Shown one piece after another: positions 1 to 64,000 of a stretch of DNA of 64,000 nt. The first letter of the stretch is position 1; every line of letters begins with the position of its first letter. Below the pieces are notes generated by a model that made no database searches, was not told where the DNA came from, and worked only from the letters and a program-made list of their open reading frames with translations. The DNA is taken from assembly GCA_010206265.1 (NCBI GenBank), contig VIQV01000018.1:1-64000 (forward strand), in the 5' to 3' direction. The position numbers and the translations under genes were made by a program. This stretch comes from Lachnospiraceae bacterium MD329. Its GTDB lineage: Bacteria; Bacillota; Clostridia; UBA1381.

Positions 1-200
1 ACGCGGTTGCCGAGAATTTCTTCAGCTGTCTCAAATGTGAATTGGTTCATTTGAAGCATTACCGCACAAGAAACGAGGCACAAGCCGATATATTTGCCTA
101 CATCGAGGCGTTTTACAACACCGTGCGTCCTCATTCAGGAATCGGCTGGCTGACTCCATGCGCTTACGAAGAAAAACTGCGAAAAAATCATGCCGCCTGA
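1..200 (+). CDS. IS3-family transposase (OrfB), 3' end only
   Basis: The reading frame opens before the window and ends at TGA 198-200, leaving about 65 residues. The segment AENFFSCLKCE, followed by YIEAFYNTVRPHSGIGWLTP, is the typical C-terminal end of an IS3-type integrase-core transposase: the last catalytic Glu of the DDE triad lies in the FFSCLKCE stretch and the N-x-x-R-P-H-S motif follows. The protein would cut and join IS ends. GC content is higher than in the neighbouring genes, consistent with a recently arrived insertion sequence. Whether the upstream part is intact cannot be seen here. Family assignment is confident; the subgroup is not determined. Confidence 0.85.
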   Translation, partial: AVAENFFSCLKCELVHLKHYRTRNEAQADIFAYIEAFYNTVRPHSGIGWLTPCAYEEKLRKNHAA

Positions 201-301
201 GAATGCTTTCACTCGCATTCGAAAGCATTCTTAAGAAATACTGCGATTCATTCCGTTTTTCGCCTCTTTTTTCTGTCTATTTTTTCGGGAAGGGCTCAGA
301 C
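1..301 (+). mobile_element. Right end of an IS3-like insertion sequence (end approximate)
   Basis: The transposase stops at 200. The sequence up to about 301 has no other gene and closes with GGGCTCAGACA, ending in CA as many IS3-family elements do (TG...CA termini). The left end is outside the window, so the terminal inverted repeat and target-site duplication cannot be checked. The exact boundary is inferred. Confidence 0.4.
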
Positions 302-370
302 ACAGGGTACAAAAGATACAGATTATTTTTAATTTTATCGGTGAATTTGTCCCACAAGACGAATTTATCC

Positions 371-415
371 CCGATAAAAAGGAAATTCCGCAAGACTATT
401 TCTAATCTTGCGGAA
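371..415 (-). terminator. Terminator of the minus-strand PMT-fumarase operon
   Basis: TTCCGCAAGA (386-395) and TCTTGCGGAA (406-415) form a perfect 10-bp stem. Read on the minus strand it is followed by TTTCCTTTTT. It lies 43 bases after the fumarase alpha stop. Confidence 0.8.
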
Positions 416-457
416 ATTACTTCCTTATTAACCGCTGCCTTTTGAACGCTGTTTTTG

Positions 458-1300
458 TTATATTATTTCAACCGAATGACGGGTTGCGTGACAGTTTATA
501 TTAACTGCTACAGGAAGTCCGGCTATATGGGTAGGGAACGTTTCAATATTAACTGCAAGTGCGGTTGTCGTACCGCCCATACCCTGAGGACCTATTCCAA
601 GTTTATTTATTTTTGTAAGAAGTGTTTTTTCAAGCTCTGCATAAAACGGTTTTTCGTTTGATGTGTCAATGCTGCGTGTAAGCGCCTTTTTTGAAAGCTG
701 TGCCGCTTTATCCATAGTACCTCCGATACCAACACCGACAACCATTGGCGGACAGGGATTTGCACCTGCTTTTCTTACTGTTTCGACTACAAAATCAATA
801 ATGCCGTCTATGCCGTCAGAGGGATTAAGCATTTTCAAACCGCCTTTATTTTCACTGCCGAATCCTTTGGGAGAGAAGGTGATTTTGATTTTATCGCCCT
901 TTACAAAGTCATAGTAAATGACTGCAGGTGTGTTGTCGTTGGTGTTGACGCGGTCAAGAGGGTCACGGACTACTGATTTTCTTAAATATCCTTCGGTATA
1001 TCCTGACGCCACGCCTTTATTTACGGCGTCAGTTATGGTATCACCTTCGACAAATACATCGTTGCCGATTTCAATAAAGAATACTGCCATACCGGTGTCC
1101 TGACATATGGGAACTTCCGTTATGTGCGCAATATCGGCATTTTTAAGAAGATTTTCCAGAACGCCTCGTGCAATATCGGATTTTTCTGTTTTAACACTAT
1201 TTTCCAATGCCTGACGAATGTCACTGTTTATATGACAATTTGCATTTATACACATCTGTTTTACAGTATCAGATATTGTTTCTGAATTAATAATTCGCAT
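458..1300 (-). CDS. Class I (Fe-S) fumarate hydratase / tartrate dehydratase alpha subunit
   Basis: This is the 280-residue alpha subunit of the two-subunit oxygen-sensitive [4Fe-4S] hydro-lyases that interconvert fumarate and malate (or dehydrate tartrate). The three expected cluster cysteines are visible: Cys66 in ICQDTG, Cys183 in GANPCPP and Cys270 in INCHATRH. Length matches stand-alone alpha subunits. The start has AAAAGGAG eight bases upstream. It begins 15 bases after the mannosyltransferase stop, so the two share a transcript. The beta subunit, usually the next gene, is absent: a terminator and then IS sequence follow. The beta gene may lie elsewhere. Fumarase versus tartrate dehydratase cannot be separated from this subunit alone. 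Confidence 0.9.
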   Translation of the reverse strand: MRIINSETISDTVKQMCINANCHINSDIRQALENSVKTEKSDIARGVLENLLKNADIAHITEVPICQDTGMAVFFIEIGNDVFVEGDTITDAVNKGVASGYTEGYLRKSVVRDPLDRVNTNDNTPAVIYYDFVKGDKIKITFSPKGFGSENKGGLKMLNPSDGIDGIIDFVVETVRKAGANPCPPMVVGVGIGGTMDKAAQLSKKALTRSIDTSNEKPFYAELEKTLLTKINKLGIGPQGMGGTTTALAVNIETFPTHIAGLPVAVNINCHATRHSVEII

Positions 1301-1315
1301 AATTACAAGCTCCTT

Positions 1316-4300
1316 TTACAGTAATATCCAGCTGTCGAACCATTTAAGGAAATGTTCAGCGTAGTTCGGAGAGCAGGGCTGACCCGACAGAACAGGGTAG
1401 AACATTGCAAACAGAACAATTGCAAGTCCTGCATAGACAAACGCTCCATACACAACGGTTTTTTTATTTTTTGCGTCGTTGTAGATACATAGTATTGAAT
1501 ATCCGAGCATAAGCACTATAAACGGCACGCAGGGGAAGTAATGGTATATAAATGTCAGACGCGTTACAGGTATCCAAGAAATAAGCTGAGCGAGATACGC
1601 AATTGTAAGGAATAACGCGTTTTTGTCGCGGTTTTTAAATATGCGGTACAGCATATAGAAAAATGCAGGTATACCAAGCCACCATACAAGTGGATTGCCG
1701 AATGAGCTTATACCTTCTTTTAAACCGTTTGAAAGTGAACCTGAATAGTACCAAATCGGACGTTTCATAACAATCCATTCATACCAGCGTGAGGAGAACG
1801 GGTGAGTAGAACCGAGAACAGTGCTTGAATGATAGGTAAACATTGAGTTCTGGTTGCTTATAATGCTTGAAATGCCGTGCTCATCAGGCGCTTTCAGGTA
1901 CGGTATATATGAAAGACAGTATATGATAATCGGTACAATCACAAAGAATATACAGCACCATATAAAGGTTTTAATCATATACGGCTTGAAGTTCTGCGCT
2001 ATAAACGAATGGGAAATGCCGTCCGTCTGACCTGATGGATTTTTTACTGCATAGCGGTATTCGTTGTAACGCTTGCACATTGTTATACAGAACAATACAG
2101 CAAGTCCTGCACCTGCATAAATACCCGTCCATTTACTTGCGATACCAAGTCCCATAAATGTACCGCATATCGCAAGATATTTCAGTCCTGTTTTAAACGG
2201 TGTATCATAAAAGCTTGTTGAGTAGTATTTGTACATAAAGTAGTACATAAGCATAATAAAGAATGTAACATAAACGTCAATTGTTGAAATTCTTGTCTGA
2301 GCGAAGTGCATAAAATCAAATGTGAATAACAGACAGGTCACAATTGCAAGCCACGATTTCTTTAAAAGCCTCAGTGCGAATAGGTAAATGATAGGCACCA
2401 TTATAATTCCGAATACAGTTCCGGCAATTCGCCAGCCGAAAGGACACATACCGAAAAGCTTTATTCCTATAGCGATAAATACCTTGCCAAGAGGCGGGTG
2501 AGTCCATTCGTAGACTGATAGGCTGTGAACAAATTCATAGCCTGTACGCGCGTGATATATTTCGTCAAAATAAGTTCCGTTTCGGAAACTGCTGCGTTCA
2601 GGGATTTCGTCCTGCTCATCAAACAGCCTGTTGCCTGCCAAGTCTGATGATGATACAATTGGAATGAGCTGACCGTTGTTGTCAAATATACCAAATTCCT
2701 TTATCGAAAGTTGGTCGGCAGTCGTGGACAGCGTTACATATCTTGCTTTTGCCTCTGCGCTGATTTCCTCCCAGTGGAATACAGAACCGCTGGTAAGACT
2801 GTCAGTGTAGGTTACGTTGCGTGCTGAATCTTCAAAAGATATATCAAGTGTACGGTTTGAATTAAGTTCGTATGAACCGAGGAAAAACTTATATTCGCTT
2901 ATATCATAGTCGTTTCCGAGGTCAAGAGTGACAGAATTGTCAGACATCATATATTCAATTTCAGGAGCGTGCATATCACCGAGGTCGTACAGCGCTATAC
3001 CTGCGTATACTACAGTAATTACAGCCATTGCAATCATATCAAATCTTGTTATTTTGGAAAAATGGTCACTTACCGAAAAATGTTTTTCTTTAACGGCAGG
3101 TTCAGTCTTTTTGACCGCTTGCTGAGGCTCGGGAGTAACGACGGTAAGCTTGTTCATAACATACTGTTTTTGAGCAGTGTAAACGAGGTAAGCCGCAAGC
3201 GCGATATTTATCATTGACGCAATAACTACTACAGGTGAACGGAAATAAGTGTTTATATCCTGCTGGTAGATAAACAGCACCCAAGCAGTGTTAAAGAACT
3301 GCGACATTGATACAAGTATATACAGCAGATAATTTTGTTTGTTTAATGATGTGATAAATGCAAACAGCATAAGTGCAATTGCAGGGAAGGCATAACGGTC
3401 GTGCATTTTTGTTGACAGCATATAAGTTAAAAATGCAAGAAGTGCGCCTGCAATGTAGAACTTTGATTTATTCTTGCTTTTAATAAGAATAATAAGTGAA
3501 TAAACTGATATTCCTGCAAGGAAAATGTAGCTTATAACTGTTGCAGGTGTTGTCAGACCTGTCCAGTTTTTGCCCATAGCGCCCCATATGTTGAATGCGT
3601 TCACGGTGAGATACGGGTATGAGGCAAGCGTTGCCTTGTATTGTTCAATTACATTGGAAATTCCGAACGGTAAAGCGATAATAAACAATGCCGCGATAGC
3701 GCAAAGTCCGCCTATAAGATTTTTTATGAATTTCTTTGAAGAGAAGTCATTAAGAAATACGTTCTGTATAATTCCGCCGATAAGTACGGGAGTAAATATA
3801 AACGCCTGAGGTTTTATGAAAATACATACGGCAAATGAAAAATATGAGGCAAGCATTTTCTTTTCTGTTATGAAATAAATCATAAGCAGTACAAGCAGAG
3901 TGTATACAGAGTCAACCTGTCCCCATAATGAGCAGTTAAGAATAGCTGCAGGGTTAAACAGGTACAGTGCAGCGAGTATGGTAGAAACTGAGTCTGAAAA
4001 TTTATTTTTAGCAACCTTGTAGACAAGAATACCTGTAAGAAGGTCGCATATGATAGCAGGCAGTTTTACCAGTACATACTGCGCGCCGCCGCTCAGTCCG
4101 AACAGCTTTTGCAGTGCGCCTACTATATAAAGGATATACATATATCCGGGCGGATAGTCGTGGAACATATCGAGCGTGTAAAAACGCGAAAAACCGTGTT
4201 CAAATACAGCATTTGCCCAAGCAGTAAAGCAGGACATATCGCTGGAATGACCTTTATAAACAGCTCCAAGAATTACGCGCAGTAAAAAAGCCGCTGCAAC

Positions 4301-4429
4301 GGTAAAGATAATGAAAAGTGCGTTTTTTTCGGATTTAAGACCGTTTTTAAGCTTTGGAGAAAAGTAGTATCGCCAGAGCGCGTCTGCCGCGATAAGTGTA
4401 AAAAGTATTGTAAGCAGTATGGAAACCAT
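1316..4429 (-). CDS. Two-domain polytopic GT-C protein with C-terminal PMT (GT39-like) mannosyltransferase domain
   Basis: A 1037-residue membrane protein made of two GT-C-type halves. Residues about 1-430 are a multi-spanning glycosyltransferase with a luminal-loop acidic motif (SSDMSCFTAWA, near 63-73) and FHDYPPGYMYI. A soluble linker from about 430 to 600 contains one membrane segment near 470 and a beta-rich insert. From about 610 onward is a protein O-mannosyltransferase-like domain with FDEIYHARTGYE (near 623) and THPPLGK (near 643), the region carrying the acidic catalytic residue in this family. Such enzymes transfer a sugar from a polyprenyl phosphate to an extracellular acceptor. 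The start has GAGGTG seven bases upstream. The acceptor is unknown; the many secreted proteins encoded nearby are candidates. Confidence 0.85.
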   Translation of the reverse strand: MVSILLTILFTLIAADALWRYYFSPKLKNGLKSEKNALFIIFTVAAAFLLRVILGAVYKGHSSDMSCFTAWANAVFEHGFSRFYTLDMFHDYPPGYMYILYIVGALQKLFGLSGGAQYVLVKLPAIICDLLTGILVYKVAKNKFSDSVSTILAALYLFNPAAILNCSLWGQVDSVYTLLVLLMIYFITEKKMLASYFSFAVCIFIKPQAFIFTPVLIGGIIQNVFLNDFSSKKFIKNLIGGLCAIAALFIIALPFGISNVIEQYKATLASYPYLTVNAFNIWGAMGKNWTGLTTPATVISYIFLAGISVYSLIILIKSKNKSKFYIAGALLAFLTYMLSTKMHDRYAFPAIALMLFAFITSLNKQNYLLYILVSMSQFFNTAWVLFIYQQDINTYFRSPVVVIASMINIALAAYLVYTAQKQYVMNKLTVVTPEPQQAVKKTEPAVKEKHFSVSDHFSKITRFDMIAMAVITVVYAGIALYDLGDMHAPEIEYMMSDNSVTLDLGNDYDISEYKFFLGSYELNSNRTLDISFEDSARNVTYTDSLTSGSVFHWEEISAEAKARYVTLSTTADQLSIKEFGIFDNNGQLIPIVSSSDLAGNRLFDEQDEIPERSSFRNGTYFDEIYHARTGYEFVHSLSVYEWTHPPLGKVFIAIGIKLFGMCPFGWRIAGTVFGIIMVPIIYLFALRLLKKSWLAIVTCLLFTFDFMHFAQTRISTIDVYVTFFIMLMYYFMYKYYSTSFYDTPFKTGLKYLAICGTFMGLGIASKWTGIYAGAGLAVLFCITMCKRYNEYRYAVKNPSGQTDGISHSFIAQNFKPYMIKTFIWCCIFFVIVPIIIYCLSYIPYLKAPDEHGISSIISNQNSMFTYHSSTVLGSTHPFSSRWYEWIVMKRPIWYYSGSLSNGLKEGISSFGNPLVWWLGIPAFFYMLYRIFKNRDKNALFLTIAYLAQLISWIPVTRLTFIYHYFPCVPFIVLMLGYSILCIYNDAKNKKTVVYGAFVYAGLAIVLFAMFYPVLSGQPCSPNYAEHFLKWFDSWILL

Positions 4430-4588
4430 AAAAATTCACCTCATAATATTATTCTCAAGATAAATTTTACTATATATTTCATCATTAAGCAAGTAAAAAA
4501 TATAATTTTTTGTTTAAAGCTGTAAATAAAGGGTATATATATAATAACAGAGAAATATTCTCTGGAAAATACAGAAGGAGTGAGAAGT

Positions 4589-5128
4589 ATGAAGTTTAAG
4601 ATTATCGGAAGAAGATACGACTTAACAGACAAAATTAAGGACTATGTAGAGAAAAAGCTCGGAAAGTTGGATAAATTCTTTAAAGACGAGTCCGAGGCGA
4701 GAGTGGTTATCGGAACAATCAAAGATAACGATTACATTGAAGCTACGATTTATGCAGGCGGAATGATGTACAGAGCAGAGACATCGGACAAGGAAATTCT
4801 GGCGGCGATTGATAAAATCGTAGACGTTATTGAAAGACAGATAAGAAAGAATAAAACGCGTCTTGAAAAGAAAATAAAGCGTGACGCAACTATTGATAAT
4901 ATGCTGTTAAGCGGCGGAGCTTATACGGAAGGTGAAGAAACGAAGGAATTTGAGGTTGTAAAGACAAAGAGATTTACAGTTAAACCGATGAGCAGTGAGG
5001 AGGCAATTCTGCAGATGAACCTTCTTGGACATAATTTCTTCGTATTTAAGAATCAGGAAACAGATGAAATGAATATAGTATATAAGCGCCGTGACGGCAA
5101 ATACGCTATTATCGAATCAATAGAATAA
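4589..5128 (+). CDS. hpf: Ribosome hibernation promoting factor, long form
   Basis: This 179-residue protein joins the 30S subunit and dimerises ribosomes into inactive 100S particles. Residues 1 to about 100 are the ribosome-binding HPF/YfiA domain (MKFKIIGRRYDLTDKIKDYV) and about 118-179 are the dimerisation domain of long HPFs (VKPMSSEEAILQMNLLGHNF, then YKRRDGKYAIIE). The ATG at 4589 is preferred over a GTG at 4580 because AGAAGGAG ends eight bases before it and the protein then starts as family members do. It is monocistronic, divergent from the mannosyltransferase and followed by a terminator. Confidence 0.95.
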   Translation: MKFKIIGRRYDLTDKIKDYVEKKLGKLDKFFKDESEARVVIGTIKDNDYIEATIYAGGMMYRAETSDKEILAAIDKIVDVIERQIRKNKTRLEKKIKRDATIDNMLLSGGAYTEGEETKEFEVVKTKRFTVKPMSSEEAILQMNLLGHNFFVFKNQETDEMNIVYKRRDGKYAIIESIE

Positions 5129-5140
5129 GAAAAAAACAGC

Positions 5141-5166
5141 AAGGGCGGATTTTTCCGCCTTTGTTT
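5141..5166 (+). terminator. Rho-independent terminator after hpf
   Basis: AAGGGCGG pairs with CCGCCTTT (one G-U) and is followed by GTTTT. Confidence 0.8.
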
Positions 5167-5190
5167 TAAGAAGTAAGGAGGAAGGATAAA

Positions 5191-5730
5191 ATGAATTTAA
5201 AGGGAACTAAGACAGAGGAAAACCTGATGGCGGCATTCGCAGGAGAATCACAGGCGAGAAATAAGTATACATATTTTGCAAGCAAGGCAAAAAAGGACGG
5301 ATATGTACAGATAGCTCAAATTTTTGAAGAAACTGCTAATAATGAAAAGGAACACGCAAAGCTATGGTATAAACTTTTAAACGGCGGTTCGGTTTCAGAT
5401 ACGGTGACTAACCTTGAAGAGGCGGCAGCAGGTGAAAATTATGAATGGACAGATATGTATGCAGGTTTTGCAAAAGAGGCAAGGGAAGAGGGCTTTAACG
5501 ATATAGCAGAATTGTTTGAAGGTGTGGCGGAAATAGAAAAGGAACACGAAGAACGATATAAAAAACTGCTTGCCAATATTAAAGGCGGCGTGGTGTTCTC
5601 CAAAGACGGTGATGTTATCTGGGAATGTGCTAACTGTGGTCATATTCATATCGGGAAGAAGGCGCCTGAAGTGTGTCCTGTATGCTCCCACCCTCAGTCG
5701 TATTTTAAGGTGAAGGTTGAAAATTATTGA
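5191..5730 (+). CDS. rbr: Rubrerythrin
   Basis: A 179-residue non-haem iron peroxidase that reduces hydrogen peroxide in anaerobes. The N-terminal four-helix domain carries the diiron ligands: a Glu in [10 protein letters not shown]-x-x-H in [10 protein letters not shown], and EKEHEERY near residue 117. The C-terminal rubredoxin-like domain has two Cys pairs, WECANCG and [17 protein letters not shown] lies just upstream of the ATG. It stands alone between two terminators. The architecture is the normal one and nothing is missing. Confidence 0.96.
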
Positions 5731-5750
5731 TATAAAAGCCTGTAAAGAGA

Positions 5751-5784
5751 AAAAACAGATATGCTTTGCATATCTGTTTTTTTG
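5751..5784. terminator. Bidirectional terminator between rbr and rnj
   Basis: AAAACAGATATGC, a TTT loop, then GCATATCTGTTTTTTT. The stem is flanked by A-run and T-run, so it can serve both convergent genes. Confidence 0.9.
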
Positions 5785-7452
5785 TTATATTTCCTCAATT
5801 ATAGGCAATATCATAGGTGAACGTTTAGTCTGTTCGTAAATATAATGAGCTACTGCCGACCTGAGCGAGCTTTTCAGAGTTGACCAGTCCATATTGCGTT
5901 TGCCAAGACAATCTGAAATGCTTTCGCCTGCTACAGCCCGTACTCCGTCAATAAGTGTTTCCGCCTCTCGTACATATACAAATCCGCGTGAAATAACGTC
6001 AGGACGTGATACCATTTTCTTGTCGTCGTGAGAGATGGTAACAACAACGATAATAAGTCCGTCTTCGCTTAGATGTTTTCTGTCGCGGAGCACAATATTG
6101 CCGACATCGCCGACTCCAAGACCGTCTACAAGTATTTTGCCTGCCTGAACAGTACCGCCGAGCTTGGCTGTTTTCTGGTCAAGTTCAAGTACTTGTCCGT
6201 TTGACAGTACAAAGCTGTTGTTTCTCGGTATACCGACACTTTGCGCCAGCTCTTTGTGCAAAACAAGGTGACGGTGCTCGCCGTGTACAGGAATAAAGAA
6301 TTTTGGCTTGGTAAGAGCCAGAATAAGTTTTAATTCTTCCTGACAGGCGTGTCCCGAAACGTGAACCTCAGCAAGTGCACGGTAAATTACTTCCGCGCCT
6401 ATTTTAAATAATTCATTGATTACGTTTGAAACGGATTTTTCGTTTCCTGGAATAGGCGTTGCGCTTATTATAATTAGGTCGTCTTTGGTGACCTCGACCT
6501 TTCGGTGGTCAGAGAATGCCATTCTTGTAAGTGCGCTCATAGGTTCTCCCTGTGAGCCTGTTGTAATAATAACTATCTGATTAGGTCTGTATTTTTTTAT
6601 GTTGTCAATGTTAATAAGCACGCCTTCGGGAACCTTCATATAACCGAGAAGTATCGAAATTTCAACTATGTTTTCCATACTGCGTCCCGAAACGGCAACC
6701 TTTCTGCCGTTTTTCGCGGCAGCGTCAATAATCTGCTGTACACGGTGTACATTCGACGCAAATGTTGCGACGATAATACGCTTGTTGCAGCCCTTAAAAA
6801 TATTCTCAAAACTTTCGCCGACACTGCGTTCACTCATTGCGTATCCTGCTCTTTCGACGTTTGTACTGTCCGACATAAGAGCAAGTACGCCCTCCTTGCC
6901 AAGTTCACCGAGCCTTGCAAGGTCAATCATATCTCCTACAATAGGAGTAGTATCAATTTTAAAATCACCCATATGAATAACTGTGCCGACAGGCGTTTTA
7001 ATCGCCAGTGCGGCAGAATCGGCTATTGAGTGGTTTGTACGGATAAATTCAATAGAAAAACATTGTCCTGCGTGTATAATATTTCCGTATCTCGCGCGTA
7101 CAAGTTTTACCTGTGATAAGAGATTATGTTCCTTCAGCTTGTGCTCTACAAGTCCGATCGTGAGCCTTGTACCGTAAACAGGAACGTTAATCGCTTTTAA
7201 GAAATACGGCAGTCCGCCGATATGGTCCTCGTGACCGTGAGTAAGAAAAATGCCCTTAATTTTCGACCAGTTTTTTTCAAGATATGAAATATCGTTAATA
7301 ACCATATCTACTCCGGGCATATCATCATCGGGGAAAGCCATACCGCAATCAACCATTATAATCTCATTTCCGTACTCAATCGCGGTCAAATTTTTTCCGA
7401 TTTCATCAAGACCGCCCAATGGTATGATTTTCAGTTTTTTAGCTTTTGCCAC
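5785..7452 (-). CDS. rnj: Ribonuclease J
   Basis: A 555-residue metallo-beta-lactamase/beta-CASP ribonuclease with endo- and 5' to 3' exonuclease activity, central to RNA decay in Firmicutes. The metal site THGHEDHIGG (His72, His74, Asp76, His77) is intact. It continues with HMGDFKID, SDSTNVERAG, the beta-CASP domain, and HVSGHACQEEL and PVHGEHRHL near residues 360-390. The C-terminal domain ends with IIEEI. The start codon is GTG with GGAGG eight bases upstream. Only one J paralogue lies in this window. Confidence 0.96.
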   Translation of the reverse strand: MAKAKKLKIIPLGGLDEIGKNLTAIEYGNEIIMVDCGMAFPDDDMPGVDMVINDISYLEKNWSKIKGIFLTHGHEDHIGGLPYFLKAINVPVYGTRLTIGLVEHKLKEHNLLSQVKLVRARYGNIIHAGQCFSIEFIRTNHSIADSAALAIKTPVGTVIHMGDFKIDTTPIVGDMIDLARLGELGKEGVLALMSDSTNVERAGYAMSERSVGESFENIFKGCNKRIIVATFASNVHRVQQIIDAAAKNGRKVAVSGRSMENIVEISILLGYMKVPEGVLINIDNIKKYRPNQIVIITTGSQGEPMSALTRMAFSDHRKVEVTKDDLIIISATPIPGNEKSVSNVINELFKIGAEVIYRALAEVHVSGHACQEELKLILALTKPKFFIPVHGEHRHLVLHKELAQSVGIPRNNSFVLSNGQVLELDQKTAKLGGTVQAGKILVDGLGVGDVGNIVLRDRKHLSEDGLIIVVVTISHDDKKMVSRPDVISRGFVYVREAETLIDGVRAVAGESISDCLGKRNMDWSTLKSSLRSAVAHYIYEQTKRSPMILPIIEEI

Positions 7453-7543
7453 AATTTTACCTCCATATTTAATTTTTGTTTACCGCGCGCAATTTGCATA
7501 TTTATTCGTGCGGTTAATTCCGACCACTATTACAACATTATAT

Positions 7544-7573
7544 ATTATAGCACATTTTACAGTTAATAGTCAA
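7544..7573 (-). promoter_or_regulatory. Sigma-A-type promoter of rnj
   Basis: On the minus strand, TTGACT (7573-7568) and TATAAT (7549-7544) are separated by 18 bases. The leader to the GTG start is about 85 bases. Confidence 0.65.
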
Positions 7574-7602
7574 CATAATTTGGAAAAATTAAAAAATACC
7601 TC

Positions 7603-7636
7603 TTGACAAATAATACTATGCGTGATATAGTATTAT
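7603..7636 (+). promoter_or_regulatory. Promoter and inverted-repeat operator of the padR operon
   Basis: TTGACA (7603-7608) and TATAGT (7626-7631) are 17 bases apart. A perfect 10-bp inverted repeat, ATAATACTAT (7610-7619) and ATAGTATTAT (7627-7636) with a 7-base centre, fills the spacer and covers the -10. A repressor bound there would block RNA polymerase. PadR proteins commonly repress their own operon at such sites, so autorepression is the natural inference. Confidence 0.8.
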
Positions 7637-7692
7637 GCAAGACAGGATATGATAAATAGTCCTGAGAGGAATAAATGAAAGGAGGAAAATAT

Positions 7693-8010
7693 ATGGACGT
7701 ACAGCTGAAACGCGGACTTTTGGAAATATGTGTATTGACGGCAATAAAACGTGAAGATAGCTACGGATATAAGATAATCAAGGATATTTCAGAAGTAATG
7801 CCGATATCTGAATCTACGTTGTATCCTATATTAAAAAGGCTTGAAAGCGCCGGCTGTATTTCAGTATACAGTATAGAGCATAACAGCCGTATACGGAAAT
7901 ATTACAGAATAACAACGGCGGGCGAGGAAAAAATACACGATTTTTTGAATGAATGGCAGGATGTTATGGATGTCTATAAATTTATTAAGGAGGTCAATGG
8001 TAATGAATAA
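7693..8010 (+). CDS. PadR-family transcriptional regulator
   Basis: A winged-helix repressor of 105 residues. MDVQLKRGLLEICVLTAI and SYGYKIIKDI are the PadR N-terminal helices, ISESTLYPILKRLESAG is the recognition helix region, and YYRITTAGEEKIHDF is the wing plus dimerisation helix. The ATG at 7693 is chosen over one at 7675 because GGAGG sits at 7681-7685. The gene ends inside the start of the DUF1700 gene, so the three downstream ORFs form one translationally coupled operon. PadR-DUF1700-DUF4097 modules are widespread in Firmicutes and usually sense envelope or antimicrobial stress; the ligand here is unknown. Confidence 0.93.
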   Translation: MDVQLKRGLLEICVLTAIKREDSYGYKIIKDISEVMPISESTLYPILKRLESAGCISVYSIEHNSRIRKYYRITTAGEEKIHDFLNEWQDVMDVYKFIKEVNGNE

Positions 8011-8602
8011 GCAAGAATTTTTAAAGCGTCTTACTTCCGCGCTTGCAGGATTGCCGCAGGAGGAAGTAAAGAAAACGGTTGATTATTATTCGGAAATAAT
8101 AGATGACGCGGTTGAGGATGGTAAGGATGAAAGTGAAATTATAAGCGGTTTTGACAGCGTAGAGGAAATAGCTGAAAGAGTGATAAATGAAACTCCTATA
8201 CGAAAATTTGTTTCGGAGGATGTGAAAAAACGTAATATAAGCGTTGGAGCTGTTGTACTTATTATAGTAGGTTCGCCTCTATGGCTGCCGATTCTGATTG
8301 CAATATTTGCAGTATTGTTTTCAATTTATATTGCAATATGGTCGGTTATAATATCACTGTTTGCCGTTTTTGGCGCGCTTGCATTGTCGGCTGTGGCAAT
8401 GATAATACTTGCTCCGATTATGGTATTTGTAAGACCTGTAAAGGCGATATTTGCGTTTGGACTTGCACTTTTATGTGCAGGACTTTCCGTGTTTATGTTT
8501 TATGTATCGGTATGGAGCGCAAAACTAATAATCAGATTTACTGTATTTTTGGCAAGAGCGATTAAAGGCGCGTTTATAAAAAAGGGGAGTGAACAAAAAT
8601 GA
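8003..8602 (+). CDS. DUF1700 (HAAS-type) membrane protein
   Basis: About 199 residues. The N-terminal helical segment (MNKQEFLKRLTSALAGLP, EEVKKTVDYYSEIIDDAVE, then SEIISGFDSVEEIAERV) is the signature of the DUF1700/HAAS domain. Four hydrophobic segments follow, from about residue 75 to 190. ATG 8003 overlaps the padR stop and has AAGGAGG at an ideal distance. The family is thought to pass signals between PadR repressors and envelope proteins; the biochemical role is unknown. Confidence 0.88.
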   Translation: MNKQEFLKRLTSALAGLPQEEVKKTVDYYSEIIDDAVEDGKDESEIISGFDSVEEIAERVINETPIRKFVSEDVKKRNISVGAVVLIIVGSPLWLPILIAIFAVLFSIYIAIWSVIISLFAVFGALALSAVAMIILAPIMVFVRPVKAIFAFGLALLCAGLSVFMFYVSVWSAKLIIRFTVFLARAIKGAFIKKGSEQK

Positions 8603-9408
8603 AAATAAGAAATATTGTACTTATTACTGCAGGCTGCTGTGTTATTGTAGGAGCTATTATATCGGGAGCGGCAGCAGCTAAAATGATAAATACACACGTT
8701 TATGAGGATAAACCTGTGAAACAGGAGATAAGCGAGAAAATTAACAGAATAGATATAAAATCCGAATATGGAGGCATAAATATTTTGCCTTCTGAAAATG
8801 ATAAAATTACGGTTGATTATATTGATTGTGAAGTGAATCGTTATCAGGTAGATGTCAGCAACGGCGTACTGCTTGTAAAACCTGTTGAAAACAGTATCAG
8901 AGATGTGCGTGAAAACTGGTTTGACCGTATTTTAAATATTGATATTCACCGTCACGAAAGTTATATTATGAACATCAAGATACCTAATGCTATACTGCCT
9001 GATATAGATGTTGAAGATAATTGCGGCGCGGTTGAAGTTTCGGATGTTAAATTTAAAAATATGAACTGTAATCTTAATTACGGCGGACTGAAAATACACA
9101 ATGTAACGGCAGACAGTATAAATGTTGAAAGTGACTGCGGTGATGTTGAGTTTAAAAATGTGACGGCAGACATAAGAACAGAATGTGATTTTGGAGAGAT
9201 ACGTTTTGACAGGATTAAAAGTAAAAATATAACGCTTGATAATGATTACGGTGATATTAAGGGTACAATTGTTGGAAAAGAAGAGGATTATACAATAAAT
9301 GCCGAGATAGATATGGGCGCTAAAAATATACAAAACCGCACAGGCGGTCAGAATAAACTGGACGTATCTGTAGACGCAGGTGATATAAATATCAAATTTG
9401 TTGAGTAA
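8599..9408 (+). CDS. DUF4097-family secreted or membrane-anchored beta-repeat protein
   Basis: A 269-residue protein with an N-terminal membrane segment (residues about 7-25) and an extracytoplasmic beta-helix-like region of short repeats such as DIDVEDNCGAVEVSDVK, INVESDCGDVEFKNV and ITLDNDYGDIKGTI. This Asp/Gly repeat pattern defines DUF4097. The ATG overlaps the upstream TGA (ATGA). It is the last gene of the PadR operon and a terminator follows. Likely an envelope stress or adhesin-like protein; no catalytic residues are recognised. Confidence 0.88.
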   Translation: MKIRNIVLITAGCCVIVGAIISGAAAAKMINTHVYEDKPVKQEISEKINRIDIKSEYGGINILPSENDKITVDYIDCEVNRYQVDVSNGVLLVKPVENSIRDVRENWFDRILNIDIHRHESYIMNIKIPNAILPDIDVEDNCGAVEVSDVKFKNMNCNLNYGGLKIHNVTADSINVESDCGDVEFKNVTADIRTECDFGEIRFDRIKSKNITLDNDYGDIKGTIVGKEEDYTINAEIDMGAKNIQNRTGGQNKLDVSVDAGDINIKFVE

Positions 9409-9417
9409 GCTATGTAG

Positions 9418-9450
9418 CAGACGGGGGAATTCCCGTCTGTATTTTTATTT
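9418..9450 (+). terminator. Terminator of the padR operon
   Basis: CAGACGGG (9418-9425) pairs with CCCGTCTG (9432-9439), then TATTTTTATTT. Confidence 0.85.
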
Positions 9451-9511
9451 AGAAGAAAAATGGGAACCGTCTTCTGCGTCTTCTGTTTTTGCACTTGCGG
9501 CGTCTGAACAT
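9449..9511 (-). CDS. 20-residue Arg-rich peptide ORF with full-length Shine-Dalgarno
   Basis: On the minus strand ATG (9511-9509) opens 20 codons ending at TAA (9451-9449). The peptide reads MFRRRKCKN, then six Arg, then FPFFF. It has nine Arg, one Cys and a five-residue aromatic end. AAGGAGGTGAT (9526-9516) is complementary to the 16S rRNA 3' end over eleven bases, far better than most genes here, and TATAAT occurs about 15 bases further upstream. I do not recognise the peptide. It could be a genuine small protein, a toxin-like peptide or a leader ORF. Too short for coding statistics, so the ribosome binding site is the main evidence. Confidence 0.55.
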   Translation of the reverse strand: MFRRRKCKNRRRRRRFPFFF

Positions 9512-9600
9512 ATTAATCACCTCCTTCGCTTTATTATAGTATTCAAATGAGTAGATTTTTGTGATTATGGGAATGATTAAGACATTAAGGAGGAATTTTT

Positions 9601-10059
9601 ATGAAGATATTACTTGCAGTAGATTTACAGAAGGAATTTGCGGATAAAGACGGTAAATACGAGGAAATACTTGCATTTTTAAATGACGCAGTCCGCGGAG
9701 GCGGTTATGATAAGGTTGTGGCAACCAAGTGCGTCAACAGTAACAAAAGTAATTTTGTACGCTATAATAACTGGCATAAGCTGATTGATGGCACATCAGA
9801 GCTTGAATTTAAGGCTGATGAAGTGATAGAAAAGCAGTCGTACGGACTTACCGACTATTCAATGCTCCCAAAGGACGCAGAAATTGATATTATAGGATAT
9901 GACACGGGTGCCTGTGTGCTGAAAATAGCGCTTGACCTGTTTGACAGGGATTATAAATTTCTGGTGCTTTCAAAATACTGCTATTCAACCGGCGGAGAGG
10001 AACACCATAAACGCGGTTTGCAGGTTTTGAGCAATCTTCTGGAAAATGCAGTGAAATAG
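9601..10059 (+). CDS. Isochorismatase-like cysteine hydrolase
   Basis: A 152-residue alpha/beta hydrolase of the isochorismatase/nicotinamidase fold. The catalytic triad is visible: Asp8 in LLAVDLQKEF, a Lys in EKQSYGL near residue 80, and Cys in YDTGACVLKIALDLFDRDY near residue 102. The active-site cis-peptide region and the STGGEEHH segment are typical. TTAAGGAGG precedes the ATG. The substrate cannot be deduced (amide or ester hydrolysis). It is monocistronic, with no biosynthetic partner nearby. Confidence 0.88.
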   Translation: MKILLAVDLQKEFADKDGKYEEILAFLNDAVRGGGYDKVVATKCVNSNKSNFVRYNNWHKLIDGTSELEFKADEVIEKQSYGLTDYSMLPKDAEIDIIGYDTGACVLKIALDLFDRDYKFLVLSKYCYSTGGEEHHKRGLQVLSNLLENAVK

Positions 10060-10112
10060 CGGATAAAATCCCTCTTGTCTTGTTCAAAAAACAGTGCTTT
10101 TACTCAAATAAA

Positions 10113-10141
10113 TTGACTGCTTATATAAAATATGATAAAAT
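10113..10141 (+). promoter_or_regulatory. Promoter of the SLH-domain gene
   Basis: TTGACT (10113-10118) and TAAAAT (10136-10141) with a 17-base spacer, giving a leader of about 68 bases. Confidence 0.7.
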
Positions 10142-10215
10142 AGTTAGTAGAACATAATATTTACAACATATATATAAAACAACAGTTAAAATTTTTGAAA
10201 GGACGGAGAGGAAAA

Positions 10216-12126
10216 ATGAAAAAAATTATTTCAATGCTGTTAGCCGCGGCAATGCTCGTTTCGGCAACAGTTTCGTTTGCTGCCGCACCGTCTGACTATG
10301 ATGGTCAGAGTTATGATAGCCTTGGTTATACGTCAGATGACCCTGACGGTATGATAAACCTTGCAGTCATAGCAAACGGTGATATTAACATCGGTAATGC
10401 GATGTACATTGAGGGCAGCGTGTATTCAAACGGTGATATTTATGTTACTGAGGGACAGGGTAACAAAATTGACGGTCTGTTAATTTCGGGAACGGGGGAT
10501 ACCGTATTTAACAGTGATGAAAATAATAATGAGTGGACTCAGACACGTACTGCAGAGGGGTATATTCACGTTAACAGTAACGGAACGACTGAAGGTATAA
10601 ATTATTATAGCAGTCAGCCTGAATATGAAGGTGCGATTAACGATACGGAAACAAGCTTTGAATGTGATTATGAACCGTTTACGGTTCCTGATATTGCTGA
10701 AAGTCTTGGAATTGCCGAATTTAATGTGTACGGTAATGAGTATATGAGAAATATGCCGATAACTGTAACGGAAGATGTTAGATATGATAAAGTAACAATG
10801 AACGGCACAAACGGTCCTGCGCTTACCATAGATACGGCAAATGGTGATGTAACGGTAGTAATTGATGAAATCGTTCAGGATTCGGCAAATATCAATATTA
10901 AGGTTGTTGGTGAAAATGAGGCATATATTTATATAGGAAAACTTCCTCAGGGAATTCCTGTAATAGTAAATTATAATAGTGCGGTATGGCCTATGGAGCA
11001 GGACGGCAGTGCAGAGCATACGCATTTGTATTTTGGTTCGGATACTACTTTGGGAGCCTCAAAAATTGCGGCGAATGAAGTAGAGGTAAATGCCGATTAT
11101 CTTGAAATTTCGGGAGGTACATACCTGAAACTTTCAAAGCCTGACAATGCTTTAAGAACAAGCGCAAAAGAATTTGTTATAAATGGTTATGCTACGGAAA
11201 TATATGCTCAGGTTTGTGCCCCGAATGCTGATTCTAAGGTGATTGATTCGGGTAAGCTTTACGGTCAGCTCCATACAAATACACTTACTATAAACGGCGC
11301 AGGCTCTATTATATGGAAAGCTGATAAAGCAGTTACCAAACCGGATACAGAACCTGAGCCGACGCCTGCTCCTGTTCCTGACGGAGAGGAGATTGACCTT
11401 AATGGTGTGGGTTATGCGTATATTTTTGGATATGAACCTGAAATAAGTTATGAGTATGATGAAATAGCAGGAGGTCATCTGGTTGCGAAGGTAAGAATGG
11501 CGCCTCAGGACGCTGTAACAAGAGAACAGGTCGCAGCTATGATTATGCGTCTTATAGACCAGAAGTATGATACAAAGAATGAAACATATCCTGTTACAGA
11601 AAATATGTCACAGCACTCAGGTACTTGGTATGAACGCGGTCTTGCCTATCTGGCAGGCAAGGGGACGTTTGACGGTATTGCGTCGGTAGAAACAGGTGCG
11701 GTGACAAGAGGAGAAGTTGCAAAGCTTGTTGCTTACGGCTTGAATCTTTCAAAGACAGTTCCGACAGCATTTACCGATATAGAAAACAGCCCGTATAAGA
11801 CATATATTGAAATGATGTCGGCATACGGTTATATGCAGGGAATGAGTGATACGGAATTTAACCCTGATAAGGTGATGACAAGAGCAGAATTTTGCTCAAT
11901 GTTCAATCAGGTTATCGGAAGAGAAAATGCCAAACTTGAAAGTGCGGACGGTGTTCAGGTAACACCGGAGCTTTACTCAATCGTAGACCTTGACGGTCAC
12001 TGGGCAAAGGAAGTTATGCTCCGCGCAACAAGCGCATATAATTCTGACGGATACGTTGATGTTGAAACAAGACTTAACAATATCAGAAATGACCTTGACA
12101 AGTATGATTCTCAGAAGTGGTTCTAA
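10216..12126 (+). CDS. S-layer-homology surface protein with bactofilin-like beta region
   Basis: A 636-residue secreted protein. Residues 1 to about 27 are a signal peptide (KKIISMLLAAAMLVSATV, cleavage after SFAA). Residues about 45-130 resemble polymer-forming, bactofilin-like repeats (VIANGDINIGNAMYIEGSV, YSNGDIYVTEG). More beta-rich sequence runs to 370 and ends in a Pro-rich PEPTPAPVP linker. The C-terminal part holds SLH domains: one starting near 430 (DAVTREQVAAMIMRL), one near 500 (GAVTRGEVAKLVAYGL) and a third with FNPDKVMTRAEFCSMF and DLDGHWAKEV. SLH domains bind pyruvylated cell-wall polysaccharide. ATG 10216 follows GGAGAGG. Function beyond wall attachment is unknown. Confidence 0.88.
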   Translation: MKKIISMLLAAAMLVSATVSFAAAPSDYDGQSYDSLGYTSDDPDGMINLAVIANGDINIGNAMYIEGSVYSNGDIYVTEGQGNKIDGLLISGTGDTVFNSDENNNEWTQTRTAEGYIHVNSNGTTEGINYYSSQPEYEGAINDTETSFECDYEPFTVPDIAESLGIAEFNVYGNEYMRNMPITVTEDVRYDKVTMNGTNGPALTIDTANGDVTVVIDEIVQDSANINIKVVGENEAYIYIGKLPQGIPVIVNYNSAVWPMEQDGSAEHTHLYFGSDTTLGASKIAANEVEVNADYLEISGGTYLKLSKPDNALRTSAKEFVINGYATEIYAQVCAPNADSKVIDSGKLYGQLHTNTLTINGAGSIIWKADKAVTKPDTEPEPTPAPVPDGEEIDLNGVGYAYIFGYEPEISYEYDEIAGGHLVAKVRMAPQDAVTREQVAAMIMRLIDQKYDTKNETYPVTENMSQHSGTWYERGLAYLAGKGTFDGIASVETGAVTRGEVAKLVAYGLNLSKTVPTAFTDIENSPYKTYIEMMSAYGYMQGMSDTEFNPDKVMTRAEFCSMFNQVIGRENAKLESADGVQVTPELYSIVDLDGHWAKEVMLRATSAYNSDGYVDVETRLNNIRNDLDKYDSQKWF

Positions 12127-12137
12127 AACAGACAATG

Positions 12138-12165
12138 AAAGCTCCGGCAATGTCGGAGCTTTTTT
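12138..12165 (+). terminator. Terminator after the SLH gene
   Basis: AAAGCTCCG pairs with CGGAGCTTT and runs into TTT. Confidence 0.88.
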
Positions 12166-12176
12166 GTTGTGAAATA

Positions 12177-12205
12177 TTGACAATTAATTTAACATATAGT
12201 ACAAT
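12177..12205 (+). promoter_or_regulatory. Promoter of rhaB
   Basis: Consensus TTGACA (12177-12182), a 17-base spacer and TACAAT (12200-12205). Confidence 0.75.
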
Positions 12206-12243
12206 TAACGTATAAACTATATCATATGAAAAGAGGTAGAAAA

Positions 12244-13731
12244 ATGGGTAGAATATATAAATTTTTGGCATTTGATTTCGGCGCGTCGTCGGGACGCGCT
12301 ATGCTTGCGACTTTTGACGGCGAGAAAATCAAGCTGGAGGAAAAACATAGATTTTCAAACGACCCTGTAAATATAAACGGTGACTTGCACTGGGACGTAT
12401 TAAGACTGTTTTTTGAGATAAAGCAGGGAATTTTGAAGTGTGTAAACTCAGGTGACCGTGACATAGATTGTATAGGTATTGATACTTGGGGTGTTGACTA
12501 TGGGTTGCTGGACGAGAATGATAAACTGCTCGGAAATCCTTATCATTATCGTGACACAAGGACTGAAGGTATGTATGACGAGGCATTTAAGTTAGTGCCG
12601 AAAGAAGAGATATTTAAAGAAACAGGTATTGCATTCAACTGGTTTAATACTCTGTATCAACTTTTATCTGCAAAATTATCAGGTAACAGCGCGCTTAAAA
12701 ATGCAAAGACACTTCTTATGATGCCGGACCTTTTCAATTTCTTTCTTACAGGTGTTAAAAAGACGGAATACACAAACGCGTCAACAACGCAGATGTATAA
12801 CAGTGAAAAGTATGAGTGGTCATACGATATGCTGAAAAAGTTAGGTATTCCGGCAAATATACTGACAGATGTAGTATTTCCGGGTGAAATAGTAGGTAAG
12901 GTAAAGCCTGAACTTGCGGAAGAACTCGGTATTGAAGAAATCCCTGTTGTGGCGGTTGCGTCGCACGATACAGGCAGTGCGGTTGCGTCAGTGCCTGTAG
13001 TTGATAAAAAGGACTTCATATATATATCGTCGGGGACGTGGTCGCTTATGGGAGTTGAGCTTGATAAGCCGAATACGTCAGACGGTGCATTTGAATATAA
13101 CTTCACTAATGAAGGAGGCGTAAATAAAACAATACGTTTCCTGAAAAATATAATGGGTTTGTGGCTGATTCAGGAATCAAAACGTCAGTGGGCGCGTGAG
13201 GGCGAGGAACTTAGTTTTGACGAGCTTGAGAGACAGGCAAATGCGGCTGTGCCGTTTGCAAGCCTGATTGACCCCGATTATCCTGCGTTTCAGACACCGG
13301 GCAATATGCCTAAGCGTATAAGAGAATATTGCGAAAAGACAGGTCAGAAGGTTCCTGAAACAAAGGGTGAGGTTGTAAGATGTATAGCAGAAAGTCTTGC
13401 GTTTAAATATCGTCAGACTGTTGAAGGTATGGAGGACGTTACAGGCAATAAATATAATGTAGTTAATATTGTCGGCGGCGGCATTAAGGATAAGATGATT
13501 TGTCAGTTTACCGCTAATGCTACAAAGCGCGTTGTAAGCACAGGTCCTGTTGAGGCTACAAGTATAGGCAATGTTGTTGTGCAAGCGATGGCTATGGGTG
13601 CAATCAAGGATATTAACGAGGGAAGAAAGGTAGTTAAGAACTCGTTTGATATTACTGAATATACTCCTCAGGATAATGCGCAGTGGGACAATGCTTATGA
13701 TAAGTGGAAGAAAATTATTAAAATGATATAA
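12244..13731 (+). CDS. rhaB: Rhamnulokinase
   Basis: A 495-residue FGGY-family kinase that phosphorylates L-rhamnulose with ATP in rhamnose catabolism. FLAFDFGASSGRAMLATFDG is the N-terminal phosphate-binding motif, followed by NGDLHWDVLRLF and IGIDTWGVDYGLLD, both diagnostic of rhamnulokinases. The second ATPase-fold domain has SSGTWSLMGVELD and VVNIVGGGIKDKMICQ. ATG 12244 is preferred over 12226 because AAGAGGT lies between them. Isomerase and aldolase genes are not adjacent, so the rest of the pathway must be elsewhere. Rhamnose use fits degradation of pectin or other plant polymers. Confidence 0.95.
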   Translation: MGRIYKFLAFDFGASSGRAMLATFDGEKIKLEEKHRFSNDPVNINGDLHWDVLRLFFEIKQGILKCVNSGDRDIDCIGIDTWGVDYGLLDENDKLLGNPYHYRDTRTEGMYDEAFKLVPKEEIFKETGIAFNWFNTLYQLLSAKLSGNSALKNAKTLLMMPDLFNFFLTGVKKTEYTNASTTQMYNSEKYEWSYDMLKKLGIPANILTDVVFPGEIVGKVKPELAEELGIEEIPVVAVASHDTGSAVASVPVVDKKDFIYISSGTWSLMGVELDKPNTSDGAFEYNFTNEGGVNKTIRFLKNIMGLWLIQESKRQWAREGEELSFDELERQANAAVPFASLIDPDYPAFQTPGNMPKRIREYCEKTGQKVPETKGEVVRCIAESLAFKYRQTVEGMEDVTGNKYNVVNIVGGGIKDKMICQFTANATKRVVSTGPVEATSIGNVVVQAMAMGAIKDINEGRKVVKNSFDITEYTPQDNAQWDNAYDKWKKIIKMI

Positions 13732-13750
13732 ATTAAATCATAATCCGTAA

Positions 13751-13783
13751 AAATTCTCATAGTATAGACTATGAGAATTTTTT
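13751..13783 (+). terminator. Terminator-like hairpin between rhaB and sipL
   Basis: AAATTCTCATAGT (13751-13763) and ACTATGAGAATTT (13768-13780) form a perfect 13-bp stem followed by TTT. The ribosome binding site of sipL begins only a few bases later. Confidence 0.85.
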
Positions 13784-13798
13784 ATGGAGGACAAAGAT

Positions 13799-15340
13799 AT
13801 GGAATTGATAAAGGAAAACGTAAAGGTAAATCAGGTTTCCTGTAAAGGGAGCGCTCAGGTACTTGTGGACGAGGATATAATCGTACCCGACGTAAAGCCG
13901 GACATACTGAAAATATTACAGCTTGACGCAGTATCCTGCATTACAAACAAATCAGTTATTAAGGGTAAGGCAGTGATAAACGGCAGAGTGGATTTGAAAA
14001 TCCTGTACATACCCGACAGTGAAAGAGAGAAAATAAAGAGCATTATAACTTCTTTTGATTTTACTCAAAACGTGGACAGTCAAAAGATTGACGACGCTAT
14101 GACAGTTGTTGCGGCGTCTAATGTTGAACGCGCTGAATTTTCGCTTATAAACAGCAGAAAACTCAGGGTTAAGGTGGCTGTAGGCGTTGACTATGAGGTG
14201 GTTGCAGAACAGAATGTGGAAATAGCGGTGGAGGCGTCTGACAGCGATAATGTAGAGCTTTTAAGAGAGAATGTGCAGCTGCAGAATTGTATAAATTTAT
14301 CTGAAACCGAATTCACATTAAAGGAAAGTATTGAAGTGCCGAGCGGTCAGAGCTCTATAGGCGAGCTGCTAAAGGTTGATGCAAAAATCTCTGATTCGGA
14401 ATATAAGACAGTTACAGATAAAATTGTCGTAAAGGGCGCAGTGGGAATGTGCGTGCTGTATACTGACGAGGAATGTAAAATACAGTTTATGGAAAGTGAG
14501 ATTCCGTTTACAGAAGTCTTTGACTGTTCAGATGTTGGTGACGATACAATTTGTGATATTGACTACAGTATTGCTGAAATACGTTATGATGTAACAGAGG
14601 ACAGTGATGGTGACAGACGTGTTGTAGACCTTGAAATCACTGTTGCGGCGCAGATAAAAGCTACTGAAAATGTGTCGGTAGATATGATTTGCGACTGTTA
14701 CGAGCCGTTTATGAAAACTCAGCTTCTTAAAGAAGAGGTAGAGCTTGAAGAGATTGTTTCACGTCCTTCGGCGCAAAATACACTTCGTGAAATGGTTGAA
14801 ATTACAGGCGGAGCCCCTGGGGTTTCGGGAGTGTATGATGTCATAACAAGACCGTATATCACTAAAACGGAATTACAGCGGGGAAAACTGCTTGCTGAGG
14901 GTAAAATTGAAACATATATTCTGTATCTGAGCGACAGCGCGGAAAGCCCTGTATACAGTATGAAAAAAGAAATTCCGTTCAGCTATGTGCTTGACTGTGA
15001 CAGCGCAGAAGAAGATTTAATACCTGAAATTAAAGCGGAAGTAAAGCATACTTCTTATAATCTTAATATTGCAGGTGAGATTGAACTTCGCTGTATACTG
15101 GTTCTTAATGCGAATATAATCCGTAAAAGAAAGATAGAACTTATCAATGATGTTGTGACTACTGAAACAGAGAATGATGAAAAGCGCGGTATTGTAATTT
15201 ACTTTGTACAGAAGGACGATAATTTATGGGAGGTAGCAAAACGCTATGCTGTGCCGAGAGATGAAATACTGAAATTTAATAATATGTCGGAAAGCGATAA
15301 ACTTGAAAACGGAAACAGACTGTTTATTCCAAGTATGTAA
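13799..15340 (+). CDS. sipL: SipL-like spore coat morphogenesis protein (DUF3794/SPOCS plus LysM)
   Basis: A 513-residue protein with three repeats of the DUF3794/SPOCS fold: KGSAQVLVDEDIIVPDVKPD near residue 20, one near 170-290 (LLKVDAKISDSEYKTV) and one near 330-440 (ITGGAPGVSGVYDVI). A C-terminal LysM domain follows (YFVQKDDNLWEVAKRYAV, then LENGNRLFIPSM). This is the architecture of C. difficile SipL, which joins the SpoIVA ATPase to build the spore coat. ATG 13799 is chosen because GGAGG (13786-13790) precedes it; an in-frame ATG at 13784 overlaps that site. No promoter fits between the rhaB hairpin and the gene. Confidence 0.88.
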   Translation: MELIKENVKVNQVSCKGSAQVLVDEDIIVPDVKPDILKILQLDAVSCITNKSVIKGKAVINGRVDLKILYIPDSEREKIKSIITSFDFTQNVDSQKIDDAMTVVAASNVERAEFSLINSRKLRVKVAVGVDYEVVAEQNVEIAVEASDSDNVELLRENVQLQNCINLSETEFTLKESIEVPSGQSSIGELLKVDAKISDSEYKTVTDKIVVKGAVGMCVLYTDEECKIQFMESEIPFTEVFDCSDVGDDTICDIDYSIAEIRYDVTEDSDGDRRVVDLEITVAAQIKATENVSVDMICDCYEPFMKTQLLKEEVELEEIVSRPSAQNTLREMVEITGGAPGVSGVYDVITRPYITKTELQRGKLLAEGKIETYILYLSDSAESPVYSMKKEIPFSYVLDCDSAEEDLIPEIKAEVKHTSYNLNIAGEIELRCILVLNANIIRKRKIELINDVVTTETENDEKRGIVIYFVQKDDNLWEVAKRYAVPRDEILKFNNMSESDKLENGNRLFIPSM

Positions 15341-15344
15341 AACG

Positions 15345-15372
15345 AAAGGGATTGCGAATGCAATCCCTTTTT
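15345..15372. terminator. Bidirectional terminator between sipL and the MBL-like gene
   Basis: AAAGGGATTGC (15345-15355) and GCAATCCCTTT (15360-15370), flanked by T on the plus side. Confidence 0.88.
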
Positions 15373-15373
15373 G

Positions 15374-16165
15374 TTATCCGAAGAAAAAGCCTGCAGTCAT
15401 ATCAAGATAGTTTTCTCCTGAATAGTTCTTATAACGTTTGGAAACCTCCGATTTAAATTCCTCGGCGTTCGTACACTTTTCAGCAATATATTTTAAATCT
15501 TTAAGATATGCAATTTTTGTTTCAGCGTCTTTTAAATCTTCCGGAGTGTAATGTGATGTCAGAATTAAGCTGTATCCATTGTCAATATAGCCGTTAAGCT
15601 GTTTGATTATCGCGTCTGCGTGAGTTGTGCCTGCAACGATTGAATGGCAGTCGTGACCGAGCATATGTGTGTAAACTGCATTGATTTCGGGTATTTCAAT
15701 GTCAAAGGCATCAGATGTGGAAGTGATTATAAAATCAATTCCGCCTATTGTATTTTTTCCGTTTTCAATAATATTTGTAATCTTATGAATGGAATTATCA
15801 AACGCATTTCCGAAAACCGTTGTAAAATTGTCAATAAGAGCTTTGCCTCCGCCGTTTTCCAAATAATCTTTGGCATTTTGCGTTGCATATTTCGGTACGT
15901 TCGGCAAAAATGACGCGCCTGCTCCGTGATATGCAATGAGTATTCCTTCAACTTTAACATCTTTCAGATATTCCTCAAGTTCTTGGTTGTTGTCAAAGAA
16001 ACACGGTGATTCTATAATAACTGCTTTTTTGTTCTGTTCGATAATAAAAACTTCGTCGGTCATAAAATCGTTTGTCTTGTAGGCGTGAAGTCTGACTTTT
16101 CCCAAATCGTATACGTTCATTTCGCCTTTTGTCAAAGTAATTGTTTTAAAAGTATTTTTGTTCAT
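15374..16165 (-). CDS. MBL-fold-like protein with degenerate metal motif
   Basis: A 263-residue protein with the outline of a metallo-beta-lactamase-fold hydrolase: strands DEVFIIEQNKKAVIIESP, a first-motif position reading IAYHGAGASFL where H-x-H-x-D-H is normally found, HMLGHDCHSIVAG at the place of the third metal His, and LILTSHYTPEDL at the C-terminal His. Only part of the dinuclear metal site can form, so activity may be lost or altered. GGAGG lies seven bases before ATG. It is divergent from the HxlR gene at 16417 and is the probable target of that regulator. The fold assignment is moderate and the substrate unknown. Confidence 0.6.
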   Translation of the reverse strand: MNKNTFKTITLTKGEMNVYDLGKVRLHAYKTNDFMTDEVFIIEQNKKAVIIESPCFFDNNQELEEYLKDVKVEGILIAYHGAGASFLPNVPKYATQNAKDYLENGGGKALIDNFTTVFGNAFDNSIHKITNIIENGKNTIGGIDFIITSTSDAFDIEIPEINAVYTHMLGHDCHSIVAGTTHADAIIKQLNGYIDNGYSLILTSHYTPEDLKDAETKIAYLKDLKYIAEKCTNAEEFKSEVSKRYKNYSGENYLDMTAGFFFG

Positions 16166-16252
16166 AGTAATACCTCCATATTAAAAAATTTACCTGAGAT
16201 GCCGTCCGCTCATCTCTTTAGCTAAAGTATAACGCTGCATAAAACAACTGTA

Positions 16253-16264
16253 AAGTACGCACTT
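16253..16264. promoter_or_regulatory. Candidate HxlR operator AAGTACGCACTT
   Basis: The 12-mer AAGTACGCACTT lies between the divergent MBL-like and HxlR genes. Its exact reverse complement, AAGTGCGTACTT, lies between the second HxlR gene and copA (27755-27766). Occurrence beside both HxlR genes of the window suggests a regulator binding site. Confidence 0.5.
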
Positions 16265-16416
16265 TTTTGTGCCGTAGTTACCTCGTGGTAAGATTTACGC
16301 AGTGTAGGGAAGTATTTTATAAAAAAATATTGACAGTATATTTGTAAAAGTTTATAATTGGGAGGTAGAGCAAGAAAAATCTGTTAGTTTCTAAAAGATA
16401 CAAAAGGAGGTTAAAT

Positions 16417-16743
16417 ATGAACAGAGAATTACCTGCTTGTCCTGTGGAAATAACTCTTATGCTTATATCAAACCGCTGGAAGGTACTGATTTTACGAGAG
16501 CTGATTGCAGGTACAAAGCGTTTCGGAGAACTGAAAAAGTCAGTTGCGGGTATATCACAGAAGGTACTCACATCAAATCTGCGTTCAATGGAAGAGGACG
16601 GGCTTGTGACGCGTACCGTTTTTCCTGAGGTGCCTCCGAGAGTGGAGTATACGCTGACAGATACGGGCTATAGTCTGAAACCTCTGCTTAATGCAATGGT
16701 TTTATGGGGAAATGAGTATAAAGAGAGGCACTCTTTAAAGTGA
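16417..16743 (+). CDS. HxlR-family transcriptional regulator
   Basis: A 108-residue winged-helix protein of the HxlR/MarR-like group. CPVEITLMLISNRWKVLILR is the family N-terminus with Cys8 in the CPVE motif, the redox-sensing Cys position in relatives such as YodB and HypR. RFGELKKSVAGISQKVLTSN is the HTH, and PPRVEYTLTDTG the wing. AAAGGAGG precedes the ATG. Divergent from the MBL-like gene, which it may control in response to electrophiles or oxidants; that is inference from the family. Confidence 0.92.
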   Translation: MNRELPACPVEITLMLISNRWKVLILRELIAGTKRFGELKKSVAGISQKVLTSNLRSMEEDGLVTRTVFPEVPPRVEYTLTDTGYSLKPLLNAMVLWGNEYKERHSLK

Positions 16744-16748
16744 ATAAA

Positions 16749-16777
16749 AAATACCGTTTAAAAAGCGGTATTTTTTT
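16749..16777 (+). terminator. Terminator after the first HxlR gene
   Basis: AAATACCG and CGGTATTT frame a short loop, followed by a run of T. Confidence 0.8.
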
Positions 16778-16789
16778 GCTAAAAAACAG

Positions 16790-16818
16790 TTGTAATTTTT
16801 CAATTTTTAATATATAAT
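16790..16818 (+). promoter_or_regulatory. Promoter of cysS-mrnC
   Basis: TTGTAA (16790-16795), 17-base spacer, TATAAT (16813-16818). Confidence 0.7.
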
Positions 16819-16858
16819 GAATTGTGATTGGTAGAATGAAAAAAAAGGAAGTAATAGA

Positions 16859-18265
16859 ATGAAAATATATAATACTCTTACAAGGCAGAAGCAGGAGTTT
16901 GTTCCTATTGATAAAAATGAGGTAAAAATATACGCCTGCGGACCAACGGTTTATAATTATATCCATATCGGTAATGCTCGTCCGCTCATTATTTTTGATA
17001 CGTTAAGACGTTATATGGAATATCGCGGTATGAAGGTGACATTCGTACAGAATTTTACCGACGTTGATGATAAAATGATTAACCGTGCCAAAGAAGAGGG
17101 TACTACTGTCAAAGAACTGGGCGACAGATTTATTGCGGAATACTTCAAAGATGCACAGGCTTTGGGTGTTCATGAGGCTACTATTCATCCAAAGGCGACA
17201 GAAAATATTGACGCTATAATAGATGTTATTAAAAAGCTTGAAGAGAACGGATATGCGTATAACGTAGACGGCGATGTATATTTTGCGACAAAGAAGTTTA
17301 AGGAGTATGGTAAGCTTTCAAAGCAGCCGTTAGAGGACCTTGAGGCAGGCGCAAGAATAGATGTAAACGAGCATAAGAAAGATGCAATGGATTTTGCATT
17401 GTGGAAAAAGCAGAAAGAGGAAAGCGAAATTGCTTGGGAAAGCCCGTGGGGAATGGGAAGACCCGGCTGGCATATTGAGTGCAGCGCAATGGTAAATAAA
17501 TATCTTGGCGAAACGATAGATATTCACGCGGGCGGACAGGACTTAATTTTTCCACACCACGAAAATGAAGTCGCGCAGTCTGAGTGCGCTAACGGCAAGC
17601 CTTTTGCAAACTACTGGATGCACAACGGATATATCAATATTGATAATAAGAAAATGAGTAAATCGCTCGGTAATTTTTTTACTGCGCGTGATATTATAGA
17701 AAAATATGACGGTGAAACGGTCAGATTTTTTATGCTGTCCGCGCATTACAGAAATCCTGTTAATTTCTCAGATACGCTTATGGAGCAGTCTAAATCTGCA
17801 TTAGAGCGTGTTTATACCTGTATTGATAATCTTGAATTTTTAAAGGAGAACAGTGAAGAAAAGACGCTTACTGATACGGAAAAAGAATTTTTGTCCAAAC
17901 TGGACAGTTTTAAGGAGAAATTCATCGGAGCTATGGACGACGATTTGAATACTGCTGACGCAATCGCGGCTATATTTGATATAGTATATGCGTCAAATAC
18001 GGCTCTTTCCGGTGAAAACTCGCGTGAAGTAATAGAAAAAACAATTGCTCTTATCCGTGAGCTTGGTAATGTGCTTGGACTGTTCCAGAAATCAAATGAA
18101 AAATCAATTGACGCTGAGATTGAGAAAATGATTGAGCAGCGAAATAAAGCCCGCGAAGAAAAGGATTGGGCGACTGCCGATGCGATACGCGATAAATTAA
18201 AGGAAATGAACATAGTCTTAAAAGATACGCCGTTAGGTGTAAAATGGTCATATATAGAGGAATAA
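16859..18265 (+). CDS. cysS: Cysteinyl-tRNA synthetase
   Basis: A 468-residue class I aminoacyl-tRNA synthetase charging tRNA-Cys. The HIGH-like signature is HIGN ([11 protein letters not shown], near residue 35) and the KMSKS loop is [11 protein letters not shown] near residue 265. Zinc ligands include Cys28 in YACGPTVYN, Cys in WHIECSAM near 208, and the His residues of IFPHHENE. The C-terminal anticodon-binding region is normal. AAGGAA precedes the ATG. The Mini-RNase III gene starts immediately after the stop, as in many Firmicutes. Confidence 0.97.
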
Positions 18266-18266
18266 A

Positions 18267-18665
18267 ATGTCGATAATAAATAAAAAACCGTCACAGCTTG
18301 CGCCGCTTACATTGGCATATATAGGCGACGGTGTATACGAATTATTTGTGCGTACAAGGGTAATTGAGGAAAATGAAAATATGCCAGCGCATAAACTTCA
18401 TAAAAAAACAGTTCAGTATGTCAAGGCACATTCACAGTCAAACAGTATGGAGGCTCTGATGGATACTCTGACAGAAGATGAAACGGCAGTATTTAAGCGC
18501 GGAAGAAACGCTAAATCCAATACTGTACCAAAGAATGCGAATATGATGGATTACAGACGCGCAACAGGATTTGAAGCACTGATAGGTTATCTTTACCTGT
18601 CGGAGGATACAGAGCGTCTTAAGCTTATTATGAATATTGCGTATGAAAACGCTTTAGATAAATAA
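18267..18665 (+). CDS. mrnC: Mini-ribonuclease III
   Basis: A 132-residue RNase III-like nuclease without a dsRNA-binding domain, which matures 23S rRNA in Firmicutes. LAPLTLAYIGDGVYELFVR carries the catalytic Asp/Glu cluster, KSNTVPKNANMMDYRRATG is the central motif, and FEALIGYLYL holds the second acidic site. It begins one base after the cysS stop, with GAGG inside the cysS end as ribosome binding site, so translation is coupled. Length and motifs are standard. Confidence 0.95.
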   Translation: MSIINKKPSQLAPLTLAYIGDGVYELFVRTRVIEENENMPAHKLHKKTVQYVKAHSQSNSMEALMDTLTEDETAVFKRGRNAKSNTVPKNANMMDYRRATGFEALIGYLYLSEDTERLKLIMNIAYENALDK

Positions 18666-18728
18666 TTGTACTTATCTTTATATAAGGACAGTTACTATAT
18701 AATATAAAAGATAACAAAGGGAGGATTT

Positions 18729-19583
18729 ATGAAAATGAATGAAAAAAGAGTCACAGAGCTTTCGATTATTGCGAATCAAGTTCGTAAAAATGCTCTGACC
18801 GCTGTATATAATGCAGCGTCGGGACATCCGGGCGGTTCGCTTTCAATTGCGGACGTTTTGACGCTTCTGTATTTTGAGGTGATGAACGTTGACCCGAAAA
18901 ATCCGAAAATGGAAAATAGGGACAGGATGGTTTTATCAAAAGGACATACTGCGCCTGCTCTTTACGGTGTGCTTGCAGAGAAAGGCTTTATACCGCGTGA
19001 GGATGTAGCAACGTTCAGACATATAGACAGTTATTTGCAGGGACATCCTGATATGAATAAGGTTCCGGGAGTTGATATGTCTACAGGCTCGCTTGGACAG
19101 GGTGTATCTGTTGCAGGCGGTATGGCATTAGCCGCAAAGCTTGATAATAAGGACTACAGAGTTTATTCGATTCTTGGTGACGGTGAACTTGAAGAAGGAC
19201 AAGTATGGGAACAGGCAATGTTTGCGGCTCATTATAAGCTCGATAATTTGACTATTTTTGTTGACAATAACGGTTTGCAGATTGACGGTGATGTTACAAA
19301 GGTAATGAATCCGACCCCTATTGACAAGAAGTTTGAGGCATTTGGATGGAATGTAATAGTTACTGACGCTCACGATTTCAATAAACTGCTTGACGCGGTT
19401 AACGAGGCGAAAGCAGCTAAGGGTAAGCCAACCGCAATTATAATGAAGTCCGTAAAGGGTAAGAATGTTTCATATATGGAAAATAACCCTGCTTGGCACG
19501 GCGCGGCGCCTAAAAAGGAAGAGTACGAGCAGGCGATTAAAGAGCTTGATGAAATAATAAAGGGATTGGAGGCGAGTCTGTAA
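18729..19583 (+). CDS. Transketolase, N-terminal (thiamine pyrophosphate) subunit
   Basis: A 284-residue half-transketolase. The pyrophosphate and Mg binding motif GDGELEEGQVWEQAMFAA lies near residue 150, with SGHPGGSLS near 30 and STGSLGQGVSVAGGMALA near 118. It pairs with the next gene to rebuild the two-subunit transketolase common in Clostridia, transferring two-carbon units in the pentose phosphate pathway. GGGAGG precedes the ATG, and its stop overlaps the next start (TAATG). Confidence 0.95.
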   Translation: MKMNEKRVTELSIIANQVRKNALTAVYNAASGHPGGSLSIADVLTLLYFEVMNVDPKNPKMENRDRMVLSKGHTAPALYGVLAEKGFIPREDVATFRHIDSYLQGHPDMNKVPGVDMSTGSLGQGVSVAGGMALAAKLDNKDYRVYSILGDGELEEGQVWEQAMFAAHYKLDNLTIFVDNNGLQIDGDVTKVMNPTPIDKKFEAFGWNVIVTDAHDFNKLLDAVNEAKAAKGKPTAIIMKSVKGKNVSYMENNPAWHGAAPKKEEYEQAIKELDEIIKGLEASL

Positions 19584-20512
19584 TGGCAAAAAGAGCTACA
19601 AGAGAATCATACGGAGCGGCATTGGTTGAATATGGCAGTAATCCTAATATTGTCGTACTTGACGCTGACCTGTCAAAATCAACAAAAACAGATATGTTCA
19701 AAAAGGCATATCCCGAACGCTTTATAAATATGGGTATTGCTGAGGGTAATATGATGTGTGTTGCCGCAGGACTTGCAGCAAGCGGAAAGATAGCGTTTGC
19801 GTCAACATTTGCAATGTTTGCCGCAGGCAGAGCATTTGAGCAGGTTAGAAACTCAATCGGCTATACACAGTTAAATGTAAAAATCGGAGCTACGCACGCA
19901 GGTATTTCAGTTGGTGAGGACGGAGCTTCGCACCAGTGTCTTGAAGATATTGCGCTAATGCGTTCTATACCGGGTATGGTGGTTTTGAATCCGGCTGACG
20001 ACAGAGAGGCAATGGCGGCAGTTAAAGCGGCAATTGACCATAACGGACCTGTTTATATGAGATTCGGACGTCTTGCGGTTGAAGATGTAAATGGCGAGGA
20101 CTATAAGTTTGAACTTGGCAAGGGTGTACAGCTTAAAGACGGTAAGGACGCAACTATTGTTGCTACGGGACTTATGGTGGAAATGGCGCTTAAAGCGGCT
20201 GAAATGCTTAAAGCTGACGGTATCGACGCTCGTGTAATCAATATTCATACCATAAAGCCTATAGATGAAGAGATAATTATAAAGGCGGCTAAGGAAACGG
20301 GCGCTATCGTAACGGCTGAGGAGCATTATATAATGGGAGGACTCGGCAGCGCGGTTGCAGAGGTTGTATGTGCCAATGCGCCTGTACCTGTCAAGATTAT
20401 AGGAACAGACCGTTTCGGAAAATCGGGTAAACCTGCCGAGTTGTTTGAGGAGTATGGCTTGACACCTGAAAACATTGTAAAAAATGTTAAAGAGGCTGTC
20501 AAAATGAAATAA
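19583..20512 (+). CDS. Transketolase, C-terminal subunit
   Basis: A 309-residue second half of a split transketolase. It holds the pyrimidine-binding domain (INMGIAEGNMMCVAAGLA, with the Glu that activates thiamine pyrophosphate near residue 52) and the C-terminal domain (IVTAEEHYIMGGLGSAVAEV). Its ATG overlaps the upstream stop, ensuring balanced synthesis. The split arrangement is normal for this lineage. Confidence 0.95.
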   Translation: MAKRATRESYGAALVEYGSNPNIVVLDADLSKSTKTDMFKKAYPERFINMGIAEGNMMCVAAGLAASGKIAFASTFAMFAAGRAFEQVRNSIGYTQLNVKIGATHAGISVGEDGASHQCLEDIALMRSIPGMVVLNPADDREAMAAVKAAIDHNGPVYMRFGRLAVEDVNGEDYKFELGKGVQLKDGKDATIVATGLMVEMALKAAEMLKADGIDARVINIHTIKPIDEEIIIKAAKETGAIVTAEEHYIMGGLGSAVAEVVCANAPVPVKIIGTDRFGKSGKPAELFEEYGLTPENIVKNVKEAVKMK

Positions 20513-20529
20513 GACGAGGTACATCAAGT

Positions 20530-21045
20530 ATGAAAAGGATATTATTGTCATTGTCGGCACTGCTTTTAACTGTAATGCTGTGTTCGTGCGGCAGTCCGTT
20601 TGCAAAACCTGAACCGACTCCGATACCTGATATTGACCCGACAACACTTGTCACGGCTGACGATGTGGCGGCATATGCAGGGTATTTGCCCGTAGCTGAA
20701 CCGTCGGGTACAGGACGAAACGGGAATATTGCAGAGGTACTTTACAGGAGCGAGCCTCTTGGACAGCACGATACAGTGACGGTAAAACTTACTCAGTTTA
20801 CCGACACAATAGATTATCAAATGTTGTTTGAGCAGTATGAACAGGAAAAGGCAAAACGTACAAGCGCAGAAATTATAAGCGGAATAGGACAGGAGGCGTA
20901 TATTGCGTTTCCGTCTATCCACGTCTATGATAAAGGCTGTCTGATTGATATTACGGCAGGATCGGGAGCAGACGAAAATCAGAAAGCACTGCTTATGAGC
21001 CTTGCGACTGTAGCCGCAGGCAGACTTGAACAGATTATACAGTAA
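20530..21045 (+). CDS. Putative lipoprotein of unknown function
   Basis: A 171-residue protein with a lipoprotein signal peptide: KRILLSLSALLLTVMLCSC, with the probable lipidated Cys in the LCSC box. PEPTPIPDIDPTTLVTADDV links to a mature domain of about 130 residues with mixed alpha/beta content. The central stretch (RSEPLGQHDTVTVKLTQFTD, then GIGQEAYIAFPSIHVYDKG) looks like a small extracytoplasmic sensing fold, but I do not recognise a family. It follows the transketolase genes by 17 bases and may be cotranscribed. No functional call is made. Confidence 0.75.
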   Translation: MKRILLSLSALLLTVMLCSCGSPFAKPEPTPIPDIDPTTLVTADDVAAYAGYLPVAEPSGTGRNGNIAEVLYRSEPLGQHDTVTVKLTQFTDTIDYQMLFEQYEQEKAKRTSAEIISGIGQEAYIAFPSIHVYDKGCLIDITAGSGADENQKALLMSLATVAAGRLEQIIQ

Positions 21046-21051
21046 CCAATG

Positions 21052-21086
21052 GGGGTTGCCGAACAAGTGTGAGGCAGCTCCTTTTT
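21052..21086 (+). terminator. Terminator after the lipoprotein gene
   Basis: GGGGTTGCC (21052-21060) pairs with GGCAGCTCC (21073-21081) using two G-U pairs, then TTTTT. Confidence 0.75.
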
Positions 21087-21170
21087 GCTTTGTGACAGGT
21101 AAAAATATACTAAAAGCAGGTAAAAGCGGATAAAAAATATGAAAAAGGTGTAAATAATTCAAAAAAAGAA

Positions 21171-21199
21171 TTGAAATATTTTGAAAGTAGTGATATAAT
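21171..21199 (+). promoter_or_regulatory. Promoter of tig-clpP-clpX
   Basis: TTGAAA (21171-21176), 17-base spacer, TATAAT (21194-21199). Confidence 0.8.
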
Positions 21200-21251
21200 A
21201 TACGCTATGTTAATATGTCCGTAATAGGACGAGAAGGAGGATAATATCACT

Positions 21252-22538
21252 ATGTCAGTGAAAAACGAACAAATCGAAAAAAATCTTGTAAAACTAACTT
21301 TTGAGGTAAGCGCAGAAGATTTTGAAAAGGCAATAAACCAGACCTACAAGAAGAACGCGTCAAAATTTAATATACCCGGTTACAGAAAAGGTAAGGCGCC
21401 GAGAAAGATTGTAGAGAAGTATTATACGGCAGCTATCTTTTATGATGACGCCATCAACGCTGTACTTCCGGCTGCATATGAATCAGCTCTTGAAGAGTCG
21501 GGAGTTGACGCGGTTGCAAGACCTGAAATTGACGTTGAAGAAATAAAGAAGGGTGAGCCTGTAGTGTTTACGGCTCTTGTAACAACCAAGCCTGAGGTAA
21601 AACTTGGTGATTATAAGGGTATAGAAGTTGATAAGCTTGACTATACTGTAACAGACGAGGACGTAGACAAGGACATTGAGGCAACTCAGAAAAAGAATGC
21701 AAGACTTATAACAATTGACGACAGAGCAATTGAAAATGAGGATATTGCAGTTATTGACTTTGAGGGATTCTGCGACGGTGTTGCTTTTGACGGCGGCAAG
21801 GGAGAGGACTATGAGCTTGAAATCGGTTCAGGTACGTTTATTCCGGGATTTGAGGAGCAGCTTGTCGGTGCAAAGACTGATGATGACGTTGAAGTGAAGG
21901 TTACTTTCCCTGAGGAATATCACGCTGATAATCTTGCAGGCAAGGACGCGGTATTTAAAGTAAAGGTAAAGGAAATCAAGAAACGTGAACTTCCGGAGCT
22001 TGACGATGATTTTGCAAGTGAAGTAAGCGATTTTGATACAATGGCTGAATTTAAGGTGGACGTAAGGAAGAAACTTGAAGAGGCTGCTGAAAATAAGGCT
22101 AAGACTGATACTGAAAATGCTATTATTGATAAGGTAATAGAAAATGCGGAATTTGATATTCCTGACGCAATGAAAGAGGCTCAGATTGACAATATCGTAA
22201 GAGATTTTGCACAAAGACTGGCATATCAGGGTATGAGTCTTGATATGTATATGCAGTATACAGGTCAGACAGAGGAAACCTTCAGAGCACAGTTCGGAGA
22301 GCAGGCTGAAAAGCAGATAAGCGGTTCTCTTGTTCTTGAGGCAATTCAGAAGGCTGAAGGCATTGAGGCAGGTCCTGAAGAAGTTGAACTTCATCTTGTT
22401 GATATGTCAAAGAAGTATAATATGGAGCTTGATAAGCTTAAAGAAGCATTAAGCGATGTTGAAAAGGAAAACATTAAGAAGGAACTTGAACTTCAGAAAA
22501 CAATTGATATGATTGTAAATAACGCATCAGTGAAATAA
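21252..22538 (+). CDS. tig: Trigger factor
   Basis: A 428-residue ribosome-bound chaperone and peptidyl-prolyl isomerase. The N-terminal ribosome-binding domain contains the signature loop FNIPGYRKGKAPRKIVEKYY (near residue 37). The FKBP-like domain begins near 160 (EDIAVIDFEGFCDGVAFDGG, IPGFEEQLVGAK), and the C-terminal chaperone domain fills the rest. It heads the tig-clpP-clpX cluster typical of Firmicutes, linking folding of nascent chains with ClpXP proteolysis. AGAAGGAGG lies upstream of the ATG. Confidence 0.97.
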   Translation: MSVKNEQIEKNLVKLTFEVSAEDFEKAINQTYKKNASKFNIPGYRKGKAPRKIVEKYYTAAIFYDDAINAVLPAAYESALEESGVDAVARPEIDVEEIKKGEPVVFTALVTTKPEVKLGDYKGIEVDKLDYTVTDEDVDKDIEATQKKNARLITIDDRAIENEDIAVIDFEGFCDGVAFDGGKGEDYELEIGSGTFIPGFEEQLVGAKTDDDVEVKVTFPEEYHADNLAGKDAVFKVKVKEIKKRELPELDDDFASEVSDFDTMAEFKVDVRKKLEEAAENKAKTDTENAIIDKVIENAEFDIPDAMKEAQIDNIVRDFAQRLAYQGMSLDMYMQYTGQTEETFRAQFGEQAEKQISGSLVLEAIQKAEGIEAGPEEVELHLVDMSKKYNMELDKLKEALSDVEKENIKKELELQKTIDMIVNNASVK

Positions 22539-22567
22539 CTTCATAAGTATTGAAAGGAATGAATAAG

Positions 22568-23164
22568 ATGGCATTAGTACCAATGGTCGTTGAACAAACC
22601 AACAGAGGTGAACGTTCATATGATATTTATTCAAGATTGCTGGAGGACAGAATTATATTTTTGGCAGATCAGGTTGATAACGCTACATCAAGTCTTGTTG
22701 TAGCGCAGATGCTTTATCTTGAGGCAAAAGATCCTGATAAGGATATACAGTTTTATATAGACAGTCCCGGCGGTTCAATAACTGCAGGTATGGCTATATA
22801 CGACACAATGCAGTATATAAAATGTGATGTGTCCACAATTTGTATAGGTATGGCTGCAAGTATGGGCGCATTTTTGCTTGCGGCAGGAACAAAGGGAAAG
22901 CGTTTTGCTTTGCCGAACAGCGAAATAATGATTCATCAGCCTCTTATTTCAGGCGGAGGTCTGAGCGGTCAGACAACCGACATTAAAATTTACACGGACC
23001 ATCTTGTAAATACAAAGAAAAAGATGAATGAGATTCTTGCCGAGCGCACGGGACAGACATATGAGAAACTGTGCGAGGACACTGAACGCGATAATTTTAT
23101 GACTGCCGATGAGGCGAAAGCCTACGGACTGATTGACGAGGTAATTGTAAAACAGGCTCGTTAA
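22568..23164 (+). CDS. clpP: ATP-dependent Clp protease proteolytic subunit
   Basis: A 198-residue serine protease forming the tetradecameric barrel that ClpX feeds. The triad is present: Ser in [11 protein letters not shown] near residue 98, His in [10 protein letters not shown] near 123, and Asp in [11 protein letters not shown] near 172. [19 protein letters not shown] is the usual N-terminus. The ATG at 22568 is preferred to 22559 or TTG 22550 because AAAGGA is correctly spaced. A hairpin without T-run separates it from clpX. Confidence 0.97.
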
Positions 23165-23185
23165 GAGGGGATGGTAGTATACAAA

Positions 23186-23214
23186 AACGCCTTATCCGCC
23201 CAAGATAAGGCGTT
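23186..23214 (+). other. Intercistronic hairpin between clpP and clpX
   Basis: AACGCCTTATC (23186-23196) and GATAAGGCGTT (23204-23214) form a perfect 11-bp stem with a 7-base loop. No T-run follows, so it is more likely an RNA processing or stability element than a terminator. Confidence 0.6.
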
Positions 23215-23249
23215 ATATAATTATTGATTACGGGCAGAAAGGCTATTAT

Positions 23250-24527
23250 ATGGAGGAAAATAAACATTTCAGATGCTCTTTTTGCGGAAAGACTGATACG
23301 GAGGTAAATAAACTCCTGTCAGGTCCTGGGGTCTATATCTGTGACGAGTGCGTTGCTACCTGCAATCAGATTCTTGGCGGAGAGTTTGAATCCAAAAGCG
23401 AATTGGCATCATCAGAATTGCCAAAACCAAAGGAAATCAAGGAATTTCTTGATGAATATGTGGTAGGACAGGAAGAGGCAAAGAAAATTCTGTCAGTGGC
23501 GGTGTATAATCATTATAAAAGAATAGCGCATCCGGATATGGCTGATGATGTGGAGCTACAGAAAAGTAATATTCTTATGATAGGACCTACAGGCAGCGGT
23601 AAGACGTTTCTTGTTCAGAATCTGGCTAAAATTCTTAATGTGCCGTTTGCAATAGCGGACGCAACTTCTTTGACAGAGGCAGGGTATGTCGGTGAGGATG
23701 TGGAGAATATATTGTTAAAGCTGATTCAGGCTGCCGATTATGAAATTGATGAGGCTGAACGCGGAATTATTTATATAGATGAAATTGATAAGATTGCGAG
23801 AAAGTCTGAAAATCCGTCAATTACCCGTGATGTAAGCGGTGAAGGTGTGCAGCAGGCACTGCTGAAAGTTCTGGAAGGTACTGTAGCGTCAGTACCGCCT
23901 CAGGGAGGGCGTAAACACCCTCATCAGGAACTTATACAGATAGATACTTCAAATATATTGTTTATTTGCGGCGGAGCTTTTGACGGAATCGAAAAAATAA
24001 TAAAGAATCGTACGGGCAGACAAGGACTGGGCTTTGGAGCAGAGATTTTAAGTAAAAAAGAAACAAATATGAATGAGCTTTTAAGTGAAATTATTCCTCA
24101 GGATTTGCTGAAATTCGGGCTTATTCCTGAATTTATCGGCAGATTACCTGTGTTTGCAAAGCTTGATAAGCTTGATAGAAAAACGCTGATAAAAATACTT
24201 ACAGAGCCTAAAAATGCGCTTATTAAGCAGTATAAGGCATTGTTTGCGTTTGACGGTGTTAAGCTGGAGTTTGAAGACGGAGCTATTGAGGCGATAGCAG
24301 ATAAAGCAATTGAACGCAATACAGGAGCGCGCGGACTTCGTTCTATAATAGAAGAGGCGCTTTCGGATATTATGTTTGAGGTACCGTCTGATGATAATAT
24401 AAAAACTGTAATTATAAATAAAAAGTGTATTACCGACTTGAAGCAGCCTAAAATTATCCGTGAAGATAAAAGAGCTGCCGAAAAGAAGGAGGAAATGGAA
24501 TTAAAGCCTGACGGTACACAAGGTTAA
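23250..24527 (+). CDS. clpX: ATP-dependent Clp protease ATP-binding subunit ClpX
   Basis: A 425-residue AAA+ unfoldase. The N-terminal zinc-binding domain has CSFCGKTD and [10 protein letters not shown]. Walker A is GPTGSGKT near residue 113, Walker [11 protein letters not shown] near 175, and sensor II lies in [11 protein letters not shown] near 355. It recognises tagged substrates and threads them into ClpP. The ATG at 23250 gives the expected N-terminus. Nothing is unusual. Confidence 0.97.
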
Positions 24528-24550
24528 ATAAGAGGAAGGTGTGAGGAGAG

Positions 24551-25852
24551 ATGTTTGTATCAGAGGATTTAACTGTAAACGAGAAAAATCATCTTGTTAT
24601 CGGTAAAAATGATACTGTGGAGCTTGCAAAGGAATTTGGAACGCCGCTGTATGTAATAGATGAAGATTTGCTTAGAAAGAACTGCCGTGTTTATAAAAAT
24701 GCGATGGATAAGTATTACGGGGGTAACGGACTTGTCCTCTATGCAAACAAGGCGTTCTGCACAATGTATACTTGCCGTATTGCTAAGGAGGAGGGGCTTG
24801 GTATAGACGTTGTTTCGGGCGGAGAGCTGTACACGGCTATAAAAGCGGACTTTCCTATGGACAAGGTGTATTTCCACGGAAATAATAAAACATATGACGA
24901 GATAGCACTTGCCGTAAAACATAAGGTGGGAAATATTATTGTAGATAATATTTATGAGCTTGAAACACTTAATGAAATGGCAGAGAAATACGGAATTGTT
25001 CAGAATATAATGTTCAGAATAAAGCCGGGTGTTGATGCGCATACTCATAGCTTTGTTCAGACCGGACAGATAGATTCAAAATTTGGCGTGGCGCTGGAAA
25101 ACGGTGAGGCATTTGAAATAATTGAAAAGGCAAGTAAGATGCCGAATGTCAAGGTAAACGGTGTTCATTGTCATATCGGTTCACAGATATTTGATATTGA
25201 GCCATTCTGTAAAGCCGCAGAAATTATGATGAATTTTATCGGAGATTTAAAGGACAGGCTTGGTCTTGAAATTGACTGCCTGAATCTTGGCGGCGGTTAT
25301 GGTATCAGATATACTGAAAATGATGACCCTGTTCCATATGACGAGTATATCAGACACGTTCAGGAAGTGGTTAAGGCAACTGCTGAGAAACGCGGAGTAA
25401 AGCTCCCGTTTATACTTATGGAGCCGGGACGCTCAATAATTGCGCCTGCAGGTATAACGCTTTATACTGTAGGAGGAATTAAGGATATTAAAAATGTGAG
25501 GAAATATGTTTCCGTAAACGGCGGTATGGGTGATAACCCAAGATATATTATGTATGAATCGGAGTATGAGGCAGTAGTTGCAAATAATGCAAATGCTGAA
25601 CGTACTGAGAGGGTTACTGTTGCAGGAAAGTGCTGTGAATCAGGAGATATACTTCTAAAGGATGCAATGATGCCTGAAATTAAGGTTGGAGATACGCTTG
25701 CAGTGCTTGCGACGGGTGCGTATAACTATTCAATGGCAAGTAATTATAACAGGATACCGCGTCCTGCGGTGGTTGCTGTTTCTGACGGTAAGGCAAGGAT
25801 AGTTGTAAAGCGTGAAACCTATGACGATTTGATTAGAAATGATGTAATATAA
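24551..25852 (+). CDS. lysA: Diaminopimelate decarboxylase
   Basis: A 433-residue fold-type III pyridoxal-phosphate enzyme making L-lysine from meso-diaminopimelate. The PLP lysine is in VLYANKAFCT near residue 63, GVHCHIGSQIFD near 210 and CLNLGGGYGIRY near 245 form the phosphate site, and EPGRSIIAPAG and CCESGDILLKD are the C-terminal signatures with the catalytic Cys. GTGAGGAGAG precedes the ATG. It may be read from the clpX transcript, since only 23 bases separate them. Confidence 0.96.
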   Translation: MFVSEDLTVNEKNHLVIGKNDTVELAKEFGTPLYVIDEDLLRKNCRVYKNAMDKYYGGNGLVLYANKAFCTMYTCRIAKEEGLGIDVVSGGELYTAIKADFPMDKVYFHGNNKTYDEIALAVKHKVGNIIVDNIYELETLNEMAEKYGIVQNIMFRIKPGVDAHTHSFVQTGQIDSKFGVALENGEAFEIIEKASKMPNVKVNGVHCHIGSQIFDIEPFCKAAEIMMNFIGDLKDRLGLEIDCLNLGGGYGIRYTENDDPVPYDEYIRHVQEVVKATAEKRGVKLPFILMEPGRSIIAPAGITLYTVGGIKDIKNVRKYVSVNGGMGDNPRYIMYESEYEAVVANNANAERTERVTVAGKCCESGDILLKDAMMPEIKVGDTLAVLATGAYNYSMASNYNRIPRPAVVAVSDGKARIVVKRETYDDLIRNDVI

Positions 25853-25854
25853 TT

Positions 25855-25882
25855 AAAAGGACAGGCTGTGCCTGTCTTTTTT
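25855..25882 (+). terminator. Terminator after lysA
   Basis: AAAAGGACAGGC, TGT loop, GCCTGTCTTTTTT. Confidence 0.9.
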
Positions 25883-25967
25883 ATGGAATAAAAATTTGAA
25901 AAGTTTGTCTTTTTCGTTGTTTATTACGTCTAATATATGTAAGCAGCTTACAGGATTGGAGGTCAGG

Positions 25968-26435
25968 GTGTTGAGAGAGCAGTTTGAGCGTGAGTATAAA
26001 AATGTAGAAAAGTCACTGTTTTTAATAGCAATCGGATATTTGCATAATACAGAGGACGCAAAGGATGCTGTGCAGGAGGCTGTACTGAGTGCGTATCAAA
26101 GTTTTCATAAGTTAAGGCGTATAGAATATTTTAAAACGTGGATAACGCGAATTGTAATAAATAAAAGTGTTGATTTATTAAGAAACAGAAAATATACAGA
26201 GGAATTAACTGATAATATAAATGTTTTCTGTGATATACCGTATTCCGAGGTAGAAATATTAGACGCAATATGCAGACTTAAACCCTCAGTATCAATATAC
26301 ATAACTCTGCGTTTTTATAATGATATGACGTATGAGGAAACAGCAAAAACTCTTAAACAACCTCTGTCAACTGTAAAATACAGAACAAAAACAGCACTTA
26401 AAGAATTAAAATGTATTTTGGAAGGAGATGATTAA
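25968..26435 (+). CDS. ECF-type RNA polymerase sigma factor
   Basis: About 155 residues with the two conserved sigma-70 regions. Region 2 spans YLHNTEDAKDAVQEAVLSAY and RIEYFKTWITRIVINKSVDL. Region 4 is YNDMTYEETAKTLKQPLSTV followed by KYRTKTALKELK. No ATG fits; GTG 25968 (or TTG 25971) lies five to eight bases after GGAGG and is the likely start, although the frame extends upstream to 25896. The next gene starts two bases after its stop and encodes a membrane protein with a cytoplasmic N-terminus, the usual anti-sigma arrangement. The signal is unknown. Confidence 0.9.
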   Translation: MLREQFEREYKNVEKSLFLIAIGYLHNTEDAKDAVQEAVLSAYQSFHKLRRIEYFKTWITRIVINKSVDLLRNRKYTEELTDNINVFCDIPYSEVEILDAICRLKPSVSIYITLRFYNDMTYEETAKTLKQPLSTVKYRTKTALKELKCILEGDD

Positions 26436-26437
26436 AG

Positions 26438-27337
26438 GTGAATGTGACTGATTTTGAAGAAAGATTGGTAAAGCACGGTAAAAATATGAAAAACCACATA
26501 TCTGCTCCTTTCGATATAGAAAGCGAGGAATTGACAATGACAAAAAAGCATAAAACTATAAAAGGAATATTATGTGTTGCGGCGGTTATAACAGCCCTGC
26601 TCGGAACAACTGTTTTTGCGGCATATCATCTTATGACCGCATCAGAAATTGCTGAAAAAGCTGATTATAATCAGCTGGCGGGGGTGTTGACGGAGAATGA
26701 TACGAGCTTTGATATAGCACCACAGCAATGCGGTGATTATACTGTAGAGCTGCTGGGGATAACGACAGGCAAAAATTTAAGTAATTTTACAGAAGATGTG
26801 AGTAATGACGACCGAACATATATTGTAGGAGCAATTTCAAGAACAGACGGAAAACCGCTTCCGGATTATGCAGGCTTGATGCTCACACCGCTGATATCGG
26901 GTTATAAGCCGTGGGATGTTAATATATTTACGTTGGGCGGCGGAAAAAGTGAATTTATATCGGATGATAATATGGTTGATTATTTTGTGTATGAGTGTGA
27001 CAGTCTGGAGATATTTGCCGATCATACTGTATATATTGCGGTGTATGGCGGAATATCACCTGATGGAGCAAGTGCAGGCTTTGCACCGAGCTCCGACATA
27101 TTTACAATGGACGGAGATGGCAGCATACGATTTGCTGACAGTTATAATGGTGACGGCGCAATATTTACTGTACCGTTTGATAAATCAAAGGCAGACCCGC
27201 AAAAAGCGTCAGAAGTTCTAAAGGGAATAGGTGAAAATTCGGAATCATTTAATAAGAATGTGAATGAGGAAATTGCCGAAGATGAAATGGCAAATAATGC
27301 TGATATTACGGAGCAGGTTGAAATGGTTGCTGAATAA
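26438..27337 (+). CDS. Probable anti-sigma factor, single-pass membrane protein
   Basis: A 299-residue protein with a cytoplasmic N-terminus of about 45 residues, one membrane segment (GILCVAAVITALLGTTVFAA, about 46-66) and an extracytoplasmic domain of about 230 residues with beta-rich sequence (YTVELLGITTGKNLSNFTED, DRTYIVGAISRTDGKPLPDY). The layout resembles RsiV or DUF4179-type anti-sigma proteins that hold ECF factors at the membrane. GTG 26438 follows GGAGATG in the end of the sigma gene, giving coupled translation. Family assignment relies on context and topology. Confidence 0.75.
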   Translation: MNVTDFEERLVKHGKNMKNHISAPFDIESEELTMTKKHKTIKGILCVAAVITALLGTTVFAAYHLMTASEIAEKADYNQLAGVLTENDTSFDIAPQQCGDYTVELLGITTGKNLSNFTEDVSNDDRTYIVGAISRTDGKPLPDYAGLMLTPLISGYKPWDVNIFTLGGGKSEFISDDNMVDYFVYECDSLEIFADHTVYIAVYGGISPDGASAGFAPSSDIFTMDGDGSIRFADSYNGDGAIFTVPFDKSKADPQKASEVLKGIGENSESFNKNVNEEIAEDEMANNADITEQVEMVAE

Positions 27338-27341
27338 ATAC

Positions 27342-27372
27342 AAAAGGACAGGTTTTACACCTGTCCTTTTAT
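27342..27372. terminator. Bidirectional terminator overlapping the end of the second HxlR gene
   Basis: AAAAGGACAGG (27342-27352) and CCTGTCCTTTT (27360-27370). The minus-strand HxlR gene stops at 27355, so its last codons lie inside the stem. Confidence 0.85.
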
Positions 27373-27708
27373 CATAGAACAATTCGGACAAATATTATTT
27401 GCTTTAAGATATGCGTTGCCCCAGTCGCACATATCAGATAAAATTGGTATAAAGCTTTTTCCTAAATCAGTAAGAGAGTATTCTACTTTGGGAGGTACAA
27501 CAGGATATACTTCTCTGTGAATAATTCCGTTTTCCTCCAGTTCCCGTAACTGTTTTGTAAGCATTCTGGGCGTGGCGGACGGAATCAGTTTTTGGAGCTG
27601 ATTAAATCTTAGAATTTTATCTGCCAAATGCCATAAAATAAGCGGTTTATATTTACCGCCTACAATTTCCAGTGTTGCCTCAACAGGGCAAATATATGTA
27701 CGGTTCAT
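27355..27708 (-). CDS. HxlR-family transcriptional regulator
   Basis: A 117-residue winged-helix regulator. ICPVEATLEIVGGKYKPLIL is the family signature with Cys7, RFNQLQKLIPSATPRMLTKQ the HTH and PPKVEYSLTDLG the wing. Two extra Cys at the end (NICPNCSM) could bind metal or sense oxidants. AGGAGG lies upstream of the ATG. It is divergent from copA and separated by two candidate operators, so it may regulate both itself and copA. Only about 40% like the first HxlR protein by eye. Confidence 0.92.
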   Translation of the reverse strand: MNRTYICPVEATLEIVGGKYKPLILWHLADKILRFNQLQKLIPSATPRMLTKQLRELEENGIIHREVYPVVPPKVEYSLTDLGKSFIPILSDMCDWGNAYLKANNICPNCSMIKGQV

Positions 27709-27723
27709 TGTTATACCTCCTTA

Positions 27724-27745
27724 ATACTATCAAAAATGATAGTAT
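27724..27745. promoter_or_regulatory. Perfect inverted repeat upstream of the second HxlR gene
   Basis: ATACTATCA (27724-27732), AAAA, TGATAGTAT (27737-27745). The 9-bp arms and their place just upstream of the HxlR ribosome binding site suggest an autoregulatory operator. Confidence 0.65.
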
Positions 27746-27754
27746 ATACCAAAT

Positions 27755-27792
27755 AAGTGCGTACTTGAAAAATAAGTATTTTATGATAAAAT
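27755..27792 (+). promoter_or_regulatory. copA promoter overlapping a shared HxlR-associated motif
   Basis: TTGAAA (27765-27770) and TAAAAT (27787-27792) are 16 bases apart and point toward copA. The 12-mer AAGTGCGTACTT (27755-27766) abuts and overlaps the -35. No CsoR- or CopY-type copper operator was seen. Confidence 0.55.
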
Positions 27793-27859
27793 AATAACAC
27801 ACTAAAAGAATAAATTCAAGAGTAAATAGGAATTATTTTAATTGAGGGGTGAACTTAGA

Positions 27860-30334
27860 ATGAAAGAAAAGTTTGATATAACGGGAATGACGTGCAGTGC
27901 TTGCAGTGCGCACGTTGAGAAAAGCGTTGGCTGTCTTGACGGAGTAAAGAACGTAAATGTAAATCTTTTGCGTAACAGTATGCAGGTAGATTTTGATGAG
28001 AATGCTATTGGAACCGACGAGATAATAAATGCGGTTGTTGCAGGCGGTTACGGCGCAAGCGTGCAGGGCAAAACAGAGGAAAAGAAGGAAAATCATACTG
28101 ATGGTGAGGCGGCAGGAATGAAACGCCGTCTGATAGTGTCAATAGCATTTCTTATACCGCTTATGTACATTTCTATGGGGCATATGTGGCATTTACCGTT
28201 CCTTAGTGTATTTGATTCGGCTGCAAATGCTCTTGCATTTGCATTTACCCAGTTATTGCTGACACTGCCTATAATATATGTCAACAGAAAGTATTTTATG
28301 AACGGATTTAAAACGCTGTTTCACGGTGCGCCTAATATGGATTCTCTTATTGCGATAGGTTCTGGCGCGGCGTTTGTATATGGAATTGCCGCTATATACT
28401 GTATAGGTTATGGATTGGGACATAATGACAGCGAGCTTGTACATTCGTATATGATGAATTTGTATTTTGAGTCGGCTGCAATGATTTTAACGCTTATAAC
28501 GCTTGGTAAATTTATGGAGGCGCGTGCGAAGGGTAAAACCTCACAGGCGATTGAAAAGCTTATTGACCTTTCTCCCAAAACGGCAACGGTAATTCGAAAC
28601 GGAGTTGAAGTGGTAGTAAATGCCGACGAAGTGCAGGTGGGTGAAATTGTTGTTGTAAAGGCAGGTCAGGCAATACCTCTTGACGGAATTATAACAGAGG
28701 GAAGCGGCGCAGTAGACGAATCGGCAATTACGGGTGAGAGCGTACCTGTTGAAAAAAATATAGGGGACAACGTAATCGGAGCAACGATAAATCAATCCGG
28801 ATATTTTAAATTTTGCGCCGAAAAAATAGGCTCAGACACAACTCTTTCAAAGATAATACAGCTTGTGGAGGAGGCAGCGTCATCAAAGGCGCCGATTGCA
28901 AAACTTGCGGATAAGGTAAGCGGGATATTTGTACCTGTTGTAATTTCAATTGCTGTGGTTACGTCTTTAGTGTGGCTTTTGCTTGGAAACGGAGTGTCGT
29001 TTGCATTGTCAATGGGAATATCTGTACTTGTAATATCGTGTCCGTGCGCTCTCGGGCTTGCGACTCCGACGGCGATAATGGTGGGTACAGGTAAGGGGGC
29101 GCAGTACGGAATACTTACAAAATCAGCGGAGGCATTGGAAACTGCTCACCATACAGATACGGTAGTGCTTGATAAAACAGGTACAATTACAGAGGGAAAA
29201 CCTTCTGTAACAGATGTATCTCCTGAGGGAATAACTGCAGATGAACTGCTTGCAACCGCCGCGTCAATAGAATATTTGTCAGAACATCCGCTGGCAAAAG
29301 CAATAGTTGAAAAAGCTGAGGGTATGGACTTGCAGGAGGTAACAGACTTTAAACAGACTGCGGGACAGGGCGTAAGCGGTAAAATCGACGGTAAGGAAGT
29401 GCTTGCAGGTAACTATAAAATGATGTGTGAAAACGGCATAGAGGCAACAGAGAATACACAATTTGCCAAAGAGGGTAAGACGGCGCTGTATTTTGCCTGC
29501 GGAGGTAAGCTGATTGGCGTAATTGCAGTAGCTGATACCATTAAGGAAACAAGCCGTAAAGCGATAGAAGATATGAGGGAAATGGGACTCGACGTCATTA
29601 TGCTTACAGGAGATAATGCGGTTACGGCAGAGGCGATTAAAAATAAGCTGTCTGTAACAAGAGCTATTGCGGAGGTACTTCCGTCTGATAAAGAGGAGGA
29701 AATACGTCTTCTGCAGGAGCAGGGTAAACGCGTTATGATGGTAGGCGACGGAATTAATGACGCGCCTGCGCTGACTCGCGCAGATGTCGGAGTTGCTATT
29801 GGAGCAGGAACGGATATTGCTATAGAGGCGGCGGATATAGTTCTTATGAAAAGTGACTTGCAGGATGTTGTGACTGCAGTGGAACTAAGCCGTGCTGTTA
29901 TAAAAAACATTAAGGAAAATCTTTTCTGGGCATTTTTCTATAATGTTTTGGGAATCCCTGTTGCAGCAGGTGTTCTTTATGGTATAGCAGGACTTAAATT
30001 AAATCCTATGATAGCGGCTCTTGCAATGAGTTTCAGTTCAGTATTCGTTGTATCAAATGCTTTAAGACTAAGATTTTTTAAAACAAAAAGAAATAGTGTA
30101 AATAATAAAAAGGAGGATATAAAAATGACAAAAACAATTAAAATCAAGGGTATGATGTGCGGTCACTGCACGGGAAGGGTATCAGACGCGCTTAACGCAA
30201 TTGACGGAGTGAAAGCTGAGGTTACGCTGGATAACGGAGGTCAGGCGGTTGTAACTCTCGGAAAGGATGTATCAGATGAAACTCTGACAAACACTATAAC
30301 CGACGCAGGTTATGAGGTTGTATCTGTAAATTAA
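27860..30334 (+). CDS. copA: Copper-exporting P1B-type ATPase fused to a C-terminal CopZ-like domain
   Basis: An 824-residue membrane ATPase. An N-terminal heavy-metal domain carries GMTCSACS (Cys12, Cys15). Membrane helices follow from about residue 88. The transport motif CPC is near 393, the phosphorylated Asp in DKTGT near 437, the nucleotide-domain HP in SEHPLAKA, and GDGINDAP near 628. After the last membrane helices, RLRFFKTK leads into about 12 linker residues and a second metal-binding domain with GMMCGHC (near 765) running to the end. Normally this would be a separate CopZ chaperone. ATG 27860 is chosen because AGGGGTG precedes it. The enzyme exports Cu(I) from the cytosol. Confidence 0.95.
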   Translation: MKEKFDITGMTCSACSAHVEKSVGCLDGVKNVNVNLLRNSMQVDFDENAIGTDEIINAVVAGGYGASVQGKTEEKKENHTDGEAAGMKRRLIVSIAFLIPLMYISMGHMWHLPFLSVFDSAANALAFAFTQLLLTLPIIYVNRKYFMNGFKTLFHGAPNMDSLIAIGSGAAFVYGIAAIYCIGYGLGHNDSELVHSYMMNLYFESAAMILTLITLGKFMEARAKGKTSQAIEKLIDLSPKTATVIRNGVEVVVNADEVQVGEIVVVKAGQAIPLDGIITEGSGAVDESAITGESVPVEKNIGDNVIGATINQSGYFKFCAEKIGSDTTLSKIIQLVEEAASSKAPIAKLADKVSGIFVPVVISIAVVTSLVWLLLGNGVSFALSMGISVLVISCPCALGLATPTAIMVGTGKGAQYGILTKSAEALETAHHTDTVVLDKTGTITEGKPSVTDVSPEGITADELLATAASIEYLSEHPLAKAIVEKAEGMDLQEVTDFKQTAGQGVSGKIDGKEVLAGNYKMMCENGIEATENTQFAKEGKTALYFACGGKLIGVIAVADTIKETSRKAIEDMREMGLDVIMLTGDNAVTAEAIKNKLSVTRAIAEVLPSDKEEEIRLLQEQGKRVMMVGDGINDAPALTRADVGVAIGAGTDIAIEAADIVLMKSDLQDVVTAVELSRAVIKNIKENLFWAFFYNVLGIPVAAGVLYGIAGLKLNPMIAALAMSFSSVFVVSNALRLRFFKTKRNSVNNKKEDIKMTKTIKIKGMMCGHCTGRVSDALNAIDGVKAEVTLDNGGQAVVTLGKDVSDETLTNTITDAGYEVVSVN
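30125..30334 (+). CDS. Possible stand-alone CopZ produced from an internal start in copA
   Basis: Inside the copA frame, AAAAAGGAGG (30107-30116) lies eight bases before ATG 30125, which opens a 69-residue complete HMA domain: MTKTIKIKGMMCGHCTGRV and onward. Spacing and strength match the true gene starts of this window. Translation from here would yield a free copper chaperone besides the fusion. It is in frame, so no frameshift is needed. Use of this start is inferred. Confidence 0.5.
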   Translation: MTKTIKIKGMMCGHCTGRVSDALNAIDGVKAEVTLDNGGQAVVTLGKDVSDETLTNTITDAGYEVVSVN

Positions 30335-30336
30335 AG

Positions 30337-30370
30337 AATTGGGGCTGACAAAAGTCAGCTCCAATTTTAT
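30337..30370 (+). terminator. Terminator after copA
   Basis: AATTGGGGCTGAC and GTCAGCTCCAATTTT around an AAAA loop. Confidence 0.88.
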
Positions 30371-30440
30371 GTTTTGAAATAAATTGTGATATATGATAAA
30401 AATGTAATTATTAAATTTTTATTAATTCCAAGATTTGAGT

Positions 30441-30469
30441 TTTACATAACGGAAAAAATGTGGTATACT
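30441..30469 (+). promoter_or_regulatory. Promoter of the phosphodiester glycosidase-SLH gene
   Basis: TTTACA (30441-30446), 17-base spacer, TATACT (30464-30469). Confidence 0.7.
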
Positions 30470-30518
30470 AATTGTATGTGTTTATGAAAAAGACTAAATA
30501 TATGTGAAAGGAGAAGAA

Positions 30519-32825
30519 ATGCGAAAAAAAATTTTTGGTTTTATTACCGCATTCTGTATATTGTCAGGTACAGCGGCAAGTGCAGACGTATTGGGGACAC
30601 AAAACGGTGGCTGGAGCACTTATATGGGGGCGGATACATACTTCCATAATGTCCAATTTACGTCTGACAGCGTAGGCAAGCAGAGTGAATATTATGTTGA
30701 ATATAAGCCGAACAGTGAGGCAGTGCCGATAGTTGTAAATGGTAAAAGTATCTGGGGTACGCGTAATATCAAACAGGCGGAGCAGTATATGGCGGAAAAC
30801 GGACTTCGTCCGCTTATCGGTATAAATGCGGATTATTTTTCTTTTAAAACAGGTATACCTATGGGATATACAATTATAGACGGTGAAATTGCGTCTAAGG
30901 AATATGGCGGACAGGACGCTGTAGGTTTTCGTGCTGACGGTACAGGGTTTATAAGATGGCTTGACGTTCAGACTACCGTTTCAAACGGAAATGAAACGGT
31001 GGAGGTAATGTATATCAATAAATGGTGTCAGGCTGGATTTGACCCTATTTATCTTCTTAACGACCGTTTTGGAAAAACGACGAAAACAGAATCTGAATGT
31101 ATTTTTGTTATGTGTACGCCAAAGCAGGGCAGACTGCATATAGGAGAAGAAATGACAGTAACTGTAGATGACGTTTTTACTTATAACGGTTCAATTGAGA
31201 TACCCGAAGGTAAGATGATTTTCGTTATGGATACAAGCGGTCAGGCGGAACTGTATAACTTTTTAAGCAGGTGCTATAAGGGGCAGGAACTTACGATAAG
31301 CAATGCTGCTGCAGGTGATGACGGAACGTGGGCAACTGCTGAAAATGCGGTAAGTTCAGTAGGAGGCAGACTTGTGTCAAACGGAACCGCAAACACTGAG
31401 TTTGAAGCAGGTGCGGCGCCGAGAACAGCAGTGGGAATAAAGGCTGACGGTAATATAATATTTTATACACTGGACGGCAGGCAGTCGGGGCATAGCTACG
31501 GCGCGCAGTTAAAGACACTTGCTCAGCGTATGGTTGAATTGGGGTGTGTAGACGCGATAAATCTTGACGGAGGCGGTTCAACCGCAATTTCGGCATTTTT
31601 TCCCGGAAGTGACGCGTCAATGGTAGTGAATTCACCCTCAGACGGATATTTAAGAAATGTTGCGAATTTTATATTTTTAAAGGATAATCGCGGTCAGACC
31701 AATATACCGTGGATTATTAATCTTAAAGACGCAGGAAATACGAATTATTTATCGGGTATGAGCACTCAGATTGAAATTGAGAGTGTGTATGATACGGGTA
31801 ATTATAAGATGAATGAGCCGTATAATATTAAATTCCGTGTGGATACCAATACAGATAGTCAGATTGACGAAAACGGAAACCTGACGCTGAGCGGTACGGG
31901 TGATGTAAATGTTGTGCTTTACAGCGACAACGGAGATATTATGTCGAGAATGTACGGTGTTTACGAATCGCCGGAGGAGATTAAGGTATATAATACGGCT
32001 GACTGGAAGGAAATAACGGAAATAAATACTGTAGCCAATGAAGAAATGCAGCTTAGTCTGTCAGCGGCGTCATACCTCAATAATACAGAGCTTATTTCTC
32101 AGGAGGGTATGTATGAGTGGTCGGTAGAAGGGAATATAGGAACAATTACTGACGGCGGTATTTTCACACTTGCGAATACTGCAAACGAAGACGGAAAAAT
32201 CAAAGTTACAACAGGCGGAGTGACGCGTGAAATACCTGTGCATATATCAGATTACCCTGCCGCGCCAAACCCGTTTGCCGACACAGAAGGACACTGGGCG
32301 CGTGATATAATAGCAGAAATGGCTGCAAGCGGTGTAATAAATGGTCAGGAGGAATCGGGTAAAATGGTATTTAAGCCCGATAACAATATGACGCGTGCAG
32401 AATTTGCGTCTATGATAGCAAATTATATGGAGCTTAATACTGACAGCTACGACAATGTAACACTTGATTTTAATGACTCAGACGAAATTCCGTTGTGGGC
32501 ACAGAAAGCGGTTAAAGCCGTGTATAGCGAAGGAATAATACTCGGACGTGTAAATGATGATAAGACAGTAGATTTTGCACCGTATGATAATATAACGCGT
32601 GCAGAGGCAATGACTATACTCGGAAGAATTGTTTCAGATGGAGAAACAGACGGCGAACTAATGTTTGCAGACAGCGCGGATATTGCGGACTGGGCAAAGG
32701 AAGGAATTAAAAAGCTGTATTCGCTTGGAGTGATAAACGGTTATGAGGATAACACTATTTTACCCAATAATAATATGAGGCGCGCTGAGGCGGCGACAAT
32801 GCTTTATAAAATAGAAAATAATTAA
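30519..32825 (+). CDS. Secreted phosphodiester glycosidase-family protein with three SLH domains
   Basis: A 768-residue protein. Residues 1 to about 23 are a signal peptide. Residues about 60-390 form the NAGPA/phosphodiester glycosidase domain, recognised by INADYFSFKTGIPMGYTI, APRTAVGIKADGNIIFYTLD and the diagnostic DAINLDGGGSTAI. Relatives remove N-acetylglucosamine or other sugars from phosphodiesters, for example in wall teichoic-acid-like polymers. A region of Ig-like sequence follows (about 410-580). Three SLH repeats close the protein: DTEGHWARDIIAEMAASG, SDEIPLWAQKAVKAVY and SADIADWAKEGIKKLY. It is thus an enzyme tethered to the cell wall. ATG 30519 follows AAAGGAG. Confidence 0.9.
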   Translation: MRKKIFGFITAFCILSGTAASADVLGTQNGGWSTYMGADTYFHNVQFTSDSVGKQSEYYVEYKPNSEAVPIVVNGKSIWGTRNIKQAEQYMAENGLRPLIGINADYFSFKTGIPMGYTIIDGEIASKEYGGQDAVGFRADGTGFIRWLDVQTTVSNGNETVEVMYINKWCQAGFDPIYLLNDRFGKTTKTESECIFVMCTPKQGRLHIGEEMTVTVDDVFTYNGSIEIPEGKMIFVMDTSGQAELYNFLSRCYKGQELTISNAAAGDDGTWATAENAVSSVGGRLVSNGTANTEFEAGAAPRTAVGIKADGNIIFYTLDGRQSGHSYGAQLKTLAQRMVELGCVDAINLDGGGSTAISAFFPGSDASMVVNSPSDGYLRNVANFIFLKDNRGQTNIPWIINLKDAGNTNYLSGMSTQIEIESVYDTGNYKMNEPYNIKFRVDTNTDSQIDENGNLTLSGTGDVNVVLYSDNGDIMSRMYGVYESPEEIKVYNTADWKEITEINTVANEEMQLSLSAASYLNNTELISQEGMYEWSVEGNIGTITDGGIFTLANTANEDGKIKVTTGGVTREIPVHISDYPAAPNPFADTEGHWARDIIAEMAASGVINGQEESGKMVFKPDNNMTRAEFASMIANYMELNTDSYDNVTLDFNDSDEIPLWAQKAVKAVYSEGIILGRVNDDKTVDFAPYDNITRAEAMTILGRIVSDGETDGELMFADSADIADWAKEGIKKLYSLGVINGYEDNTILPNNNMRRAEAATMLYKIENN

Positions 32826-32891
32826 AGTGAAAAAATGTTTTACGGGAACAGTAAATAGATTATTTATATAGTTATATTAAATTTGCACATA

Positions 32892-32925
32892 AAAGCTGAT
32901 AGAATAAAATCTATCGGCTTTTTCT
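32892..32925 (+). terminator. Terminator after the glycosidase-SLH gene
   Basis: AAAGCTGATAGA and TCTATCGGCTTTTT pair with one G-U. Confidence 0.85.
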
Positions 32926-32940
32926 TTATACAATGAAATA

Positions 32941-32960
32941 CCCCCCGTTATACGGGGGGA
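32941..32960 (-). terminator. GC-rich hairpin after the DUF6809-like gene
   Basis: CCCCCCGT (32941-32948) and ACGGGGGG (32952-32959). On the minus strand it follows the stop by 8 bases, with a modest TATTTCATT tail. Confidence 0.65.
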
Positions 32961-32967
32961 TATTTAT

Positions 32968-33237
32968 TTATCTTTCCCATTTCCAAGTATCAATTGCCGA
33001 TTCAAGAGCTATCCTGAAACCGAATTGAAAGCAATAGATATTCTTCCGTTCTGTTTTAATATCATAGCTTGACAGCAGCTTGTCAAGTAATAGCATATCT
33101 TTTTCTGAAAGTCTTTTCTTTAAAATCTCATAATATTGCTTAACCTGATTTTTTGCTCGTTTATAGCTTTTGTCCTTCTTCATACTATTTTCAGACGGCT
33201 GAATGGAATTTCTGTATATTTCAGTCATTACATTCAT
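32968..33237 (-). CDS. Small DUF6809-like protein
   Basis: An 89-residue mostly helical protein. The pattern MTEIYRNSIQPSE, a Lys-rich helix with KDKSYKRAKNQVKQYYEILK, and a C-terminal FQFGFRIALESA segment resembles DUF6809 proteins common in Clostridia, often near mobile elements or sporulation genes. The function is unknown. AAAGGAGG precedes the ATG. The striking point is upstream: a 195-base structured leader ends in a terminator only 35 bases before the start, with no room for a separate promoter, so expression seems to depend on read-through. Confidence 0.7.
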   Translation of the reverse strand: MNVMTEIYRNSIQPSENSMKKDKSYKRAKNQVKQYYEILKKRLSEKDMLLLDKLLSSYDIKTERKNIYCFQFGFRIALESAIDTWKWER

Positions 33238-33272
33238 AACGATTCCTCCTTTCTTGTATATTTTCGCGCATT

Positions 33273-33305
33273 AAAAAATGTGCCGCGGCATAAACCAATC
33301 GGCAC
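33273..33305 (-). terminator. Terminator closing the structured leader RNA
   Basis: On the minus strand GTGCCG (33305-33300) pairs with CGGCAC (33085 side at 33280-33285 read in reverse), followed by six T (33278-33273). Confidence 0.7.
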
Positions 33306-33462
33306 AATAAAAACGCCTGCTTTGGTAAATGCTGCGACACACCTATAACTAATTATCAATAACTGATTCTAAAAAGTAATGATAAACAAAGCATACAGCG
33401 TTTTTTTACAAAAGACTATACACTTTTCAGAATCATATTATCAAATAGATATAGGTTGTCGC
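33273..33462 (-). ncRNA. Structured pseudoknotted leader or small RNA upstream of the DUF6809-like gene
   Basis: From a strong promoter at 33469-33497 the minus-strand transcript would start near 33462. P1 pairs GCGACAACCTATA (33462-33450) with TATAGGTGTGTCGC (33347-33334), 13 bp with one bulged base. P2 pairs TGATTCTGAAAAG (33435-33423) with CTTTTTAGAATCA (33376-33364), 13 bp with one G-U. They are separated by an internal loop of about 14 and 16 bases. The apical loop contains AACGCTGTATGCTTTG (33402-33387), which can pair with CAAAGCAGGCGTT (33324-33312) outside P1, making an 11-bp pseudoknot or an alternative hairpin followed by TTTTT. A terminator ends the unit. It may be a riboswitch-like attenuator or an independent 6S-like RNA; I recognise no known class with confidence. 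Confidence 0.6.
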
Positions 33463-33468
33463 AAGTAA

Positions 33469-33497
33469 AGTATATCATAGTTTTTAGTAATTGTCTA
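33469..33497 (-). promoter_or_regulatory. Promoter of the structured leader RNA
   Basis: On the minus strand TAGACA (33497-33492), 17 bases, then TATACT (33474-33469) preceded by TGA (extended -10). Confidence 0.75.
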
Positions 33498-33513
33498 TAT
33501 TTTTCGGAAATAA

Positions 33514-34197
33514 TTATTCCTTTAATTCCGCGAACAGTTTTTCCAGACATTTTTTTTCAATACGGCTTACATAACTTCTGCTTATACCAAGTATATCGGC
33601 AATTTCCTTCTGAGTTTTCTTTTTCTGATTTCCCAGCCCGTACCGCCAGCATAGAATATTGATTTCATTTTTATTAAGAACCTTTTTCATTGCCATATAG
33701 AGCTTTTGCGCCTCAAGCTTTCCGAAAATAATATCAGACACTTCAGCTGTATCCGAGGTGAGAATGTCGGAAAAGGTCATATTGTTGCCTTCTCGGTCTG
33801 TACCGATACTGTCGTCGAGCGATACCTCGCTTTGCTGTTTTTTGGAAGAACGTAAAAACATAAGAACTTCGTTTTCGATGCAGCGAGAAATGTAAGTTGA
33901 GAGCTTGGAGTTTTTTGTTGGATTAAACGTGTTAATACCTTTTATAAGTCCGATTGTACCAATTGAAATTAAATCTTCAAGCGTTTTTTCGTCTGCGTAC
34001 TTTTTAGCGATATGCGCCACAAGCCGTAAATTATGTTCAATCAGTATATTCTTCGCGTCCTCGTCGCCGTCTGCATACAGCGCAAGGTATTTCTTCTCCT
34101 CCGCGCTTGAAAGCGGCTTGGGAAAGGTTGCGTTGCCGGAAACGTATCCTGCAAGTACAAGCACTGTTTGTATCCATTCAAAAAATATGCCGAACAT
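33514..34197 (-). CDS. sigK: Sporulation sigma factor SigK, uninterrupted
   Basis: A 227-residue late mother-cell sigma factor. The N-terminus MFGIFFEWIQTVLVLAGYVS is the membrane-associated pro-sequence removed by the SpoIVFB-type protease, and NATFPKPLSSAEE follows. Region 2 is NLRLVAHIAKKYADEKTLED and ISIGTIGLIKGINTFNP; region 4 ends with TQKEIADILGISRSYVSRIE. The start at 34197 (AAAGGAGG upstream) is preferred over an upstream ATG at 34254, as SigK proteins begin this way. No skin element interrupts it. It marks the organism as a likely spore former and fits with sipL. Confidence 0.95.
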   Translation of the reverse strand: MFGIFFEWIQTVLVLAGYVSGNATFPKPLSSAEEKKYLALYADGDEDAKNILIEHNLRLVAHIAKKYADEKTLEDLISIGTIGLIKGINTFNPTKNSKLSTYISRCIENEVLMFLRSSKKQQSEVSLDDSIGTDREGNNMTFSDILTSDTAEVSDIIFGKLEAQKLYMAMKKVLNKNEINILCWRYGLGNQKKKTQKEIADILGISRSYVSRIEKKCLEKLFAELKE

Positions 34198-34380
34198 AAA
34201 AAAACCTCCTTTAGATATAGTATGCTGAGGACAATTAGTAAGTTGCATAGCCAACTGTCCCTTTTTGATTCAGTTTACAAAACTGTATAAATATGGTTAT
34301 TAAAACACCAGAAAATGGGTAAAATCCTCGTATACGGCGTTTTGTATTATTATTGTAACAGAGACATAATATCGTTGATA

Positions 34381-34409
34381 TTGATTTGAAACGCAGAAAA
34401 TTATATAAT
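34381..34409 (+). promoter_or_regulatory. Promoter of the YARHG-protein gene
   Basis: TTGATT (34381-34386), 17-base spacer, TATAAT (34404-34409). The rest of the 258-base sigK to YARHG gap shows no gene. Confidence 0.6.
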
Positions 34410-34455
34410 GTTGAAGTGTAGGAAAGGCAAAGAATTAAATCGGAGGGTAGACTAT

Positions 34456-35715
34456 ATGTTATGTAAGGTTTGCGGCGCGCAGATTCCGGACGAGGCTGAA
34501 AAGTGTGAATATTGCGGCGCTATTGCAGGAAATGACGAAATCATCACTGAAATATCAGACGAAACAAAAATAATTGACTCAGATGAAATCAGAAATATTG
34601 AGGAGAGTAATCTTGAAGAGGAGAAGGACGTCAAAGAGGAAATTTTTGACGACAATGAAAAACGCAGACGTGAACAAATGCGCCGTATGATGGAAAACAA
34701 GCAAAAACAACTGTCGGAGATAGAACGCAGACGTAATGAAAAACGAGTTAAGCAAAGACGTAACCGAATAGCTGTAATTGCTCTTATATGTGCTCTTGCA
34801 GTTGCTGCTGCAGGATACGGCATCTATTATGTATGGCAGAATGTAAATACAGAGGACGATATGGCTGTAACGCCTACGCCGACTGCTGTTACTGCAGTGA
34901 TTGCGACGACAATGCCGTCGGTAGAACCAACCCCGTCAGCAACGCCGGAGCTGTCTATGACCACAGCACCGCGTGAAACAGGAGCGGCGTCACAGAACGG
35001 CGGACAATCGTGGACAGCGGCAGGAGGTTCATCTAATACGAATACGTCATCAGGCGGCAATACTTCTGGGGGGAGTGCGTCGTCAGGAAATACCTCGTCA
35101 GGCAATTCGTCGTCGGGAGGTTCATCTAATACGAGCGGTGTTTCAACAAGCGGAGGCTCTTCATCAGGTAATGCGTCTGTTGTAAAAAATGCTGTTGCAA
35201 GCGGTGTGACAAATGCTAATATTTCATCACAGTTAAGCCTTGGCGGTGAAGTTATTTATAATTCTGGAACCGGCAGATATTTAATGACTTTTGTAACAGG
35301 CAACGTTAAGTATTATGCCAATGTTTCGGCAGGCAGTACGACAGAACAAATTCAGTATAAACCGTATACGGTTACTGCCGCGCCGACAGACGAAACATAT
35401 AACGGAAATACTGTCTATGAAATCAGTGTTTTGACTTCATATTCGGGAAATGATTATGTTTTGGAACAGTCAGGAACAAGACTTCTTACTGAAAATGATA
35501 TAAAGGGAATGTCAAAGCACGACTTGGCTCTTGCAAGAAATGAGATTTACGCGCGTCACGGACGTAAATTCCAGACAGCCGAGTACAGGAATTTCTTTAA
35601 TAGTAAATCGTGGTACAAGCTTAATCCGAGCTATAATTACAGCGACGATAACGGTAATTTAAATTCAATAGAAATAAAGAATGTTCAATTCCTTTTGAGC
35701 GCTGAACGCAGATAA
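34456..35715 (+). CDS. Zinc-ribbon membrane protein with extracellular YARHG domain
   Basis: A 419-residue single-pass protein. The cytoplasmic N-terminus has a zinc ribbon (MLCKVCGAQIPDEAEKCEYC). An acidic stretch and an Arg/Glu-rich coiled coil (RREQMRRMMENKQKQLSEIE) follow to about 105, then a membrane helix (AVIALICALAVAAAGYGIYY, about 108-128). Outside lie a Thr/Pro stretch and a Ser/Gly/Asn-rich linker of about 75 residues, a beta domain (about 260-345), and a C-terminal YARHG domain (SKHDLALARNEIYARHGRKF, about 355-415), thought to act on or bind extracellular wall components. ATG 34456 follows GGAGGG. The role is unknown. Confidence 0.88.
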   Translation: MLCKVCGAQIPDEAEKCEYCGAIAGNDEIITEISDETKIIDSDEIRNIEESNLEEEKDVKEEIFDDNEKRRREQMRRMMENKQKQLSEIERRRNEKRVKQRRNRIAVIALICALAVAAAGYGIYYVWQNVNTEDDMAVTPTPTAVTAVIATTMPSVEPTPSATPELSMTTAPRETGAASQNGGQSWTAAGGSSNTNTSSGGNTSGGSASSGNTSSGNSSSGGSSNTSGVSTSGGSSSGNASVVKNAVASGVTNANISSQLSLGGEVIYNSGTGRYLMTFVTGNVKYYANVSAGSTTEQIQYKPYTVTAAPTDETYNGNTVYEISVLTSYSGNDYVLEQSGTRLLTENDIKGMSKHDLALARNEIYARHGRKFQTAEYRNFFNSKSWYKLNPSYNYSDDNGNLNSIEIKNVQFLLSAERR

Positions 35716-35718
35716 TGA

Positions 35719-35747
35719 AAATCCACCCGACAGGGTGGATTTTTTTA
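35719..35747 (+). terminator. Terminator after the YARHG-protein gene
   Basis: AATCCACCC, GACA loop, GGGTGGATT and a T-run. Confidence 0.9.
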
Positions 35748-35759
35748 TGATTTCAGCTA

Positions 35760-35788
35760 TTTACTTTTCTGATAATATGTTCTATAAT
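35760..35788 (+). promoter_or_regulatory. Promoter of the GH30 gene
   Basis: TTTACT (35760-35765), 17-base spacer, TATAAT (35783-35788). Confidence 0.7.
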
Positions 35789-35824
35789 AAAATACAGGTA
35801 ACAATTACAGAGAGGAGAGAGAGT

Positions 35825-38800
35825 ATGAAGAAAAAAATTTTATCATTGGTTATGGCAGTTGCAATGGCAATGACGCTTGTGACGAATTTTGCCGTTTCGG
35901 CAGAAGATACGGTAATTACTGCTGGTGAGGTGATTCGTCTTGACCCGTCAAATGCGTCGCCGTTTAATAACGGAGTGTTTGAAGGTTGGGGCACCTCGTT
36001 ATGCTGGTGGGCGAACAGAATAGGTTACAGCGAGAAAATGACGCAGCAGGCGGCTGAACTGTTCTTTTCAGAGGACGGTTTGGGGCTTAATATAGCGCGT
36101 TATAATCTCGGCGGAGGCGACGACCCAACGCATAATCATATAAACCGTTCAGATTCAAAAGTGCCTGGAGTATGGGACACTTTTGAGCTTACGGCAGACG
36201 GCAGCGGAGTAAAGTCCATTACATATGATTTAAGCAATGACCAAAACCAACTGAATATTGCTAAAGCGGCTCTTGCGGCAAACCCTGATTTGTATTTTGA
36301 AGGCTTTTCAAATTCAGCGCCGTATTTTATGACGGTTACGGGCTGTACAGGCGGAGGAAATCCTGCAGACAGCGACAATTTAAAGCCTGAAATGTATGAC
36401 GATTTTGGAAAATTTATTGCAGAGGCAACAAAGCTTTTTAAAGAGGAAGGAATTATATTTAAGAGCTATTCGCCTATGAATGAGCCTGATACAAATTACT
36501 GGGGAGTAAACAGTCCGAAACAAGAGGGCTGTCATTTTGATCCGGGTGAGAGCCAGTCGAAGGCAATAGTTGAAACACGTAAGGCGTTGGATGCGGCAGG
36601 GCTTGCAGATGTGCTTGTTGCAGGAATGGATGAAACAGATATTAATAAAACAGTATCAAATTATTCCAAGCTTACCGACGAGGCAAAAAAGGCACTTGGA
36701 AGAATAGATACGCATACATATAGCGGTTCAAACCGTAAAGGCGCTAAGGAAACGGCTCTTAATGCAGGTAAAAATCTGTGGATGAGCGAAGTTGATGGCG
36801 GTTGGGACGGTTTTGGACTGGCTCAGAGAATTATTGATGATGTGAATGGTATGAACGCTTCAGCGTGGGTGCTATGGGATATTGTCGATAAGCATAAGGA
36901 TTCAAACTTTGTGGACCCGACAACAGGAAATAAAACAGAGGCGAATAATTCAGTATCAGACGCGGATTCGCTGTGGGGCGTAGGTATGGCTGACCACGAT
37001 AATGAAAATCTTATTATGACAAATAAGTATTATGCGTTTGGTCAGTTTACAAAATATATAAATCCTGGAGATACGATTATCGCGTCGTCAAACAGTACGC
37101 TTGCAGCTTATAATAAACAGACAGGCGATATTAAAATTGTTGCGCTTAACAGCGGTGATAGCAGCAGGGAATGTCTTTTTGACCTGTCAGCATTTACTCA
37201 GACAGGTGATAACGTCAGGGCGGTAAGAACAAACAGTTCAACAGAAAAGTGGAAAGAACTTGCAGGCGCGGTTGTTACAGATAAGAAATTTACTTATTCT
37301 TTGCCTGCAAAAACAGTCACAACATTTATTATTGAAGGAAAGCCGTCTGAATCTGAAATAAGTTTTAGCGGTGATAGCAGCGGTATGTCTTACAGCTATA
37401 GTACGGACGCGTGGCTTGACGGTTATGATAAATATTTTGCTGTGTATGATAGTGAAAACAGGCTGAAATACCTTTCCCATAATGAACCGGAGGGTAGTAA
37501 GGACGGAGATTTTACAGACTGCACACCAAAACTTATGGTGTGGGAAGATATAAAACCTGCTGACGCTGTCGGATATGCGGTAATCTCAGGCTGCGGCAAT
37601 GAAATGTCTAAGGGAGAATCAGTTGAACTTTCAGTGTCAACAAATTTGAAGAATGATGTTCAATGGTCTGTAGATAATTCTGAAGTGGCGGACATAACAA
37701 GTGATGGAGTGCTTACTGCCAAGAATGCAGGAAGTGTAACGGTGAGAGCGGCAATAGGCGGTTATACGGCAGAAAGAACGGTTAAAGTAACGGTATATAC
37801 ACTTTCGGGTACGCCGTCGTGGAGTAATGATACATCTGCACCAAAGGACAGTGATGATTATACAAAGGCTGCCGACGGTAATTTGTCAACTTATTTTGAC
37901 GGTGTTTCAGGTGGCTATGTTCAGTATGATTATGGTGAACCATTTAAAATAACGTCAGTAAAGCTGGCAGCCAGAGCAGGCAACGGTATGCCTGAGCGTA
38001 CTGTGGGAGGAACTGTACAAGGTTCTAATGACGGTATACAATGGACTGACCTTTATAAGATAAAATCAGCTATTCCTGCAGGTCAGTATACGACGGTTGT
38101 GCAAGATGAACTTTCAACAAATAAGGCATTTCGATACTACAGGTACACAAACAATCAGAATATGACCAATATTGCGGAATTTTTGATTGAGGGAGAACCG
38201 TCTGGTGATGTTTCGGAGGGTGAACCCGTTATAAGAGATATTGCTGAGTTTACCGACAATTTTGAAGGCAGCAGCAATATGTTTAACGCTGACAACGGTA
38301 ATCTTGGAACAGACGGTAATCAGGTTTATGCGTCTGGTCTTGCACGTTTCGGCAATGTGTTTGTGCCTGTAAAGGCTACGGCAGTTGCTGAAACGGAAAC
38401 TATCTCTCTTGCTGAAAATGATAGATTCAGACTTACATTTAATATGTTTGCAGGCTGGGAGAATAACGGAAAAGAAAACAGTTTCGCTTTAAAGTCTGAC
38501 GACGGAAGTGAAATTGTAGGATTTACGCTTACAGGCGGAGGCTATAATCTTAATAGAATGAGCATAGGCGGAAATGACCTGCTAAAAGATGAATCAACTA
38601 AGCCGATAGCCCAGTGTAAGAGCAATGCAGCTGCAAAGAAGACAGGCGCAAATGGTTGGCTAAATGCAGATCAGCCTTACAGAAATACAGTAGGATTCAA
38701 TAAGACGGTTGAAATTATAATAAGCGGAAATAAAGAAGTGACAGTTTCGCTGTCAGGAGGTATGGAGGATATCACATATACAGCGGTATTGGATAGCTTG

Positions 38801-38914
38801 CCGTCAATAAAGAGTATTGAAATAACAGGTAACTGTAATTCTGCGCGCGACAGGGTTACATCATACGATAATTTTGACGCAGATTTAATAACATATTCGG
38901 AAACGATTAACTGA
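35825..38914 (+). CDS. Secreted GH30-family glycoside hydrolase with Ig-like and CBM32-like modules
   Basis: A 1029-residue extracellular enzyme. Signal peptide 1-27. The catalytic (beta/alpha)8 domain runs to about 430: FEGWGTSLCWWANRIG at the start, acid/base Glu in SPMNEPDTNYWG (near 218) and nucleophile Glu in WMSEVDGGWDG (near 320). The opening motif is that of beta-1,6-galactanase-type GH30 enzymes, so arabinogalactan or a similar plant polymer is the likely substrate. A beta-sandwich closes the catalytic unit (to about 510). A BIG2-like domain (VQWSVDNSEVADITSDGVLT, about 595-655) and an F5/8 type C/CBM32-like domain (about 660-790) follow, then a C-terminal jelly-roll-like module. No SLH domain. 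ATG 35825 follows GAGGAG. Confidence 0.88.
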   Translation: MKKKILSLVMAVAMAMTLVTNFAVSAEDTVITAGEVIRLDPSNASPFNNGVFEGWGTSLCWWANRIGYSEKMTQQAAELFFSEDGLGLNIARYNLGGGDDPTHNHINRSDSKVPGVWDTFELTADGSGVKSITYDLSNDQNQLNIAKAALAANPDLYFEGFSNSAPYFMTVTGCTGGGNPADSDNLKPEMYDDFGKFIAEATKLFKEEGIIFKSYSPMNEPDTNYWGVNSPKQEGCHFDPGESQSKAIVETRKALDAAGLADVLVAGMDETDINKTVSNYSKLTDEAKKALGRIDTHTYSGSNRKGAKETALNAGKNLWMSEVDGGWDGFGLAQRIIDDVNGMNASAWVLWDIVDKHKDSNFVDPTTGNKTEANNSVSDADSLWGVGMADHDNENLIMTNKYYAFGQFTKYINPGDTIIASSNSTLAAYNKQTGDIKIVALNSGDSSRECLFDLSAFTQTGDNVRAVRTNSSTEKWKELAGAVVTDKKFTYSLPAKTVTTFIIEGKPSESEISFSGDSSGMSYSYSTDAWLDGYDKYFAVYDSENRLKYLSHNEPEGSKDGDFTDCTPKLMVWEDIKPADAVGYAVISGCGNEMSKGESVELSVSTNLKNDVQWSVDNSEVADITSDGVLTAKNAGSVTVRAAIGGYTAERTVKVTVYTLSGTPSWSNDTSAPKDSDDYTKAADGNLSTYFDGVSGGYVQYDYGEPFKITSVKLAARAGNGMPERTVGGTVQGSNDGIQWTDLYKIKSAIPAGQYTTVVQDELSTNKAFRYYRYTNNQNMTNIAEFLIEGEPSGDVSEGEPVIRDIAEFTDNFEGSSNMFNADNGNLGTDGNQVYASGLARFGNVFVPVKATAVAETETISLAENDRFRLTFNMFAGWENNGKENSFALKSDDGSEIVGFTLTGGGYNLNRMSIGGNDLLKDESTKPIAQCKSNAAAKKTGANGWLNADQPYRNTVGFNKTVEIIISGNKEVTVSLSGGMEDITYTAVLDSLPSIKSIEITGNCNSARDRVTSYDNFDADLITYSETIN

Positions 38915-38923
38915 TAAATTTAT

Positions 38924-38953
38924 AGGCAGCCGTAATTGCGGCTGCCTTATTTT
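38924..38953 (+). terminator. Terminator after the GH30 gene
   Basis: AGGCAGCCG and CGGCTGCCT followed by TATTTTA. Confidence 0.85.
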
Positions 38954-38960
38954 ATACACA

Positions 38961-38995
38961 AAAAAATCGGAACAAGTTATTCTTGTCCCGATTTT
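38961..38995 (-). terminator. Terminator of tRNA-Gln
   Basis: On the minus strand ATCGGGACAAG and CTTGTTCCGAT frame a short loop, then a run of six or more T. Confidence 0.85.
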
Positions 38996-39068
38996 GGCTG
39001 CGGATCCAGGATTCGAACCCGGACAGAACGAGTCAGAGTCGTTAGTGCTACCTTTACACAAATCCGCA
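38995..39068 (-). tRNA. tRNA-Gln (CTG anticodon)
   Basis: Acceptor stem TGCGGAT/ATCCGCA, D stem GTGT/GCAC, anticodon stem AACGA/TCGTT with loop CTCTGAC giving anticodon CTG, T-arm GTTCGAATC. CCA is encoded (TGG at 38995-38997 on the plus strand). Confidence 0.95.
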
Positions 39069-39080
39069 ACGTCGGATAAT

Positions 39081-39109
39081 ATAATACCACTAAAAATTGA
39101 TATTGTCAA
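39081..39109 (-). promoter_or_regulatory. Promoter of tRNA-Gln
   Basis: On the minus strand TTGACA (39109-39104), 17 bases, TATTAT (39086-39081). Confidence 0.8.
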
Positions 39110-39216
39110 GCCTTTTTTTGAAAAAATTTGAAAAATGTTGATAAATATTCTATTGTGTGTTAGAATATATATAGATAATGGCGATTGACAAAGAATGTGC
39201 AGGTGTTTTATGAAAT

Positions 39217-39248
39217 AAAAAAATCGGAACAAGTAAAACTTGTTCCGA
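39217..39248 (-). terminator. Terminator of tRNA-Leu
   Basis: CGGAACAAG and CTTGTTCCG with a minus-strand T-run. The stem matches the tRNA-Gln terminator, suggesting duplication. Confidence 0.85.
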
Positions 39249-39249
39249 G

Positions 39250-39333
39250 TGGTGCGAGGGACCGGACTTGAACCGGCACGGTTAAACCACACGCCCCTCA
39301 AACGTGCGCGTCTGCCTATTCCGCCACCCTCGC
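39250..39333 (-). tRNA. tRNA-Leu (GAG anticodon)
   Basis: Acceptor GCGAGGG/CCCTCGC, long class II variable arm, anticodon stem CACGT/GCGTG with loop TTGAGGG giving anticodon GAG, T-arm GGTTCAAGTCC. CCA is encoded. Confidence 0.95.
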
Positions 39334-39347
39334 ATTCAGCGTGTAAT

Positions 39348-39376
39348 ATTATAACATAGATATAATCGTTTGTCAA
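39348..39376 (-). promoter_or_regulatory. Consensus promoter of tRNA-Leu
   Basis: On the minus strand TTGACA (39376-39371), 17 bases, TATAAT (39353-39348). Confidence 0.88.
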
Positions 39377-39421
39377 TCAGAATTTTATGCATTGTAAAAA
39401 ATAGTTGGAGTTGTTGTGTAG

Positions 39422-40546
39422 ATGAAAAAGATTGCAGTATTTGCCGTGATGATTATTCTTACAGCAGTGTTTAGTGAAAGTGCGTTTGCAATGGCAGACA
39501 GTGCGGACTGCGCGTGTCTGATAAACGGTACAACAGGTGAAGTTGTGTTTTCAAAAAATATGGATGAACAGCATTCTATGGCAAGTACCACAAAAATAAT
39601 GACAGCGATAATAGCAATAGAACAGTGTGATATGGAGGAGAAGGTTACGGTAAGCAGAAATGCCGCGTATCAGGAAGGCTCAGCGGCTTATGTCCGTGAA
39701 AATAATGTTATTGCCATGAAGGATTTGCTTTACGGGCTTATGCTCAATTCGGGCAATGACGCGGCAGTGGCTATAGCTGAGCATATATCGGGAAGCAGCG
39801 AGGCATTTGCTGAACTTATGAATAAGAAAGCGGAGGTTTTGGGGCTTACAAACACTCATTTTATGAATCCGAACGGACTTGACAATCCTGAGCATTACAC
39901 AACGGCATATGAGCTTGCAATGATTGCGAAGTATGCGATGGAAAATGAGGATTTTCGTGAAATCGTAAGTACGCGTACATATCAGGCAACACCTGATAAT
40001 TCAACAGAAACTCTGTATTTTTCAAATCATAATAAAATGCTTAAGAATTATGAAGGTTCAACCGGCATAAAGACGGGGTACACGAAAGCAACCGGACGTT
40101 GTCTTGTATCGTCCGCGGAACGTGATGATATGGAATTTATTGCTGTAACGTTGGGTGACCCCAACGACTGGAAAGACCATAGCGAAATGCTTGATTATGC
40201 GTTTGCTGAACATTATCCCAAGCAGGTGGTAAGAGAAGGAATGAAAGTTAAGATTGCTGAAATAGACGGAAACAAATATAATATGGTTGCTAAAGAAGAT
40301 TTTACAGTTCCACTTAAAGAACGCGAAAAAACAGAAATCGAGGTAGTTACACATATTGCTGAAAATCTTGACGCGCCAATAAATGAAGGCGAAAAGATAG
40401 GCTATCTTGATATTTTATGTAACGGTCAATCGGCGGGCAGAGTTGATGTGGTATCAGAAAGTGATATTGGCAATATTGATAAAATGCAGCTCAAAAACAG
40501 TTTTCTTGAAAGACTGACAGGAGTTTTCAGAAATTTATTGAATTAA
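39422..40546 (+). CDS. D-alanyl-D-alanine carboxypeptidase (low-molecular-weight PBP, S11 family)
   Basis: A 374-residue exported peptidase trimming the terminal D-Ala from peptidoglycan stem peptides. Signal peptide 1 to about 22. The three active-site motifs are S-x-x-K in MASTTKIMTA (near 55), S-x-N in MLNSGNDAAVA (near 110) and K-T-G in GIKTGYTKATG (near 217). A C-terminal beta domain (from about 270) and a short amphipathic helix end the protein (LERLTGVFRNLLN), as in DacF/DacB-type enzymes. The ribosome binding site (GGAG, 13 bases away) is weak. The next gene begins 17 bases downstream. Confidence 0.94.
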   Translation: MKKIAVFAVMIILTAVFSESAFAMADSADCACLINGTTGEVVFSKNMDEQHSMASTTKIMTAIIAIEQCDMEEKVTVSRNAAYQEGSAAYVRENNVIAMKDLLYGLMLNSGNDAAVAIAEHISGSSEAFAELMNKKAEVLGLTNTHFMNPNGLDNPEHYTTAYELAMIAKYAMENEDFREIVSTRTYQATPDNSTETLYFSNHNKMLKNYEGSTGIKTGYTKATGRCLVSSAERDDMEFIAVTLGDPNDWKDHSEMLDYAFAEHYPKQVVREGMKVKIAEIDGNKYNMVAKEDFTVPLKEREKTEIEVVTHIAENLDAPINEGEKIGYLDILCNGQSAGRVDVVSESDIGNIDKMQLKNSFLERLTGVFRNLLN

Positions 40547-40563
40547 CGAAAGGAAAGATTAAT

Positions 40564-41292
40564 ATGGGAGAAACAGTAAGATTGCAAAAATTTATTGCAA
40601 TGAGCGGAATTGCGTCAAGACGTGCCGCTGAAACTATGATTGGGGAAGGGCGTGTTGCAGTAAACGGCAAAAAGGTTACGGAACAGGGAATAAAGGTTGA
40701 GATTGGCGCAGATAATGTTGTAGTTGATGGTGAACCTGTAAAAATAAAAAATAAAAATTATTATATTATGCTTAATAAGCCGATTGGATATGTGTCTACA
40801 GTAAGCGACCAGTTTGACCGACCGACTGTTGTTGACCTTGTAAAGAAGGACTTAGGTAATGTTCGTATATTTCCTGTCGGACGGCTTGATTATGATACCG
40901 AGGGACTGTTGCTCCTGACAAATGACGGTGATTTTACATATAAGGTTACACACCCTAAATTTCATATGGATAAAACTTATATTGCGGTGGTAAAGGGCGG
41001 TATGACAGTCAGTGGTATTAATAAACTGAGAAACGGTGTGTATATAGACGACGGATTTAAAACATCTCCTGCACAGGCTGAAATAATCGACGCATATGAT
41101 GGACATACCTATGTTAAAATAACGATTCACGAGGGCAAGAACAGACAGGTACGTAAAATGTTTGAGGCAGTAGGGAATACCGTTGTGGGCTTACAGCGGA
41201 TAAAGATAGGCAATGTTGAGCTTGGAAACTTACCTCTCGGCAGATGGCGGCACCTTACAAGCCACGAAATTGGTTATATGCAGGGCAAATAA
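40564..41292 (+). CDS. rRNA pseudouridine synthase, RsuA/RluB family
   Basis: A 242-residue enzyme isomerising uridine in 16S or 23S rRNA. The N-terminal S4 RNA-binding domain is visible (RLQKFIAMSGIASRRAAETM), followed by the catalytic signature GRLDYDTEGLLLLTNDGDF with the nucleophile Asp near residue 105, and EGKNRQVRKMFEAVGN near 190. GAAAGGAAAG precedes the ATG. Co-location with a D-Ala-D-Ala carboxypeptidase gene is common in Clostridia and Bacilli. Confidence 0.94.
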   Translation: MGETVRLQKFIAMSGIASRRAAETMIGEGRVAVNGKKVTEQGIKVEIGADNVVVDGEPVKIKNKNYYIMLNKPIGYVSTVSDQFDRPTVVDLVKKDLGNVRIFPVGRLDYDTEGLLLLTNDGDFTYKVTHPKFHMDKTYIAVVKGGMTVSGINKLRNGVYIDDGFKTSPAQAEIIDAYDGHTYVKITIHEGKNRQVRKMFEAVGNTVVGLQRIKIGNVELGNLPLGRWRHLTSHEIGYMQGK

Positions 41293-41313
41293 TTAGTGAG
41301 AAATAATGATTGG

Positions 41314-41339
41314 AAAGCATAGCGTAAGCTATGCTTTTT
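41314..41339 (+). terminator. Terminator after the pseudouridine synthase gene
   Basis: AAAGCATAGC, GTAA loop, GCTATGCTTTTTG. Confidence 0.9.
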
Positions 41340-41370
41340 GTATGAATACGTAAAAATAAGTCGTATTTTC

Positions 41371-41399
41371 TTGACAATCAAACTGAAATATGGTAGCAT
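41371..41399 (+). promoter_or_regulatory. Promoter of the large surface protein gene
   Basis: TTGACA (41371-41376), 17-base spacer, TAGCAT (41394-41399). Confidence 0.65.
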
Positions 41400-41438
41400 A
41401 TTATACCGAAATAAAAATATAATGTGGGGGGATTCATT

Positions 41439-44400
41439 ATGAAAAAATTATTATCAATTATTATTGTGCTGTCAATGGTGTTGCCTTTTTCGGCGTCGGC
41501 TGTCGAGGCAACAGAGGGACAAACTGTTCAATGGATGTCAGATGACGCAGTAATTAACTTTCCAGATGAAGTTTTAAGGGAATATATGATATCTAAGTTT
41601 GACAAAAATGGAGATGATCAAATCCAGCAATCTGAAATAACATTTGGAAATGAAACGGTAAGCATTGATCTTGCATATAAGCATGTAAAGGATACTACAG
41701 GTCTTGAGTGTATCATATTTAATGTTACTAGCTACGCGTGTTTAAGATTTAACTTTCGTGATAGTGAAGTTAAAAATATTGTTCCGCTGTTTGAATGCCT
41801 TGTGAGAAATCCGAATGTTCGTTGTTACATGAATCTTTCAGGTACTATGATCGAAGATTCAGATCTGGCTAAAATACCAACACCAGCGAAATTACCTACA
41901 AATTTGTATGCAGGATTATCTCTGACAATAGATGATACTTCACAGTTACATGATTATTCGCCGCTTAGTAAAAACTATGCTATCGATGAACTGTCAATGA
42001 GAAGGAATGTTGTTAGTACTGGAATGGATTGTAGGTATATTACAAATGTTTCGCATACCACAGGATCATTAGATGCTGAAGGGACAACAGGAGAGGGGTT
42101 TTACCAAATGCTGCAACAGCCACCAGATGTCGTTAGAATTTCAGGAGATGCAGTTCAGTATGTATCTAAAACCTATGGCATGCGGTATTTATATATAGTT
42201 GATAACTTTTCCGATGATGATTTGAGATCTTTTGCAGATACGGGGTCTGTAAGATTTATTGGATTTATAAGAACACAAGTTACAGACATAACACCTGTAA
42301 AAAATTTGTTTGTCAAGGAATTAAGATTTGAGGGGCATAGCAACGGACTTATTCCAAATGCGGGAGGCAAAAATATCGGAGATTGTATTTTGGAACAGGC
42401 TGTAGAAATTCCGTCAATTAAAGAGCTTAGTTTTAGTAGAAGTGGCGTTACAGATTTGACACCTCTGCAAAATAATAGTAATATTGAAAAATATAGTTTT
42501 GATGATGAATGTATTGCTTTAGCATATAAAAATAATAAAATTATATACGATGAACTAAAATCTAAAATAAAATTTTTAAGGACATATCCTAGTGCTGACG
42601 TAGAAATTTTTGAATATCCGGATGGAACAAAACTATCATTTCAAGCATCCTCGAATAAAATGTCATATGCTAATGGAGATGTTATAACAAATACAATAAC
42701 ACTTACAAATGAAGGAACAACTCATGCGAATTTTGATTTAGCGTTTTTTATACAGGATAATTACTGGGATTTGATTGATGTAAAAAATGGTGATAGAAAT
42801 CAGGCTGTAACTAATTTAGCACCGGGAGAAAGTATAAGGAAAACAATTTCATTTGAGACAAACAATTATAAATTGTCCAGATTAGAATCTGATGTTATAA
42901 TTAGAGTTGGTCAAAGTGCAGTCAAGAAACATATTTCATCTTTAGCACAGCGAGTGGTATACCTTAGTACGTCAGGATTTATTCGAACACGCAATATGCA
43001 TGTGTCTGGAATATGTGCGCCAGATATGGCAAAAGTTCAAATTAAGACATCTGATAATGAGCTTGTGGCGGATATATATAATTATGCAGGTACGACGTCA
43101 TTTAGTTCGGATATTCAAATACCAGAAAAATATTGGCCAGAAGTTGGTGGCACAAATAAAATTAATATAAAAGCAGTAATTGTTGATAAAAATGGAAAAG
43201 AAATGTCGTCGGCGATAAAAACTGTGCAAATTACCAATCCAGATGAAAACAATACATTAGATTTAAAGGATTGTCATTATATGAAAGACGGTTCAAGTCA
43301 TCAGTATAATGAATTGGATTCATCAAATATATACTATGATAGTCGTATTATAGTGAGAACAAAAGTAATTGGAGTTGAACAGAATGACATCAGTTCAGTG
43401 CAGGCGATCATAAACCAAAAAACATATGATATGACATTGTGTAACAACGGAGGAAGAAATAATGGTTTTTACAGAGTGTTATCAGACAATCTAACTTCAA
43501 GTGAATATTTTGATATAATCATTCGAGTTACAACCAAATCTGGTGAAACACTTGAAAAACTTGTAGGATATGGTAGAATGTTAATTGACCCTTCAGGGAT
43601 AATTACAGATCAAAACGGTAGAACTATTGAAGGAGTAAAAGTAACGCTTCAGAAACTACAGAAAGATGGTACATGGGAAAGCTGGGATGCTGAGAATTAT
43701 TCTCAGGAAAATCCGATGTATACCAACGAAAACGGATATTATGGTTGGGACGTGCCTGAGGGTACATACAGAATTATTGCAGAGAAGGAAGGCTATGTAA
43801 CCAAAGTCGTTGAAAGATATTATTCACGTGATCAGGGTGAAGAAACGGAAATTACAGTACTTCCGCCAAGAATGGACGTGGATTTCTCAATGGAGTATGC
43901 AGATCCTGAAAATCCGCCGTTGAAACCTATGACGATTGAAGAGGCAAAGAAAGCGCTTGAAGCTGCAGTTTCAGGTTTAAAGCTTTCAGCGTCTGCAAAT
44001 GAAACAGATGTAACATCTAAGTTGATGGGGGATTTGACAGAGAATATGTATGTTTCATTTAAAAGTGGAACATATGAGAAGTCTGAGTCAACCGATACAA
44101 TTGAGGGAAGTATAACAGGAACATTGATATTAGAAAATATATGGAGAGATGAATTACAAGAAATTACGGTAAATATACCATTAGAAACCATTAAAGCTAC
44201 AGAGTTCATTGATGTATTTGATAATTTTACGGATAAGTTAATGATTGAAAAAATCTATGGTGATAATGAAAATGTTAATCTTGAAATATCACCTAAAAAT
44301 AATAGTGATTTACCTGAGTTGAAATTATATAAAGCACTTTATACATCAGAAGGAATATTAAAAAAAGTAGATATAGTTAATGCAGAAAGCGTTAATGGAA

Positions 44401-44528
44401 AAACAGTAATATCAATTGAAAAACCGATTGTAGGAGAAAATGAAACATTTAAGCTTATGCTATGGACTAATGAACACATACCGGTCATTGAAGTAATACA
44501 TAACGACACAGTGGGATTTTTTAAATAA
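41439..44528 (+). CDS. Large secreted LRR-like surface protein with EF-hand-like cap and carboxypeptidase-regulatory-like domain
   Basis: A 1029-residue exported protein. Signal peptide 1 to about 24. An N-terminal cap resembles that of clostridial leucine-rich-repeat proteins (INFPDEVLREYMISKF) and holds an EF-hand-like loop DKNGDDQIQQSE. Irregular LRR-like sequence runs to about 370 (IKELSFSRSGVTDLTPLQN). Ig-like modules occupy about 385-700. A carboxypeptidase-regulatory-like beta-sandwich lies near 720-800 (GIITDQNGRTIEGVKVTLQK, VPEGTYRIIAEKEGYV). No anchor motif is seen. Most of the gene is more AT-rich with different codon use than its neighbours, while the segment about 43.6-44.0 kb resembles them, hinting at mosaic origin. 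The role is unknown, possibly adhesion. Confidence 0.8.
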   Translation: MKKLLSIIIVLSMVLPFSASAVEATEGQTVQWMSDDAVINFPDEVLREYMISKFDKNGDDQIQQSEITFGNETVSIDLAYKHVKDTTGLECIIFNVTSYACLRFNFRDSEVKNIVPLFECLVRNPNVRCYMNLSGTMIEDSDLAKIPTPAKLPTNLYAGLSLTIDDTSQLHDYSPLSKNYAIDELSMRRNVVSTGMDCRYITNVSHTTGSLDAEGTTGEGFYQMLQQPPDVVRISGDAVQYVSKTYGMRYLYIVDNFSDDDLRSFADTGSVRFIGFIRTQVTDITPVKNLFVKELRFEGHSNGLIPNAGGKNIGDCILEQAVEIPSIKELSFSRSGVTDLTPLQNNSNIEKYSFDDECIALAYKNNKIIYDELKSKIKFLRTYPSADVEIFEYPDGTKLSFQASSNKMSYANGDVITNTITLTNEGTTHANFDLAFFIQDNYWDLIDVKNGDRNQAVTNLAPGESIRKTISFETNNYKLSRLESDVIIRVGQSAVKKHISSLAQRVVYLSTSGFIRTRNMHVSGICAPDMAKVQIKTSDNELVADIYNYAGTTSFSSDIQIPEKYWPEVGGTNKINIKAVIVDKNGKEMSSAIKTVQITNPDENNTLDLKDCHYMKDGSSHQYNELDSSNIYYDSRIIVRTKVIGVEQNDISSVQAIINQKTYDMTLCNNGGRNNGFYRVLSDNLTSSEYFDIIIRVTTKSGETLEKLVGYGRMLIDPSGIITDQNGRTIEGVKVTLQKLQKDGTWESWDAENYSQENPMYTNENGYYGWDVPEGTYRIIAEKEGYVTKVVERYYSRDQGEETEITVLPPRMDVDFSMEYADPENPPLKPMTIEEAKKALEAAVSGLKLSASANETDVTSKLMGDLTENMYVSFKSGTYEKSESTDTIEGSITGTLILENIWRDELQEITVNIPLETIKATEFIDVFDNFTDKLMIEKIYGDNENVNLEISPKNNSDLPELKLYKALYTSEGILKKVDIVNAESVNGKTVISIEKPIVGENETFKLMLWTNEHIPVIEVIHNDTVGFFK

Positions 44529-44542
44529 TCAATAGATACTGT

Positions 44543-44580
44543 AATCCTCTATTCAATTTTAAATTGGATAGGGGATTTTG
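44543..44580 (+). terminator. Terminator after the large surface protein gene
   Basis: AATCCTCTATTCAATTT pairs with AAATTGGATAGGGGATT (G-U pairs), then TTTG. Confidence 0.75.
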
Positions 44581-44648
44581 TATATCCTACACAAAATAAC
44601 CACATTATAAGTATATATTTTTTTTATTGCGATTATTTCAAAAAAGGA

Positions 44649-44677
44649 TTGAAAAAATTTAGAAGTTAAGGTATAAT
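44649..44677 (+). promoter_or_regulatory. Promoter of the decarboxylase operon
   Basis: TTGAAA (44649-44654), 17-base spacer, TATAAT (44672-44677). Leader about 60 bases. Confidence 0.8.
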
Positions 44678-44740
44678 ATAGAATAGGTATAATTTTTTCG
44701 AAAATTTATCTCTAATTCTACAAATAATGGAGGTTAAATT

Positions 44741-46291
44741 ATGGGAACAGTTGATAAATTGACTGAGCTTCAATACCGCAGAAGTATTATTGAAAACGGC
44801 GGCGGTGAAGCGAAAATCAAAAAGCAGCACGACAGCGGTAAGCTGACCGCCCGTGAGAGAATTAACACTCTTTTGGACGAAGGCAGTTTTGTTGAAATTG
44901 ATGCTTTTGTAACACACAGATGTACTGAATTCGGTATGGATTGTGTAGAGGCTCCGGGAGAAGGCGTTGTGACGGGTTACGGTACTGTAGACGGACGTCT
45001 TGTATACGTTTATGCTCAGGACTTTACAGTAATAGGCGGTTCGCTTGGCGAGATGCACGCAAAAAAAATATGTAAAGTAATGGATATGGCAGCTAAGATG
45101 GGCGCTCCGATAATCGGTATGAATGATTCAGGCGGAGCAAGAATACAGGAAGGTATCGACGCACTTTCAGGTTTTGGAGATATTTTCTATCGCAATACAA
45201 TAAACAGTGGAGTTATTCCTCAGATTTCCGTAATTATGGGACCTTGTGCAGGAGGTGCAGTTTATTCGCCTGCTATAACAGATTTCATATTTATGGTTGA
45301 AAAAACAAGCCAGATGTTTATAACGGGTCCGCAGGTAATCAGCTCTGTTACGGGTGAAACTGTTACAAGTGAGGAGCTTGGCGGCGCAGATACTCATACA
45401 GCAAAATCAGGTGTGGCACATTTTAAGGCGGAAAATGATGAAGATTGTATTGCAAAGATAAGAAAACTATTGTCATATCTGCCTTCAAACAATTTGGAGG
45501 AGGCTCCTTATGAACCATCATCAGACGAAATCAACCGTTTGTCTGAAAAACTTACTGCTATTGTACCTGACGAGGCGAATAAGGCTTATGATATTAAAGA
45601 GGTTATAGCAGAGTTAGTTGATAATGCTGATTTCTTCGAGGTTCAGGAGGGCTTTGCGAAGAATATTGTTGTTGGCTTTGCGAGAATGAATGGACAGGTT
45701 GTTGGTATTGTTGCAAATCAGCCTAAAGTTATGGCAGGTTCGCTTGATGTAAATTCATCAGATAAGGCGGCAAGATTTGTACGTTTCTGCGACAGCTTTA
45801 ATATTCCCTTGATTACTCTTACAGATGTTCCCGGATACTTCCCCGGAATTGAACAGGAGCAGAACGGAATAATAAGACACGGAGCAAAACTTCTTTATGC
45901 ATTTTCGGAGGCTACAGTTCCGAAGATTAACGTAATCATCAGAAAGGCATACGGCGGCGCCTACATAGCGATGAATTCGAAGAATATAGGCGCTGATGTT
46001 GTAATGGCTTGGCCAACTGCTGAGATTGCGGTTATGGGACCTGAAGGGGCAGCTAATATCATATTTAAGAATGATATTAAGGAAAGTTCTGACCCGATTG
46101 CTACAAGAGCTGAAAAGATACAGGAATACAGAAATAAATTTGCGTCACCTTATGAGGCTGCAAAGCGTGGATTTGTGGACGACGTAATTGAACCTGATTC
46201 TACAAGACCAAGAATAATTGCAGCGCTTGAAATGCTTGCTTCAAAGCGTGAATCAAGACCTGCTAAAAAGCACGGAAATCTTCCTGTTTAA
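44741..46291 (+). CDS. mmdA: Acyl-CoA carboxyltransferase, methylmalonyl-CoA decarboxylase alpha subunit type
   Basis: A 516-residue biotin-dependent carboxyltransferase of the PccB/MmdA/12S family, moving CO2 between a CoA ester and carrier biotin. The crotonase-like halves are evident: [20 protein letters not shown] with [18 protein letters not shown] in the N-domain, and [16 protein letters not shown] with [20 protein letters not shown] in the C-domain. In this operon, with a membrane beta subunit, methylmalonyl-CoA (or malonyl-/glutaconyl-CoA) decarboxylation coupled to sodium export is the likely role. AATGGAGG precedes the ATG. Confidence 0.93.
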
Positions 46292-46313
46292 TTAACGAAA
46301 GGAGATTTTAAGT

Positions 46314-46697
46314 ATGTATTCACAAGGATTATTAACAGGTCAGGGACTTACTCTGGGAGAGGCACTTAAAACAGGTGCAACAACGACGGTTTTGGGACTG
46401 TCAATTGTATTTTCGGTTCTGATAATACTAATGATAGTGCTTGCACTGTTTAAGGTGATTTTCTACAGAGCACCGAAAAAAGAAATAAAGCCGGTTACTA
46501 CGGCTGTTTCTGTAAATGAAACAGCGCAGGAGGATACCGACGAGGACGAGCTTATAGCAGTGCTTACGGCTGCTGTTGCGGCGAGTCTTAATACCTCGAC
46601 ATATAATTTGAGGATTAAGTCCTATAGAAGAACGGATAATAAAACGCCGTCTTGGAATAAGGCAGGCTTGAATGAAACAATTAACAATCGTTTTTAG
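46314..46697 (+). CDS. OadG-family small membrane subunit
   Basis: A 127-residue protein with one membrane segment (GLSIVFSVLIILMIVLALFK, about 29-50) and a charged cytoplasmic tail with the DEDELIAVLTAAVAASLNTS segment typical of OadG/MmdD gamma-delta subunits, which assemble the pump. The C-terminal KSYRRTDNKTPSWNKAGLNE ending is characteristic. It lies between the carboxyltransferase and the biotin carrier, the standard gene order. AAAGGAG lies upstream. Confidence 0.88.
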   Translation: MYSQGLLTGQGLTLGEALKTGATTTVLGLSIVFSVLIILMIVLALFKVIFYRAPKKEIKPVTTAVSVNETAQEDTDEDELIAVLTAAVAASLNTSTYNLRIKSYRRTDNKTPSWNKAGLNETINNRF

Positions 46698-46710
46698 GAG
46701 GTAAAGATTA

Positions 46711-47088
46711 ATGAGAAAATTTAATATTTCAGTAAACGGAAAAACATATGAAGTTGATGTAGAAGAAGTGGGCGGAGTACAGATGTCTGCGCCTGTTGCA
46801 GCTCCTGCTCCAGCAGCGCCGGCAGCTGCTCCAAAAGCTGCAGCTCCTGCTCCTAAGGCTGCTCCTGTTGCAGGTGCAAAGCAGGTTACAGCTCCTATGC
46901 CTGGTACAATCGTTTCTGTAAAGGTAAATGTAGGAGATAAGGTTGATAGCGGTACTTTGGTTGCAGTTCTTGAAGCAATGAAAATGGAAAATGAGATTTT
47001 CGCAGGTGTTGACGGTACTGTTGCAGGTATCAGCGTGTCAGCAGGCGACAGCGTAAACAGCGGTGACGTAATAGTTTCTGTAAACTAA
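46711..47088 (+). CDS. Biotin carrier protein of the decarboxylase complex
   Basis: A 125-residue protein with a short N-terminal beta segment, an Ala/Pro-rich flexible linker (about 28-58) and a biotinyl domain (about 59-125). The biotinylated Lys is in EAMKMENE near residue 91. The linker lets biotin swing between carboxyltransferase and membrane subunit. AGGAGG precedes the ATG. It is the only biotin carrier in the operon, so both carboxyltransferase subunits must share it or compete for it. Confidence 0.94.
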   Translation: MRKFNISVNGKTYEVDVEEVGGVQMSAPVAAPAPAAPAAAPKAAAPAPKAAPVAGAKQVTAPMPGTIVSVKVNVGDKVDSGTLVAVLEAMKMENEIFAGVDGTVAGISVSAGDSVNSGDVIVSVN

Positions 47089-47127
47089 TACATTCACGAC
47101 TAAATTATAGAAAGTGGTGACAAAAAA

Positions 47128-48381
47128 GTGTTAGAAAGCTTTTCAAACTTTTTGCAGAATACAGGATTTTACGCGTTGTTTTTTCAGGAAGGCGGAGATG
47201 TTCTCACAGCCGTAAAAACAATTATAATGATAGCTATTGCCTGCGTACTTCTGTATCTTGCTATAGTAAAAAAATTCGAGCCGTTATTGCTTTTACCGAT
47301 AGCTTTTGGTATGCTCCTTTCAAATCTTCCTATGATTAAGGATTCAAGTGCAATTATGATGCATACCGAATTTTTTACAGACCCACAGTATATGACCGAC
47401 GGAAAATACATAAATGTCGGGTATATATGCCAGCACGGGGGACTTTTGGATTTACTGTACCTTGGCGTAAAACTTGGTATTTATCCGCCTCTGATATTTG
47501 TGGGTATCGGTTGTATGACGGATTTCGGACCATTGATTGCTAATCCCAAGAGTATTCTTTTGGGTGCAGCGGCACAGTTCGGTGTATTCTTTACTTTTGT
47601 GGGAGCGCTTGTTTTAAGCGCGCTTGTACCATCAATCAGTTTTGGTATTAAAGAGGCTGCGTCTATAGGTATTATAGGCGGAGCTGACGGACCTACGGCT
47701 ATTTATGTAACAAAGTCGCTTGCACCGGCATTATTGCCTGCGATTGCGGTTGCTGCATATTCATATATGGCATTAATTCCTGTTATTCAGCCGCCGATTA
47801 TGAAACTGATGACACGTAAGAAGGACAGAATGATTGTTATGGAACAGTTAAGACCTGTTTCTAAAACAGAGAAGATATTGTTCCCGATTATAGTAACAAT
47901 AGTTGTAGCGTTGATTATTCCTGACGCAGTATCGCTTGTTGGTTGTCTTATGCTCGGTAATTTGATGAAGGAATCAGGAGTAGTGGACAGATTGGCAAAA
48001 ATGGCTCAGAATGAATTGATGAATATTGTAACATTGTTCCTGGGTATTACTGTCGGAGCAACTGCTACAGCGTCAAGTTTCCTTTCAGCTCAGACAATTG
48101 GTATTATTGTTCTGGGACTTATAGCATTTTGTTTCTCAACTGCAGGCGGATTATTGCTTGGAGATATTATGTGCTGGCTTACAAAAGGTAAGGTTAATCC
48201 GCTTATCGGTTCAGCAGGTGTAAGTGCTGTGCCTATGGCGGCGCGTGTATCGCAGACAGTCGGACAGAAGGAAAATCCTTCAAACTTCCTGCTTATGCAC
48301 GCTATGGGACCTAATGTTGCAGGAGTTATTGGTTCTGCGGTTGCCGCAGGTGTGTTCCTTGCAATGTTTGGTAATCTTTAA
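47128..48381 (+). CDS. Sodium-pumping decarboxylase beta subunit
   Basis: A 417-residue polytopic membrane protein that decarboxylates carboxybiotin and exports sodium. The conserved pore segment [18 protein letters not shown] (near 180) carries the essential Asp. [20 protein letters not shown] and [20 protein letters not shown] in the last helices are also family signatures. About nine hydrophobic spans. The start is GTG 47128 (TTG 47131 also possible), with only AAAGTGGTG as a weak ribosome binding site. Shared by MmdB, OadB and GcdB families, which cannot be separated by sequence alone. Confidence 0.93.
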
Positions 48382-48410
48382 TTGAAAAATAGATAAAGGA
48401 GTGAAAATAA

Positions 48411-49820
48411 ATGGCAAAAGGAAAGAAAGCAGTAGGAATTACCGAAACAGTCCTTCGTGACGCTCACCAGTCGCTTATTGCAACCAGAATGACAACCGAC
48501 CAGATTTTACCCATTGTTGAAAAGATGGACGAGATTGGCTATCATTCGCTTGAGGCTTGGGGTGGAGCAACCTTCGATTCCTGTTTGAGATTTCTTAATG
48601 AGGATCCGTGGGAAAGGCTTAGAAAAATAAAGGACAGAGCTAAAAAAACACCTATTCAGATGCTTTTCAGAGGTCAGAATATATTAGGATACAGACATTA
48701 TGCTGATGATATAGTTGAATATTTTGTTCAGAAATCTATTGCAAACGGTGTTGATATTCTGAGAATTTTTGACGCGCTTAATGATATTCGAAATCTTGAA
48801 TGTGCAATAAATGCTTGTAAGAAGGAAAAAGGTCACGTTCAGGCAACTGTATGTTATACTACAAGTGAGTTCCATACAAACGAAAAATTCGTTCAGATGG
48901 CAAAACAGCTTGAGAATATGGGTGCAGATTCAATTTGTATTAAGGATATGGCAGGTTTGTTAAGACCTTATGTAACATATGACCTTGTAAAGCAGATGAA
49001 GGAAACCGTTAAAATTCCAATTCAGCTGCATACTCACTATACAAGCGGTGAGGCGTCAATGGTTTATCTAAAGGCTATTGAGGCAGGTGTTGATGTTATT
49101 GATTGTGCTATGTCACCTTTGGCTATGGGTACTTCACAGCCTCCTACAGAGCCTATGGTTGCGGCACTTCAGGGTACGGAATATGACACAGGTTATGATC
49201 TTGACAAGCTGATTGAAATTTGTGATTACTTTAAGCCGCTGAGAGAAGAATATATCAAGAGCGGACTTATGAATACAAAGGTTATGGGCGTTGATGTTAA
49301 TACTCTTAAATATCAGGTTCCGGGCGGTATGCTGTCAAACCTTGTTTCACAACTGAAACAGCAGGGCAGAGAGGACGCATATGATGAGGTTCTTAATGAG
49401 GTTCCGCGCGTGCGTGCAGACCTTGGTTATCCACCGCTTGTAACGCCGTCATCGCAGATTGTGGGTACTCAGGCGGTGCTTAATGTGCTTATGGGTGAAC
49501 GCTATAAGATGGTTTCAAAGGAAACAAAGGGTCTTGTTAAGGGTGAATATGGTAAGTGCCCGGCAGAAATTTCAGAAGAGCTTGTGAAGAAAATTATCGG
49601 TGATGAGGAGAGAATTACTTGTCGTCCGGCTGATTTGTTAAAGCCTGAGCTTGAACAGATGAGAAAAGAGTGTGCAGAATGGATTGAACAAGACGAGGAC
49701 GTATTGTCATATGCATTGTTCGGTCAGGTTGCGGTAAAATTCTTTGAATACCGCCGTGCACAGAAATATAAAATAGACGCGGATTTACTTGACGAAAAGA
49801 ACAAGGTATATCCTGTATAA
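48411..49820 (+). CDS. oadA: Oxaloacetate decarboxylase alpha subunit / transcarboxylase 5S-like
   Basis: A 469-residue carboxyltransferase of the pyruvate carboxylase/OadA type, acting on oxaloacetate/pyruvate. It begins with ETVLRDAHQSLIATRM (metal-binding Asp), followed by WGGATFDSCLRFLNEDPW, CIKDMAGLLRPYV with the catalytic Lys, and LHTHYTSGEASM with metal-binding His. The conserved-carboxylase domain ends near 469. No biotinyl domain is present, unlike typical OadA, so it must use the separate carrier. AAAGGAG precedes the ATG. Confidence 0.93.
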   Translation: MAKGKKAVGITETVLRDAHQSLIATRMTTDQILPIVEKMDEIGYHSLEAWGGATFDSCLRFLNEDPWERLRKIKDRAKKTPIQMLFRGQNILGYRHYADDIVEYFVQKSIANGVDILRIFDALNDIRNLECAINACKKEKGHVQATVCYTTSEFHTNEKFVQMAKQLENMGADSICIKDMAGLLRPYVTYDLVKQMKETVKIPIQLHTHYTSGEASMVYLKAIEAGVDVIDCAMSPLAMGTSQPPTEPMVAALQGTEYDTGYDLDKLIEICDYFKPLREEYIKSGLMNTKVMGVDVNTLKYQVPGGMLSNLVSQLKQQGREDAYDEVLNEVPRVRADLGYPPLVTPSSQIVGTQAVLNVLMGERYKMVSKETKGLVKGEYGKCPAEISEELVKKIIGDEERITCRPADLLKPELEQMRKECAEWIEQDEDVLSYALFGQVAVKFFEYRRAQKYKIDADLLDEKNKVYPV

Positions 49821-49826
49821 TTGATG

Positions 49827-49862
49827 AAAACAGGGGTTGCCGTTACGGCAAGCCCTGTTTTA
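49827..49862 (+). terminator. Terminator of the decarboxylase operon
   Basis: AAAACAGGG...TTGCCG pairs with CGGCAA...CCCTGTTTT around TTA. Confidence 0.9.
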
Positions 49863-49882
49863 TTAAAAACGGAGGTAATATA

Positions 49883-50686
49883 ATGGCAATTGGATTTATA
49901 GGCAATGGCAATATGGGCAGAGCTATAATAAGCGGTATTGTTGAAAAAAAAGTAGCAGAACCTTCCGACATAATGGTGTATGATATAGACACTGACGGAT
50001 TAAATTGGACGAAAGAATATTATGGTGTACTTACGGCAAAGAACAATATAGAATTGGCAGAATCATCAAGGATTTTGTTTTTATGTGTAAAACCGCAGTT
50101 TCTTTATAATGTTATAGAGGAAATTAAGGATAGAGTTTCAGAAAATACTGTAATCGTATCAATAGCAGCAGGACAGTCTATTGAGTCGATTGAAAACGCG
50201 TTCGGAAAAGAAATAAAACTTGTACGTGTAATGCCTAATACACCTGCTTTGGTGGGTGAAGGAATGGCAGCGGTGTCAGGGAATAAAAATGTAACAGAAA
50301 ATGAACTTAGTGAAGTTCTGGAGATATTTAAAAGCCTTGGTAAAGTAGAAATAGTAAGTGAAAATCTTATGGACGCGGTCACTGCCGTAAGCGGTTCATC
50401 GCCTGCATATGTATTTATGCTTATTGAGGCTATGGCGGACGCGGCTGTAATGGGGGGGATGCCGAGAAAACAGGCATATACTTTTGCAGCTCAGGCAGTG
50501 ATGGGCAGTGCTAAAATGGTGCTTGAAACGCATATTCACCCTGCCGAATTAAAGGATATGGTATGTTCACCTGCAGGAACAACTATAGACGCGGTTGCGG
50601 CTCTTGAACGCGGTGGATTCCGCAGCAGTATAATTGATGCAATGACAAAATGTATGGAAAAATCAAAGGAATTAGGTAATAAATAA
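49883..50686 (+). CDS. proC: Pyrroline-5-carboxylate reductase
   Basis: A 267-residue NAD(P)H-dependent enzyme making proline. The Rossmann motif is IGFIGNGNMGRAIISG at the start. VRVMPNTPALVGEGMAA and AVSGSSPAYVFMLIEAMADA form the substrate site, and VCSPAGTTIDAVAALERGGF is the C-terminal signature. GGAGG lies upstream of the ATG. It is monocistronic, with a terminator on both sides. Confidence 0.96.
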   Translation: MAIGFIGNGNMGRAIISGIVEKKVAEPSDIMVYDIDTDGLNWTKEYYGVLTAKNNIELAESSRILFLCVKPQFLYNVIEEIKDRVSENTVIVSIAAGQSIESIENAFGKEIKLVRVMPNTPALVGEGMAAVSGNKNVTENELSEVLEIFKSLGKVEIVSENLMDAVTAVSGSSPAYVFMLIEAMADAAVMGGMPRKQAYTFAAQAVMGSAKMVLETHIHPAELKDMVCSPAGTTIDAVAALERGGFRSSIIDAMTKCMEKSKELGNK

Positions 50687-50695
50687 TGTAAGACG

Positions 50696-50736
50696 CAACA
50701 AAGCCACCGACTCCATCATATCGGTGGCTTTGTTGT
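50696..50736 (+). terminator. Terminator after proC
   Basis: CAACAAAGCCACCGA and TCGGTGGCTTTGTTG, a perfect 15-bp stem with a 10-base loop. Confidence 0.85.
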
Positions 50737-50838
50737 ATATGAACGTAACACTGTACTCAAACAATGTTATAATTATTATACACCAAAAGTTTGAAAAATT
50801 CAATAGTAAAATAATACTTTTTATAAAAAAACTGTTTT

Positions 50839-52035
50839 TTAAACATTATCAAAATAACCTATATATTGTATAGGAGCCTTTTTATCAAAGAGATACTCGT
50901 ATAAATCTATAAAATAATCATCTGTCATACTTGCTATATAATCGACAACAATTTCATCAAAATCACTGTTTTTTGTATATTCATAATCAGTAAATCTGTT
51001 TGCATTATTGACGAATTCAATGTGGTGTTTAAAAATTGGCGATGACTTGCGGTTATTTTTCAAATCTTCCAAAAGACGAGCATAAACGCTTTCAAACATA
51101 GGGCGTATTTTATTATCATATACATCTGAAATTTTATTGTTTTGATATATGATTTTATAGTTATCACTCTTGCTTGATTTCAGAGCGTCATAATGCGCGT
51201 CGTCAAGACGAATATAGTCCTTACCGTAGCTGTTTTCTACAATATTTACGATAAGATTATGAATAATAGTTGCATTATATTTTCCTATTTCGTTTTCAGT
51301 AAAAATATCTTCGCTTGTAATAAGCTTTGTTTTTATCGCGTCCTGTCTGTCTTTTCCGATATATGCAATCATATCAGATATCCGTACCACACAGCCCTCA
51401 AGAGTAGAGGGTATAAGGCGTTTAATTGCTGATTTGTCAGTATAACATTCGTCAATTTTCTTGTCAAATTCATTAAAATCCGATAGCTGTGAAGGGTAAT
51501 ACTTTTTGCATTCAAATTCACCATTATGACACAATATACCGTCAAGAGTCTGAAGAGTAAGATTCAGTTTAAAAATTTTGTCCAAAACACGGACACTATG
51601 TACATTATGGTTAAAATATCGTCCGGTGTTGGCGAAATATAAATCATTTAAAAAACGTTCTCCTGCGTGCCCGAATGGGGTGTGTCCTATATCGTGTCCT
51701 AGAGCTATTGCTTCGATTAAGTCGAGGTCAAGACCAAGCAGTCTTCCTATATTCCGGGCAACGCGTGATACAAGCTGAACGTGTAATGCACGGTGAGATA
51801 TATCGTCATTCTTGTAGAATGAAAATACCTGAGTTTTGTCAGCGTATCTGTTGTAGTAAGGACTATGCATTATTTTTTCGACGTCCCTGACAAATGCACC
51901 GCGCCAGAGAGTTGCCTTGTCACGGTCGGGATTACGGCGTATAGAGTTGTCAGAAAAACAGCCGTGAAATATTTCTTGGTTGATAACCTCCTGAATGTTA
52001 TCGGATAATCGTTCGTATCTTAATTTTGCTGCCAT
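50839..52035 (-). CDS. dgt: dGTP triphosphohydrolase-like HD-domain protein
   Basis: A 398-residue HD-superfamily phosphohydrolase, splitting dNTP into deoxynucleoside and triphosphate. The metal-binding HD motif is IALGHDIGHTPFGHAGE near residue 115. The N-terminal RNPDRDKATLWRGAFVRDVE and HRALHVQLVSRVARNIGRLL are typical of dGTPase family members. The start at 52035 with GGAGG is preferred over 52080. The role is control of dNTP pools; substrate preference is unverified. Confidence 0.92.
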   Translation of the reverse strand: MAAKLRYERLSDNIQEVINQEIFHGCFSDNSIRRNPDRDKATLWRGAFVRDVEKIMHSPYYNRYADKTQVFSFYKNDDISHRALHVQLVSRVARNIGRLLGLDLDLIEAIALGHDIGHTPFGHAGERFLNDLYFANTGRYFNHNVHSVRVLDKIFKLNLTLQTLDGILCHNGEFECKKYYPSQLSDFNEFDKKIDECYTDKSAIKRLIPSTLEGCVVRISDMIAYIGKDRQDAIKTKLITSEDIFTENEIGKYNATIIHNLIVNIVENSYGKDYIRLDDAHYDALKSSKSDNYKIIYQNNKISDVYDNKIRPMFESVYARLLEDLKNNRKSSPIFKHHIEFVNNANRFTDYEYTKNSDFDEIVVDYIASMTDDYFIDLYEYLFDKKAPIQYIGYFDNV

Positions 52036-52149
52036 TGTAAAACCTCCGAAAGAATTTGCTATAAAAGAATTGTAACACAATTTTGCTGTTCAAACAAGAG
52101 AAAACAAGAACAAAACAAATATTTGTAACAGTAACTTAATATGAATGTA

Positions 52150-52178
52150 GTGACAAAGCAAAAAATATATGTTACAAT
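52150..52178 (+). promoter_or_regulatory. Promoter of the sortase-substrate gene
   Basis: GTGACA (52150-52155), 17-base spacer, TACAAT (52173-52178). Confidence 0.65.
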
Positions 52179-52210
52179 AAGTATATATGAAATAAAAGGA
52201 GAGAAGTAAT

Positions 52211-53335
52211 ATGAAAAAAGCAATTGTTGGTATAATTTCTGCCGCAATGATATTTTCAGCGTCAATCGGAGTATTTGCCGCAAATTCAACTGTTTCGATA
52301 GAAAATGGGGAAAAGAATGTAGATCCTGTTACATATACATATGATTCTGAAAAGGCAGGTGAAACTGTTAAAACAATAAAATCGCTTATGACAAATCTGT
52401 CAGATTTAACAGATGAGAATACGATTACTCAGACATTTACCATAATAAGCGAAAGTGCGGGAGCAAAGCCTGTAGAGATGAAATTAAGATTATCAATGCC
52501 GCAGGAGAGTACAATGCAGCCTGCAATGACGGCGGATGACTATTCCGCTCTTGAATATTATAATATAAAAATTACTGATGATGAAGGCAAAGTCATTTAT
52601 CCTAAAGAAGATAACAATATAAAGGACAAGACAGCATATAGGGATATTTCACTTGGAACACTGAATAAACTTTCAGGGTCTGAAAGTCAGAAGTATAATG
52701 TTGAAGTATCGGTAAATAAGGAATTCAATAGATCGTCAGTAAAACGTGCTGCTGAAAAACTTGACTGGAGTATTGTATCAAATACATATGTACAGCAAAG
52801 CACACCTGCTCCAGTACCTTCTGAATCAACAATAACGCCGGCACCGCTTGTAACGGTAGTGCCTGCAACTCAAACACCAGCACCAAATGTATCTGAAAAT
52901 AAAAATGGGGTTATCACGGTTTCAGCAGGTGAGTATATATGCGGAGAGGATATACCTCAGGGAAGATATACAATGACAGGAAGTGGAAAAGTTCGTGTTT
53001 ATAAGGAAGGCGGCGGACTTAAAGCAACAGTAGTTTTGAAGAATAAAGGAGATAAGGTTAACGGTTCAGAGGAGTATATTATAAATCTTCTTGATGGTGA
53101 AAAAGTGGTTACAGATTCGGAAATAAAACTAACCCCTAATGCATCAGCAACCCCAACTCCTAAATCAACAAAGTCATCAACAGTAAAGGCAACAGCTACA
53201 CCCAAGTCCGGAACAAACAGTAAAACCAACCCTAAAACAGGAGATGCCGCACCAATAGCGCTTGTGTCAATTGTTGGTATACTTGCGATAGGAGCAGTAG
53301 TTGTAATTGAAATTAAAAAGAGAAGAGAGTTTTAG
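52211..53335 (+). CDS. Cell-wall surface protein with NPKTG sorting signal
   Basis: A 374-residue exported protein. Signal peptide 1 to about 23 (KKAIVGIISAAMIFSASIGV). An N-terminal domain of about 170 residues with alpha/beta content is followed by a Pro/Thr linker (APVPSESTITPAPLVTVVPA), a small beta module with ISAGEYICGEDIPQGRYTMT-like sequence (about 235-305), a Thr/Ser/Lys spacer and a C-terminal sorting signal: NPKTG near residue 341, a hydrophobic helix (APIALVSIVGILAIGAVVVI) and KKRREF. NPKTG is a class B sortase-type motif and the next gene is a class B sortase. The likely result is covalent attachment to peptidoglycan. Ligand unknown. Confidence 0.85.
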   Translation: MKKAIVGIISAAMIFSASIGVFAANSTVSIENGEKNVDPVTYTYDSEKAGETVKTIKSLMTNLSDLTDENTITQTFTIISESAGAKPVEMKLRLSMPQESTMQPAMTADDYSALEYYNIKITDDEGKVIYPKEDNNIKDKTAYRDISLGTLNKLSGSESQKYNVEVSVNKEFNRSSVKRAAEKLDWSIVSNTYVQQSTPAPVPSESTITPAPLVTVVPATQTPAPNVSENKNGVITVSAGEYICGEDIPQGRYTMTGSGKVRVYKEGGGLKATVVLKNKGDKVNGSEEYIINLLDGEKVVTDSEIKLTPNASATPTPKSTKSSTVKATATPKSGTNSKTNPKTGDAAPIALVSIVGILAIGAVVVIEIKKRREF

Positions 53336-53350
53336 TCAGAAAGGGCGTGT

Positions 53351-54115
53351 ATGGTAGTGAAAAGAAAAGAGGCTGTCATACAGGTCCTTTTGATTATATT
53401 TTTTATAATATGCTGTACGTATATTGGCAAATATTTTTATGACGGAAAGAAATCTCAGGATAATTTTAATGAATTAAAACAGCTTGCTAAAAAGGATGCA
53501 GCTGAGGATATAACGGACAATTATATTCCAAAACGCGCAGAAAACGGAATGTTGGAAACTTATTATGAACTTTATAAACGCAATAATGATATGGCAGGCT
53601 GGATTAAAATACCTGATACGCAGATTGATTATCCGGTTGTTAAAGCAAAGGATAATGAATTTTATCTGAGAAGAGATTTTGATAAAAAGTACCAGAGCAG
53701 CGGTATACCGTTCCTTGATTATCAATGTACTGAAAATAGTAAAAATAATATAATCTATGCACATAATATGAAAAATGGCTCAATGTTTGCCGCTCTTATT
53801 AATTATACTGATAAGGCGTTTTATGAGGCGCATAAGAATGTTTATTTTGATACTTTATATGATAAAGGAAGATATGAGATAGTTTCGTGTTTTACGACTA
53901 CGGTAGGTGCGAAGAATGAGTTTAAATATTATGAATATGCGGACATTCAGACAGAAGAACAATTCGATGAATTTATAAAGAAAATTAAAGAAATATCACT
54001 GTATGATACAGGCATAGAAGTGAATTGTACTGATGAACTTTTGACCTTATCTACCTGCGCGTATCATACTTCTGATGAGAGATTTGTGGTAGTTGCCAAA
54101 AGGATTAAGTATTAA
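53351..54115 (+). CDS. srtB: Class B sortase
   Basis: A 254-residue membrane-anchored transpeptidase that cleaves the sorting motif and joins the protein to wall peptides. N-terminal membrane anchor about 8-28 (VLLIIFFIICCTYIGKYF). NNDMAGWIKIPDTQIDYPVV is the class B signature. The catalytic residues are His in IIYAHNMKNGSMFA (near 137), Cys in LTLSTCAYH (near 235) and Arg in SDERFVVVAK. The start is the ATG at 53351 with AGAAAGG upstream. The adjacent NPKTG protein is the natural substrate. Confidence 0.94.
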   Translation: MVVKRKEAVIQVLLIIFFIICCTYIGKYFYDGKKSQDNFNELKQLAKKDAAEDITDNYIPKRAENGMLETYYELYKRNNDMAGWIKIPDTQIDYPVVKAKDNEFYLRRDFDKKYQSSGIPFLDYQCTENSKNNIIYAHNMKNGSMFAALINYTDKAFYEAHKNVYFDTLYDKGRYEIVSCFTTTVGAKNEFKYYEYADIQTEEQFDEFIKKIKEISLYDTGIEVNCTDELLTLSTCAYHTSDERFVVVAKRIKY

Positions 54116-54167
54116 AAAATACTTGATATTTCCAATGGGGTGTGATATAATAATTTAGATTTAATTT

Positions 54168-54242
54168 GCCCCTGTAGTTAAGTGGATATAACAAGTCCCT
54201 CCTAAGGATTAGTCACGCGTTCGACTCGCGTCGGGGGTGCCA
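54168..54242 (+). tRNA. tRNA-Arg (CCT anticodon)
   Basis: Acceptor GCCCCTG/CGGGGGT (G-T at the tip), D stem GTTA/TAAC, anticodon stem AGTCC/GGATT with loop CTCCTAA giving anticodon CCT, T stem ACGCG/CGCGT with loop TTCGACT, CCA encoded. It sits at the boundary between chromosomal genes and mobile-element genes, a common tyrosine-recombinase attachment site. Confidence 0.94.
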
Positions 54243-54245
54243 CCT

Positions 54246-54280
54246 TGACCTACACAATAGTGTAGGTCATTTGTTTTAAT
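54246..54280 (+). terminator. Terminator of tRNA-Arg
   Basis: TGACCTACAC and GTGTAGGTCA followed by TTTGTTTT. Confidence 0.8.
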
Positions 54281-54302
54281 TAAATATTGTTAACTCATAG
54301 CT

Positions 54303-54346
54303 GGAGTAATAGTGAATTGTGGCTGATTCACTATTACTCCTTTTTT
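54303..54346 (+). terminator. Strong terminator at the element's left edge
   Basis: GGAGTAATAGTGAAT (54303-54317) and ATTCACTATTACTCC (54326-54340) form a perfect 15-bp stem, then TTTTTT. It would insulate the element from chromosomal transcription. Confidence 0.85.
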
Positions 54347-54393
54347 ATTGCTACAGGTATTATTTAAATTTTAAGAGTATGGAGGATAAGAAA

Positions 54394-55170
54394 ATGAAAA
54401 TCATTTCGGTTACAACGCAGAAAGGTGGAGTAGGAAAAACTACTTCAGCAATAAACATTTCCGCAGCATTGGCGGAAAAGGGAAAAAAGGTTTTGCTTGT
54501 GGATTTAGACCCACAGGGTAATGCGAGTATAGGTTGTGGAATTGACAACAGAGGTACAGACACTATTGTAAGGGCAATGCAGGCAGATATAAACGGTAAT
54601 TTTAATTTAAATGATTTAGCAATAACAAAAACAAAGAAATTTGCCGTTTTACCAAGTAATATAGAACTTTCAAATCTTGAGTTAATACTTGTTAGTGTGA
54701 TAGGTCGAGAAGGCGTTTTAAAGAGGATTTTAGAGCCTATTAAGGACCAATATGATTACATAATTATTGACACTCTACCGTCATTAGGTATTCTTACGGT
54801 TAATGCTTTCACAGCATCTGATTATGTGATAGTACCTATTTTGGCAAAAGATTATTACAGCCTGCAAGGTTATGATGCTCTGATGCAGTCGGTGGAGCTG
54901 ACAAAACGCTGCATAAATCCTAATTTAAAAGTATTAGGAGAAGTTATCACAATGTATGATGGCAGAAATAAAAATGACCATATCATTTCTGAAACAATAC
55001 GAACAGATGAACGAACCAATTTATTTAATACAGTAATTCCGTTGTCTACAAAAGCAGCAGAGGCAACTCGAATGGGCAAGACGATTCTTGAACACGACAG
55101 TAATGGTAAAGCTGCTATGGCTTACAGAAATCTTACAGATGAAATTTTAATGAGAACAGAGGAGGAATGA
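54394..55170 (+). CDS. parA: ParA-family partitioning ATPase
   Basis: A 258-residue deviant Walker-type ATPase. The P-loop is TTQKGGVGKTTSAINI at residues 8-23, Walker A' VLLVDLDPQGNASIG follows, and YDYIIIDTLPSLG is Walker B. It positions or segregates the element together with ParB. GGAGG precedes ATG 54394; an upstream in-frame ATG at 54319 overlaps the edge terminator and is rejected. It is separated from parB by a non-coding stretch and the replication-type gene. Confidence 0.94.
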   Translation: MKIISVTTQKGGVGKTTSAINISAALAEKGKKVLLVDLDPQGNASIGCGIDNRGTDTIVRAMQADINGNFNLNDLAITKTKKFAVLPSNIELSNLELILVSVIGREGVLKRILEPIKDQYDYIIIDTLPSLGILTVNAFTASDYVIVPILAKDYYSLQGYDALMQSVELTKRCINPNLKVLGEVITMYDGRNKNDHIISETIRTDERTNLFNTVIPLSTKAAEATRMGKTILEHDSNGKAAMAYRNLTDEILMRTEEE

Positions 55171-55232
55171 TAAAAAATCTATCCACAAAAGGATAGATTA
55201 GAGTAATTATAGTTGATTATTCTAATGTGTTC

Positions 55233-55278
55233 TTTTGTGAGCTGGTCAGAGCAGTTTGACAATCAGCTGAACACAAAA
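55233..55278 (+). repeat. Long imperfect hairpin after parA
   Basis: TTTTGTG-AGCTG (55233-55244) and CAGCT-GAA-CACAAAA (55264-55278) enclose an inner GGTCA/TGACA pairing. Could end parA transcription or be part of an origin. Confidence 0.5.
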
Positions 55279-55289
55279 TTCTTTATAAA

Positions 55290-55565
55290 ATTGAATAAAA
55301 GGTAAATTAGGTACTTTAACAATCGGAGAGCCTTTCAGCAATGGACGCATTCTGCGAGTAAGCCATATAGGCTGAGTGAAAACTTGTAATTTTCTGCGAA
55401 GACCCGGTTGGGATAATGATACTTACACTGAGTCAAGGATAACTTCAAAGACAGTGTTCCGTCGATTAGGGGGATATGCGAAATGTTTAGCGGAATCCGG
55501 TAATTATTCCGGTAGTCGCGTTCAATTTGGCATAATGTGACTATACAAAAGTCAGCTTATTTTTC
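55290..55565 (+). other. Non-coding region with many hairpins between parA and the replication-type gene
   Basis: The parA to 55617 gap is 446 bases with no plausible ORF. It is richer in GC than the adjacent genes and dense in short stems: CGCA/TGCG (55346-55356), CCC-GGTT-GGG (55403-55412), CACT...AGTG enclosing AAG-GATAA-CTT (55426-55456), CCGG-TAATTATT-CCGG (55497-55512), and TGACT/AGTCA (55538-55554) followed by GCTTATTTTT, terminator-like. It may be a structured RNA, a replication origin with control RNA, or an oriT. I recognise no known family. Confidence 0.5.
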
Positions 55566-55616
55566 CGGTGAAAAATGTATTTTCGGTAGAACGAAATAGT
55601 AAGGAATATAATTGTT

Positions 55617-56270
55617 ATGAAAAGATTTGTAAAGCTTGATAAGAAAATCTTTTCAGAGAATCTAAATCCGTATAGTATTTCTATTTATGGCAGTATAAGT
55701 ATATATGTCAATGCCAATGGTGAGTGTTTTCCATCAAGACGAACATTAGCAGAACGAGGTGGATTTTCTATAGCAACATATAACAAATACATAAAAATAG
55801 TCATAGAGAAAGGCTTTTTGAGGAAAAGCAGTAGATGGAGAGCCAATGGCTCACAGACAAGTAATTTATTTAAGGTATCAGAAATAAAAAATTCGGCTTT
55901 TTTTATTCCTTCTGATATATTTAATAAGAAATTACGAGCTTGTGAATTAGCTGTATATATGTATTTATGCAGCAGAAAGACATCAAAAAATAAATGCTTT
56001 GTATCTCAAAGAGAAATTGCAAATGCTTGTGGTATAAGTCGTCGTCAAGTAGGGTTAATTATACGACAATTGCAGAAAAAGAAAATAATAACTACACGTC
56101 GGCAACAAAATTTATATAATAACGGTAATTATATTTTAGAATATACCATATGTGTTTCAGAGGATTTAGAGGATTTAAAAGATTTTGATATTGATATAAT
56201 CCTTTCAAAAAGTATTTATGTTGATATGCGTGATTATATCAAATGTGGTAAAGTAAAAAATTTGCAGTAA
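55617..56270 (+). CDS. Replication-type helix-turn-helix protein
   Basis: A 217-residue protein with two winged-helix units. The first (residues about 15-85) has INANGECFPSRRTLAERGG-like sequence, ATYNKYIKIVIEKGFLRK and a basic wing. The second (about 100-165) has ELAVYMYLCSRKTS, CFVSQREIANACGISRRQVG and IIRQLQKKKIITTRR. Tandem wHTH of this kind is seen in replication initiators and DnaD-like or RepA_N-related proteins of plasmids and ICEs. It lies directly downstream of the structured non-coding region, which could hold its origin. Its stop is 13 bases from parB. Confidence 0.7.
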   Translation: MKRFVKLDKKIFSENLNPYSISIYGSISIYVNANGECFPSRRTLAERGGFSIATYNKYIKIVIEKGFLRKSSRWRANGSQTSNLFKVSEIKNSAFFIPSDIFNKKLRACELAVYMYLCSRKTSKNKCFVSQREIANACGISRRQVGLIIRQLQKKKIITTRRQQNLYNNGNYILEYTICVSEDLEDLKDFDIDIILSKSIYVDMRDYIKCGKVKNLQ

Positions 56271-56283
56271 GGAGAAATTTATA

Positions 56284-57360
56284 ATGGCAGAAGGAATAAA
56301 TAGAGATTATACAAAAACATTAAGTATGTTCCAAAGTACAGCTCCAGAACAGAAAACAACAATAGCTGGAGTATGTGAAAATGGTGGTTATGTAGAATTG
56401 TCAATCAGTATGCTTGAGCATTTTCCAGACCATCCGTTTGAACTATATGATGGAGAACGATTTGAAGATTTGGCGGCGAGTATAAAGGAACACGGGGTCC
56501 TTTCACCTGTACTGGTTCGAAAAATGGATGATGGACGCTATCAAATATTTTCAGGGCATAATCGTTGTGAATGTGCAAAATCAGTAGGTTTTAAAACCGT
56601 TCCTTGTATCGTATTTAAAAATTTGAGTGATGATGACGCACTTATGCTTTTATTAGATAGTAATAAGCAGCGCGGAATTACAGAAATGAAAATATCTAAA
56701 CAGGCTCATATTTATGCGCTTGAGGTTGAGGTTAATAAACGTCAGGGAAAGCGTTCAGACCTTATAGAAAATATTGAAAAAAATCTTGAAATCCTTAGTA
56801 ATGATGCGGATTGTGGAACTTCTTCCCAATTTGGGAAGAAGTTAACGACAATGGACGTTGTGGGAGAGAAATATGGTATTTCTAAAAATACCATTGCTCG
56901 TCTTTTAAGAATTGATACGCTTATAGATGAACTTAAACTCAGAATTGATGATGAAGAATTTGCAGTCAATGCTGGTGTGGAACTATCATATTTGCCTGAT
57001 GTTGAACAAGAAATTATAGATGATGTTCTAAGGGAATTTGATTATAGACTTGACATAAAAAAAGCTCGGCAAATACGAGAAGTCTCTAAAGCCGGTAAAC
57101 TGAATAAAGTTACAGTTGTAGATATATTGGAAGGTAAATACAATAAATCAAGACGTGTAAATACGTCTAAAATTAAAGCATTTACATTAAAGCCTAAATT
57201 CCTTGAGAGATATTATACTCCTGAAATTTCTCAGGCGGTTATTGCAGAGGACATAGAAAACAGTATGGATTTATGGAAACAAATAAAAAGAAAGTATCCT
57301 GAATTGTCGTCGGTAGAAATAAAAGCTCAAATAGATAAGCTGCTGGATATTGCAGAATAA
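56284..57360 (+). CDS. parB: ParB/Spo0J-family partition protein
   Basis: A 358-residue DNA-binding CTP-switch-family protein. The N-terminal ParB domain (about 45-115) has HPFELYDGERFEDLAASIKE, GVLSPVLVRKMDDGRYQIFS and the nucleotide-site motif GHNRCECAK. The central HTH region is VVGEKYGISKNTIARLLRI near 200. The C-terminal part is helical. AAGGAG precedes the ATG. With ParA it should stabilise the element when excised or steer its replication. A perfect 12-bp inverted repeat lies within the coding sequence. Confidence 0.93.
   Translation: MAEGINRDYTKTLSMFQSTAPEQKTTIAGVCENGGYVELSISMLEHFPDHPFELYDGERFEDLAASIKEHGVLSPVLVRKMDDGRYQIFSGHNRCECAKSVGFKTVPCIVFKNLSDDDALMLLLDSNKQRGITEMKISKQAHIYALEVEVNKRQGKRSDLIENIEKNLEILSNDADCGTSSQFGKKLTTMDVVGEKYGISKNTIARLLRIDTLIDELKLRIDDEEFAVNAGVELSYLPDVEQEIIDDVLREFDYRLDIKKARQIREVSKAGKLNKVTVVDILEGKYNKSRRVNTSKIKAFTLKPKFLERYYTPEISQAVIAEDIENSMDLWKQIKRKYPELSSVEIKAQIDKLLDIAE
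56817..56843. repeat. Perfect 12-bp inverted repeat inside parB
   Basis: AACTTCTTCCCA (56817-56828), ATT, TGGGAAGAAGTT (56832-56843). It encodes the linker GTSSQFGKKLT between the ParB domain and the HTH. Confidence 0.85.
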
Positions 57361-57415
57361 TAAAAAATTGTGTATAATACAGGGTAGATTATCTGATAGA
57401 CAGGAGAAATAATAT

Positions 57416-58147
57416 ATGAGCAGAAAAAAGAGTTTTAGACCAAGATATTTAGCTATAATCTTTATCATATGTTTTGGAGCAGTTTTTGGCTTCACAAATA
57501 ATGATATTAAAAATGTAATTCAGAGTGTTATATCTACAAGAACTATTTTAAATACAACAGATGTAGGAACTATACCAGAGTATAGTGAGAATCCATATGT
57601 CGTGATAAATGATAATATTCCGTCATTTTCGGAAGATGATATTACAACAGAATCATTTGAACAGTATAGTGAACTTGATATTTTGGGAAGATGTGGGACT
57701 GCATTTGCAAATTTGAGTTTGGATACAATGCCGACAGAAGAACGAGGAAATATAGGAATGATAAAACCTTCGGGATGGCAGATTTCTAAATATGATTTTA
57801 TTGATGGAAAATATTTATATAATCGCTGCCATCTTATTGGGTTTCAGTTATCAGGTGAAAATGCTAATAAACAAAATTTAATTACCGGCACAAGATATTT
57901 AAATGTAGAGGGGATGTTGCCCTTCGAAAACCGAGTAGCAGAATATATACGAAAAACAGGAAATCATATATTATACAGAGTTAGCCCTGTATTTAGAGAC
58001 AATAATCTTCTTGCAGATGGTGTTCAAATTGAGGCACTGTCAGTAGAAGATGATGGAAAAGGGATATGTTTTAATGTTTTTTGCTATAATGTTCAGCCGG
58101 GGGTTGAAATTGATTATAAAAACGGTAATAACAAGAAAATAAAATAA
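57416..58147 (+). CDS. Membrane-anchored DNA/RNA non-specific endonuclease (NUC/EndA-like)
   Basis: A 243-residue protein with an N-terminal membrane anchor (about 10-28, YLAIIFIICFGAVFGF) and an extracellular beta-beta-alpha-Me nuclease domain. The active site reads LYNRCHLIGFQLSGENANKQ: the His and following Asn positions match D-R-G-H-type nucleases, with N-R-C-H in place of D-R-G-H, as in other clostridial members. RYLNVEGMLPFENRVAEYIR is also typical. Such enzymes cut DNA at the cell surface and could act in DNA uptake or competitor exclusion. GGAG precedes the ATG. Confidence 0.9.
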   Translation: MSRKKSFRPRYLAIIFIICFGAVFGFTNNDIKNVIQSVISTRTILNTTDVGTIPEYSENPYVVINDNIPSFSEDDITTESFEQYSELDILGRCGTAFANLSLDTMPTEERGNIGMIKPSGWQISKYDFIDGKYLYNRCHLIGFQLSGENANKQNLITGTRYLNVEGMLPFENRVAEYIRKTGNHILYRVSPVFRDNNLLADGVQIEALSVEDDGKGICFNVFCYNVQPGVEIDYKNGNNKKIK

Positions 58148-58169
58148 CAATACATAATATAATTATAAA

Positions 58170-58200
58170 GTTAAGGACGTTTAAAACGTCCTTAATTTTA
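58170..58200 (+). terminator. Terminator after the nuclease gene
   Basis: TTAAGGACG and CGTCCTTAA followed by TTTTAT. Confidence 0.85.
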
Positions 58201-58230
58201 TTCTAAATCTGTTTAAGGAGTGATAAATTT

Positions 58231-58485
58231 ATGAAAGCTATTGGTGTAGTGAGAAGGGTTGATAAGTTGGGAAGAATAGTAGTACCAGTGGAAGTCAGGC
58301 GGGAATTTGGAATTGAAATTCAAGACCCTGTAGAAATTTTTACAGAGGATGATAGTATTATTCTGAAAAAGTATTGTAAGAATTGTACTTTCTGCGGAAA
58401 TGCTGATGATGTGCGGCAGTTTGAGGGTAAAAATATCTGTTCAGCTTGTATGGAGGCGATAGCCGATGAGATTAATAAGCATTGA
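58231..58485 (+). CDS. AbrB/MazE-family DNA-binding protein with C-terminal zinc ribbon
   Basis: An 84-residue regulator. Residues 1-47 are the swapped-hairpin AbrB domain (GVVRRVDKLGRIVVPVEVRR, then FGIEIQDPVEIF). Residues 49-75 form a Cys4 ribbon with Cys52, Cys55, Cys70 and Cys73 (NCTFCG, NICSACM). AAGGAGTG precedes the ATG. The end of this gene contains both the ribosome binding site (GGAGG, 58452-58456) and the ATG of the next gene, with a 20-base overlap, so the two are translationally coupled. Likely an autoregulator of this cluster or a transition-state-type repressor. Confidence 0.9.
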   Translation: MKAIGVVRRVDKLGRIVVPVEVRREFGIEIQDPVEIFTEDDSIILKKYCKNCTFCGNADDVRQFEGKNICSACMEAIADEINKH

Positions 58486-59113
58486 TGTTGGTATGAATAA
58501 TTTTGTAACAATTACAAATAACATTGGAGATGAACCTATTATAATCAAAGGCAAGGCTCTGAAGGCGCGTAATCAATGGTATAACAAATGCATTAAGGAA
58601 ATAAAGGAAGATAAAAAAGCGGATTTTAATATTCGAATAAGTCGTACAGCGTCCAGTTCTATATCATACATTATTGACTATTTCAGTGAAGTGAGTGATT
58701 GGATTATAGGATATTGTATCAGTAATAATATTGACACTGTTATTATAGGAAAATATAAAATATTAGAAAAGAAAGATTTTGTTAGTATTCCGTTTGAACA
58801 TTTTTATTCTTTGCTTGAAACAAAGTGTAAATACTATAATATTCGTTATAAAGTTATAAATGAAAAATATACTTCCGGTACATCGTTTTTTGATGATGAG
58901 CCGCCTATAAAAGCGTATTATAATAAGCAACGCCGAGTGTATAAGCATTTATGGCAATGCAATAACGGTGATTTGGTTAATGCCGATGTAAATGATAGTT
59001 ATCAGATTATGCGAAAAGCATATCCAGAGTTGTTTGAAAACGGTATAGACGGATTCAAGAAAGACCCTCGTGTTGTAAAAATGAATAAGGAGTGGATGAA
59101 ATATGCAGATTAA
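58466..59113 (+). CDS. Stand-alone RuvC nuclease domain derived from TnpB
   Basis: A 215-residue protein matching only the C-terminal RuvC half of TnpB/OrfB-type RNA-guided nucleases. RuvC-I is MRLISIDVGMNNFVTI (Asp7), followed by IIKGKALKARNQWYNK. The canonical RuvC-II position reads TVIIGKYK (no Glu), but INEKYTSGTSFFDDEPP supplies Glu133, as in TnpB clades reported to have a rearranged catalytic site. RuvC-III is LVNADVNDSYQIMRKA (Asp174). No wedge, REC or zinc-finger part is present: the protein begins at RuvC-I. GGAGG nine bases upstream of ATG 58466 argues for a real gene, not a fragment. Its frame is intact throughout. The role is unknown: an exapted nuclease, guide-independent, or partner-dependent. 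Confidence 0.8.
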   Translation: MRLISIDVGMNNFVTITNNIGDEPIIIKGKALKARNQWYNKCIKEIKEDKKADFNIRISRTASSSISYIIDYFSEVSDWIIGYCISNNIDTVIIGKYKILEKKDFVSIPFEHFYSLLETKCKYYNIRYKVINEKYTSGTSFFDDEPPIKAYYNKQRRVYKHLWQCNNGDLVNADVNDSYQIMRKAYPELFENGIDGFKKDPRVVKMNKEWMKYAD

Positions 59114-59489
59114 GAAATTACTTAAAATTGCACCAGTAATAGATAATGTGGCTATGGATTATATACATTTAAAGCATTTAGAGCAAGCAATGGAAGTAGA
59201 TGAGGAGCTTGCAGATGCTATTGTTTATGGTAAGATAGCATTATCAGAAGCACATAGAATTCAAGAAGAATTTTTTCCTATGAGTGAAAACAGCGAAGAA
59301 ATTGTAATGACGTTACTAAACCAAAAATTTGTATATGATGAGGTCAATTACAGCGAAGAACTTAACTATAAGACAGTAAGAAAATATTGTGACGTGGGAA
59401 TGTTATTGTATGTAGCAGAGGCAATAGCAGATGAAATAAACAAATTGAATAATCGTATAAACGATTTGTTAGGGGAAAAAGTCTTTTAA
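59103..59489 (+). CDS. Small helical protein of unknown function
   Basis: A 128-residue, mostly helical acidic protein starting inside the stop of the RuvC gene (AAGGAGTGG upstream), hence same operon and coupled translation. Residues 1-60 hold repeated amphipathic helices (YIHLKHLEQAMEVDEELADA), and the C-terminal AEAIADEINKLNNRINDLL may be a coiled coil. The stretch EAIADEINK is identical to one at the end of the AbrB-like protein, although encoded by different codons. I recognise no family. Confidence 0.75.
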   Translation: MQIKKLLKIAPVIDNVAMDYIHLKHLEQAMEVDEELADAIVYGKIALSEAHRIQEEFFPMSENSEEIVMTLLNQKFVYDEVNYSEELNYKTVRKYCDVGMLLYVAEAIADEINKLNNRINDLLGEKVF

Positions 59490-59518
59490 AATGTTTTTTG
59501 TTATGGAGGTGAGAATAG

Positions 59519-62500
59519 ATGATATCATTAAAGGATTTTAATGCTCTTATTGAAATGGGACAAAGGGAGATTATATCTGATGTATCACAATGGCAAAAAT
59601 GGCTTGAATTTGCGGCGAATACATATAAATATGATTTAAAAAACAGCATAGCTGTATATATACAAAAACCTAATGCGTATATGATTGCTGACTTTAAAAC
59701 GTGGAATGTTATCGGTAGAAAAATACACAGAGGGCAGAAGGGCAGTTATATATCAGAAAATAATAAAATAAAATATGTATTTGACATAACTCAAACGTAT
59801 GGAAATGAATTTGACCGCTGGAAAATAGACGATAAGGAAGGGCTTATAGCGTATGCAAATAAGAAGTACGGTATAAACAATAAATCTTTTGAGGACTATT
59901 TATCATCAATGATATCATATTTGACTTCCGACAAAGACAATTCAGAAATGGTATTTTTAAGCACGAAATATATGGTGTCAAGACGACTTGGAGTAGTTAG
60001 TAATTTTGATGATATAATTAATGCGTATGGTCTAATAAGTACATCAGACAGGAAACATCTTTTAGAACAGACATACAACAGTGCTGCACAAATGCTGCGT
60101 AAGATAGAAAAAGAAAATCGTGAATTCTTAGTTTGGAGGAATAAAAATGCAAAAAGAACTGTTGATAGAAATGAGCAGTCTGCGTCAAACAGACATAATA
60201 CAGACATTACCGACAAAAGCGTTTTTGAACAAAACGCAGATACTTCGAAGACTGAATACAGCGAGGTACGCTCTTTCGGCAATGGACTTTATGGAGAAAA
60301 ATCAGCCGGAACGGTATATGGAATTGATGGAACAGGGAGAGCTGCTGACAATCTTATGGGAAGTACAGATAGAGGCAAAGAATTTTCGCCTACAGGTAGC
60401 GGAGAAACTTTCAGCTCAGCCGAATATCCAGAAGTTGAGCTATTGGGAGAAAACACAAGAAATGGCAACGCAGATGGCGTTGATAGAACAACAGATAATG
60501 CGAGAAATAGTGTTAGTCCAGAGATAAGATTAAATATATCAAATGAAAAAAGTTATACTTCAAAATCCCAGAAGTATAACTTTTCTATTTCTGATATTGA
60601 AGAAATAGTGAAACCGAAAAACCAGAAGATTAAAGATAATATTGAGGCAATACAAAAATTAAAAGAAATTGAAATGGAAAGTCGTTTAGCTACTCCTGAA
60701 GAGCAATTGTTATTATCAAAGTATATTGGTTGGGGTGGGTTACCGGAAGTGTTTGAGGAAAAGCATACATCATATTCTGATTTGCACAACTTGCTTACCA
60801 ATGATGAGTATACACAGATAAGAGCCAGTGTTTTAAATTCACATTATACACCTAATGTAATTATCAGTGAAATGTATAATGCTCTTCAAAATATGGGTGT
60901 TAAAGACGGAAAATTTTTAGAGTCTGCGTGCGGTACAGGAAAGTTTATGGGACTACTACCGGATAATATGCAGAATAGTAAGTTTTATGGTGTGGAGATT
61001 GATAGCATAACAGGGAGGATTGCAAAACAATTATATCAGAAAAATAATATACGGATATGCGGATTTGAGGAAACATCTTTTAAAGATAACAGTTTTGATG
61101 TTGTTATAGGTAATGTTCCATTTGGTCAATATAAGGTTAATGATATTGCATATAATAAATATAATTTTATGATACACGATTATTTTATGGCTAAAAATAT
61201 AGATAAACTGCGTTCTGGGGGTATTGCCGTACTCATTACATCTGCTGGAACTCTTGATAAAATTGATAGTAAATGCAGACGGTATTTAGCTGAACGCGCA
61301 GACCTTATCGGTGCAATAAGACTTCCTAACAATGCTTTTTCAGGTGCTGGTACAAGTGTAACGGCAGATATTATTTTTTTACAAAAGCGTGATGAACTGC
61401 GTATAGGAGAAATGCCTGACTGGGTAGATGTTGACAAATATTCAGAGGATATTAAAATAAATAAGTATTTTATAGCACACCCTGATATGATATTGGGTGA
61501 TATGATACTTGAAAGTTCTCGTTTTGGATTTGACAGTGTTTGTAAAGCTCGTGATGGTGAGGAGCTGGAGCAAGAATTACATAGTGCAGTATTAAAACTA
61601 TCTGCTCATATTACAGAAACAAAAAGCATAGAATCTGAAGAACCTGATATTGATATAGATATATCTGGAATAAGAAATCTTACATATACAGAAATAAACG
61701 GTGAATTTTATTATAATTTTAATGGCAAGTTAAATAAAGTTCAAGATTTTAAAGGTATAAGAGCAGAACGTATTAAGGGACTTCATAATATACGTCAGAT
61801 TACTAGAAGGCTAATAGATATACAAACTGTAGGTTGCAGCGAACTAGAGCTTAAAGCCGAACAATCCAAATTAAATATTGCATACGATGAATTTATAAAA
61901 AAATATGATTACATTCATTCAAAGCCCAATAGAAATGCTTTCAGTGATGATATGGATTTACCATTACTTCTATCATTAGAAAATGAAGATGAAAGTGGTA
62001 ATATTACAAAGGCGGATATGTTTTATAAACAGACAATTCGCCCGATAATGGTTATTGATAAAGTAGACAATGCTATGGACGGTCTGAAAGTATCATTATC
62101 AGAAAGAGGAAGAGTAGATATATCATATATTGCAAAATTAACGGATATGCAGCCAGAAATGGTAATCAGAGAATTACAGGGTATGATATATAAAAATCCT
62201 GTTAAAAACCTTAAAGGCGATGAGTTCTACGGCTATGAAACTGCAAATGAATATTTATCGGGTAATGTTTTAGAAAAGCTTAATATAGCTAAAATGTATA
62301 ATGAAAGTCATCAGTATGATGAAAATATAGCAGCCTTAGAAAAAGTGCAGCCACAGCCTCTATCAGCGGCAGATATTGCGTGGAAAATAGGTGTACCTTG
62401 GATAAGCGTGGAGGATTATGAGAGTTTTATATACGAAACATTTGATACGAAATCATTACATAGAAGGAATCATAGTTATTCAGATAGTGGAGCAATTATT

Positions 62501-64000
62501 ATTCGATATAATAATTATAATAATGTATGGACTATTTATAATAAAAGTTTTGAAAATGGTAATCTTAAATCCGTAGCGGAGTTCGGTACAGAACGTAGGA
62601 ATGCATATGAGATAATGGAAGATTGCCTTAATCTTCAAAATTCGGTTGTTCGTGACAGTCATACTGATGGTGAAAAAGTTTGGTATACTGTAAACTCAAC
62701 AGAAACAGCAAAGGCACAGGAAAAACAAGAACTTATACGTAAAAGGTTTTCAGATTGGATTATGGACAATCCGGAATTACGAGATAAGTATACTGAATAT
62801 TATAATAAAACATATAATAACACACGATTGAGAGCCTATGATGGCTCTCATTTAAATTTTCCGGGAATGTCACCTGAAATAAAATTACTTAAACATCAAG
62901 TAGACGGTATCGCACGAATTTTATATAGTGATACAAATACATTGTTAGCTCATTCAGTTGGTGCAGGTAAAACTTTTGAAATGACTGCAAGCTGTATGGA
63001 ACTAAAACGGTTGGGAATTGCAAAAAAAAGTATGTTTGTTGTACCGAATCATTTGACGGAGCAATGGGGTAGCGAATTTCTAAGACTATATCCCAGTGCT
63101 AATATTCTTATAGCAACTAAAAAAGATTTTCAGAAAGAAAATAGACATAACTTTTTTTCCAAGATAGCTGTAGGTGATTGGGATGCAGTGATTATTGGGC
63201 ATAGTCAGTTTGAAAAAATACCAATTTCAAACGAACGTCTAGCAAATGAAATACAACTTGAGATTGAAAAAATTACAGACGCAATACAATCTATTGAAGG
63301 TGAAGGTCAGAGGTATTCTGTCAAGCAGCTTGAAAGCAAGAAAAAGAATTTACAAGTGAAATTCGAAATGCTTACAGCACAGGAATTAAAAGATGATATT
63401 TTCACGTTTGAACAATTGGGAGTTGACTATATGTTTGTTGATGAGGCTCATCTATATAAAAACTGCCTAATAACGACAAAGCTTACTAATATTGCTGGAT
63501 TATCCACAACTGCTGCAAACAAGTCAATGGATATGTTATGGAAGTGCAAATATTTAGCAGAAATAAATAACGGAAAAGGCGTTGTTTTTGCAACAGGAAC
63601 GCCTATATCTAATTCTATCACTGAAATGTATGTTATGCAAAGATATTTAGATTATGGCTTGCTTGAGCGTAGTGGATTTGAATTTTTTGATAACTGGGTT
63701 GCGATGTTTGGAAATATAACAACGGGTTTAGAATTAGCTCCTGAAGGAACAGGATATAGAATGAAAAACAGATTATCTAAATTTGATAGTCTGCCGGAGC
63801 TGATGACGATGTTTGCTCATTTTACTGATGTACAGACAGCAGATATGTTGAATTTAGATGTGCCGTCCGCCACGATACATAATATAGCGTTGGAGGCTGA
63901 CGAGTTTACCTTAGCAGAAATGATGAGTTATGTGGACAGAGCTACTGCTATAAGAGATAGGTTGGTACAGCCTGAGGAAGATAATATGTTGAAAATAACT
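59519..64000 (+). CDS. Giant ArdC-like / N6-methylase-like / SNF2-type helicase protein, 5' part
   Basis: An open frame of 1494 codons continuing past the window. Residues about 5-90 resemble the ArdC N-terminal ssDNA-binding domain ([37 protein letters not shown]). A low-complexity polar linker spans about 210-340. A methyltransferase-like domain follows with [11 protein letters not shown] (near 469) and IGNVPFGQY (near 531, in the place of N-P-P-Y). A long middle region leads to an SNF2/DEAD-like helicase with [12 protein letters not shown] (near 1145), VDEAHLYKN (near 1306) and ATGTPISNS (near 1360). ATG 59519 follows ATGGAGGTGAG. Such proteins are hallmarks of Tn1549-like and related clostridial conjugative elements and are thought to protect or process element DNA. 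The C-terminal helicase lobe is outside the window. Confidence 0.9.
60147..60527 (+). CDS. Nested alternate-frame ORF, TnpV-like
   Basis: A 126-residue ORF in another frame inside the helicase gene, exactly over its low-complexity linker. It has its own GGAGG with an ATG eight bases later. The protein looks real: [60 protein letters not shown], and a helical end. The pattern (Leu/Arg-rich helix, RPERY-like motif, G-x-L-x-x-x-L, repeated Gln/Met) resembles the small TnpV-type proteins of clostridial conjugative elements. The host frame here is Gly/Ser/Asn/Thr-rich, as expected when the other frame is the one under selection. Family name is tentative. Confidence 0.6.

What the first reader, a model, noticed from the sequence alone, without database searches (positions are those of the whole stretch)
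58466..59113. RuvC-only TnpB derivative with intact triad, coupled to an AbrB/Zn-ribbon gene
Seen: a 215-residue ORF starting right at RuvC-I (IDVGMNN), with Asp7, Glu133 and Asp174 retained, no stop codons, its own ribosome binding site inside the upstream AbrB gene, and translational coupling to the next ORF. Known: TnpB proteins are about 350-450 residues and need wedge/REC parts to bind guide RNA; some clades carry the second acidic residue in the rearranged position seen here. Inference: the domain was exapted by the element as a small nuclease or nucleic-acid-binding protein working with the AbrB-like and 128-residue proteins, rather than being a decayed transposon gene. A three-gene AbrB-RuvC-unknown module on an ICE would be a new use of TnpB.
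Basis: partly seen in the sequence, partly recalled or inferred. Interest (0 to 1): 0.85.

Follow-up and report, generated by a model that had tools for sequence, protein, structure and literature searches.

The report
Guide-free TnpB nuclease domain, domesticated
A mobile DNA element of gut bacteria carries only the cutting half of a TnpB, the ancestor of CRISPR-Cas12 enzymes, and the gene shows signs of being kept for a purpose: the active-site residues are intact while the part and the charges that held the guide RNA are gone.

Summary
The 215-residue ORF equals the RuvC+TNB half of a TnpB with a repositioned (Ealt) glutamate. Divergent copies (57-65% identity between them) occur in 4 of 16 genomes of the genus. 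All four lack the WED/REC half, keep Asp7/Glu133/Asp174, and sit in the order AbrB/Zn-ribbon - RuvC - p128, with a ribosome-binding site inside AbrB; ParB lies upstream in three (the fourth contig ends there). pN is 0.22-0.26 with pS 0.73-0.84 (saturated), as for ParB. The four form one clade (100/100), nearest (88/79) to a full-length TnpB of the same genus and a gut-phage one. A RuvC helix that is basic in 25 of 25 TnpB relatives (net +1 to +9) is slightly acidic (-1 to -2) in all four. No omega-RNA signal is seen. So catalysis looks kept and guide binding lost: the mirror image of TldR repressors. Best reading: a guide-independent TnpB-derived nuclease exapted by a relaxase-bearing integrative element, probably controlled by acidic p128 and AbrB. 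Nuclease activity, substrate and partner roles are inferred. The family is small: four copies, one genus.

The parts
58466..59113 (+). RuvC-only TnpB derivative (RuvC + TNB, 215 aa); catalytic Asp7, Glu133 (Ealt position), Asp174
   Evidence: AlphaFold2 model pLDDT 85.6, pTM 0.84; best PDB fold matches are Cas12f/TnpB/Fanzor2 chains
58634..58723 (+). codons of RuvC helix alpha2 (residues 57-86): basic in TnpB relatives, slightly acidic here
58231..58485 (+). AbrB/MazE-fold protein with C-terminal CxxC...CxxC zinc-ribbon-like tail (84 aa), overlaps the RuvC start
   Evidence: Pfam MazE_antitoxin 1.5e-10; PHROG 4681 6e-32; four cysteines kept in 4 of 4; zinc-ribbon models only below cut-off
59103..59489 (+). 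p128: acidic (pI 4.2-4.6 in the four copies), predicted all-helical protein of unknown family, overlaps the RuvC stop
   Evidence: found in the same 4 of 70 family genomes
56284..57360 (+). ParB, upstream gene of the operon
   Evidence: Pfam ParB_N; upstream of the module in own, G005 and G010; contig ends before it in G014
54319..55170 (+). ParA of the element (ORF from its first possible start)
   Evidence: Pfam AAA_31; homologues in G005 and G010
55617..56270 (+). HTH_36/DnaD-like replication-type protein
   Evidence: homologue in G010
57416..58147 (+). Endonuclea_NS_2 (DNA/RNA non-specific endonuclease); no match in the G005 and G010 elements, G014 cannot be judged (contig edge)
59519..64000 (+). 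methyltransferase/SNF2-helicase protein (runs on to 65275 of the contig), 29 bases after p128
54168..54242 (+). tRNA-Arg (CCT) immediately before the element: probable attachment site (inferred, no repeat searched)

Best explanation
A full-length Ealt-type TnpB lost its WED/REC half once, in an ancestor of this element lineage. The RuvC+TNB half was kept as an independent, guide-RNA-free nuclease gene in the ParB-AbrB-RuvC-p128-helicase gene row of a relaxase-bearing integrative element. Shown: one clade, recurrence, intact reading frame, purifying selection, invariant triad, absence of WED/REC, loss of the basic helix, fixed gene order. Inferred: that it cuts nucleic acid with the usual two-metal RuvC chemistry, most likely single-stranded or branched DNA formed when the element replicates or transfers; that AbrB/Zn ribbon controls or docks it; and that acidic p128 binds the basic nuclease to restrain or position it.
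For: 4 of 16 genus genomes carry it, RuvC-only every time. pN 0.22-0.26 against pS 0.73-0.84 in six pairs, like ParB (three elements); of 1000 simulated neutral copies at 20% divergence 99.6% had a stop. Clade 100/100, nearest to full-length L010 (same genus) and L083 at 88/79. Triad and TnpB core residues invariant. Alpha2 net charge -1, -1, -2, -1 against +1 to +9 in 25 TnpB relatives; Arg at position 65 in 25 of 25 but Ser/Thr here; Arg/Lys at position 78 in 20 of 25 but Asp/Glu here. In ISDra2 TnpB the omega-RNA is held by WED and by basic residues of RuvC helices alpha1 and alpha2 (passages of PMC10097598). No N-terminal remnant. No clear excess of synonymous conservation. RuvC and p128 overlap or lie at most 19 bases apart.
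Against: No activity data. Helix alpha1 (NQWYNK), which also lies at the RNA side in ISDra2, is retained. One of the four copies lies at a contig end, so its ParB is not seen. In G005 the helicase gene is shorter and toprim, MobC and relaxase were not found in 38 kb. Wet-lab data on the Ealt site were not looked up beyond the passages cited. The position-by-position match of alpha2 to ISDra2 rests on a weak alignment. The nearest-relative support (88/79) is below the tree's star level.
Confidence: 0.6

Rival explanations
1. Nuclease-inhibitor addiction (stability) module: AbrB is the autoregulator, the RuvC protein the toxic nuclease, acidic p128 its inhibitor; together with ParAB it keeps the element in the cell.
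For: Small AbrB/MazE-fold gene overlapping the nuclease gene is a usual order of type II toxin-antitoxin loci (recalled); p128 pI 4.2-4.6 and RuvC pI 8.9-9.3 in all four; p128 and RuvC-only found in the same four genomes; next to ParAB.
Against: No toxicity data; the AbrB protein ends in a zinc-ribbon-like tail rather than a known toxin-binding tail (inference); no convincing match of p128 to any family or fold; the module was seen in one element lineage only, whereas addiction modules usually spread (recalled).
Confidence: 0.17
2. Non-catalytic nucleic-acid-binding or regulatory protein that uses the RuvC fold as a scaffold with AbrB.
For: Coupled to an AbrB-fold, presumably DNA-binding, protein; TnpB derivatives have become regulators before (TldR, PMC13418256 passages).
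Against: All three catalytic residues and their surroundings are invariant in the four, the opposite of TldR.
Confidence: 0.13
3. Still RNA-guided: works with an omega-RNA encoded elsewhere, with the neighbours replacing WED/REC.
For: Helix alpha1 motif NQWYNK retained; the AbrB fold is a small beta-structure that could stand in for WED (speculation).
Against: Basic alpha2 lost, with charge reversal at position 78; no embedded or intergenic RNA signal; no other TnpB-like place in the own genome at E <= 1e-3 (assembly about 91% complete), so no partner supplying a guide is visible there.
Confidence: 0.06
4. Decayed transposon gene (truncated tnpB).
For: Truncated copies of tnpB are common elsewhere: 12 of the 56 other places have frames under 320 aa; those examined are interrupted, shortened or at contig edges.
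Against: Same break, same triad and same neighbours in four copies with saturated synonymous divergence; no remnant.
Confidence: 0.02

Closest known systems
TnpB, IS200/IS605 and IS607 RNA-guided endonuclease (Ealt / RuvC-II-rearranged, NADxN type)
   Same: RuvC+TNB half, triad Asp7/Glu133/Asp174, 26-40% identity to the 25 relatives of the tree set
   Different: No WED or REC domain, alpha2 helix no longer basic, no transposase domain among the neighbours scanned, fixed gene row in an integrative element
TldR, TnpB-like nuclease-dead repressors (passages of PMC13418256)
   Same: TnpB exapted from a transposon and tied to new neighbour genes
   Different: TldR lost the active site and kept guide RNA and DNA binding; here the active site is kept and the guide-binding parts are lost
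Cas12f (compact type V effectors)
   Same: Best fold matches
   Different: No REC/WED; Cas12f is guide-bound and works as a dimer (UnCas12f1, passages of PMC10097598)
Type II toxin-antitoxin pairs with AbrB/MazE-fold antitoxins (recalled)
   Same: Small AbrB-fold gene overlapping a nuclease-fold gene
   Different: Nuclease is a TnpB RuvC domain; AbrB protein has a zinc-ribbon-like tail; a third, acidic gene follows
RuvC Holliday-junction resolvases
   Same: RNase H-like fold; weaker fold match to 7xhj, 9.7e-5
   Different: Sequence and the TNB insert place it with TnpB
Engineered truncated ISDra2 TnpB (PMC10951260, passages)
   Same: A shortened TnpB
   Different: There only the C-terminal tail was cut in the laboratory (WED/REC kept, guide needed); here nature removed the N-terminal half

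Membership tests
TnpB RNA-guided endonuclease | RuvC fold with acidic triad | tested here: met
TnpB RNA-guided endonuclease | N-terminal WED and REC domains (about 185 residues) | tested here: not met
   absent from the ORF in 4 of 4 copies; tblastn of a TnpB N-terminal half finds only the RuvC-I edge and chance-level pieces in the four elements, positive control 3e-56
TnpB RNA-guided endonuclease | basic RuvC alpha2 helix that contacts the omega-RNA | tested here: not met
   net charge -1 to -2 in 4 copies against +1 to +9 in 25 relatives; contact role from PMC10097598 passages
TnpB RNA-guided endonuclease | omega-RNA encoded at the 3' end of the gene | tested here: inconclusive
   no clear synonymous-site constraint, no Rfam match at a gathering score but the tRNA, at most 19 bases between RuvC and p128; absence cannot be proved from sequence
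TnpB RNA-guided endonuclease | lies in an IS with TnpA or IS ends | not tested
   no transposase domain among the neighbours scanned; IS ends were not searched
TldR | inactivated RuvC triad | tested here: not met
   Asp7, Glu133, Asp174 invariant in 4 of 4
TldR | guide RNA next to the gene and retained guide-binding domains | tested here: not met
   no WED/REC; no RNA signal
Type II toxin-antitoxin | AbrB/MazE-fold antitoxin gene overlapping the toxin gene | tested here: met
   overlaps of 20, 14, 10 and 20 bases
Type II toxin-antitoxin | toxicity neutralised by the partner | not testable with these tools
   needs expression experiments
Integrative and conjugative element | relaxase plus conjugation apparatus and recombinase | tested here: inconclusive
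   relaxase, MobC, primase present; serine-recombinase-like ORF read by eye upstream of ParA in G010; no secretion apparatus identified, contig ends at 71,882

The most novel reading that the evidence does not exclude
A third route of TnpB domestication: the guide-free nuclease. The RuvC half of TnpB has been turned into a protein-directed nuclease, with an AbrB/Zn-ribbon protein giving DNA specificity in place of the guide RNA and an acidic partner holding it in check, used by a mobile element for its own DNA transactions or to damage competing DNA.
Probability: 0.25. Interest if true: 0.87.

Novelty: new variant of a known kind. Interest (0 to 1): 0.72.

Why it matters
The TnpB descendants I know of (Cas12, Fanzor, TldR; recalled and from the passages cited) keep the guide-binding half. 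A selected descendant that keeps only the cutting half would show that the two halves are separable in evolution, offers a natural minimal RuvC protein of 215 residues, and makes a direct test possible of what a TnpB RuvC domain does without RNA. It also suggests a place to look for more: short, single-copy TnpB fragments normally dismissed as decayed.

Tried and rejected
Single-protein scans of viral contigs and genome contigs found nothing. Alignment scans gave 1 viral and 59 genome loci; of the 59, two are copies already known (L024 = G005, L025 = G010), and none of the others proved a stand-alone RuvC with intact triad. p128: no relative in viral contigs, plasmids or phages; three class-level matches at E 1.2e-4 to 8e-3 judged too weak; fold search gave no match at E <= 1e-3. 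PADLOC gave a weak Csx1-named match for the RuvC protein (3.9e-5), not followed. Rfam: only the tRNA reached its family's gathering score; two matches far below theirs (25 and 24.3 bits against 87) fall on the terminator-like hairpin near 58158-58216. Hidden omega-RNA in the coding sequence: identical codons seen/expected 115/113 (AbrB), 372/356 (RuvC), 152/141 (p128); the largest of the window scores is 2.26 (RuvC residues 102-121), not taken as a signal.

Short frames elsewhere as a control. One search lists 57 places, the window's included; 12 of the other 56 have frames under 320 aa. Five of the 12 were fetched (L172, L173, L174, L175, L177) and L009: L172, L173 and L009 keep N-terminal remnants, L175 keeps a part, L174 begins after RuvC-I, L177 lies at a contig edge. 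Of the seven not fetched, six match only from profile position 107 or later (no RuvC-I) and one (G504:C12) begins 94 bases from a contig end. Among 73 loci, cyanobacterial short frames L040, L042, L053 and L073 keep N-terminal remnants; L069 has none but ends before RuvC-III; L037 and L054 lie at contig edges; L076 is decayed.

Other elements of the family: 20 of the 25 further helicase loci were read; no AbrB, RuvC-only or p128 label appeared among the genes printed upstream (last eight ORFs on the gene's strand), but at five (L155, L156, L159, L164, L166) the contig ends at or near the gene, so they are uninformative. The five further ParB loci also lack the module.

Literature: judged from the listings, no paper on a RuvC-only TnpB descendant or a TnpB-AbrB pair turned up in ten searches of the held library; that library lacks most subscription journals. 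Passages only were seen of PMC10711439, PMC10097598, PMC10278001, PMC13418256, PMC8987985, PMC10951260 and PMC10821889. Two papers wanted for this (a TnpB/Cas12 classification and the first TldR paper) were not held.

Full report
1. What is there. The ORF at 58466-59113 is real as read: 215 aa, ATG, preceded by GGAGG inside the AbrB gene, overlapping AbrB by 20 bases and p128 by 11. By sequence it is the C-terminal half of a TnpB: it covers positions 198-389 of 389 of the NCBIfam RNA-guided TnpB model, under that model's cut-off, and hits OrfB_IS605 and Cas12f1-like_TNB above Pfam's cut-offs. The AlphaFold2 model (32-row alignment; pLDDT 85.6, pTM 0.84) matches Cas12f (8j12 6.4e-9; 8dzj TM 0.73 of the query), Fanzor2 (9b0l, 2.1e-6) and ISDra2 TnpB (8h1j, 5.5e-6), and more weakly RuvC resolvase (7xhj, 9.7e-5). 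A single-sequence search of PDB sequences gave nothing convincing; the profile found Cas12f chains.

2. Catalytic site. Asp7 and Asp174 align with RuvC-I and RuvC-III. Near the canonical RuvC-II position stands Gly95, and the glutamate is at 133, before Y/F-T-S. In the 25-relative set the columns of 7, 95, 133 and 174 read D, G, E, D in 25 of 25, and likewise in the four. PMC10711439 (passages) defines canonical (Ecan) and alternative (Ealt) glutamate positions; PMC10278001 (passages) speaks of RuvC-II-rearranged clades and says that there is no a priori expectation of inactivity. So it is an Ealt-type family and the triad is complete; the geometry of the model was not measured.

3. Recurrence. 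In 199 relatives, 9 genomes match at 1e-10. Four matches, in own, G005, G010 and G014, are RuvC-only; all belong to the genus (4 of 16 genus genomes). The other 79 genomes of the order have no match at E <= 1e-20. In 391 class genomes the further matches have frames of 338-528 aa except G187 with 211. In 398 phylum genomes 44 of 56 further places have frames of 395 aa or more and 12 have shorter ones. None of the short frames examined is a stand-alone RuvC with complete triad (details under Tried and rejected).

4. Neighbourhood. In all four the order is AbrB/Zn-ribbon, RuvC-only, p128, then a methyltransferase/helicase gene. ParB lies directly before in G010, one small ORF away in G005 and a nuclease gene away in the window; in G014 the contig begins 145 bases before AbrB. 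p128 is found in the same four of 70 family genomes and nowhere else with confidence. Related helicase-bearing elements of the family have other genes at this place, as far as their contigs show. Downstream in the window's contig follow toprim primase, MobC and a MobA/VirD2-type relaxase; G014 and G010 have homologues of all three, G005 none in 38 kb. A tRNA-Arg abuts the ParA side, and a recombinase-like ORF precedes ParA in G010 (read by eye). I call it a relaxase-bearing integrative element; conjugation genes were not identified.

5. Selection. In six pairwise comparisons pN is 0.22-0.26 and pS 0.73-0.84; only one pair gives a finite dS (omega 0.11), the rest being saturated. ParB (three elements) gives pN 0.21-0.25. 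AbrB and p128 evolve faster (pN 0.26-0.35 and 0.32-0.42). Of 1000 neutral simulations at 20% divergence 99.6% acquired a stop; none of four real copies has one.

6. Origin. In a 29-row tree of RuvC parts (25 relatives chosen by me from the loci; one of them, L042, is frameshifted in its N-terminal half, and L007 has only 117 open residues upstream) the four are one group (100/100; one change in 100% of 200 bootstrap trees) on a stem of 1.32 changes per site; their tips are 0.18-0.33. The nearest full-length TnpBs are L010, from the same genus, and L083, a human-gut phage contig (88/79, below the star level). L010 and L083 share the motif YTSGTSF with the four. A single truncation from a TnpB lineage resident in this genus or its phages is the simplest history.

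7. Loss of guide binding. A TnpB N-terminal half finds its full match in the control L010 (3e-56) and nothing but the first residues of RuvC-I and chance-level pieces in the four elements. In ISDra2 TnpB the omega-RNA is held by WED and by RuvC helices alpha1 and alpha2 through basic residues (PMC10097598 passages). Across residues 57-86 (the second helix of the model, H54-86) the four carry net -1, -1, -2, -1; the 25 relatives carry +1 to +9 with no overlap. Position 65 is Arg in 25 of 25 relatives and Ser/Thr in the four; position 78 is Arg/Lys in 20 of 25 and Asp/Glu in the four; position 75 is Lys in 21 of 25 and Glu/Asn/Ser in the four. Against a simple story, helix alpha1 (NQWYNK) is kept. 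Exact residue equivalence with ISDra2 is uncertain. A gap of 9 columns after GKYK and changes RG to KH and NG to ND are further marks of the clade; L010 itself has part of that gap.

8. RNA. Codon identity at shared amino acids is near that expected from codon usage in all three genes (RuvC 372 seen, 356 expected). Rfam finds only the tRNA at its gathering score. RuvC and p128 overlap or lie at most 19 bases apart, p128 and helicase 12-72 bases apart. There is no sign of an omega-RNA here.

9. How it may work. Shown: exaptation, constraint, kept active-site residues, lost guide parts. Inferred: metal-dependent nuclease without guide. The basic RuvC protein (pI 8.9-9.3) and acidic p128 (pI 4.2-4.6) could form a complex; p128 as restrainer is my preferred guess. 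Position beside ParAB and before a helicase, primase and relaxase suggests work on the element's own DNA, but an addiction module is a serious rival. TnpB's RuvC also processes RNA (PMC10278001 passages), so an RNA substrate is open.

10. Novelty. TldR lost the nuclease and kept the guide; this clade seems to have done the reverse. Ten searches of the held library turned up no such case in their listings, but most subscription papers are not in it. The 'truncated TnpB' of PMC10951260 is an engineered C-terminal cut (passages). I file this as a new variant of TnpB exaptation and not as a TnpB, since WED/REC were tested and not met.

Noticed in passing
window 60147-60527 (+), inside 59519-65275: A TnpV-like ORF (Pfam TnpV 2.8e-6, just over its cut-off) lies wholly within the methyltransferase/helicase ORF in another frame; both frames are open over it in all four elements. 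TnpV-frame identity 42-50%, helicase frame over the same DNA 25-34%: a conserved dual-coded stretch.
   Followed up: partly
L076 about 4900-6120: A decayed TnpB C-terminal tail follows directly on what reads by eye as a CRISPR array in a Clostridiaceae metagenome contig.
   Followed up: no
window 57416-58147: An Endonuclea_NS_2 nuclease gene sits between ParB and AbrB in the window's element but not in G005 or G010, followed by a terminator-like hairpin near 58170-58200 (by eye).
   Followed up: no
L094 6292-6960 and 6960-7538: Two adjacent ORFs share a nearly identical membrane-anchor-like N-terminal part and coiled-coil-like tails (by eye): probably a recent tandem duplication downstream of the relaxase.
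   Followed up: no
G777 (L172, L173, L176): One single-contig phylum-level genome holds seven matches to the RuvC profile, two of them with short, damaged frames: a handy control for ordinary TnpB truncation.
   Followed up: partly
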